IMG/VR virus record: IMGVR_UViG_3300032050_013907
Location: 1-32,182 of that record
Source: a virus
Reading direction: 5' to 3' (one strand)
Length of the DNA: 32,182 nt
Numbering within the stretch: position 1 is the stretch's first letter; each line of letters opens with the position of its first letter. Positions 1-32,182 of the stretch are shown piece after piece. The position numbers and the translations under genes are program-made. The notes beneath the pieces were generated by a model. It searched no databases. It was not told where the DNA came from and saw nothing but the letters and a program-made list of their open reading frames with translations.

Positions 1-1267
1 AGCTTCAGAAGAAATTGTAGATATCGATTTCGGAAAGAAAATTAAGTCAAAAGTTTACGAAGGTGTTGAGGCAAACGTTTTCAAATTAAAGGATAAAATT
101 TATGTTCAAACTGTTAATCCAGCAATGAAACTCAATAAAATTTATGAGTCAAATGCTACTCAAGCAGTTAACATAATTAAAGACTTCATCAAGTTTGATA
201 TATCAGAGTCTTTGACCGAGTTTTTGAACGGAGAGGAAGCTTTCTTAAGTGTTATGAAAAATGACAAAAAAGAAATTGTCAAAAACATTGAAATCTTAGA
301 AGGTGAACTTAGAAAGATCGAAAATGTAAAACAACAGAATCCTCTTATTGCCCAGTCTCCAGAATTAATCAATTTGGAAGAAGGCATAGAAAACGAAATT
401 ACCTCTTTGAAAAATAAGTGGAACCAAGTTAATCTTGAAATCGAAAGATTTGAGAAGAAGGCAAATGATATTTCTTCAGTTAATGAAGAAATGGGATATC
501 CATTAGACACTGAAGTTAGAATTAAAAGAAATGGAGTAAAAGGTAAAGTGATTGGTGTTGATGGAAGTTCGAAGACTTATACAATTCTTTTTAAGGAAGG
601 AAAAACTGGTGAATACTTTTTCTCTGATGTCGAAGATTTAGCAGATGAAGTTGATCAGTATGACATCAACACTCCAGATATGGATCTTGAATTTACAAGT
701 GAGTCAGATCAAAGCTTATCTGTAGCACCTGGAGATAATAAAATGTCACAAGGTGACAAGGAGTTCGATTCAATGTATAAGAAGCATTTAGCTAAAGCTC
801 CTGATAATGATCCAAAGTCAGCAGCAACATTTATTGATAATGAGTCTAATTCAAATTTGGCCGCAGCTCCAGCTCCGAAAGATAAAAAAATAGAAACTGG
901 TAAAGCAGCAATTTCGAACAAAACTTTGGCAGCTGCTCCTGATGCAAAACAATCAGCTGGAAAAAAATTCATACAGGATTTGACTAATTCAAATTTAGCA
1001 GCAGCTCCTTCAGCAAAAATTAAGAGTGCAGCTCAATTCATTGACGATTTGAAGAAGCAAAACCTAGCTTTAAAAGAGAGCCAAAAGAATTCTCATATTG
1101 AAAAAGCTCCAAAGGCTAAATCAGAAAAGCCTAAGAAGTTTATGGAAGATGAAGAAGATGCTAATTTGGCAGCAGCTCCTGGAGATCACAAGAAGAACGG
1201 TAAGAAATTTGTAGAGGATACAAAGAGAGCAAATCTTTCTTCAGCTCCAAAAGCAAAAAAAAAATAA
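1..1267 (+). CDS. Repeat-rich protein of unknown function, 5'-truncated by window edge
   Basis: The reading frame is open from base 2 and has no stop before 1265, so the first ATG (125) may be internal and the gene probably begins upstream of the window. Predicted segments are an N-terminal globular part, a charged coiled-coil-like region (about 240-480), an SH3/KOW-like beta segment (about 500-650, with VRIKRNGVKGKVIGVD), then a low-complexity C-terminal half. That half has about eight degenerate units ending in NLAAAP, TLAAAP, HLAKAP or NLSSAP, separated by Lys-rich linkers with KKFI(D/E)D-like motifs. It ends in Lys codons on a run of ten A residues (1255-1264) before TAA, and the -1 frame stays open beyond. 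If translation did start at 125, the N-terminus MKLNKIYE would resemble the (L/I)xE leaders of the head-region genes. I do not recognise the family; a virion or assembly role is only a guess from context. Confidence 0.75.
   Translation, partial: ASEEIVDIDFGKKIKSKVYEGVEANVFKLKDKIYVQTVNPAMKLNKIYESNATQAVNIIKDFIKFDISESLTEFLNGEEAFLSVMKNDKKEIVKNIEILEGELRKIENVKQQNPLIAQSPELINLEEGIENEITSLKNKWNQVNLEIERFEKKANDISSVNEEMGYPLDTEVRIKRNGVKGKVIGVDGSSKTYTILFKEGKTGEYFFSDVEDLADEVDQYDINTPDMDLEFTSESDQSLSVAPGDNKMSQGDKEFDSMYKKHLAKAPDNDPKSAATFIDNESNSNLAAAPAPKDKKIETGKAAISNKTLAAAPDAKQSAGKKFIQDLTNSNLAAAPSAKIKSAAQFIDDLKKQNLALKESQKNSHIEKAPKAKSEKPKKFMEDEEDANLAAAPGDHKKNGKKFVEDTKRANLSSAPKAKKK
745..1255 (+). repeat. Degenerate NLAAAP-type protein repeats
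   Basis: Within the first gene, a short motif (NLAAAP or variants TLAAAP, HLAKAP, IEKAP, NLSSAP) recurs roughly every 20-30 codons, each time followed by charged Lys/Asp-rich sequence and usually preceded by a KKF(I/V/M)(D/E/Q)D-like segment. The repeats are visible at protein level and only partly at DNA level, where variants of ttggcagcagctcct recur. They could be short linear binding motifs on a disordered tail. Confidence 0.6.
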
Positions 1268-1509
1268 ACACTAATAAAATAACTGAGTCTGAGGCCTCTC
1301 CAGAACATGGATTAGGCAACAGACTCAGTTTTATTTTGGACGATTTGAAAGATTGTCTGAATAAAATACAAGAACTAGAAACTTCTAGTATAGAAAATGG
1401 TAAAATTGGAATAGACATTATTAAAGATTCAAGGGAAAATTTGGAACAATTAAGAAAAAATTTAGAAGATCAAATCGCTAAGCTCCAAAATAACCTGCCC
1501 GAATCATGA
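1264..1509 (+). CDS. ORF without ATG, possible -1 frameshift extension of the upstream gene
   Basis: Between the TAA at 1265 and the sigma gene at 1506 the frame -1 to the upstream gene is open. It encodes about 80 residues of helix-prone, charged sequence (for example LRKNLEDQIAKLQNN) and ends in TGA that overlaps the sigma ATG as ATGA. It has no ATG. Two ways to express it can be seen. One is -1 slippage on the A10 run (1255-1264), which contains A_AAA_AAA in the correct phase and would fuse it to the upstream protein. The other is an unusual start such as TTG at 1336. The exact ATGA junction, the usual arrangement of neighbouring genes, argues that the region is coding. I recognise no family. 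Confidence is in this being coding, not in the mechanism. Confidence 0.45.
   Translation: MNTNKITESEASPEHGLGNRLSFILDDLKDCLNKIQELETSSIENGKIGIDIIKDSRENLEQLRKNLEDQIAKLQNNLPES
1282..1337 (+). other. Ten-base-pair stem-loop followed by T-rich run
   Basis: ACTGAGTCTG (1282-1291) pairs perfectly with CAGACTCAGT (1320-1329). The 28-nt loop includes the palindrome GAGGCCTC, and the 3' arm runs into TTTATTTT. It lies 17 nt after the A10 run. It could be a weak intrinsic terminator for the upstream gene or a stimulator of frameshifting. The spacing is longer than is typical for -1 frameshift stimulators, so its role is open. Confidence 0.5.
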
Positions 1510-1862
1510 TATATGTAAAAAACAAAGACCTTAAAAGAGCTTTATTAGAAAGCAAAGAGAAAGGGGAATTAACATCAGAAACTGTAAAAATGTTTACTTT
1601 GATAGTTAATGGAATGTCTAAGACTCACTCTTATAGGGACACAGAAGATAGAGAAGACTGCATATCTGCTGGATTAGAAGATTTAGTAAAATACTGGAAT
1701 AGATACGATCCAGCAAAATCAGATAATCCCTTTGCTTTCATTTCTCAGATTGCACACAACGGTATGAAGAAAGGTTGGAAAAAGATACATCCACCAAAAT
1801 CTATCAAGACCATTCCATTTTCTAGAATAGTAAAAGAGGAAAACTCTAATTACAACATCTAA
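1506..1862 (+). CDS. 55: gp55-like late-transcription sigma factor
   Basis: A small protein (118 aa) resembling the sigma region-2 core of T4 gp55, the phage sigma factor that directs host RNA polymerase to late promoters. The diagnostic part is residues 43-80: a helix with YRDTEDREDCISAGLEDL followed by YWNRYDPAKSDNPFAFIS, matching the family pattern of an acidic helix, then F/YDP.K..NP.A(F/Y). The next segment has IAHNGMKKGWKKI, basic and helix-forming. It is shorter than T4 gp55 (185 aa), and I see no obvious counterpart of the C-terminal clamp-binding segment. Start ATG 1506 overlaps the previous ORF's TGA. Its candidate target boxes (GATATATA) lie upstream of many genes in this window. 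Family call is good; function is inferred from the family. Confidence 0.75.
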   Translation: MIYVKNKDLKRALLESKEKGELTSETVKMFTLIVNGMSKTHSYRDTEDREDCISAGLEDLVKYWNRYDPAKSDNPFAFISQIAHNGMKKGWKKIHPPKSIKTIPFSRIVKEENSNYNI

Positions 1863-1879
1863 TCCCTATTATTCATTTT

Positions 1880-1891
1880 GAATATATAAAG
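1880..1891 (+). promoter_or_regulatory. Candidate late promoter upstream of gp4 gene
   Basis: GAATATATAAAG resembles the recurrent (A/G)GATATATA box in this window and the T4 late-promoter core TATAAATA. It sits 49 nt before the gp4 start, longer than at most other genes; the extra leader holds an 18-bp palindrome. Confidence 0.5.
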
Positions 1892-1905
1892 TCACTGTGT
1901 AGCGG

Positions 1906-1923
1906 AATTCTGTATACAGAATT
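1906..1923. promoter_or_regulatory. Perfect 18-bp palindrome in the gp4 leader
   Basis: AATTCTGTATACAGAATT is its own reverse complement. It lies between the late-type promoter box and the gp4 start, so it would be in the transcribed leader as a hairpin or act as a DNA operator. No protein known from this window is assigned to it. Confidence 0.55.
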
Positions 1924-1940
1924 TAAACATTTTGTAGGAA

Positions 1941-2435
1941 ATGAAAAACATAAAGAACTTAAGACCTAATAAAAACTCAGTCTATCAACAAGGACTTTAT
2001 GTTCCGACAAATCCGAAAAAGTATATAGGGGATATCAACAACATTATTTACAGAAGTTCTTGGGAAAGAAGATTCTGCCAGTATTGCGATATGAACCCAA
2101 ATATTACTAAATGGAGTTCAGAAGCAATTTGTGTTAAGTACTGGAGTCCAATCGATAAGAAAGAGCACAATTACAACATAGATTACTATATCCAGGTAAA
2201 AAAAGGTGATGTTCTAGAAAACTGGTTAATAGAAATCAAACCAGAAGATCAGTATGCTTTAGATAAAAGACCAAAAGAACCAACTGGAAACTTAACTGAG
2301 AAGAAGATTCGATCATATAATGAAAAGCTTAAGATCTGGATCACTAACAGGGCAAAGTTTGAAGCTGCTAAAAGATTTGCAGAAGATAGAGGCTACAAGT
2401 TCGGAGCTATTAATGAGAAATTTATAATGCGATGA
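1941..2435 (+). CDS. 4: gp4-like head completion protein
   Basis: A 164-aa protein with the signature of T4 gp4 (also called gp50/65 in older maps), which acts after DNA packaging to finish the head so that tails can attach. Key features are GLYVPTNPKKYIGD near the N-terminus, then YRSSWERRFCQYCD, KWSSEAICVKYWSP, a Tyr-rich strand ending in NIDYYIQV, and WLIEIKPE. This arrangement (SSWE, then D in a strand, then E-x-K) looks like a PD-(D/E)xK nuclease-type fold, as noted for this family. T4 gp4 is about 150 aa, so the size fits. The ATG is the first in frame after the leader. The stop overlaps the next start as ATGA, suggesting translational coupling. Confidence 0.85.
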   Translation: MKNIKNLRPNKNSVYQQGLYVPTNPKKYIGDINNIIYRSSWERRFCQYCDMNPNITKWSSEAICVKYWSPIDKKEHNYNIDYYIQVKKGDVLENWLIEIKPEDQYALDKRPKEPTGNLTEKKIRSYNEKLKIWITNRAKFEAAKRFAEDRGYKFGAINEKFIMR

Positions 2436-3025
2436 AATCCTTCCAGGAAAGGTTCGAAGAATATCAATTGAGTGTCTCTGGTCTGTCTTCCTTATCCGAT
2501 GCTTCATTTCTGTTTTGGAGAGAAAATTATCTTGACAAAAAATCAACCTTACAGATTTCTGATTTTCTAGTTGGTAAAATATATTCCTTTGATTACAACG
2601 ATAAACTCGATAAATCAAAGAAATTCGTAAACAGAAGACCTCTTTTGTTTTTTATGGGATTCTTTAACTCCCAAGATAAACTTGTATTTAGTGGGCTAGA
2701 TTTAGTTCTTATTCCTCCTCAATATAGACTTGCTTTTTTCAGTAGAATAAGTAGTGTCTATGAATCCCAAATATCGACCAATGTTCAAAGGATAGAAAAA
2801 GGTGATGTTTTAGAACAGGTGCAATTAAAATGTGACTATCCAACTATGGATTTAATCATGAAAGGAATTCCTTGGAAGAATTCTTATAGAGCTTGGGATT
2901 TACAGAAAATAAGAGATGCAAAAGAAATTACCTACGAAGATTGGACTAGAATAGTATATCTGCATACCAGGGCAATTGAAGGGACCCCGATTGAAGAGAT
3001 ATATAAGAAAAACTCACTAGCATAA
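2432..3025 (+). CDS. Conserved T4-like phage protein of unknown function, between gp4 and portal
   Basis: A 197-aa protein with no clear catalytic motif. The central part reads as a beta-rich domain with GKIYSFDY, then NRRPLLFFMGFF, GLDLVLIPPQYRLAFF. From memory, this pattern (aromatic GK-Y-F-Y strand, P-L-hydrophobic strand, G-L-(D/N)-L..hPP..R) recurs in a conserved protein of T4-like marine phages whose function I cannot state with certainty. The C-terminal part is helical, with an MKGIPWKNSYRAWDL segment. Its position between head-completion and portal genes suggests a head or packaging role, for example a gp2-like DNA-end protector, but this is only positional inference. Start overlaps gp4 (ATGA) and its stop overlaps the portal start (TAATG). 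A late-promoter-like box lies inside its last codons. Confidence 0.6.
   Translation: MKSFQERFEEYQLSVSGLSSLSDASFLFWRENYLDKKSTLQISDFLVGKIYSFDYNDKLDKSKKFVNRRPLLFFMGFFNSQDKLVFSGLDLVLIPPQYRLAFFSRISSVYESQISTNVQRIEKGDVLEQVQLKCDYPTMDLIMKGIPWKNSYRAWDLQKIRDAKEITYEDWTRIVYLHTRAIEGTPIEEIYKKNSLA
2996..3007 (+). promoter_or_regulatory. Candidate late promoter for the portal genes, embedded in coding sequence
   Basis: GAGATATATAAG lies inside the 3' end of the preceding gene, 17 nt before the first portal ATG. Sequence and spacing match other late-type boxes in this window. Confidence 0.5.
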
Positions 3026-4629
3026 TGGCTGGATTTACAGATGGCAAAAAAACTTTTTTTAGCTCTATTGTAGAGAATATTAAAAAAGTGGGAAATTTCG
3101 GAATGGCTTATGGAGATCTAGTCGTAAAAAATTCCTATGCAGTTGGTGTTACTGAGGCACAATTTCTTAAGAAAGGTGGTATAAAGGATGAGTCATTCCT
3201 TTTCGGGATAAGAAAAGCAGATACCACAACAAAACAATACATAGCTTATTTTGATAAGGATTTCAAGAACAAAAGACATTATGTTCAAGGGTTTGCACAA
3301 AATCCGGAAATAGAATTCATATTAGATACTGTATGTGATGAATCGATAGTTTATGATGATAAGAATTTCTGGGCTTATTTCTCTTTCATGCAACATGAAG
3401 ATGTCGATAAAGAAATCTATGCTCAGACCCAAAAAAGATATAAAGAAATTTATAACCTATTTGGATTCAATCAGGATATCTCAGCTTGGCATTTATTCCG
3501 CAAATTTTTAGTAGAGGGAAATCTTGCTTTTGAAATAGTTTTCGATAAGAAAGGAAAAAGTATAGTTGGATTCAAAGAAATAGATGCAGCATCGTTAGTT
3601 CCAACTGTAGAAGCTCAGCCTGATGGATCTTTCGTTGATATCTGGATTCAATATCCTGATAATCCTTCCTTAACCAGAAAATTGTACGATTCGCAAATCA
3701 TCTATATAAGTTACGCCAAGGGTGGTGGTACAGCTTCGAGAATAAGCTACATTGAAAGATTAATAAGGTCATTCAATTTGCTTAGAATCATGGAGCACAC
3801 TAGGATAATTTGGAACGTGATGAATTCCTCTTATCGTATGGCTATGACTGTACCAATAGGTACAAAATCACCACAAAAAGCCAAACAAACTCTAGGTGAA
3901 CTTATGTCAATTTACAAAGAGGACATAAGATTAAATACAGACTCTGGTGAGTTAACAGTTGACGGAAGGCCAAAAATACAATTCTTCAAGAATTATTTAA
4001 TGCCATCTTCTCCTAATGGAACTCCAGATATTCAGCCTTTACCAGGAGCTGGTGATGCCACTGCATTTTCTGATACAAAGGCTCTTCAATATTTTGCAAA
4101 CAAATTAAGGATAGATTCAAAAGTTCCAGTTTCAAGATTTGGAAGAGAAGACAGCGGATCTGAAGGAACTATTTCCTTTGGAGCAGATGGATTGGATATG
4201 GAAGAAATTAGATTTAGTAAATTCATAAACAGGCTAAGGTCAATCTACCAAGAAATCTTAATGAAACCCCTCTGGGTCCAATTTTGTTTGGACTTTCCGC
4301 ATCTCAAAAATGACTATATAATTAAATCCGAATTTGGTCTTGATTACGTGAAAGAGAACATGTTTAAAGAAGCCAAGGAGATGGAAATTATGACAGCAAG
4401 AAAAGATCAAGTGATTAAAATATTGGGCTTGAAAAATTCAGAGGGTAAACCATATTTTAGTTTACAATTCTTGCTCGACAGATATCTTGGAATGACAGCT
4501 CAAGATAGAATTGATAACGAAAAAGCTAAGAAAGAAGCTGCTGAGAAGAAAAAAGAAGCAGAAGGAAAAGAGGGTGAGGGCACGGAAGAAACTAAACCTG
4601 AAGAAGCTGCAGGAGAATTTAAATTATAA
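3025..4629 (+). CDS. 20: Portal protein, gp20-like (copy 1)
   Basis: The portal forms the ring at the single packaging vertex through which DNA enters and to which the neck attaches; it also nucleates prohead assembly. This 534-aa protein matches T4 gp20 in length (524 aa) and pattern. Visible landmarks are AYFDKDF and ILDTVCDESIVYDD near residue 100, FLVEGNLAFEIVFD, GFKEIDAASLVPTVE, a helix with ERLIRSFNLLRIMEHTRI, TVPIGTKSPQKAKQTLGELM, and the C-terminal RFSKFINRLRSIYQEI preceding the family's KPLW segment. The last 40 residues are a Lys/Glu-rich low-complexity tail. Start is the TAATG overlap with the previous gene. It is followed after 2 nt by a second homologous portal gene; the two share the same order of motifs and about half of their residues by eye. 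Confidence 0.9.
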   Translation: MAGFTDGKKTFFSSIVENIKKVGNFGMAYGDLVVKNSYAVGVTEAQFLKKGGIKDESFLFGIRKADTTTKQYIAYFDKDFKNKRHYVQGFAQNPEIEFILDTVCDESIVYDDKNFWAYFSFMQHEDVDKEIYAQTQKRYKEIYNLFGFNQDISAWHLFRKFLVEGNLAFEIVFDKKGKSIVGFKEIDAASLVPTVEAQPDGSFVDIWIQYPDNPSLTRKLYDSQIIYISYAKGGGTASRISYIERLIRSFNLLRIMEHTRIIWNVMNSSYRMAMTVPIGTKSPQKAKQTLGELMSIYKEDIRLNTDSGELTVDGRPKIQFFKNYLMPSSPNGTPDIQPLPGAGDATAFSDTKALQYFANKLRIDSKVPVSRFGREDSGSEGTISFGADGLDMEEIRFSKFINRLRSIYQEILMKPLWVQFCLDFPHLKNDYIIKSEFGLDYVKENMFKEAKEMEIMTARKDQVIKILGLKNSEGKPYFSLQFLLDRYLGMTAQDRIDNEKAKKEAAEKKKEAEGKEGEGTEETKPEEAAGEFKL

Positions 4630-4631
4630 CT

Positions 4632-6278
4632 ATGGCTGGATTTATAGATAACTTAGGAAAATTCAATCCCAACATATCGAGGATTATTAAAAATCTCAGC
4701 GGGTTAGGAAGCTTTGGAATGGATTACAAAGATCTTGTGATTCAAGACTCTATGGCTATTGGTATATCTGAAGCCAATATGAGGGAAAGATTCGGTTTTT
4801 CTGAGGATGACGAAGATTTCATTTATAGTATAGCTGCTCAAGACACATCTAATAGGAAATATATCGCTTATTTTGATAAAGACTATCCTTACAAAAGAGA
4901 TTTCTTAAGAACGTTTGCCCTCAATGCTGAAATAGAATACATTCTAGACACTATTTGTGATGAAGCCATAGTGTACGATGAGAAAAACTTCTTTTGTCAT
5001 CCTAGCATGATTAATATGGATTTAAAGGAGGATGTGGTACAAGCGCTTAGGAAGAACTTCAGAAAACTTTATGTACTTCATAATTTTGCCAATGGGTTAA
5101 CTGGTTGGCAATATTTCAGACAACTTTTAGTTGAAGGGTTTCTTGCTTTTGAGATCATATACTCTAGCGATGGTAAAGAAATTGTGGGATTCAAAGAACT
5201 CGATGCAACAAGTTTAACCCCTGCAGTTGAAAAAAGACCCGATGGCACAAGAGAATCTATCTGGTGGCAATACTATGGTGAAACTACAAGACAAAGAAGA
5301 CTTTTGGATGCCCAAGTTATTTACATATCTTATGCTAAGGCCAACACTGCATCAAGAACATCTTATACGGAAAGATTGATTAGATCTTATAACTTGTTAA
5401 AGATCATGGAGCATTCTAGGATTATCTGGAATGTTATGAACTCGCAGTTTAGAATTAAAATGACAGTTCCTATCGGAAGTAAGTCACCACAAAAGGCAAA
5501 AGAGACACTTGGCGAGCTTATGTCAGTTTACAAGGAGGATATTAAACTCGATACAACATCAGGAGAACTTGCTATTAATGGAAGACCAGATTTACAGTTT
5601 TATAAAAACTATCTTTTTCCTCAACAAGCAGGGAATAGTGTTAAAGTAGAAACCATTAATGCTCAAGGGCCAAACTTGAACATTATGGATTCTGTTGTTT
5701 ATTTCTATAACAAACTCAGACAGGATTCAAAAATACCTTACAATAGATTTAGTGCAAGATGGGGGGTTGGGGCTGGAAATCCTTTTAAAATCCCAGCAGA
5801 TGGATCTGAAAGAGATGAAGTAAGATTTTCAAAGTTTGTTACAAGATTAAGGTCTATATTCCAAGAGATTGTTGTTAAACCCCTTTGGATTCAAATGTGT
5901 TTAGATTTTCCAAGCCTTAAGAATGACCCAGAATTTAGAAGTCAAATAGGGGTTAAGTTCGAAAGTGACAATGTTTTTGGTGAATCCAGAGAAATTGAGC
6001 AACTTATTAAGAAAATCGATTTTGTTACATCATTGGGAGAAATCAAAGAAAATGTAAACGATGAAGAAGTACAATATTTCAACCAAGACTTCCTCATTGA
6101 AAGGTTCTTGGATTTAAACTATGATGACATTAGGATGAACAAAACTTACATTGAAAAAAGTCAAGGAGCTTCTGGTGTAGCAACAGAAGGGGGAGCAGCA
6201 CCAGCTGAAACTACTCCAGCTGCTGAAACACCTGCGACAGAAACTCCAGCTGCCGAAACACCACCTGCAGAAGCATAA
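4632..6278 (+). CDS. Portal protein, gp20-like (copy 2, tandem paralog)
   Basis: A 548-aa paralog of the preceding gene, collinear over nearly its whole length: identical MAGF start, then AYFDKDYPYKRDF, ILDTICDEAIVYDE, LVEGFLAFEIIY, YTERLIRSYNLLKIMEHS, RIIWNVMNS and SPQKAKETLGELMSVYKED. Differences cluster in three places: the acidic insertion around residue 57 (SEDDEDF), the region around residues 330-370 that differs also in T4-like portals, and the C-terminal tail, which here is Ala/Pro/Thr/Glu-rich with repeated AAETP-like units instead of Lys/Glu-rich. No stop or frameshift breaks it and all core segments remain, so both copies look functional. Only 2 nt separate the genes, so they are probably co-transcribed. 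It could build mixed rings, act at another stage, or be a specialised duplicate. Confidence 0.85.
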   Translation: MAGFIDNLGKFNPNISRIIKNLSGLGSFGMDYKDLVIQDSMAIGISEANMRERFGFSEDDEDFIYSIAAQDTSNRKYIAYFDKDYPYKRDFLRTFALNAEIEYILDTICDEAIVYDEKNFFCHPSMINMDLKEDVVQALRKNFRKLYVLHNFANGLTGWQYFRQLLVEGFLAFEIIYSSDGKEIVGFKELDATSLTPAVEKRPDGTRESIWWQYYGETTRQRRLLDAQVIYISYAKANTASRTSYTERLIRSYNLLKIMEHSRIIWNVMNSQFRIKMTVPIGSKSPQKAKETLGELMSVYKEDIKLDTTSGELAINGRPDLQFYKNYLFPQQAGNSVKVETINAQGPNLNIMDSVVYFYNKLRQDSKIPYNRFSARWGVGAGNPFKIPADGSERDEVRFSKFVTRLRSIFQEIVVKPLWIQMCLDFPSLKNDPEFRSQIGVKFESDNVFGESREIEQLIKKIDFVTSLGEIKENVNDEEVQYFNQDFLIERFLDLNYDDIRMNKTYIEKSQGASGVATEGGAAPAETTPAAETPATETPAAETPPAEA

Positions 6279-6400
6279 TCCACGTTTCCATTTTCTTCAT
6301 ATTATTCCTTTCACTGGAAACTCCTGTGTTTTTTGGTGTAAAATAGTAGGAATTTTTTTTTCTTCTTCTAATTTTCTTAAATTTGCTTAAAACAAATAAC

Positions 6401-7723
6401 ATGCAAAAAGAACTTTCTGTCCTTCTACAAATAGAATCTACTACTGGAGAGGGATCACAAAAAATCAAACAGGATCTCATTAAAAACAACTACTCGAAAG
6501 AGTTAGAGTATTTGCTAAAAGTTGCTTTAGATCCTTTTTTGACCACTAAACTACACAAATTAGAAGTCATAGAAGAAAGTCCATATTTAGTCCAATATGA
6601 CGCATTCGAAAAGTTTGTAGATCTAACAAGCAGACTTTTTGAAGCACCAGCACCAAATGACAAATTTCGAGAAGAGGCTTTTGAGCTAGTTAATTGTACT
6701 CAAGCTTCTTTTGAAGAAAGAAAAATGCTCGGTAAGGTCCTAACCAAAAGATTGAATATAGGAATCGGAGCTAAATTAATCAACAAGGCATTCGGAAGAG
6801 AAGTTATACCTGATCCTAGTCTGATGTTAGCAGAGGACGATGAGAAAGAGATAAACAAATGGGGGAAAATCATATGTGAGGAAAAATATGACGGAGTTAG
6901 AATAATCGCTTTCGTGTCAGGACAAGAAGTTAAATTCTTCACGAGGGCTTTCAATGAAATTTCTTCTGGATATCTTTCAGTCATAGCAAACGAATGTAAA
7001 CTTCTTATTAAAAATTCAGGATTAGAAGGCGATTGGTTTTTAGACGGTGAACTTACAGACTCAAATAGAAAAAGTGTTTCTGGAAAAGTTAACCAAATGC
7101 TCAAAGGAAAACCTGCAAGTTCTATAGGTGATGATTTAATGTTCAATGTTTTTGATCTTGAAGATGCAGAAACTCTGAAAAGAGGCAAGGGGGTAATTCC
7201 TTTTGAAATAAGGAGACAAACATTAGAAGGGGTATTTGAAAAATCCCCAACATATTCCGTAACATTGGCTGAATCATTTGTTACAAAAGAAAAAGAAGAC
7301 ATCTATAGTTACTATAAAAATATAGTTAGTAAAGGTGGTGAAGGAGTTATTCTTAAAAATCCAGATCACGTTTACGAATGTAAAAGATCAAAAAATTGGA
7401 TTAAACTCAAAGAAGTAAACGAGTGCGATTTAGTAATTAAAGGTTGGTACCCAGGAGAAGGAAAAAGAGAAGGATTTATAGGAGGGTTTATTTGTGAGGA
7501 TCAAACCGGAATATTAAAGGTAAAAATAGGATCTGGTTTTACTGACAACGATCTTCATGAATTGAGTGTTGAACCAGATCAACACATCGGTAAGATATGT
7601 TCAGTTCAGTACAATGTAATAATCAATGACAAAAACAACAATTGGTCATTATTCTTACCAAGATTTATAGAAATACGAAACGATAAAACTTTAGCAGACG
7701 ATTTTACAGAAAATTGCAAATGA
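6401..7723 (+). CDS. 30: ATP-dependent DNA ligase, gp30-like
   Basis: Seals nicks in duplex DNA using ATP during replication and repair. All nucleotidyltransferase motifs can be read: motif I EEKYDGVRI with adenylated Lys at about residue 162, motif III FLDGELTD, motif IV GGEGVILKNP and motif V NWIKLK, followed by an OB-fold-like C-terminus (DLVIKGWYPGEG, GGFICED, KVKIGSGFTD). The predicted protein is 440 aa, against 487 for T4 ligase. I chose ATG 6401; an in-frame TTG at 6383 would add six residues and looks less likely. The TGA overlaps the next gene as ATGA, coupling it to the clamp loader. The 120-nt gap upstream is T-rich and has no clear late-type promoter, in keeping with early or middle expression, but this is inference. 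Confidence 0.9.
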   Translation: MQKELSVLLQIESTTGEGSQKIKQDLIKNNYSKELEYLLKVALDPFLTTKLHKLEVIEESPYLVQYDAFEKFVDLTSRLFEAPAPNDKFREEAFELVNCTQASFEERKMLGKVLTKRLNIGIGAKLINKAFGREVIPDPSLMLAEDDEKEINKWGKIICEEKYDGVRIIAFVSGQEVKFFTRAFNEISSGYLSVIANECKLLIKNSGLEGDWFLDGELTDSNRKSVSGKVNQMLKGKPASSIGDDLMFNVFDLEDAETLKRGKGVIPFEIRRQTLEGVFEKSPTYSVTLAESFVTKEKEDIYSYYKNIVSKGGEGVILKNPDHVYECKRSKNWIKLKEVNECDLVIKGWYPGEGKREGFIGGFICEDQTGILKVKIGSGFTDNDLHELSVEPDQHIGKICSVQYNVIINDKNNNWSLFLPRFIEIRNDKTLADDFTENCK

Positions 7724-8670
7724 TACAAGAATTATTAACTGAGAAACTCAGACCGAAGGAATTAAAGCACATGATCCTTCCGGATAGAATCAAGAATTCA
7801 TTCGAAGGAGGTTTACAACAAAATGTGCTTTTATCGGGATCTCCAGGGTCAGGAAAAACCAGCATGGCAAAAATCCTGATGAAAAACCATCCTCACATTT
7901 TTATTAATGTTTCTGACGAAAGTTCAGTTGAGACTATTAGAACTAAAATTCACGATTTCTGTTCTACTGTCTCAATCATGGACGGGGAGAACATGACTAA
8001 GATTGTAATCCTGGATGAGTTTGATGGTGCATCTGAACAATTTTATAAGGCTTTAAGGGGAACCATTGAAAAATATGCAAAAGGTACAAGATTCGTTGCC
8101 ACCTGTAACTACCTAAACAAAATTCCGGAAGCAATCAGATCAAGATTTGAACTCTATGATTTTGATCCGATTAATAAAGAAGAAGAGGTTGAAATCCAAG
8201 ATCAATGGAAGTCAAGGGTTAGCAAAATACTTTCAGCAATTCAAATTGAGCACGATGATAAGAATTTAGATCTTTTTACGAAGAAGTATTTTCCAGACAT
8301 GAGGTCTGCACTTAACACAATTCAAAGATGGAGTATTGATGGGATTAAAGATCTAACTGAATCAAAGATAAATGAGGTTTTGTGGGACCACGAAGAAGTA
8401 TTTGAGCTCATTTTTTCTAAACCAGATCCTGTAAAAAATTACCAGTACATCGTTGGGCAGTACTCTTCAAAAACAGATGATGTTATGACATCTTTAAGCT
8501 CTGATTTTATAAGATGGATTCAAGAGAAAAAACCACAAAACTCAGGTTTGATTCCTGGTATAATAATAACAGTTGCTAAATACCAAGCTGAAAGGAACCT
8601 TGTTATTGATCCCGTAGTTAGTTTGCTTGCCTTAATATTTACTTTACAACAAATGGCAAATAAAGCATAG
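7720..8670 (+). CDS. 44: Clamp-loader large subunit, gp44-like AAA+ ATPase
   Basis: AAA+ ATPase that loads the sliding clamp (gp45) onto primed DNA. Visible motifs are Walker A SGSPGSGKTS (about residues 39-48), Walker B KIVILDEFDGA, sensor-1-like VATCNYLNKIP and the arginine-containing AIRSRFELYDF. These are the order and spacing of clamp-loader subunits. The length, 316 aa, is close to T4 gp44 (319 aa). I chose ATG 7720, which overlaps the ligase stop; the upstream TTG at 7714 would add two residues. No gp62 homolog is obvious directly downstream. The late sigma gp55 in T4 depends on a loaded clamp, so this gene also bears on late transcription if the pathway is conserved. Confidence 0.9.
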   Translation: MIQELLTEKLRPKELKHMILPDRIKNSFEGGLQQNVLLSGSPGSGKTSMAKILMKNHPHIFINVSDESSVETIRTKIHDFCSTVSIMDGENMTKIVILDEFDGASEQFYKALRGTIEKYAKGTRFVATCNYLNKIPEAIRSRFELYDFDPINKEEEVEIQDQWKSRVSKILSAIQIEHDDKNLDLFTKKYFPDMRSALNTIQRWSIDGIKDLTESKINEVLWDHEEVFELIFSKPDPVKNYQYIVGQYSSKTDDVMTSLSSDFIRWIQEKKPQNSGLIPGIIITVAKYQAERNLVIDPVVSLLALIFTLQQMANKA

Positions 8671-8708
8671 AAAACTACTCATTGTAGTCAAAACCCTTGA
8701 TCAACGCA

Positions 8709-8718
8709 TAGTATACTA
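8709..8718. promoter_or_regulatory. Short palindrome with GTATAC core before guanylate kinase
   Basis: TAGTATACTA (10 bp) sits in the 62-nt gap between clamp loader and guanylate kinase, 14 nt before the start codon. It shares the GTATAC core with the longer palindrome at 1906-1923. It is short enough to be chance. Confidence 0.25.
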
Positions 8719-8732
8719 CACAAAACCAAATC

Positions 8733-9200
8733 ATGTCAGCAAAAATTATAATAGTTGGACCTGGAGGATCTGGAAAAGATTTTCTCAGAAAAAAATTTAC
8801 AGATAAGGGATTCACCTATGGTGTTTCATTCACTTCAAGACCGCCAAGACAAGGAGAAGTAGAAGGTGTGGATTATTTTTTTAGAGATGAAGACTTTTTC
8901 AAAGCTAACCATGACATCTTTTTAGAGCTACAAGTTTTTAATGGATGGTACTATGGCATTTCCAAAGGTGAATTTGAAGTCAAAGATCTTTTTATTTTAA
9001 GTCCATCCGGACTAAAATGTCTTAGTCAAGAAGATAGAAATAGAAGCATGGTTATTTTTCTAAATCCAGATCTTGCCCTTAGGAAGGAAAGGATCAATCA
9101 AAGAAATGACGCGGATTCCACAGAAAGAAGGATCATAGCTGATAATGAGGATTTTTTCGAATTTTCTGACTATGATATGGTGATAAAAAATATTTTTTAA
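8733..9200 (+). CDS. Guanylate kinase-like nucleotide kinase
   Basis: Phosphorylates GMP or dGMP to the diphosphate, probably to supply nucleotides for phage DNA. The P-loop is GPGGSGKD (residues 9-16), and the GMP-binding segment is SFTSRPPRQGEVEGVDYFF, a near-textbook guanylate kinase pattern. Downstream, WYYGISKGEFE corresponds to the YGT segment that binds the base. RINQRND is the lid-like Arg-containing region. At 155 aa it is shorter than cellular enzymes (about 200 aa), mainly at the C-terminus, where the family's final helices are reduced. It belongs to the ligase/clamp-loader/nuclease operon; its TAA overlaps the next ATG (TAATG). Confidence 0.85.
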   Translation: MSAKIIIVGPGGSGKDFLRKKFTDKGFTYGVSFTSRPPRQGEVEGVDYFFRDEDFFKANHDIFLELQVFNGWYYGISKGEFEVKDLFILSPSGLKCLSQEDRNRSMVIFLNPDLALRKERINQRNDADSTERRIIADNEDFFEFSDYDMVIKNIF

Positions 9201-10330
9201 TGGTTACAGTTATTTTGGACGGCAACTATTTGCTACATAAAACCTTTGGTATATTTTCTGGTTTTGGTAGTAAAAGCCCAGGTGATGTTTTATCTTCAGA
9301 AACAGAAAGAAACATGTTTCTTAGGAAGGTCATAACTGATATGTGCTATTCCCTGAATCAGATTCCAGATCTCAATAGAGTTATATTTTGTAAGGATTCA
9401 AGATCTTGGAGAAAAGACTATAAGATTACCCGAAGCGTTTATAAGGAAAGCAGGGTAAAAGGAGAAGGTGTTGATTGGGGATCTTTCTTTAAGCTCTTGG
9501 AAGAGTTTGGAGAATACCTTTCGGAGAATGGATTTATTTATAGCACTTGTGGTGGAGCAGAAGGAGACGACTTAATATGGGCTTGGTGTGAACATCTAAA
9601 GGATTCAGATGACCAAGTTATCATTTTAAGTGGAGACAAAGATATGCACCAGCTAGTACGTTCCAACGGTAAAACTTGGACTTGCATTTGGAATAGCAAT
9701 TCAAAGAACAATAGGTTCATTGTGTCAGATAATTGGAAGATTGAAGACGAACAGGAAACTACAATTTTTGATGTTACTCCGATTTCAGGATCGAACAACC
9801 ATAAACTACAGAATCTTATATCCTCCTGCACTATTGAAAAAATCGAGATCAAAGAATTTGTGTTCAAAAAAATCTTGATGGGGGATAAAAAGGACGATGT
9901 TCCTGGAGTTTTTCCTTATCTAACTAAGAATGGTAAAACCTCTAATATTGCCGAAGGAAAAGCTCAAAAGATATGGGATTTGTATGTACAATCACCTTGG
10001 GAGAAATTTTCAATGGAGGATTTATGGGAAAACGATGAGTTTTTATCATGGTTAGCTGGACTTTCTTTAAGATTGATAGGACAAACAGACAACAGTGAGA
10101 ATAGAGAGAAATTCAAGCAGTATTACGAAGAAAACGGAAGGTTAGTTTGGTTAAATCACAAAGCTATTCCTGAAGATATGGTTGAAAATCTCAAGAACCA
10201 TGTTATTTCTCTTTCCAAATCTGAAAGAGTGGCTCCACTGGTTGATAAAAAAATCATGATAGAGAAATCTCCATGGGCTAAAGACACAAGCCCTCCAAAA
10301 CAATTTGATCCATTTTCACTTTTTGACTAA
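9200..10330 (+). CDS. rnh: RNase H / FEN-like 5'-3' nuclease
   Basis: A flap/5' nuclease of the T4 RNase H type that removes RNA primers from lagging-strand fragments. Metal-binding acidic residues lie in the expected order: ILDGNYLLHKTF (N-terminal Asp), FCKDSRSWRKDY, GGAEGDDLIWAWCEH (Glu-Asp-Asp), ILSGDKDMHQLV and GDKKDDVPGVF (Asp pair before the helix-hairpin region). It is 376 aa, longer than T4 RNase H (305 aa), with additional sequence after the catalytic core and between motifs. Next to DNA ligase it forms a natural Okazaki-fragment maturation pair. Overlaps its neighbours by one nucleotide on both sides (TAATG). Confidence 0.87.
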   Translation: MVTVILDGNYLLHKTFGIFSGFGSKSPGDVLSSETERNMFLRKVITDMCYSLNQIPDLNRVIFCKDSRSWRKDYKITRSVYKESRVKGEGVDWGSFFKLLEEFGEYLSENGFIYSTCGGAEGDDLIWAWCEHLKDSDDQVIILSGDKDMHQLVRSNGKTWTCIWNSNSKNNRFIVSDNWKIEDEQETTIFDVTPISGSNNHKLQNLISSCTIEKIEIKEFVFKKILMGDKKDDVPGVFPYLTKNGKTSNIAEGKAQKIWDLYVQSPWEKFSMEDLWENDEFLSWLAGLSLRLIGQTDNSENREKFKQYYEENGRLVWLNHKAIPEDMVENLKNHVISLSKSERVAPLVDKKIMIEKSPWAKDTSPPKQFDPFSLFD

Positions 10331-10731
10331 TGAATAATCCTTTCGATTTAATAAAGGCTTTCCACACAAAGGATTGGGAAAAAATAAAGGATAGAGACAA
10401 ATCCAGAAATTTCTTCATGATTAATAGACTTTGCTCTATCGCTTTCCCTTTACAGGCTAATTCTTTCAACCATATAAAAATCCAACCAGAAAAAGCTGTG
10501 GATTTTTGGAAGGTTTTTGTTTCTCATCAGAACAAAAAGACCCCGCAGTGGATTTGGACAAAAACTCTTAAGGGGGAGAAGGAAAAAGAAAACCTGAAAT
10601 ACAAAGAAGAGATTTTAGAGTTCATAAAAAACAAGCACCAAATCTCTGACAGAGAAATTCAAGAAATGATCGATTTCTTTCCTACTAAATTCAAATCTTA
10701 CTACAAAGAAATTGAATCACTTTTGAGTTAA
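10330..10731 (+). CDS. Small unknown protein at the end of the replication operon
   Basis: A 133-aa protein with no recognised motif. It begins NNPFDLIKAFHTKDWEKI, continues with a conserved-looking RNFFMINRLCSIAFPLQA segment and a Trp-rich PQWIWTK, and ends in a basic, helical region. It is coupled by TAATG to the nuclease and follows clamp loader, kinase and nuclease, so a replisome-accessory function is plausible. T4 has a clamp-loader small subunit (gp62) and a helicase loader (gp59) with weak conservation; I cannot align this protein to either and leave function open. Confidence 0.6.
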   Translation: MNNPFDLIKAFHTKDWEKIKDRDKSRNFFMINRLCSIAFPLQANSFNHIKIQPEKAVDFWKVFVSHQNKKTPQWIWTKTLKGEKEKENLKYKEEILEFIKNKHQISDREIQEMIDFFPTKFKSYYKEIESLLS

Positions 10732-10749
10732 GATTGACTTTTCTTATCC

Positions 10750-10761
10750 GGATATATAAAG
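10750..10761 (+). promoter_or_regulatory. Candidate late promoter for the collagen-like fibre gene
   Basis: GGATATATAAAG lies 15 nt upstream of ATG 10777, in the only gap of this region. It shares the box and short-leader arrangement of other virion genes here. Confidence 0.6.
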
Positions 10762-10776
10762 CAAAATACTTCCGGA

Positions 10777-13700
10777 ATGCAGGAGCTTAGTCAGATATCA
10801 ATAAAGCAATTACTTGCCTCCAACACAATTGGAGCAAACAATCAGATCACCAATGCTAATTTTGCACAACTGCAAGAAGGTTTTACTCTTCTTAACAGAG
10901 CATTTGGAATATCAATCCAGGATAAATCTCTTAACTTTCCTACAGGTAAATTAAACGTTGGGAGTTTGAAATCCAACTTGATTAGGCTTCCTATAGAAGG
11001 AACAAGTTCGATTCAATTAAACGGAGCAAATGGTGATATTCTTTCTAGTGGATTAAACACTGTTAATGACATTTATGCAGGTGGTAATGTTATAGTAGGT
11101 AATGCCAACAAAGGTGGAAGATTAAGACTTGTTCTTGACAGAACGTATACGGACGATACAATATTACCAGGAGTAGCTGGACAAATCAGATTTACTGGTA
11201 ATGATTACGAAGCTTATTTTGAGGTAGGTGAAGTAAGATCTACTTTTTCATTTACAATTGGATCTACAGGTACCACAGGACAAAGCATTTCTGTTTTATA
11301 TAACGGAGTAACTGCAGGTACAACCAGTTGGAATACTACTAACACTATAACAGCACAGCAGCTTGTTCTGGCGATAGCCAGCAACACAACTGGTCCTTGC
11401 TTAGCAGAATCTAACACAAACACAGTAACAATTGTAGCACTCCCAGGATTAGGATCAAGCTCAAACGGTGATGCTATAACTTTTGCAGGAGCAATTCCAA
11501 CCAATGTCACTGGTGGATCTATGTCAGGCGGTGCAGATGGTATTGACCAATGGGTTAGTTTGATAACTGCAACAGGGGGAAATGGTCCAACTGGTCCAAC
11601 TGGAGCTGCTGGAGGACCAACTGGAGCAACAGGTGTTCAAGGTCCAACTGGACCTACAGGATCAATAGGTTTAACGGGTCCAACTGGAACCACAGGTCCA
11701 ACAGGATCTGGAGCTACTGGTCCTACAGGAACTGATGGAGCTACTGGTCCAACTGGATTAACTGGCCCAACTGGAGCAACAGGACCTCAGGGAGCAAAAG
11801 GAAGTGCAGGAAATAATGGTGCTACAGGTGCCACTGGACCAACTGGATCAGTTGGTGCTACTGGTGCTGGAGTTACCGGTGCAACTGGTGTAACTGGACC
11901 AACTGGATCTACAGGTAGTGCAGGATCAACTGGAGCATCTGGTCAAAGTTTTAGAACTGGGTCTGGAGTTCCTTTGCCTTCACTGGGAAGTAATGGTGAT
12001 ACGTATTTAGATCTAGATACTGATAACGTTTACACGAAAGCTTCTTCAGTTTGGAGTTTAGTTACCAACATTAAAGGAGCTACTGGAACTACAGGAGCTA
12101 CCGGCACTACCGGTGCTACTGGAACAAATGGATCCACTGGTGCAACTGGACCAACAGGAGCCGCTGGTGTCACAGGAGTTACTGGTCCAACTGGGGCTGA
12201 TGGTGTAACAGGAGCAACCGGCCCTGCAGGTTCACCTGGAACTATGCCATATTTAGATCTTTCTAATGTGGCTAATGCACAATCATTAAGTACAGGAGGT
12301 AACATTCCAGCTAGATTTGATACAACTAATCTTATTGATTCATCATATTTTGCAGTAGGTAATTATGTTCCTTCCGGAATAACTGGAACTTATTTCGAAA
12401 CTTTGGTATCTGGAAAATACTTTGTTAGCTATAAAATAGGATTAGACAATGTTACTGCCTCAGCATCTTCTTTGATAACCACAAAACTCATGTCGTCAAC
12501 TTCTTCTCCTGTTGAAGTTGCTAACCTGAAGGCTTTCAAAACTATTGAAGATGTATCATCTGGTTCTGAATCCCCTTTTGAAACCGTGGTGGTAACAGGG
12601 ATTATAGATGCAGTAGCCGGGGATCAGTATTGGGTTAAAGTTGAATATGATGCAGGTGGGGTTGGAACTGTTAATATAACACTGGGCGACACAGGTATAT
12701 CAGTACTTGCCCTTCAAGGACAAATGGGACCTACTGGACCTACTGGAACAGCTGGTGCTACCGGTCCTTCTGGAGGTCCAGTTGGACCTACTGGACCAAC
12801 AGGAACAGGTGTAACTGGTCCCACAGGATCAGCAGGAGCTACTGGACCTACTGGAACAGCTGGTGCTACTGGACCAACTGGAACAGGTGTTACTGGACCA
12901 ACGGGAACAGCTGGAGCAACTGGATCTACTGGAGCCACTGGTACTGTTTCTGTAACATCTCTTACTTATTCAGCATTTTATGCTCTCTTTTCAGGAGGCA
13001 CAATGACTCCAGGAACTCTGTATAGAATAAACGATTTTAGAACAGTCCATTATATCCTTGAAACCGCAGGTACAGCCACAAATACTGGCTCGACAGAAGA
13101 AATTTATGTACTTGCGACATCAGCTACAACTATAGACCAAAGAGTGATTTCAGAGGATTACCCTGAGGATATCATTTATTGGGATCCTGATCCAAGCAAC
13201 TTTTATGGAGATGAAGCTTTTACTACTTCTACTTCACCTTCTACAATTGTATCTGGATTTAGAGGAGCTATAACTTATAGAAAAGATACAAACAGAAATA
13301 TCGAAGGCTATTTCGATTGGAGGGCTTTTAAGTTCAGAAGGTGGCCAGCTAGTACTTCTTATCCTGTTTGGGATTCAGTTTCCCCTCCAACTACCTACGC
13401 AGCAGGTGACGTAGTTAGGGTTTCTGCAGGAGCAGGAAATGGTGGGTGGTTTGGATGCTTAGAATCCGATGGATCCGGGATTAATCCAGAAGAGAATAAC
13501 AAATGGGTTAAACTTGTCGATGGATTTAGCCTTTATTTTTTCACTCAAGATATTAATTACACAGTAATATTAGGGTTCGGAACTCCTAGTTTTGCTCTGA
13601 ATAGAGGATCAGGATTCAGAGATTTCCTTGCTATAGATCCTGCAGATTTTGCTTCTATTAGAAATATTTCTTTCGGAAAAAAGAGAACCACGACAGATTT

Positions 13701-14406
13701 TAATAATCCTTTCACTTCCACGACATATGAGGAATCATACATACCAAATAATATAATCATAGGTGAGCTAGCACGAATGAATATTTCTGACATTTCGTTC
13801 GATGGCGGATCGCAAGGAAATACTTTAAACTTAAGAAATACTTATAATAGCCCTACAAATTTCACATATAATATTAAATTAGAAGATTGTAATACGATAG
13901 TTTTCAGTGAAGTTGAAGATATTGGTTCGCAACTTTACATAAATAACATAACTTTAAAGCGAGTAAGTGGAAGTGTAATAAATCCTTATGATTCATTTAA
14001 CTCAGTTGTTCTAGAAGATTGTACCTCGATTGCAGTTGAAGGTAATATTGACACAGGTTATTTAAGCGAAATTAATCAATGCGTGTTTAAAAACTACGGA
14101 AGTGGAGGAGATGATATTATTAGAAACTCTACAATTAAAACTGCGGCAGGATCTTCTTTCCTTTGTAAAATTCAAGACTCCGAGTTGAATTGGGTATCAA
14201 ATTCAAAAATAGGAGTTCCACTAGTATCTAAAACTGCTTTGTATTTAAAATCTCACTTTGTAAGCAATAGCAATTTTGCTTCTGCAACTTTTATATACGA
14301 TACTTCGACTTACGCGAAACAAATTATGGGAACTACTGGGGCAAGTCCAACCCTGATTTATGTAGACAACGCCGGAACACTTCAGACAGTTCCTGCTATA
14401 AATTAA
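10777..14406 (+). CDS. Large collagen-like tail-fibre or decoration protein
   Basis: A 1209-aa virion protein probably involved in host recognition or decoration. The order of parts is: a helical N-terminus (about 1-60); a beta-rich section with a small domain (about 150-260) containing [16 protein letters not shown]; collagen-like Gly-X-Y tract 1 (270-389), mostly GPTGAT or GATGPT; a short spacer ([14 protein letters not shown]); tract 2 (434-488); a beta-sandwich-like domain (490-645) of C1q/TNF-like appearance; tract 3 (651-722); and a long C-terminal beta domain. That last part has FRRWPAS and a CBM5/12-like segment, [12 protein letters not shown] with a following WFGCLES, then a possible beta-helix. 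Gly-X-Y tracts form triple helices, so the protein is likely a trimer. Downstream genes follow at 8 nt. Fibre versus capsid decoration cannot be resolved from sequence. Confidence 0.8.
11584..12945 (+). repeat. Three collagen-like Gly-X-Y tracts
   Basis: Three blocks of Gly-X-Y triplets, at 11584-11943, 12076-12240 and 12727-12945, with Pro-Thr, Ala-Thr and related pairs. DNA shows many near-identical units such as ggtccaactgga and ggagctactgg, so the region is prone to recombination and length change. Two non-collagen domains separate the tracts. Confidence 0.85.
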
Positions 14407-14414
14407 AAAGGAGA

Positions 14415-14957
14415 ATGGTGATATCGGAAAAAAATAAACTGTTGATTAACAGGGTTTTAGACACGATCGACTGGTCATTGATCCACAAATTTTATAAAAT
14501 GGTGGGGAGAACAGTTGGTGCTGAAACAACTCAAATACCTGGGGTCAAAAAGCTGCCGAAAGGAACTAAATTGACAACAGATCACATTAAAGATGAAATC
14601 AATAATTTAATTAACCACATAGTGGAAAACGATATGAGCCAATTCATGTACGGTCCTTGGAATGTGGTTTGGGTTAATGGAGAGTGGGAAATGGAAATTC
14701 CAGAAATGGACGACGACGGTAACGAAATACCAGGAGGTGGAACAAGTTTTTTCCCTATTTTAGAATCCGTTTTAGAAATTCATTTTTCACCAATGGTTGT
14801 AATATCAAAAGAAGTTGTCGTGGACGAAGATGAATTGGAAGACAATCCTGAAACAGTAGATCTCAACAAGCAATTAGAAAAAGCTCTAAAAGACGAAAAT
14901 TACGAGTTAGCATCAAAGATTAGAGATCTAATTGAAATTTACAAAAAACAGAAATGA
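14415..14957 (+). CDS. Unknown protein with a UVR-like C-terminal motif
   Basis: A 180-aa protein. The N-terminal part (IDWSLIHKFYKMVG) and the middle, with FMYGPWNVVWVNGEWEMEIP and an acidic DDDGNE turn, look like a folded domain without a known signature. The last 30 residues, with LEKALKDENYELASKIRDLI, fit the UVR motif (E..L..A...E.YE.A...RD), the two-helix element of UvrB, UvrC and ClpC-type proteins that mediates protein-protein contact. An AAGGAG precedes the ATG by one base, unusually close; GTG 14418 would give better spacing. The stop overlaps the next gene (ATGA). It belongs to the set after the fibre gene. Confidence 0.6.
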   Translation: MVISEKNKLLINRVLDTIDWSLIHKFYKMVGRTVGAETTQIPGVKKLPKGTKLTTDHIKDEINNLINHIVENDMSQFMYGPWNVVWVNGEWEMEIPEMDDDGNEIPGGGTSFFPILESVLEIHFSPMVVISKEVVVDEDELEDNPETVDLNKQLEKALKDENYELASKIRDLIEIYKKQK

Positions 14958-15835
14958 AGACTACCAAAATCAAATCTCTAAATGAATATTTTTCACAGAC
15001 TATAAGTGGAGATGGCTTTAACAGCTCAAATGGAGTTTTTAAAGTTGACTACAAACCATTTCAGGATCTTTCAATATCGGTTGGGAGAGACCCAGATCCA
15101 AGTATATTAGTTAAAGATTCTGTGTTTCAAGTTGGTGATTTGGTAAAAGGAAAAGTGGAAGGAAAAAGTAAGAAAATTACTGGTGAGGTTATAGAGACTT
15201 TCAAACAACAGGATGGTAAATCGTACAGGATCAAAATCCAAGGATTGAGAGACAAAAAAATTTACTCACTAATTCCAGGATCAATAGAGTTTACAGAGGA
15301 CAGAGGGAACACTAAAAACTTAATGGGTGTAGCTATTAGCTCCAGAGAAAAGATGCAACAAAATCTCAAATATGACGGAGGTAACGTTGTGTGGGGTTCA
15401 TTGGAAGGTGAATCAGATAAAGATCTTTTGATACCTATTGATAATCCAGATCATATAGAAGGTCCTTTTGGAACGGGATGGAGGATTATTTTGTCACAAA
15501 ATCCTGTACCTGGCGAAAGGATATTTGCTGGGGTAACTTGCAATCCAAACACGCACGAAATTTATTGCGACTCTAAACTAAATCCTGTAACACTAAAAGA
15601 TACTTTGAAGGCAGCTGAAGCTTATTGCTTTATGAAACATCACAAAGATTTAAGTGATATAAACGATCAAATTAAATGTCTTTTGGGCGTTATATTTTTA
15701 GAAATGAAGAATGAACTAGAAGCTAAGAAAATTCTTGTTCAACATTTTCATTCTTTGGCAGGTGAATCATATGGCCAGTGCCGAGACAGAGATTTACAAC
15801 AAGCACAATCTATAATTAATACTTTTATATCCTAA
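14954..15835 (+). CDS. Unknown protein with KOW/SH3-like segment and (L/I)xE leader
   Basis: A 293-aa protein. The N-terminus MKTTKIKSLNE ends in L-N-E at residues 9-11, matching the (L/I)xE pattern cleaved by T4-type prohead proteases, though a chance match is possible. Residues about 56-105 (VGDLVKGKVEGKSKKITGEV onwards) read as an SH3/KOW-like beta barrel. The C-terminal third is helical and Cys/His-containing (AYCFMKHHKDL, FHSLAGESYGQCRDRD). No family recognised. It overlaps both neighbours by 4 and 1 nt, indicating coupled translation. Confidence 0.6.
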   Translation: MKTTKIKSLNEYFSQTISGDGFNSSNGVFKVDYKPFQDLSISVGRDPDPSILVKDSVFQVGDLVKGKVEGKSKKITGEVIETFKQQDGKSYRIKIQGLRDKKIYSLIPGSIEFTEDRGNTKNLMGVAISSREKMQQNLKYDGGNVVWGSLEGESDKDLLIPIDNPDHIEGPFGTGWRIILSQNPVPGERIFAGVTCNPNTHEIYCDSKLNPVTLKDTLKAAEAYCFMKHHKDLSDINDQIKCLLGVIFLEMKNELEAKKILVQHFHSLAGESYGQCRDRDLQQAQSIINTFIS

Positions 15836-16635
15836 TGTCGATAGAAAGAAAAAGAAGTCTTCTTAGAGTTAGTAGAGAAAGAATTAAGAATCCAAATTTT
15901 GGACAAGATATAAAATCAGAAACCAAACCAAATTTAACCCGAAATTTCAGGGTTAATAATAGCGAACCAGGTATGGAATTACCAGTATCAAGAATTACAA
16001 CTACGATAAAAAGCGAATATCACGGAAAGAATCTTTATCCAGATTACATTGGAAAATACAAAGATAAAACTTTTATTATAGTTGGATGTGGATCTTCAGT
16101 TAACTACTTCACAGATCTAAGTAAATACTACATAGTAGGGGTGAATGATATCGAAAGAATACTTACACCAGATTTTTTAGTTGTTGTAAATGATTTCAGA
16201 ACATTTATGAGAGGAAGATGGGATTTTGTTCGAGATTCTTTAAGCCCTGTAATATTTTCACATCTAGATAATCCTGGGCCTATAACAAGATCTGGAAACT
16301 TAGCAAAATTAAAAGTCGGAGAAAGGAACCAAGCAAGATTAGACCAGTTCGAATTTGTTGATCACACAATGAACTCTCCATATATGGCTGCTATTGTAGC
16401 TTACCAGTTGGGAGCATCTAAAATAGGTATGATTGGTGTTGATTTTACCAATGATCATTTTTTTACAAAAAGCGGAACTCATAAGCTTTCTAAGCATATC
16501 AGAAACATCGATGGTGAATTTGGTGTGTTAAGAGATAACTTAGAAAAGAAAGGAGTGAAGGTGGCTAATCTATCACCAATAAGCCAATTGGAGTCATGGC
16601 CAAAAATGGACCTGGAAGCTTTTGATGCTTTGTAA
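15835..16635 (+). CDS. Rossmann-fold protein resembling the DUF115/MAF family
   Basis: A 266-aa protein. After a basic, probably disordered N-terminus, residues about 78-130 show a Rossmann-type strand-loop: DKTFIIVGCGSSVNYF, then YYIVGVNDIERILTPDFLVV. A second half has NSPYMAAIVAYQLGASKIGM followed by IGVDFTND. This layout (GxGxS near the N-terminus, then a GVND strand, and a later 'position at which the object is known' G-hydrophobic-D strand) resembles the DUF115 / MAF flagellin-glycosylation family and, more distantly, sialyltransferase-like glycosyltransferases. It may modify a sugar or glycosylate a virion protein. Assignment is by pattern only; moderate at fold level, low for substrate. 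Confidence 0.5.
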   Translation: MSIERKRSLLRVSRERIKNPNFGQDIKSETKPNLTRNFRVNNSEPGMELPVSRITTTIKSEYHGKNLYPDYIGKYKDKTFIIVGCGSSVNYFTDLSKYYIVGVNDIERILTPDFLVVVNDFRTFMRGRWDFVRDSLSPVIFSHLDNPGPITRSGNLAKLKVGERNQARLDQFEFVDHTMNSPYMAAIVAYQLGASKIGMIGVDFTNDHFFTKSGTHKLSKHIRNIDGEFGVLRDNLEKKGVKVANLSPISQLESWPKMDLEAFDAL

Positions 16636-16667
16636 GAAACTTCTAAAGTTAAAGTAATAAAACTTAT

Positions 16668-17423
16668 ATGGAAAAAATTAGAAACGGGATTGTAATCAAA
16701 CTACCCGACGGAGGTTTGGTTAAAGAAAACTCATTGATTAGAAGAATATGTGATCAAATCAAAAATTCTCTGCCATTGGGATACAAACTGTTTATAGTGG
16801 AAATTTCAGAAAAGGATCTTGAGTCAGACTTGGAGGTAGGTCAATCAGAAAAAGAGAGACTGTTTTACTATCTGGACGACTTAGATATTAGAATAGCAAT
16901 CTATCTTAAAACCAAAAATCATATAATCTCTACTGACCCAAATTCTAAAAAGAATGCTAAACAAGAAATACTTAAGATTGGTAGTTTGATCGAAGAGATT
17001 GACGGAGGAAGATTCGATATTCCTTTGATTTGTCATATAGGAGGGGCAAAGGGTAACAGAAGAAAAAGTATGCAGGATTTCTGTAAATTTTTTGATACAC
17101 TTCCTTGGAAAACACAGAAAGCAATTTGCCTTATAAATGACGATAAACCTAGTCTATATTCAGTTAAGGATCTTTTGTCTGTTACTTATATTGAAAAGAA
17201 AATCCCTATAGTATTTAGAACCTCTTCACATAGGACAAACCAAGGAGGATTAACATATAAGGAAAGCTTTTTTTTAGCAGCTTCAACTTGGGCTGAAAGA
17301 TCTAATCCTATACTTTTCTATTGCCCTTCTACAAAGGAAGAAACAGTAAGCATTAAAGACTTAAACCCCTACAACTTAATGGTTGATGTCGCTTTCGATA
17401 ACAATCTACCAGAACCAGTGTAA
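16668..17423 (+). CDS. UvdE-like (UV damage endonuclease family) protein, possibly degenerate
   Basis: A 251-aa protein aligning by eye with the middle and C-terminal parts of UV damage endonucleases (UvdE/UvsE), TIM-barrel metal enzymes that nick DNA 5' of UV lesions. The clues are DIPLICHIGGAKGNR (family: IHxGG.YG.K), TLPWKTQKAICLINDDK (family: RLVLENDD) and SVKDLL...KKIPIVFRTSSHR (family: GIP.VFD.HHH). The family Glu of LENDD is Ile here (CLINDD) and the FDxHH motif reads FRTSSH, so two metal-ligand positions seem lost, while His in CHIGG remains. The N-terminal barrel strands are weak. It could be an inactive or altered-specificity homolog. It is followed by an Fpg/Nei-like glycosylase, which supports a repair context. 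Confidence 0.55.
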   Translation: MEKIRNGIVIKLPDGGLVKENSLIRRICDQIKNSLPLGYKLFIVEISEKDLESDLEVGQSEKERLFYYLDDLDIRIAIYLKTKNHIISTDPNSKKNAKQEILKIGSLIEEIDGGRFDIPLICHIGGAKGNRRKSMQDFCKFFDTLPWKTQKAICLINDDKPSLYSVKDLLSVTYIEKKIPIVFRTSSHRTNQGGLTYKESFFLAASTWAERSNPILFYCPSTKEETVSIKDLNPYNLMVDVAFDNNLPEPV

Positions 17424-17443
17424 TTTTTCTTATATTTGCAATT

Positions 17444-18244
17444 ATGCCAGAAATTGCAGAGATAAAAATTATGAGCGACCATATAAATAATCGTTGCTCG
17501 GGAAAGATTTTTAATGTGGTTTGGAAAAACCCACAACATAAATCTAAAACGGATTTAACAGAGATTTCTAAGGTCCTGTTAGAAGGAGCACAGATTTCTA
17601 GTTTTTCAAGAGGAAAGGAGCTTGAAGTTAGATTTGAATCAGAACATAATAAGATTTCTCTTTTCTTCATGATGGGAATGTCTGGAAATTTTAAATTTAT
17701 AACAGATCAAGAAGCTCCCCCGAAACATACACATCTAATCTTCAAGGGTGAAAACTTTGCCCTTTGTATGTATGATTTGAGAAGATTTGCAAGATGGAGA
17801 ATCGACACCAATTGGAGTGATAAAAGAGGACCTTGTCCTTTAACTGAATACCATCAGTTTAGTTCAAATATTTTAAATTTGTTGGACCAAAAGGATTTTC
17901 AAAAACCGATGTATGAAATTCTTATGAACCAGAAATTCTTTAATGGAATAGGTAACTATTTAAGGGCAGAAATTTTAGGCAGAATAGACAGTGATCCACA
18001 GGTTCCAGCTTTGAAATATATTGAAAAGAATCCCGAGGTTTTAAGGATGTGTTATGAAATATCAAAACAAGCTTATGAGATAGGTGGTGGAAGACTAAAG
18101 GACTGGTTCAATAATGAAGAGATTGAAGATTCATCTAATAATTTTAAGAATTGGATGAGATATTATTCAAATTCAGAAGTCTGTTCACCTATTGTCGATG
18201 GCACAGGTAGGAAATTTTGGTTAAACAAAAAGTGGATTAGTTAA
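17444..18244 (+). CDS. Fpg/Nei-like DNA glycosylase
   Basis: Removes oxidised bases and cleaves the abasic strand. The mature N-terminus is Pro-Glu (MPEIAEIK), the catalytic Pro and Glu of the Fpg/Nei family. Further landmarks are the family loop FFMMGMSGNF, MYDLRRFARW, and the helix-two-turn-helix with KFFNGIGNYLRAEIL (family: F.GIGNY..(A/D)EIL). The C-terminus lacks the four-Cys zinc finger; instead it ends with VDGTGRKFWLNKKW, which resembles the 'zincless finger' of NEIL1 and mimivirus Nei, with the conserved Gly-Arg in a beta-hairpin. Length is 266 aa, normal for the family. ATG is 20 nt after the UvdE-like stop. A TATATTTG sequence at 17431 resembles the Bacteroidota promoter -7 box, but I see no upstream partner. 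Confidence 0.82.
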   Translation: MPEIAEIKIMSDHINNRCSGKIFNVVWKNPQHKSKTDLTEISKVLLEGAQISSFSRGKELEVRFESEHNKISLFFMMGMSGNFKFITDQEAPPKHTHLIFKGENFALCMYDLRRFARWRIDTNWSDKRGPCPLTEYHQFSSNILNLLDQKDFQKPMYEILMNQKFFNGIGNYLRAEILGRIDSDPQVPALKYIEKNPEVLRMCYEISKQAYEIGGGRLKDWFNNEEIEDSSNNFKNWMRYYSNSEVCSPIVDGTGRKFWLNKKWIS

Positions 18245-18511
18245 TTACCAACCAACGTAGCCTTTAGGTTTTCTTTCTTTAATTATCGCTTGACTTGCTA
18301 TCGAGTCTGCTTTTACCAAAGAATCTAAACTTTTTACGTAGTACCTTGTTTGTCCAGGAGTTCCCCAATTACCTTGCTTTGTCCAGTCAATGAAATCATA
18401 GTTGGTTAAATTTTTACCATCTACAGGGCCATAGTTAATTTTTCCGTCTTTTTGTGAAGCTTTTTCAAATTCGTTTCTAGAACTTATATTGCGATATCCG
18501 TATTTTTCCAT
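18245..18511 (-). CDS. Small unknown protein, only minus-strand gene in the window
   Basis: An 88-aa reading frame on the minus strand fills the gap between two + strand genes exactly: its stop is adjacent to the glycosylase stop and its start lies 14 nt from the exonuclease start. Composition is protein-like, with Gly, Asn, Tyr and Trp (YDFIDWTKQGNWGTPG, QTRYYVKSLDSL, KERKPKGYVGW), no hydrophobic segment and no known motif. There is no + strand alternative in the gap, which supports it being real. Upstream on its own strand is AATATATAAG, two nt from the ATG. Could be an inserted small gene; function unknown. Confidence 0.55.
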   Translation of the reverse strand: MEKYGYRNISSRNEFEKASQKDGKINYGPVDGKNLTNYDFIDWTKQGNWGTPGQTRYYVKSLDSLVKADSIASQAIIKERKPKGYVGW

Positions 18512-18513
18512 AA

Positions 18514-18523
18514 CTTATATATT
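18514..18523 (-). promoter_or_regulatory. Late-promoter-like box on the minus strand
   Basis: AATATATAAG on the minus strand ends two nucleotides before the start codon of the 88-aa gene. If used like the T4 box, transcription would begin near the ATG, giving a leaderless or nearly leaderless mRNA. The match may be chance in AT-rich DNA. Confidence 0.3.
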
Positions 18524-18525
18524 AT

Positions 18526-19221
18526 ATGATACCAAGAATTCTTTTAGACTCATCTCTGTTCATAGACATTGAAACTGTTGGTTTATATCACACATTAGAA
18601 GAAGTTAATTCAAAAGATCCTGCCCTTGCACAGCTATGGATTAAGAGATGCAAATGGTTACAAAAGAATATTGAACCAGGAGAATCTTCAGATCCACATG
18701 ATCTATGGGAAAACAAAGCTTCTTTACATCCAGAGTTTGGTAAAATTATTTGTGTCAGTTTTGGAGCATATTCAGGGGAATTAGAAAAGATCACTAGTTT
18801 TTATGGAGATGATGAGAAAGAAATACTTGAAAAAACAAATAAAATCTTGGCCAACTCAAGATCCAAAAATTTCAAAATAGCTGGTCAAAACATTAAGAAC
18901 TTTGACATCCCATACTTGGGGAAAAGAATGATCATTAATTCTATTACTCCTGATCCTATTATTCAAACATGGAACAAAAAACCTTGGGAGACTGCTTTTA
19001 CAGATTTTGCTGAAGTTTTCTCTTTTGGTGCATGGGGACAAACTTTTTCATCTTTGGAACTTGTATCACATGTTTTAGGAGTGGAGTCTTCGAAAGATGG
19101 AATGGATGGATCTAAAGTACATAATTCCTATTGGAAAGAAAATCGCATAGAAGACATCAAAGATTATTGCGAATCTGATGTGCTTTGTACTATGAACTGC
19201 TTCAAAAGATTGTCTTCATAA
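18526..19221 (+). CDS. DEDD-family 3'-5' exonuclease (PolB exonuclease-like)
   Basis: A 231-aa nuclease of the DnaQ-like fold, resembling the stand-alone exonuclease domain of family B DNA polymerases. The acidic residues can be placed: FIDIETVGL (Asp14, Glu16), AGQNIKNFDIPYL (second Asp) and DYCESDVLCT (third Asp, with the preceding Tyr of a DEDDy-type site). The middle contains GKIICVSFGAYS, a typical strand after the first motif. It is likely a proofreading or repair exonuclease. It starts 14 nt from the divergent minus-strand gene and completes the run of repair-type genes. The 45-nt gap downstream carries a promoter-like hairpin. Confidence 0.82.
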   Translation: MIPRILLDSSLFIDIETVGLYHTLEEVNSKDPALAQLWIKRCKWLQKNIEPGESSDPHDLWENKASLHPEFGKIICVSFGAYSGELEKITSFYGDDEKEILEKTNKILANSRSKNFKIAGQNIKNFDIPYLGKRMIINSITPDPIIQTWNKKPWETAFTDFAEVFSFGAWGQTFSSLELVSHVLGVESSKDGMDGSKVHNSYWKENRIEDIKDYCESDVLCTMNCFKRLSS

Positions 19222-19233
19222 TGTCAAAAGCTT

Positions 19234-19265
19234 TCTGGATATATAGTAAGGTCTTAATATCCAGA
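19234..19265 (+). promoter_or_regulatory. Late-type promoter box within a 9-bp hairpin
   Basis: GGATATATAG (19237-19246) is the recurrent late-type box, 20 nt before a TTG start. The same stretch makes an inverted repeat, TCTGGATAT (19234-19242) with ATATCCAGA (19257-19265) and a 14-nt loop, immediately before the start codon. The hairpin would lie mostly upstream of or at the transcript 5' end, so it may be a DNA rather than RNA feature. Confidence 0.45.
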
Positions 19266-19266
19266 A

Positions 19267-20022
19267 TTGAACAATATCTTAAATTTCTTTGCTTGGGTCT
19301 CTGAAAACGAGGAGAGAACAGATTTTTACAAAAAAGACCTCAATTCATCTTTTTGGATTGATGGATCATTCGATCCCAGAGTAAGAGAAAAGCTTCTGAA
19401 AATAGCTTCAGATTTCTATGAGGCTTTAAAAATCACTGCTCCTATCAAAGATATCCAGCTTACTGGTTCCTTGGCTAATTATAATTGGACTGATAAATCT
19501 GATTTAGATGTCCATGTCTTGATTGAATTTTCTGATATAGACGAAAATACAGAATTAGTTAAAAAGGCTCTAGATGGAGCTAGATTCATGTGGAACCTTA
19601 GACATAAGGTGAAAATTAAAGGATATGATGTTGAGCTTTATATTCAAGACATTAATGAGCCACACATTGCTTCTGGTTTATTCTCATTAAAAAATAATGA
19701 ATGGATAAGAGTTCCAAAATACAATCCTCCAGAAATTGACTACAAAGATGTAGATAAGAAATTTGAGGGATACGTTTCAGAAATCCACGAAATGGAAAAT
19801 CTTATCTCTACTTCAAATTTCTCAACAGTTTCTGCAGAAGAAATATACAAGCACGGAGTAAGGTTGAAGAAAAAAATTCTCGAAATGAGAAAAGAAGGTT
19901 TATCGAGAAGCGGTGAATTTTCAGTAGAGAATCTAACCTTCAAAAAATTAAGGAATGAAGGATATATAGAAAAGGTAATAGAGTTAATCTCTAAAGCTTA
20001 TACAAATATGTACAATGAATAA
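19267..20022 (+). CDS. Nucleotidyltransferase-fold protein (Pol-beta superfamily)
   Basis: A 251-aa protein with the minimal nucleotidyltransferase signature: TGSLANYNWTDKSDLDVHVL, with Gly67-Ser68 and Asp79-x-Asp81, and a third acidic site in YDVELYIQD. The acceptor cannot be read; tRNA, nucleotide, antibiotic or protein substrates all use this fold. The N-terminus MNNILNFFAWVSE is short and helical and ends in V-S-E, similar but not identical to the (L/I)xE leaders of neighbouring head proteins; a packaged enzyme, as T4 Alt is, would be an attractive idea but is unproven. Start is TTG: the frame is closed by TAA at 19255 and no ATG occurs early. The stop overlaps the next gene. A late-type box for that gene lies near its 3' end. 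Confidence 0.7.
   Translation: MNNILNFFAWVSENEERTDFYKKDLNSSFWIDGSFDPRVREKLLKIASDFYEALKITAPIKDIQLTGSLANYNWTDKSDLDVHVLIEFSDIDENTELVKKALDGARFMWNLRHKVKIKGYDVELYIQDINEPHIASGLFSLKNNEWIRVPKYNPPEIDYKDVDKKFEGYVSEIHEMENLISTSNFSTVSAEEIYKHGVRLKKKILEMRKEGLSRSGEFSVENLTFKKLRNEGYIEKVIELISKAYTNMYNE
19960..19969 (+). promoter_or_regulatory. Candidate late promoter within the nucleotidyltransferase gene
   Basis: GGATATATAG lies 45 nt before ATG 20015 (57 nt before ATG 20027), within coding sequence. It matches the box at 19237 exactly. Confidence 0.4.
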
Positions 20023-22675
20023 CAATATGAAAGACTTCTACAAAGGTATTAATCCGATTTACGAAAGCATGAAAAATTCCGTAAATGAGGAAAAAGGAGA
20101 TGCTAAGAAAAAACAAGCACTCGATACTATATCATCTCTCTCTACGGTTATGAACCAGTTTTTTTCCGTTTTGTTAAATTCTAAAATGGAAAATGCTAAG
20201 AGTGTTAGAGGATTCCAAGAGATTAAAAATAAGATCTTAGGCACTAACAACTTTGGTGCTTTCAGACAATATCTTATTTCAGTTCTGGATGCTTTAGCTG
20301 CTATGGATCCAAGCCAAAGAGAAGCTTATGCGAAGAACGTTCAATTTGTTACAGAAGTACTTGCTCTTACTGAGCCAATTCTTTCAGATCCAAAACTTTT
20401 TGATAGTGCAAAGAAAGACACTGTTTCTAAGCTTTTGAATAACTTCGAAGAAGATTTAAAACAGAGAGAAACCCAGTTACAAAAAACCAATCCTAAATTA
20501 TTTGGTGAAGTTGTTAAACAGGGTTTAGTTGTAAAAGAAGCTAAAACTGAAGAAGCTGAGGAAGAAGAATTCAGAGGTAAAGCATTCAACAAATCGAAAG
20601 AATCTTTGGATGCTGCAAATGGATTCGTTGGAATGGTCGATAGAGATCTTTATATAGCAGTTCTCAAAGACAATGAGGACATCAAGAGATACAAAGAAAT
20701 TGCAGCTGGACTTTATAAAAAGGCTCAAGATCTTCAAATGATCGATAGAAAGGGTCTTAGAAATATCATTACAGCATCTGGTGAAATTAAAAGACCAGAT
20801 TACATGAGACAACAAGATGGACTCATCAATGAGATCATCAGACAGAAAGGGGAATACACTAGAGTGAAAGATGCAGCTTTAAAAAACAAAGGTCTTACAC
20901 CTCCTCCTGTTGTTATTCCAGTGTGTCCTCCAGGAAAAGTTTTCGATGCAACAAAAGGAATATGTGTTGATCAAGCTCCAGTAAAAACTGATGATCAAAG
21001 ACAAGAAGGAAAGAAGAAAGAACCGATTGTTACTTCAACTGACTGTAAATTCCCAGTGAAATTTGGAACAAAATGTAAAGAAGTTGGAAAACTTCAATCT
21101 AAGCTTATGGAGGTTATTCCTTCTATTAAAACGTATCTTTCTGCAAAAGGTGGAGCAGATATGAAATATGGTAAAGGAACAGCTGCAGCAGCAAATATTG
21201 TTTGGGGTTATTTATCTGGACAAACAGGTCAACAATTAACTTCAGATTTAACTGAAGAAATGTACGGGGCTATTATAGCACTTACTCCTGCTGATATCGA
21301 TTTAGATATTCCAGCAGGTGCTTTAGAGAACATTCATTCAGAAATGACAATTGATCAAAAGATCCAAGAAAGAGAAGAAATTAAAGGATCTTTAATTCTT
21401 TCTTTTGAAGATTTTTACTCTGTAATTGAAGAGTCTTACAATTTTGCTAAACTGGACGAACAATCTGTCTTTGATAGATTAGGAAAGAATACTCCTGCTG
21501 CTCCGGCAGAACCTGCACCAGCTGCTGCAACAGGTCCAACAGGATCTTTAGTTATGCCAGCTTATGCAAAAACAAAATTGAAAGATTCTTGTATTAAAGA
21601 TTCCTTAGCACAAGGAAAAGTGCTTCCGTGTGCAGGTGCTACAGGAGCTACTGGTGGTACCGGTGGTACTGGAGGAACCGGAGCTACTGGAGGTACAGGT
21701 GCCACTGGATCTACTGGAGGTACAGGTGCTACTGGAGCAACTGGAGAAATCAAATGGAAAGGTCTTAAGCCAGTTGCAGATGGAGCATATACAATATATT
21801 ATGACGAAAGTTGGTCAGAATGGTGGAGCGATACTGGTAAAGGTGCTATAGTAGCTGGATTAATAGTAGGTGCTGTAGTATTAACTGCAGGAGCAGCAGG
21901 AGCACCTATCGCAGTAGGTGGATCATCTCTAGGAGTTGCTAGTGCTGGTGCAGCTGCAGGATCTGCAGCAGTACCTGTTGCAACTGCAGGATGGGGATTA
22001 GGTGCAGGTGTAGCTGGTGCAGCTGGAGCACTTGGAGCAGCAGGAAGCTTAGGAACTGCGGCAGGCGTTGTTACTTTAGCATCTGGTGCTATAGGAGGTT
22101 CAGCAATTGCTAAATGGGCAGGAAGCGACAGAAAACCGGTTACAGTATTAGTATTTAACGGATACATTGAAAGCATTGCTGTTAAAGCAATGGCAAGAGG
22201 AATTTATAACAGTTTAACAGGTACAGTTTCTTCTCAAGATTTACTAGCAATCTATTCAACTTTAATTCTCTGCAGAGGTACCTTCACTGACGGTGGAGAT
22301 GGTAATGCAGTATCTGTATGGCAGAAGGTTAAAACTGATTATGCAAGTTTCGGAGGAGGTGATTTAGCAGGCAATATTAATGCGATAACTTCTGGTGGTG
22401 CAGGTGGATTCTTCAAGGATATAGTTACTGATATGGATGAAATTCCTTCATTCCCTGTTAGCTTCAAAACTAAGAATCCTACAGAAGGTGGAGGTGCTAC
22501 TACTTTCGAAAGTGCAAAAGATGCTTGCGATGAAGGTGTATCTAAACTAAACGCAAATGCTGCTAAGTTGGCAGAGAATCTTAAGTTAATTACTGAAGAA
22601 GATCTCGAAAAACTTTCAGAGGGAATGGGTGAAATCACATCTGGTGTAGCTGAAAAGGCTGAGGAATCAGAATAA
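20015..22675 (+). CDS. Large Gly/Ala-rich head-region protein with collagen-like and hydrophobic segments
   Basis: An 886-aa protein of unknown family, probably a virion component because it precedes the protease and capsid genes. N-terminus: MNNNMKDFYKGINPIYE, ending in I-Y-E at 15-17 (a second ATG at 20027 would start at MKDFYKG), which fits the capsid-targeting leader pattern. Residues 18-440 are mostly helical and charged, with a Cys-containing VIPVCPPGKVFD segment near 300. Residues 541-577 are Gly-rich GATGGTGGTG repeats. Residues 608-703 are Ala/Gly/Val with AIVAGLIVGAVVLTAGAAGA, hydrophobic enough to enter a membrane. The C-terminus is helical and acidic. It could be a DNA-ejection or pore component, a scaffold partner or an internal protein; no motif decides. 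Confidence 0.7.
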   Translation: MNNNMKDFYKGINPIYESMKNSVNEEKGDAKKKQALDTISSLSTVMNQFFSVLLNSKMENAKSVRGFQEIKNKILGTNNFGAFRQYLISVLDALAAMDPSQREAYAKNVQFVTEVLALTEPILSDPKLFDSAKKDTVSKLLNNFEEDLKQRETQLQKTNPKLFGEVVKQGLVVKEAKTEEAEEEEFRGKAFNKSKESLDAANGFVGMVDRDLYIAVLKDNEDIKRYKEIAAGLYKKAQDLQMIDRKGLRNIITASGEIKRPDYMRQQDGLINEIIRQKGEYTRVKDAALKNKGLTPPPVVIPVCPPGKVFDATKGICVDQAPVKTDDQRQEGKKKEPIVTSTDCKFPVKFGTKCKEVGKLQSKLMEVIPSIKTYLSAKGGADMKYGKGTAAAANIVWGYLSGQTGQQLTSDLTEEMYGAIIALTPADIDLDIPAGALENIHSEMTIDQKIQEREEIKGSLILSFEDFYSVIEESYNFAKLDEQSVFDRLGKNTPAAPAEPAPAAATGPTGSLVMPAYAKTKLKDSCIKDSLAQGKVLPCAGATGATGGTGGTGGTGATGGTGATGSTGGTGATGATGEIKWKGLKPVADGAYTIYYDESWSEWWSDTGKGAIVAGLIVGAVVLTAGAAGAPIAVGGSSLGVASAGAAAGSAAVPVATAGWGLGAGVAGAAGALGAAGSLGTAAGVVTLASGAIGGSAIAKWAGSDRKPVTVLVFNGYIESIAVKAMARGIYNSLTGTVSSQDLLAIYSTLILCRGTFTDGGDGNAVSVWQKVKTDYASFGGGDLAGNINAITSGGAGGFFKDIVTDMDEIPSFPVSFKTKNPTEGGGATTFESAKDACDEGVSKLNANAAKLAENLKLITEEDLEKLSEGMGEITSGVAEKAEESE
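21635..21745 (+). repeat. Short Gly-rich collagen-like repeat tract
   Basis: About 37 residues of Gly-X-Thr triplets (GATGGTGGTG-like) encoded by near-identical 9-nt units, similar in sequence to tracts in the large fibre gene and the 690-aa gene. An antisense reading frame here is a by-product of the repeats. Confidence 0.75.
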
Positions 22676-22679
22676 TTCA

Positions 22680-22689
22680 AGATATATAA
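22680..22689 (+). promoter_or_regulatory. Candidate late promoter for the protease-scaffold gene
   Basis: AGATATATAA, preceded by TTCA, 12 nt before ATG 22702. The same TTCAAGATATATAA string occurs before the gene at 26625, making these two the best-conserved boxes in the window. Confidence 0.6.
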
Positions 22690-22701
22690 AAAAATAAAAG
22701 G

Positions 22702-24747
22702 ATGGAAAAAAACCAAGATTACGTACTGATTCTAGAAAAATCAACTGTAAATCTTTCAAGTAAGAAAGAAGGAGGAGAATATTTTCTAGAAGGTGTAGCA
22801 GCAGTTTTCGGAATTGAGAATTCTAATCATAGAATTTACGAGGAGAAGGAATATTTGCCACATCTTGATTATTTGAAAAAGAAGATTGAACAAAATCGTT
22901 TGGTTGGTGAATTAGATCACCCAAAAGAATTCGATGTTTCTTTAAAGAACATATCTCACATTATCACAGATTTAGATTATGATAATAAAGACAGATGTGT
23001 AAAGATCAAGGTTAAGCTTCTTGATACTCCAGCCGGTAAAATTGCACAGAATCTTGTTGATGCAGGTATTCCTATTTCTATTTCTTCTAGAGCAGCAGGT
23101 AACGTAAAAGAAAATAAAAAAGTAGAGATCAAGAAGATCTTTACTTATGATCTAGTAGCTGATCCTGGTTTTGAAAATGCTCAATTAGAAAGAGTTAGCG
23201 AAAGTTTATACGAAAGCTTAGGTTTTACTTCCTTTGCAGAAGAGATCAAAAGTTCAATAGTTTCTTCTTTAACCAATATAAACGAGAGCTTAGGATTGAG
23301 AAAAAATTCTAACACGCAGATATATAGAATTAAAGATATAGAGAAGATCTCTAAACTTTTAGAAAATACAAATAATACAAAGAATATGGACAATAACTTT
23401 GTCACAGCAGAAGAATTAAACGAATATTCACTCATTCTTAAAAAGGAAATGGATTCTTTGAAGAATGAAATGAAATCCTTTTCAAAAGGTTCTACTTCTA
23501 GTAACAACGATTCAGCATTAGAGGAGAGAATTCAAAGACTTGAAAAGTATTCAGAATATCTTGCAGAGAACTTAGAATCTGCAATTAACTTTGGTGATTA
23601 CTTAGCAGAGAATTTAGAAGGTTCTATTTCTTATAATAAGTATCTTGCTGAAAATCTTGACAAAGCTATTTCATATGCTAAATACTTAGCAGAGCACGTA
23701 GATGGCAACATTTCTTATTCAGAATATATTGCAGAGAATCTTGACAACAATATTGCTTACAGCAAATATATCGCTGAGAATTTAGATAAGAACATTTCCT
23801 ATTCAGAGTATCTTGCTGAAAACTTAGATAAGAACATTTCTTATTCTGAGTATCTTGCTGAGAACTTGGACAAGAACATCTCTTATGCTGAATACTTGGC
23901 TGAAAACGTTGACAGAAACATTTCTTACTCAGAATATCTCGCAGAGAAATTGGATAAGAACATCTCTTATTCTGATTATCTTGCTGAGAATCTAGATAAG
24001 AGCATTTCTTATTCAGATTACCTTGGTGAGAAAGTAAACGGAAACATTAACTACTCAGAATACTTAGCTGAAAAAGTTAAATCTGGTATTGAATACTCAC
24101 AATATTTGGCCGAGTCTATCAATAACAAAGGAATTAAAAATTCCGGTAATGATATGGCTAAACAAATTAATGATTCAGTAGAAAAAGGAAAAAGAACTTC
24201 TGGTTTCTCAGGTGATTACAATTCACTTTCTGGCAAAGTCGATCAATTAATTGAATCACTTAGCAAGAACAAAACTGAAGAAATCGTAAACGAAAATAAA
24301 TATTCTTTCTTAAAGCTTGTTGATGAACAAACAAAGAAAGGATTTATCTCTTTGAACGAGGCCGAAAAACAAAAGGTCGTTAAAGCTCTTAATGAGCAGA
24401 ATTACAGTTCAGGTATGGACGTAGTTCAAATTATGGGATCTGCTCTAACTGAACAAGCTCAGTCTGGAGAAAAATTCCTCGATATGATACCACAAGATTT
24501 GGTACCTGTTTGGAACTCTTTGAATGAATCACAGAAAGCATCAATTGTTGCTCAAAGTAAATTCTATCACTTAGACACTCCTTATCAGATTAACAACTTC
24601 TGGAGAACTAGAGGATTTCAAGCTCCACAGGCTAATTTGGAAAGATTAGACGAGTCCCAAAACCCTAATAATGCTACGAACAGCGGAATTAGCAACAGCT
24701 ATATCGCAAACATCGCAGCTGAATTAGACAAAAGATTTAAAAAATAA
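22702..24747 (+). CDS. 21: Prohead protease fused to a repetitive scaffold (gp21-gp22-like)
   Basis: The N-terminal part (about 25-165) is a T4 gp21-like prohead protease: FLEGVAAVFGIENSNHR, GELDHPKEFDVS with the likely catalytic His73, and GIPISISSRAAG with the likely catalytic Ser128 or 129, then YDLVADPGF. In T4 this enzyme cuts the scaffold and head proteins after (L/I)xE. The protein then continues, in the same frame, with a linker (LLENTNN near 219), a helical section (about 229-285), thirteen 14-residue repeats, a linker, and a conserved-looking C-terminal helical domain (SFLKLVDEQTKKGFISLNEA onwards). Positions match T4 order gp21, gp22, gp23, with the separate scaffold gene absent, so the C-terminal part is very likely the scaffold. 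An internal ATG at 23386 could yield the scaffold alone. Length is 681 aa. Confidence 0.85.
   Translation: MEKNQDYVLILEKSTVNLSSKKEGGEYFLEGVAAVFGIENSNHRIYEEKEYLPHLDYLKKKIEQNRLVGELDHPKEFDVSLKNISHIITDLDYDNKDRCVKIKVKLLDTPAGKIAQNLVDAGIPISISSRAAGNVKENKKVEIKKIFTYDLVADPGFENAQLERVSESLYESLGFTSFAEEIKSSIVSSLTNINESLGLRKNSNTQIYRIKDIEKISKLLENTNNTKNMDNNFVTAEELNEYSLILKKEMDSLKNEMKSFSKGSTSSNNDSALEERIQRLEKYSEYLAENLESAINFGDYLAENLEGSISYNKYLAENLDKAISYAKYLAEHVDGNISYSEYIAENLDNNIAYSKYIAENLDKNISYSEYLAENLDKNISYSEYLAENLDKNISYAEYLAENVDRNISYSEYLAEKLDKNISYSDYLAENLDKSISYSDYLGEKVNGNINYSEYLAEKVKSGIEYSQYLAESINNKGIKNSGNDMAKQINDSVEKGKRTSGFSGDYNSLSGKVDQLIESLSKNKTEEIVNENKYSFLKLVDEQTKKGFISLNEAEKQKVVKALNEQNYSSGMDVVQIMGSALTEQAQSGEKFLDMIPQDLVPVWNSLNESQKASIVAQSKFYHLDTPYQINNFWRTRGFQAPQANLERLDESQNPNNATNSGISNSYIANIAAELDKRFKK
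23318..23327 (+). promoter_or_regulatory. Candidate internal late promoter before the scaffold part
   Basis: AGATATATAG lies inside the protease-scaffold gene, 58 nt before the in-frame ATG 23386. It matches other boxes and would give an mRNA for scaffold alone. Evidence is sequence only. Confidence 0.4.
23386..24747 (+). other. Possible nested scaffold-only ORF (internal start)
   Basis: ATG 23386 is in frame at residue 229 and is preceded by an A-rich leader (aataatacaaagaat), similar to other starts here. The product, MDNNFVTAEELNEYS onwards, would be 453 aa, comprising the repeats and C-terminal domain without the protease. Nested scaffold starts are known in other phages (lambda Nu3 in gene C). 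The MCP gene follows and has no late-type box of its own, so this internal promoter could also feed the MCP. Confidence 0.4.
23557..24129 (+). repeat. Thirteen 42-bp repeats encoding YLAENLDKNISYSE
   Basis: Tandem units of exactly 42 bp (14 residues), 13 full copies plus a partial one starting at 24103. The consensus is YLAENLDKNISYSE. Nearly every unit keeps (L/I)-A-E at positions 2-4. Synonymous variation between units is high, while protein sequence is conserved, so purifying selection on the protein is likely. The unit is two heptads, compatible with an alpha-helical coiled coil. Confidence 0.9.
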
Positions 24748-24758
24748 GATCTAATAAA

Positions 24759-26531
24759 ATGCAACTCTTAAATCAAAACGAGATCTACGAAACATGGTCT
24801 CCCATTATTGAGAGCAAGACCGGCATGACTGATCGTTCAAAAGTAGAATGGCTTTCTAAATATTGCCACTTCCACTCACTTAACGAATCTGCTGGAGCTT
24901 ACAACTCTCTCGGTGCTTTAAATGGTATGGGTGCCATCATGCCTCCTGGTAACTACTCCGGTAGTAATGCAGCAGCTGGCCCAGGTAATGCTGGTTTTTA
25001 CTACAACAACACTTACAACGCTGGTACTCCTTATGTAGGTTCTGGTGATAAGTTCCCTTCACTTCTTCCATTGGCTATTCAGGTAGCTGCTAAAACCGTT
25101 GGTTTTGACATTGTTCCTGTTATTCCAATGAGCGGACCAACAGGGGTACTTTCTTATCTTGACTATGTGTATGCAGGTGGTACTTTGTCTGGTACTTCAA
25201 CAGATACTACTACCAACTTTACTGCAAACACACCTGATATGATTAAGGTGCCTATCGCTGTTGCTTCTCCTGTATTTGGTACTCTAACAGTTGGTAGTTA
25301 CTACATCATCTTAGTTACTGGAGCTACTGCATCATCCGATTCTGCTAAAGGTAAATTTGTTGGATACTCACGTATTGACGGTTTCCCAATTTTCCAGATC
25401 ACTGCATTAACTTCTGGTGATTCTATTGCCACAACAGTTACTGCTAACTCTGAAATTCGTTTAGCATCAAGCCAGGCTAACGACCAAACTATGACTACAA
25501 CTGGTAACGTTCTTGCTTTCTCCGGTGGTAACGCAGTATTGGTTAAGACATTAGAAGATCACATTCAAGGTTTCTCTGGTGCTGGTCAATCTAACACTAA
25601 TAACTGGCAAGGTCCATACGTAGATGGCACACAAAACTACGATCCAATGTTAAGAGGTGTTGCAGAATCAACTTATTACAAGTCACTTGGTCTTTCTACA
25701 TTCACTAAGTTTGTAGAAGCTGGTACTTTCCAAGTTGCTGCTTCTGTTACAACTGAGCAAATCCAAGACCTTAACAAACAGTTCGGTATCGACGTAGTTT
25801 CTATGATCGAAAACGCTCTTGTTAACGAGGTATCTCAGGCTATTAACAAGCACATTCTATCAAGAGGTTTTGCTCTTGGCTGGTCAAACCACTCACAGTT
25901 CTTAGTAACTGAGCAAACTAACCTTAACCTTAACTTGGTAATTGGTGGTGCTGCTTCAGGTTATGCAGTTCCAGATTACGTAGGTAAAATGGGTCTTGCT
26001 ATCACAGGTTCTGCTAAGCCAGGTTCAGTTGCTGGTCCTGCTTCAGGTACTTTTGAGAACTTATCAACAGTTCAAAGAAGACTTTACAGCCGTATTTTAG
26101 CTGCTGCTAACGTAGTTGCTAACAGAGGTCGTAGAGGTCCTGCTAACTTCATCGTTACTAACTCACAAATCGCGTCTGCTTTACAAGACATCAGTCAGTT
26201 CACATTCGCTCCGTTTACTAACACTCTTACTCAGAACAACGGTACACTTTACCCAGTAGGTTCACTTGCTGGTATGACTGTATATGTTGATCAGAACATG
26301 CAGTTCAGTGATACAAGAGTATTAGTTGGTAGAAAAGGTGCTGATGATGAGCCAGGTATGAAGTTCATGCCTTACATGATGGCTGAATCTATTCAGACAA
26401 TCTCTGAAGGTACAATGTCACCGAAGATCGCAGTTAAATCAAGATACGCTCTTGTTGAAGCTGGTCACCTTCCAGAAACAATGTACATCTGCTTCCACGT
26501 TAACGCTGGAACAAACACTGCTATTATCTAA
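24759..26531 (+). CDS. 23: Major capsid protein, gp23-like
   Basis: Forms the hexamers of the head (HK97 fold). This 590-aa protein matches T4 gp23 (521 aa) in overall pattern: N-terminal leader, a FPSLLPLAIQVAAKTVGFDI segment that begins the core, VPVIPMSGPTGVLSYLDYVY, a region of beta-rich insertions (about 150-280), a long helix with EQIQDLNKQFGIDVVSMIEN, and the C-terminal FIVTNSQIASALQ and KSRYALVEAGHLPE. The leader contains SLNE|SAGA: L-N-E at residues 41-43 is a probable maturation cleavage site, as after residue 65 in T4. Codons look different from neighbouring genes, with more AAC, CGT and GCT, typical of high expression. It has no late-type box of its own and is followed by a strong terminator. 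Confidence 0.9.
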   Translation: MQLLNQNEIYETWSPIIESKTGMTDRSKVEWLSKYCHFHSLNESAGAYNSLGALNGMGAIMPPGNYSGSNAAAGPGNAGFYYNNTYNAGTPYVGSGDKFPSLLPLAIQVAAKTVGFDIVPVIPMSGPTGVLSYLDYVYAGGTLSGTSTDTTTNFTANTPDMIKVPIAVASPVFGTLTVGSYYIILVTGATASSDSAKGKFVGYSRIDGFPIFQITALTSGDSIATTVTANSEIRLASSQANDQTMTTTGNVLAFSGGNAVLVKTLEDHIQGFSGAGQSNTNNWQGPYVDGTQNYDPMLRGVAESTYYKSLGLSTFTKFVEAGTFQVAASVTTEQIQDLNKQFGIDVVSMIENALVNEVSQAINKHILSRGFALGWSNHSQFLVTEQTNLNLNLVIGGAASGYAVPDYVGKMGLAITGSAKPGSVAGPASGTFENLSTVQRRLYSRILAAANVVANRGRRGPANFIVTNSQIASALQDISQFTFAPFTNTLTQNNGTLYPVGSLAGMTVYVDQNMQFSDTRVLVGRKGADDEPGMKFMPYMMAESIQTISEGTMSPKIAVKSRYALVEAGHLPETMYICFHVNAGTNTAII

Positions 26532-26550
26532 TAGGTAATCGATATAACTG

Positions 26551-26580
26551 AAAAGGTCCCAAAAGGGACCTTTTCTTTTT
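26551..26580 (+). terminator. Intrinsic terminator after the major capsid gene
   Basis: AAAAGGTCCC (26551-26560), loop AAAA, then GGGACCTTTT (26565-26574), followed by CTTTTT. The 10-bp perfect stem with GC core and T-run is a textbook rho-independent terminator 20 nt after the MCP stop. Confidence 0.92.
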
Positions 26581-26599
26581 GCTTTTAAATTGGATTTCA

Positions 26600-26610
26600 A
26601 GATATATAAG
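26600..26610 (+). promoter_or_regulatory. Candidate late promoter after the capsid terminator
   Basis: AGATATATAAG, preceded by TTCA, lies 14 nt before ATG 26625 and directly follows the terminator, where a new transcript is expected to start. Confidence 0.65.
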
Positions 26611-26624
26611 GAAAAGACAAACTC

Positions 26625-27605
26625 ATGTTATTTGAAAATATTAACCAATTCCAAAAAGCTAAGAACTATCTTTTGGAGAATGATAGGGACATAAGAAAAA
26701 CCTATGATTTACTAAAGAAAGATTTAGATTTTTCGCAGATGTCAGAGGGACAAATATTAGTAGCACTGAATTCTCTGAATGAGGGTTTAGGTGACACTAT
26801 AGCAAATTTTTTAGGTGGGGCTTTCGGCGGAGATATTTCAAAAATCAAGACTGTTCTGACCCAAATGAAAGAACAGGAGCTTAAATTTAATTCAGAGGAA
26901 TACCAAATTTACGATGAGTTTTATAGATCCTTACAAGATCAAAAGGCATTGGATAATGATCCAAATAATCCCAACTACCAAACGTTGAGTAAGGATCTAG
27001 TCAATTATAGAAATTCTCTTAATATGAGAATGAAAGAATTGAACAAAATGCACGAGGAAATATTTGATGTTTTGGAGCAGAAGATTAAAGACCTTACTGG
27101 AGATAACAAAAGAAAGAAAAAGTATTTCAACGCTCAAAGAGCAACAGATGTTTTAGAAACGAGAAATGACAGATACGAAAAGATCAAAGCAATAACTGCA
27201 AAGAGTAAGACTAGATCTAAAGATCTACAAGATTTCTTTGGGGTTAGTGTTGAGAGTGCAAAAAAACAAGCAGAGGATGCTAAAGTTAAAGCAGAAAAAG
27301 AGGTTAATTCATTAACCAACACTCCTGCAGCTTCTACTGGAACTACTACAAAGTCAAGAAAAGAATTTAAAGATGAACCAGAGAAATCTTTGAGTGAGGA
27401 GTTTGAAGCTATTAAAAATAGTGTAGGTGGGTATTTTTCTAAAAGAAGGGATATCGAAAAACTACAAAGAAAGGTAGAAGACGAAGTACACAAGTCTGAG
27501 TTTGATAAATATTCAGAAGGCAAGCAAAAGGATATCTACAGCATTTATAAGGACTGCGAAGAACTTTTAGATGTGTTAGCAAAAGAGGAAACCAAGATAA
27601 AATGA
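26625..27605 (+). CDS. Helical head-region protein, candidate capsid-interior protein 1
   Basis: A 326-aa protein of unknown family. It is predominantly helical and highly charged (KMHEEIFDVLEQKIKDL, KKQAEDAKVKAEKEV), with one Gly-rich turn (TIANFLGGAFGGDI). Possible protease sites are L-L-E at residues 16-18 and SLNEGLGD with L-N-E at 51-53; the latter looks like the SLNE site of the capsid protein. Starts a run of five downstream genes, preceded by a terminator and a late-type promoter. The stop overlaps the next start (ATGA). Packaging inside the head is inferred from leader pattern and location. Confidence 0.62.
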   Translation: MLFENINQFQKAKNYLLENDRDIRKTYDLLKKDLDFSQMSEGQILVALNSLNEGLGDTIANFLGGAFGGDISKIKTVLTQMKEQELKFNSEEYQIYDEFYRSLQDQKALDNDPNNPNYQTLSKDLVNYRNSLNMRMKELNKMHEEIFDVLEQKIKDLTGDNKRKKKYFNAQRATDVLETRNDRYEKIKAITAKSKTRSKDLQDFFGVSVESAKKQAEDAKVKAEKEVNSLTNTPAASTGTTTKSRKEFKDEPEKSLSEEFEAIKNSVGGYFSKRRDIEKLQRKVEDEVHKSEFDKYSEGKQKDIYSIYKDCEELLDVLAKEETKIK

Positions 27606-28465
27606 AACTAAAAAGATTAGAAAGTTTTTCTATCAATGAAGGTGTATTGTCTTCAGTTTTTAAAGGGATTTCCGACATTTTTAAAACAAAAAAAGGAAAA
27701 ATTGATTCTCTTTTAAAACAGATTAAAAAGGCTAAGTCTGAAGAGATAGACAACCGGATTACGATTGAAAAAGAAATATCTGTTATTCCTAAGGAGAACA
27801 CTCCGGAATACAGATTTTTAATTTCTAATTTGGAAAGACAAGCTAGAGTTTATGCTAATTTGAAAATGCAAGAAATAAATGCACTTTTAAAAGAAGCTGA
27901 AATCCAAATAGAAAAAAATCCTAAACTTCAAGCTTACTTCAGTGCAGAAGTAGCAAAAATAGAAGCTGAAAGTACAGAGAAATTACTTAAAGGACTTAAC
28001 AAATATAAATCCTCTGGAGATCTCAATTTAATTGCAGCTCAGTTTGATTCATTGGTAAAAGATGCAAACAAGAAATCTAGCTATTTTGAAGATTTAATGG
28101 GAAAAGGACAATCTGTTGAAAATTACACTACAGAAATTCCTGAAGAAATTGCACCTTTTTTGAATTCTACAAATTCAGAAGCCCAGTCTATAATAGATGG
28201 ATACGATGAAAAGGAATTAAAATCTTTATTAGACAAGCTTAGGGATTTTAAGTTCGATGTTGAGATAAGGAGTAAGATGCAGATAGAAGAAATCAGAAAA
28301 GAACTCAAGCAAGCTAAAAAATTTGCAGATTCACAGACTATCGATAGTTTGGAAAATGAAGAGGCAAAGATTAGAATACATTATAAAAATATGTTTGAAA
28401 TGCTCAGATCAAAGATTTCCCTGATCGACAAAAAAATAAAAGCTCTCAAGTATGAAAATTACTAG
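27602..28465 (+). CDS. Helical head-region protein, candidate capsid-interior protein 2
   Basis: A 287-aa protein, almost entirely predicted helix, rich in Lys and Glu (ALLKEAEIQIEKNPKLQA, EIRKELKQAKKFADSQ). N-terminus MKLKRLESFSINEGVLSS ends in I-N-E at residues 11-13 followed by Gly, the form of a T4 internal-protein leader. After it comes SVFKGISDIFKTKKGKI, an amphipathic-looking stretch. Coupled to both neighbours (ATGA upstream, 14-nt overlap downstream). No homolog recognised. Confidence 0.62.
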   Translation: MKLKRLESFSINEGVLSSVFKGISDIFKTKKGKIDSLLKQIKKAKSEEIDNRITIEKEISVIPKENTPEYRFLISNLERQARVYANLKMQEINALLKEAEIQIEKNPKLQAYFSAEVAKIEAESTEKLLKGLNKYKSSGDLNLIAAQFDSLVKDANKKSSYFEDLMGKGQSVENYTTEIPEEIAPFLNSTNSEAQSIIDGYDEKELKSLLDKLRDFKFDVEIRSKMQIEEIRKELKQAKKFADSQTIDSLENEEAKIRIHYKNMFEMLRSKISLIDKKIKALKYENY

Positions 28466-28733
28466 TTTTAAAAAATTCATTTACGAACAGGAGTCTGCAC
28501 AGGACAAAGCTAAAAACCTACAAGTAAAGACTACTGCTGAAAAAGAAATCTTAGAAATTGATAAAAAGCTGAGCGAGATTGATTTGGCTATAGCAAATCT
28601 ATTTAAAAGAGAAAAAGATGGCACTTTGAAGAAAAGTGATTCCCTACAACAACAAGCATTAGAAACTCAGAAAAAAGTTGCTGAGTTGCAGAAAAAATCT
28701 GTGGCAGTTAAGAAGATAGAATCTCTTGGATAA
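28452..28733 (+). CDS. Small helical protein with T4-internal-protein-like leader
   Basis: A 93-aa, Lys/Glu-rich helical protein. Its N-terminus MKITSFKKFIYEQES is strikingly like the capsid-targeting leader of T4 internal proteins (MKTYQEFIAE): Met-Lys, then F-I-x-E, with I-Y-E at residues 10-12. The remainder (EIDKKLSEIDLAIANLF and a Gln-rich helix) has no recognisable fold. It overlaps the previous gene by 14 nt. Best candidate in the window for a small packaged internal protein. Confidence 0.62.
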   Translation: MKITSFKKFIYEQESAQDKAKNLQVKTTAEKEILEIDKKLSEIDLAIANLFKREKDGTLKKSDSLQQQALETQKKVAELQKKSVAVKKIESLG

Positions 28734-28737
28734 AAAC

Positions 28738-28747
28738 AGATATATAC
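28738..28747 (+). promoter_or_regulatory. Candidate late promoter before the 172-aa gene
   Basis: AGATATATAC lies 17 nt before ATG 28765, in a 31-nt gap with an A-rich leader. Differs from the other boxes by C at the last position. Confidence 0.45.
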
Positions 28748-28764
28748 AATAATAAAAATTAAAA

Positions 28765-29283
28765 ATGAGGAATAATTATTTACCTTACAACCCTGTTTTT
28801 GAATCTCTTTCAGAACAGGCTAAAAAGCATCAATATGTTAGACTTAATGAAGCAGCTATGAGTGCTGATAAAGTGGAAGATTACGCTAAAAGAATCTTTT
28901 CAACATTAGCATCTAATGTTCAACATTTCTTTTTAACTATACCAGACGATGTTAAAGCTAAGGTTTTTCCTCTTTTCATCCAAGCAGCTACTACTCCATT
29001 ACCTCCGCAAACAAGACTTGGAGATGTAATTAAAACAGCAGAAGAGCTTTGGAGCAAAGCTAAAACTGAAGCTGCAGCTTCTAAAAACAAGGAGCTTTAT
29101 GCAAGTGTTTTTGATAAAGTCTCAAAGGGATTTGAACAAATTGCTAGGGCTTATGAAGCTTTACAAGCAGAATCTGGAGATTTTACCAACGATCCAGCTA
29201 TTACAGCAAGCGTAATCGAACAAATTAACGCATTCAATGCAAAGTTTATCGAGGATTGGAAATCAAAAACTTCACAGATTTAA
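28765..29283 (+). CDS. Helical head-region protein, candidate capsid-interior protein 4
   Basis: A 172-aa protein, all-helical by composition (IEQINAFNAKFIEDW, YAKRIFSTLASNVQHF). N-terminus begins MRNNYLPYNPVFESLSEQ and has a clear VRLNEAAM, with L-N-E at residues 27-29, plus L-S-E at 15-17. The NP-(V/I)-(F/Y)-E-S motif also occurs in the 886-aa protein (INPIYESM), suggesting related leaders. Unknown family; low in Cys and Trp. Located between other candidate packaged proteins. Confidence 0.6.
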   Translation: MRNNYLPYNPVFESLSEQAKKHQYVRLNEAAMSADKVEDYAKRIFSTLASNVQHFFLTIPDDVKAKVFPLFIQAATTPLPPQTRLGDVIKTAEELWSKAKTEAAASKNKELYASVFDKVSKGFEQIARAYEALQAESGDFTNDPAITASVIEQINAFNAKFIEDWKSKTSQI

Positions 29284-29301
29284 AATAAAAAATACAATAA
29301 A

Positions 29302-31374
29302 ATGGCACTTAGTAACAATTTCTCTCGCTTAATCGAAAGTATGAAAAGTGATTCATATAACATGAATCTGGAGGAAAGAAGAGATAGTAAGCAAAGAAAA
29401 GAGGATAGAGCACAAAGACGCGAAGAAAGAAGACAAGACAAATTCCAGGACGATGAAAAAGATTTCAAATTGAATCCTTTTATTGATTCGTTGGAAGCTC
29501 TTAAAAATTCGATAGTTGCTGATTATAACGATGCACAACAAAGACAAAACCCAGCTTCAAATCTTGCAGGTGCTCAAACTGGAAAGAAGTACACCACTAT
29601 CTTTACTAGACTTATAGATCGTGTTGCAAAACTGAAAGCTGAGGCAGTTTATCAAAGGGAGAAAGATGGTAAATTTTTAGAAGTTACTAAAGATTTAGCT
29701 TTGATAAACAATTTCAGAAATAACTATTCTGATCTATATACTGATTTCACTGAAGCATCACAAAGTTATCGTGATGAGTGGGCGAAAGAGTCAGAAAAGG
29801 TGATTGCTGATATTGAATATCCAACAATTACAAAACCGCTGCAAGACGCTGAAACTTTATTTTCTGATGCTAAGAATGAAATGGTAAAGGTTCTCGATAC
29901 AATGAGACTTGCAGCACAACAACTTGCAAGTGGATCTACAGGAGCATCTGGAGCAACAGGATCAACAGGATCAACTATCCAAGGTGGATTAACTTCAACA
30001 ATTAAAGAAAGGAGTGGTGAAGCTTATTCAGGAAAAGACGGTGAGGTAGTTAAAGAGGTTAAAAAATTAATCTATGAGAAGTTCAAAAAATATGATGCAG
30101 TAAGTGGAACTAGTGATTGGAGTAAGGTTTATGCAAGCTACCCAAAAGTAAGTTCTACATTAAGAGCTAATACTGCTAATGTTATTAAAGATGTTAAGAA
30201 TGGATTGAGAAAGAGCTACAAAGAGCTCGAGAATGATAAAACTGGAAATATAACGCCAGAATTTTACACAATTCTATTAAATTATAAAGAAACTAATGAA
30301 TCCTTGGGAACAAATTTGAAATTGGTTTCTTTTGATAGTTTTATAAAAAAAAAATTAAACGAGGGATTTGACGTTGAGGCTGTTAAGTCAGGTAGAAACG
30401 TCCCTCGTGGCGGAACTTCAGGAGTTGGAGCTAAGAAGGATCCAGTAGGTGAGGCTAATCCTGCAACTCCTTTTAAAACTAAAGAAGAAGGCAATTTTTT
30501 TAGAGTTTATGTAAACGAGAAGGATCCAGAATATGCTAAAAAAATACAGCTTGACAAGAGCGGAGAATTCAATAATAAATTTATAAGAAAAGCTTTTGCT
30601 CAGTATGGTCAGCAGTATTTGAAAGAAATCAAAGATGGTACCTATAAAATTTCAGGGGAAACAGAGGTTCAAGTCTTAAGTAACGATCAGATTAAAAAAG
30701 TTTATGACTATTTAAAGACTGAAGTTCAAAATAATCCAACGAAATGGTTTAGTGGTTTCGCCGGTGGAAGTGGGGAAGTCAAAGTAGAAATTTTACCAAC
30801 AGGAAACACGTTTTATGTCCAAATAGATTTGGAGGATGCAAACGAGGCTTTACTTCTTTATTCAAATTATACAGCATCTTATTTTTCTAATTTCAACAAA
30901 GGAGTTTCAGGATATACAAGATTCGATGCAGATCTAAACATTCCACAGGGCAAAGAGACTGATCCATCATCTTGGCAAATTGCTTTCAGAGATGGTCAAG
31001 GAACATTTTCACTTAAAGAGGTTGGAAAAGGAACAGTAGCAGGAAAAATTACTGGAAAAGAAAAACAGAAACAAGCAGCTACCGAAGAAAAGATGAAAAG
31101 GACATATACAGATGCCCAATATCAGGAGATGGTTTCTGAACTTCTCATGAATATGAAAGGAATTAATACAGCTTACGAAGGTGGACAGGTTCAAAAATTA
31201 TTCAGAGAGAAAATTAAAACTCAAGGTGATTTAAATGCTTTGAATGATGCTTGGGGTTTGAAAGATGGTGACACACTTAAGCAATGGTTATATGATGATA
31301 CTCTTTGGCCACAAGTTAAAAAAATCTTGAAAGAAAAAGGTCTTGATGTAAGTATGATGGCTGCTGGGGAATAA
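29302..31374 (+). CDS. Large head-region protein with (L/I)xE leader and short collagen-like stretch
   Basis: A 690-aa protein of unknown family. N-terminus MALSNNFSRLIESMKSD ends in L-I-E at residues 10-12; the next residues (SMKSD) resemble the 886-aa protein's IYESMKNS. Next comes an Arg/Glu-rich charged helix (residues about 22-55: RRDSKQRKEDRAQRREERR), then helical sequence, then a 15-residue Gly-X-Y stretch (GSTGASGATGSTGST, 211-225). The C-terminal half reads as globular alpha/beta, with WFSGFAGGSGEVKVEILPTG and a final helical domain. It is followed by an intrinsic terminator. A packaged or core protein is inferred; the strongly basic segment after the leader suggests DNA contact. Confidence 0.65.
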   Translation: MALSNNFSRLIESMKSDSYNMNLEERRDSKQRKEDRAQRREERRQDKFQDDEKDFKLNPFIDSLEALKNSIVADYNDAQQRQNPASNLAGAQTGKKYTTIFTRLIDRVAKLKAEAVYQREKDGKFLEVTKDLALINNFRNNYSDLYTDFTEASQSYRDEWAKESEKVIADIEYPTITKPLQDAETLFSDAKNEMVKVLDTMRLAAQQLASGSTGASGATGSTGSTIQGGLTSTIKERSGEAYSGKDGEVVKEVKKLIYEKFKKYDAVSGTSDWSKVYASYPKVSSTLRANTANVIKDVKNGLRKSYKELENDKTGNITPEFYTILLNYKETNESLGTNLKLVSFDSFIKKKLNEGFDVEAVKSGRNVPRGGTSGVGAKKDPVGEANPATPFKTKEEGNFFRVYVNEKDPEYAKKIQLDKSGEFNNKFIRKAFAQYGQQYLKEIKDGTYKISGETEVQVLSNDQIKKVYDYLKTEVQNNPTKWFSGFAGGSGEVKVEILPTGNTFYVQIDLEDANEALLLYSNYTASYFSNFNKGVSGYTRFDADLNIPQGKETDPSSWQIAFRDGQGTFSLKEVGKGTVAGKITGKEKQKQAATEEKMKRTYTDAQYQEMVSELLMNMKGINTAYEGGQVQKLFREKIKTQGDLNALNDAWGLKDGDTLKQWLYDDTLWPQVKKILKEKGLDVSMMAAGE
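29932..29976 (+). repeat. Short collagen-like tract in the 690-aa protein
   Basis: Five Gly-X-Y triplets (GSTGASGATGSTGST), encoded by units such as ggatcaaca. It resembles the longer tracts in the fibre and 886-aa proteins. Confidence 0.6.
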
Positions 31375-31401
31375 TTCCAGACAAAGAAATTTTATTAATT
31401 T

Positions 31402-31434
31402 AAAGGATATAATCTATGGTTATATCCTTTTTTT
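31402..31434 (+). terminator. Intrinsic terminator after the head gene cluster
   Basis: AAAGGATATAA (31402-31412), loop TCTATGG, TTATATCCTTT (31420-31430), then TTTT. The perfect 11-bp stem and U-tract form a rho-independent terminator 27 nt after the 690-aa gene. The ATG at 31416 lies in its loop and is therefore an unlikely start for the next gene. Confidence 0.85.
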
Positions 31435-31445
31435 ATACAAAAAAC

Positions 31446-31982
31446 ATGAGCTTACTAATTATTGAAGGTGCTAGAAAAAGTGGAAAAACTTATCTCATCC
31501 AACAGCAAAAATCTTTACCAGTTTTTAAATTCGATTTCAATTCTAATTTCGAAACATGGGAATTTTCTAAAAATGACGAAATTGTTCATTGGTTCGGATT
31601 AGGAAAAGAAGTTATGTTGCACGAGTTAGATAACCAAGGATTTCTACCAAAGATTATAGTTGATAGAGGGATTCTTACAAATTCTGTTTGGGGAGTATTC
31701 CAAGGTAGAATAACTGAACAGGAAGCAAAAAGGGATCTTATAAATTTCAGCAAAAGAGGATTTTTTAGAAAAACAAAGATTATTCTTGTTGAAGGATTAT
31801 ACGAGCAAAATAGAAACAAAGATATCTGGGATAAAGACGACCAACGAAGAGAAGAAGAGAAGGGTCTTTTTTCATCGTTTTCTTCCTTGCTGCTAGACTT
31901 GGGAGTTGACATAGAGGTTTTCCATAACAATATGGATTTAGATTCAGTAATACGCTTTAAATCAAAAGTATCACAATTTTAA
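31446..31982 (+). CDS. P-loop kinase-like protein (thymidylate kinase-like)
   Basis: A 178-aa protein with Walker A EGARKSGKTYLI (residues about 7-18) and IVDRGILTNSVWGVFQGRI, which resembles the DR-containing nucleotide-binding region of thymidylate kinases. KIILVEGLYE is a Walker-B-like strand, and KDDQRREEEKGLF could be a lid. A deoxynucleotide kinase role would suit the phage, but other small P-loop kinases (polynucleotide or tRNA-related) are possible. I use ATG 31446; the earlier in-frame ATG 31416 lies within the terminator loop. The next gene begins 3 nt after its stop. Confidence 0.6.
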   Translation: MSLLIIEGARKSGKTYLIQQQKSLPVFKFDFNSNFETWEFSKNDEIVHWFGLGKEVMLHELDNQGFLPKIIVDRGILTNSVWGVFQGRITEQEAKRDLINFSKRGFFRKTKIILVEGLYEQNRNKDIWDKDDQRREEEKGLFSSFSSLLLDLGVDIEVFHNNMDLDSVIRFKSKVSQF

Positions 31983-31985
31983 AAT

Positions 31986-32182
31986 ATGTGTGGAATTTTA
32001 GTAGCTAAGAACCCGAGCGAGGAACGGGTTTTGTCAATATCACATAGAGGTACAGAATACTCTATGGTCCAACATAAAGATCTTTCATTAGTTCATCATC
32101 GTCTACCTATTCAAACATTAGATGGAGATAATTGGTCACAGCCAATTCAAATAGGGGAGAATAGATGGTTGTTGTTTAATGG
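31986..32182 (+). CDS. Class II glutamine amidotransferase (AsnB-like), 3'-truncated by window edge
   Basis: The first 65 codons of a gene starting MCGILVAKN. Cys2 after Met removal is the catalytic N-terminal nucleophile of class II (Ntn) glutamine amidotransferases such as AsnB, GlmS and PurF. The region continues with ISHRGTEYS (family HRGPD.. pattern, with T replacing P), LVHHRLPIQTLDG (family: HRRLSI.D) and QPIQIGENRWLLFN (family: QP....G....FNGE). This matches asparagine-synthetase-type N-terminal domains best. Only the start is visible, so the synthetase domain, and hence substrate, is unknown. Downstream of the kinase-like gene it could belong to nucleotide or sugar metabolism or to nucleic-acid modification. 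Confidence 0.8.
   Translation, partial: MCGILVAKNPSEERVLSISHRGTEYSMVQHKDLSLVHHRLPIQTLDGDNWSQPIQIGENRWLLFN

Follow-up and report, generated by a model that had tools for sequence, protein, structure and literature searches.

The protease-scaffold fusion gene and its neighbors

The stretch of viral DNA analyzed here (hereafter the window) spans 32,182 nucleotides, corresponds to the IMG/VR record IMGVR_UViG_3300032050_013907 and seems to originate from a large virus of bacteria. A Ribosomal_S21 domain was found in none of the seven records searched, which are possibly fragments, and membership in the bS21 phage clade, as presented in excerpts of its description (PMC9723584), is not claimed.

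The window contains a gene that codes for a protease and a scaffold on one polypeptide (Table 1). This gene lies in a gp22-like position, directly before a major capsid protein (MCP) gene of the gp23 type that begins 11 bases downstream; portal genes are found upstream, with other genes in between. The C-terminal domain of the fusion protein displays a few invariant residues, its structural model is weak (mean pLDDT 66.6, pTM 0.31), and it bears further [LI]xE motifs ending at Glu 518, 553, 565, 584, 609 and 651.

Table 1. Features of the fusion gene and of the adjacent MCP gene (feature, position in the window, strand, basis); a slash marks a presumed scissile bond
Protease-scaffold fusion gene, 681 aa	22702..24747	+	Pfam and PHROG matches
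Prohead protease part (by homology), residues 1-195	22702..23286	+	Foldseek and profile match to 5jbl, invariant columns
Candidate N-terminal activation site, Ile-Leu-Glu12	22729..22737	+	Predicted; E12 invariant in alignment A3 (56 rows)
Candidate self-release site at the protease/scaffold junction, Ile-Asn-Glu195/Ser	23278..23286	+	N194 and E195 invariant (A3, 56 rows)
Linker and helical lead-in, residues 196-285	23287..23556	+	AF2 helices, low to moderate confidence
Thirteen 14-residue units, consensus YLAENLDKNISYSE, one (L/I)xE per unit	23557..24102	+	
Partial fourteenth unit (YLAESINNKGIKNS), LAE471/S retained	24103..24144	+	
C-terminal scaffold domain, residues 482-681, predicted helical	24145..24744	+	
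MCP, gp23 family, presumed substrate	24759..26531	+	Pfam Gp23, 1.5e-39
Presumed MCP propeptide cleavage site, Leu41-Asn42-Glu43/Ser	24879..24887	+	Glu43 column invariant, 80/80 family MCPs

Searches of the fusion protein against Pfam returned Peptidase_S77 (4.2e-10; 39.9 bits against a curated cut-off of 27) and Peptidase_S80 (1.6e-8; 34.5 bits against 23.4), both above threshold and covering residues 22-161, and PHROGs matched it to the head maturation protease phrog_207 (4.2e-37). No scaffold family was detected in this protein by Pfam, and PHROGs yielded protease families only. Three other Pfam names, LTI65_PGEED, FERM_F2 and DUF7603, were discarded as repeat artifacts because no single stretch passes on its own, the latter two also falling below the cut-off. 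The AF2 model, computed from an alignment of 56 sequences comprising the window and IMG/VR loci, reaches ten-residue mean confidences of 67 to 88 over residues 31-150 and matches the T4 gp21 structure 5jbl (Foldseek E 1.6e-7, TM 0.67 by target length), as does a profile comparison (E 2.3e-4). GELDH73P and SSR130, which we take to be the putative catalytic residues, fall in mostly invariant alignment columns. The N-terminal part is, by homology, a prohead protease of the T4 gp21 type, and the proposal made in the initial annotation of this DNA that the repeat protein begins with a prohead protease is hence borne out by Pfam, PHROGs and Foldseek. According to passages of a T4 review (PMC9958956), gp21 itself is said to self-cleave nine N-terminal residues.

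The 14-residue array

Residues 286-467 consist of thirteen full, gapless 14-residue units in tandem, and at the DNA level Tandem Repeats Finder reports a period of 42 at positions 23707-24032. The thirteen repeats bearing (L/I)xE that had been noticed initially are thereby confirmed, with the motif present in 13/13, and a partial fourteenth unit can be added. Tyr1, Leu/Ile2, Glu4 and Ile10 occupy their positions in 13/13 units, Ala3 in 12/13 (one unit has Gly) and Tyr12 in 12/13. The period is evident over the whole scaffold part (residues 196-681): self-identity amounts to 0.305 at offset 14 and 0.293 at offset 28, while no other offset from 7 to 39 exceeds 0.104.

The motif itself is abundant. 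Residues 196-681 contain 23 [LI]xE motifs, where shuffled sequences have 8.0 (0/2000 shuffles as high), and the scaffold part outside the thirteen units still has 10 against 4.1 expected (3/2000 shuffles as high). Both the junction with the protease (INE195) and the MCP propeptide carry it as well. Hypothetical full cutting of residues 196-681 at [LI]xE would release fourteen fragments of exactly 14 residues, the longest fragment being 47 residues.

Conservation of the unit among relatives

The collection of fusion proteins was built from 25 loci, the best 80 of 590 relatives and named phage records. Three of these 117 loci were omitted by choice (L001, which is the window itself, L036 and L037) and two others gave no fusion, L018 being a fragment without the protease and L034 being phage PAU, so that the remaining 114 gave 112 fusions, among which some contigs are present twice. 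Units were detected by matrix scoring with positions 2, 3 and 4 masked, and the resulting table lists 794 units with an in-register neighbor from 76 sequences with at least three units and <90% identity. The period-14 repeats of L106 and L115 were missed by the detector and became visible only by later inspection. A separate genome scan, which found two relatives among 85 pattern matches, was kept out of the statistics.

Glu is found at position 4 in 760/794 units of the 76 homologs, a sample that includes the best 80 of 590 relatives and therefore leans toward query-like units, Glu included. Even though it was masked in detection, this is the least variable position of the unit, with an entropy of 0.38 bits, followed by Tyr12 (0.60), Tyr1 (0.78) and Ile10 (0.92), in agreement with the expectation, voiced when the repeats were first described, that the motif glutamate would be the best-conserved position. 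The highest variability (2.93 bits) is found at position 11, which lies seven residues away and is thus heptad-equivalent to position 4 if the unit comprises two heptads. Position 2 is occupied by Leu (55%), Ile (29%) or Val (14%), and the motif reads [LI]xE in 645 and [LIVM]xE in 754 of the 794 units. With low-scoring in-register units added, Glu4 stands in 816/861 across the 76 homologs; it is retained in every unit of 47/76 sequences and in at least 90% of the units of 63/76.

Replacement of this Glu with the repeat length kept had been named in the initial annotation as evidence against cleavage, and such cases do occur in a minority of homologs, but the majority keep Glu. The period of 14 persists in L030, with Glu4 in 3/7 in-register units, and in L091, with 6/11, whereas the 14-residue repeat of L115 has, by eye, a displaced Glu. 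In L106, six of eight units show VTE or VVE (by eye). Over the whole scaffold, [LIVM]xE is nonetheless enriched in L030 (21 sites, z +4.1), L106 (z +4.2), L110 and Lak-C1 (both z +2.7) and, weakly, L115 (z +1.7). The array or a degenerate form of it is kept in homologs down to about 33% identity, and array-bearing records include phages of 462 kb (degenerate) to 735 kb.

Copies of the unit are also found elsewhere. Two small ORFs of two huge phages, located hundreds of kilobases from the scaffold gene, bear three or four units. One (L036, 83 aa) lies near a head-tail adaptor gene (phrog_211) and keeps Glu in 3/4 units by eye; the other (L037, 207 aa) gives collagen-like and weak tail-fiber matches and keeps Glu in 3/3 units by eye. 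These units would be compatible with a structural function beyond the scaffold, or with a core-directed tag.

Enrichment of the motif outside the repeats

The motif was counted in 23 fusions sharing <60% identity, from which the detected units had been removed, and compared with shuffles. [LIVM]xE occurs 456 times outside the units against 236 expected, an enrichment carried by Leu (2.17x), Ile (2.27x) and Val (1.60x) as first residue. In these 23 scaffolds, no enrichment was seen with Met, Phe, Ala or Tyr before the gap, nor at the same spacing (gap 2) when Glu is replaced by Asp, Lys, Gln or Ser, and the result for Asn is marginal (160 vs 141, z +2.0). At the other spacings between [LIVM] and Glu, counts stay close to expectation for gaps 1, 3 and 4 and lie somewhat above it for gap 5 (278 vs 230). 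The T4 gp21 rule L/I-X-E is recovered, as a motif signature, from the scaffold sequences of this fusion family alone. The cleavage motif, initially carried over from T4, can now be argued from the family's own sequences, by this enrichment and by the MCP propeptide.

The same signature is found beyond the family. T4 gp22 has 16 [LI]xE against 5.8 expected (z 5.0), and seven external scaffolds that lack the 14-residue unit (T4 gp22, P-SSM4, vB_OspM_OC, phiKT1024, PAU, PA5oct and PTm1) together have 117 against 50.6 expected. PAU gp155 and PA5oct EST35_0153 were called scaffolds by position, and PAU gp152, labeled as scaffolding in its record, was left out. Gaps 1, 3, 4 and 5 are not enriched in these external scaffolds, gaps 1 and 4 even being depleted (z -2.4 and -3.6).

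Of the 48 ORFs listed for the window, 28 were scored singly at gap 2, the 19 minus-strand ORFs and a single nested one being set aside; the fusion gene reaches z +5.2, the MCP +2.5 and all others at most 1.8. Six Glu-containing non-scaffold ORFs of the window show no excess when pooled (27 vs 27.0). Eleven pooled MCPs and portals have 84 against 62.8 (z 3.0, 1.3-fold), which indicates that a mild general excess of (L/I)xE exists; control MCPs were whole proteins, with the exception of T4 gp23. The Lak-B5 row was dropped because its frame runs into an in-frame stop. In their protease parts, the same 23 fusions have 151 against 82 at gap 2. Related sequences are not independent, and each homologous position enters the count once for every sequence; z values taken over homologs thus exaggerate significance, and the per-protein and external enrichment results are safer than those pooled over homologs.

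Presumed cleavage sites and the residue after Glu

The invariant propeptide Glu of the MCP is preceded at P3 by Leu or Ile in 73 of the 80 family members and followed by Ser or Asn in 67/80 (Asn in 30/80). Asn-Glu is likewise invariant in the 56-row alignment in the stretch just past the protease domain. Matching MCP Glu43 to T4 gp23 Glu65 by alignment was abandoned, the two residues having fallen 51 columns apart; they are presumed equivalent from conservation and general position.

Within the repeats, the residue after Glu4 is Asn in 434, Lys in 138, His in 78 and Ser in 56 of 816 cases. At 321 family scaffold sites outside the repeats, Ser is preferred (87 vs 25.2 expected), while Lys (46 vs 32.5) and Asn (32 vs 26.0) are slightly raised, and at 117 external scaffold sites Ser again exceeds expectation (32 vs 8.6). 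Since Asn, Lys or His usually follows Glu in the units and other scaffold sites prefer Ser, the repeat sites may be poor substrates. LAE/N need not be unusable and may simply be slow, as Asn follows the presumed MCP site in 30/80 relatives.

Interpretation

We consider it probable that this protein combines a fused protease with a coiled-coil-like rod that is cut after (L/I)xE into mostly 14-residue peptides. The fusion, the repeats and the conservation and enrichment of the motif are observed; the protease function and the T4-like pathway are drawn by homology. The capsid protein would assemble around a long rod, helical and coiled-coil-like, made up of the repeats, and the protease would be switched on once the prohead is complete. 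It would then free itself after INE195, trim the capsid protein after LNE43 and cut the scaffold after (L/I)xE. Digestion would proceed largely to 14-residue peptides because the structural unit, two heptads long, carries one site; the rod would yield peptides such as NLDKNISYSEYLAE, which would exit or remain as internal peptides. We infer that bonds inside the repeats are cut, and likewise how completely this happens and what becomes of the peptides. The support that sequence comparison lends to cleavage is strong, although a purely proteolytic role would not predict units in the two small ORFs (L036 and L037) with Glu mostly kept.

The main alternative assigns the repeat a structural role only: Tyr, Ala, Glu and Ile would make fixed interchain contacts, the likeness of LAE to the motif would be incidental, and cuts at the flanking INE and LNE sites would free the rod whole. 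In its favor, the hydrophobic periodicity of the array is strongest at 3.5 residues among ten periods tried. AF2 places helices at residues 213-223, 236-262 and from 271 on, with a nearly unbroken array helix (271-360 and 364-444) at low ten-residue mean confidences of about 42 to 67, and a stable helix is a poor protease substrate. Tyr1, Ala3, Ile10 and Tyr12 are almost as conserved as Glu4, so the unit must be structurally constrained as well; orthologous units agree at 12.7/14 positions and units inside one protein at 8.9/14, which argues that the units are constrained individually. The occurrence of the unit in small non-scaffold proteins and the residue after Glu in the repeats, which is not the favored Ser, point the same way. 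However, the spacing and the residue preference are enriched alike outside the repeats and in unit-free scaffolds, a heptad alone does not favor gap 2 (the external scaffolds being depleted at gaps 1 and 4), and position 11, the heptad equivalent of Glu4, varies freely. We therefore deem a purely structural repeat unlikely, albeit a serious contender.

Could the array instead act as a ruler, the number of 14-residue units setting the length of the rod and hence the size of the head? The number of units does range from 3 to 15 by detection in sequences with at least three, and core proteins beside gp22 are said, in passages of a published account (PMC9026906), likely to act in T4 head-size determination. 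The numbers show, by eye, no relation to genome length, most contigs being possible fragments: a 735 kb record has 13 detected units, records of 634-642 kb have 11 to 12, one of 462 kb has 4 (degenerate), contigs of 343 kb and 238 kb have 12 and 8, respectively, and the 540 kb Lak-C1 has none detected, which makes a ruler very improbable. Recent expansion by replication slippage, of low functional importance, would suit the mutual likeness of central units 6-11 and array lengths of 12 to 15 units between close relatives, but is the least credible explanation, disfavored by codon data from seven close relatives with equal arrays, in which synonymous pairwise differences far exceed nonsynonymous ones (Glu4 133/6, Tyr1 102/0, Ile10 62/0), by orthologous units far more alike than paralogous ones, and by the depth to which the array persists among homologs. 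The same codon data uphold the earlier suggestion that the varied codons reflect selection on the pattern.

Returning to the fused protease with a cleavable rod, we put forward more tentatively, and with somewhat more doubt than belief, that the 14-residue unit is at once the unit of assembly and the unit of digestion, the rod being 'perforated' by one scissile bond every two heptads so as to yield equal peptides by design. Period-14 arrays across the family, together with the period-16 LSE array of phage PTm1 described below, may reflect selection for uniform, exit-sized peptides.

Comparison with known systems

In T4, gp21 breaks gp22 down into small peptides (PMC9958956), its cleavage motif being L/I-X-E (PMC9026906). 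The window shares with T4 the protease fold, the gene order protease-scaffold-MCP and a scaffold rich in (L/I)xE (16 vs 5.8 in gp22, 23 vs 8.0 in the window scaffold part), and gp22 even contains one LAEN, as in the window repeats. Protease and scaffold are nevertheless two separate genes in T4 and one polypeptide here, and the sites of gp22 are irregular, with predicted fragments of 4 to 41 aa, in contrast to the exact 14-residue spacing of the window. By gene position and (L/I)xE enrichment, the window scaffold is gp22-like, its role in the core and its removal being predicted by analogy.

Fusions are also known from other phages. Tenacibaculum phage PTm1 has a protease-scaffold fusion upstream of its MCP gene (BBI90692.1, annotated 'prohead core scaffolding protein and protease'; [LI]xE 19 vs 7.0), which differs in having its own repeat, with a period of 16/32 by autocorrelation, LSE/G or LSE/S sites and, by eye, another sequence. 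Lak-C1 (MK250029.1) encodes a fusion with an NES junction, unlike the window in its acidic linker, the absence of a detected unit and a weaker [LI]xE signal (10 vs 5.6, z 2.1). Herpesvirus assemblin (UL26-type) has a related protease fold, forming the next Foldseek group after 5jbl (E 5.4e-3 and up). Its scaffold is likewise fused to the protease, with one site for release and another close to the C-terminus, and its specificity differs from that predicted for the window protease; it is not known to have a regular site array. According to passages on phiKZ gp175 and SPN3US gp245 (PMC9026906, PMC10052503), these proteases cut after Glu in a short motif, as is predicted for the one studied here, and have redundant propeptide sites; they differ in the A-x-E motif of SPN3US and in their substrates, which are head and ejection proteins with propeptides and not a repeat scaffold.

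T4-type heads cannot be built without removal of the scaffold, and passages of a T4 review (PMC9958956) describe the T4 core structure as unresolved. With one predicted cut per structural repeat, the connection of core architecture to digestion could be tested directly, and the gap-2-only Leu/Ile-x-Glu statistic may help to find scaffold genes without recognizable homology. Annotated protease-scaffold fusions (PTm1) and degradation of the T4 scaffold by an L/I-X-E protease (PMC9958956, PMC9026906) were already known. The titles, abstract openings and passages retrieved from the open-access literature describe neither a 14-residue scaffold repeat nor such a motif enrichment. What is new is that many large environmental phages have a scaffold whose structural repeat bears the site every 14 residues exactly, together with a quantified motif signature that recurs in scaffolds lacking the unit.

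Putative Cleavage Motifs in Neighboring Candidate Head Genes and in Related Scaffolds

Downstream of the major capsid protein (MCP) gene of the window, three ORFs carry an (L/I)NE site in their N-terminal region (Table), which reads LNE/G, INE/G or LNE/A, the slash marking the presumed cleavage point after Glu. These motifs make their products candidates for internal proteins of the head that carry a cleavable propeptide. The window also holds a tandem pair of T4-type portal genes, whose products are 48% identical (254/528 aligned positions); to our knowledge, such a portal duplication is unusual.

Two small proteins of huge phages (LR745206, LR756501), whose genes lie a long way from that of the scaffold, also contain three to four copies each of the scaffold-type 14-residue unit. 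A third, weak occurrence lies at 716337-716429 of LR756501. Separately, a 606.7 kb contig assigned to a SAR324 MAG (L119) encodes a relative with a few units and a portal-like neighbor; this contig may be a mis-binned huge phage.

Table. Coordinates of the features, as those of each locus.
Feature	Locus	Coordinates	Strand	Remarks
T4-type portal gene 1	window	3025-4629		Pfam Portal_T4
T4-type portal gene 2	window	4632-6278		Pfam Portal_T4
ORF 3' of MCP	window	26625-27605		motif from residue 51
ORF 3' of MCP	window	27602-28465		motif from residue 11
ORF 3' of MCP	window	28765-29283		motif from residue 27
Small protein	L036	1936-2187	-	14-residue units
Small protein	L037	1561-2184	+	14-residue units, collagen-like repeats
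Putative prohead scaffold, Flavobacterium phage MaF61	L123	3881-8095		1404 aa
Scaffold	L106	6001-7473		variant period-14 repeat with VTE
Scaffold	L115	6001-8334		variant period-14 repeat, Glu displaced
Scaffold, Tenacibaculum phage PTm1	L033	6004-7698		LSE/G or LSE/S

Comparison with Known Phage Scaffolds

The N-terminus of the putative MaF61 scaffold is protease-like by tblastn, and a Pfam search of this protein returned no protease match; its residues 216-1404 contain 31 [LI]xE motifs vs. 17.1 expected from shuffling, with numerous LNE sites. Variant period-14 repeats are found in two other relatives, L106 and L115. The repeat in the scaffold of PTm1 differs from the 14-residue unit of the window; it spans ~16/32 residues and carries LSE/G or LSE/S.
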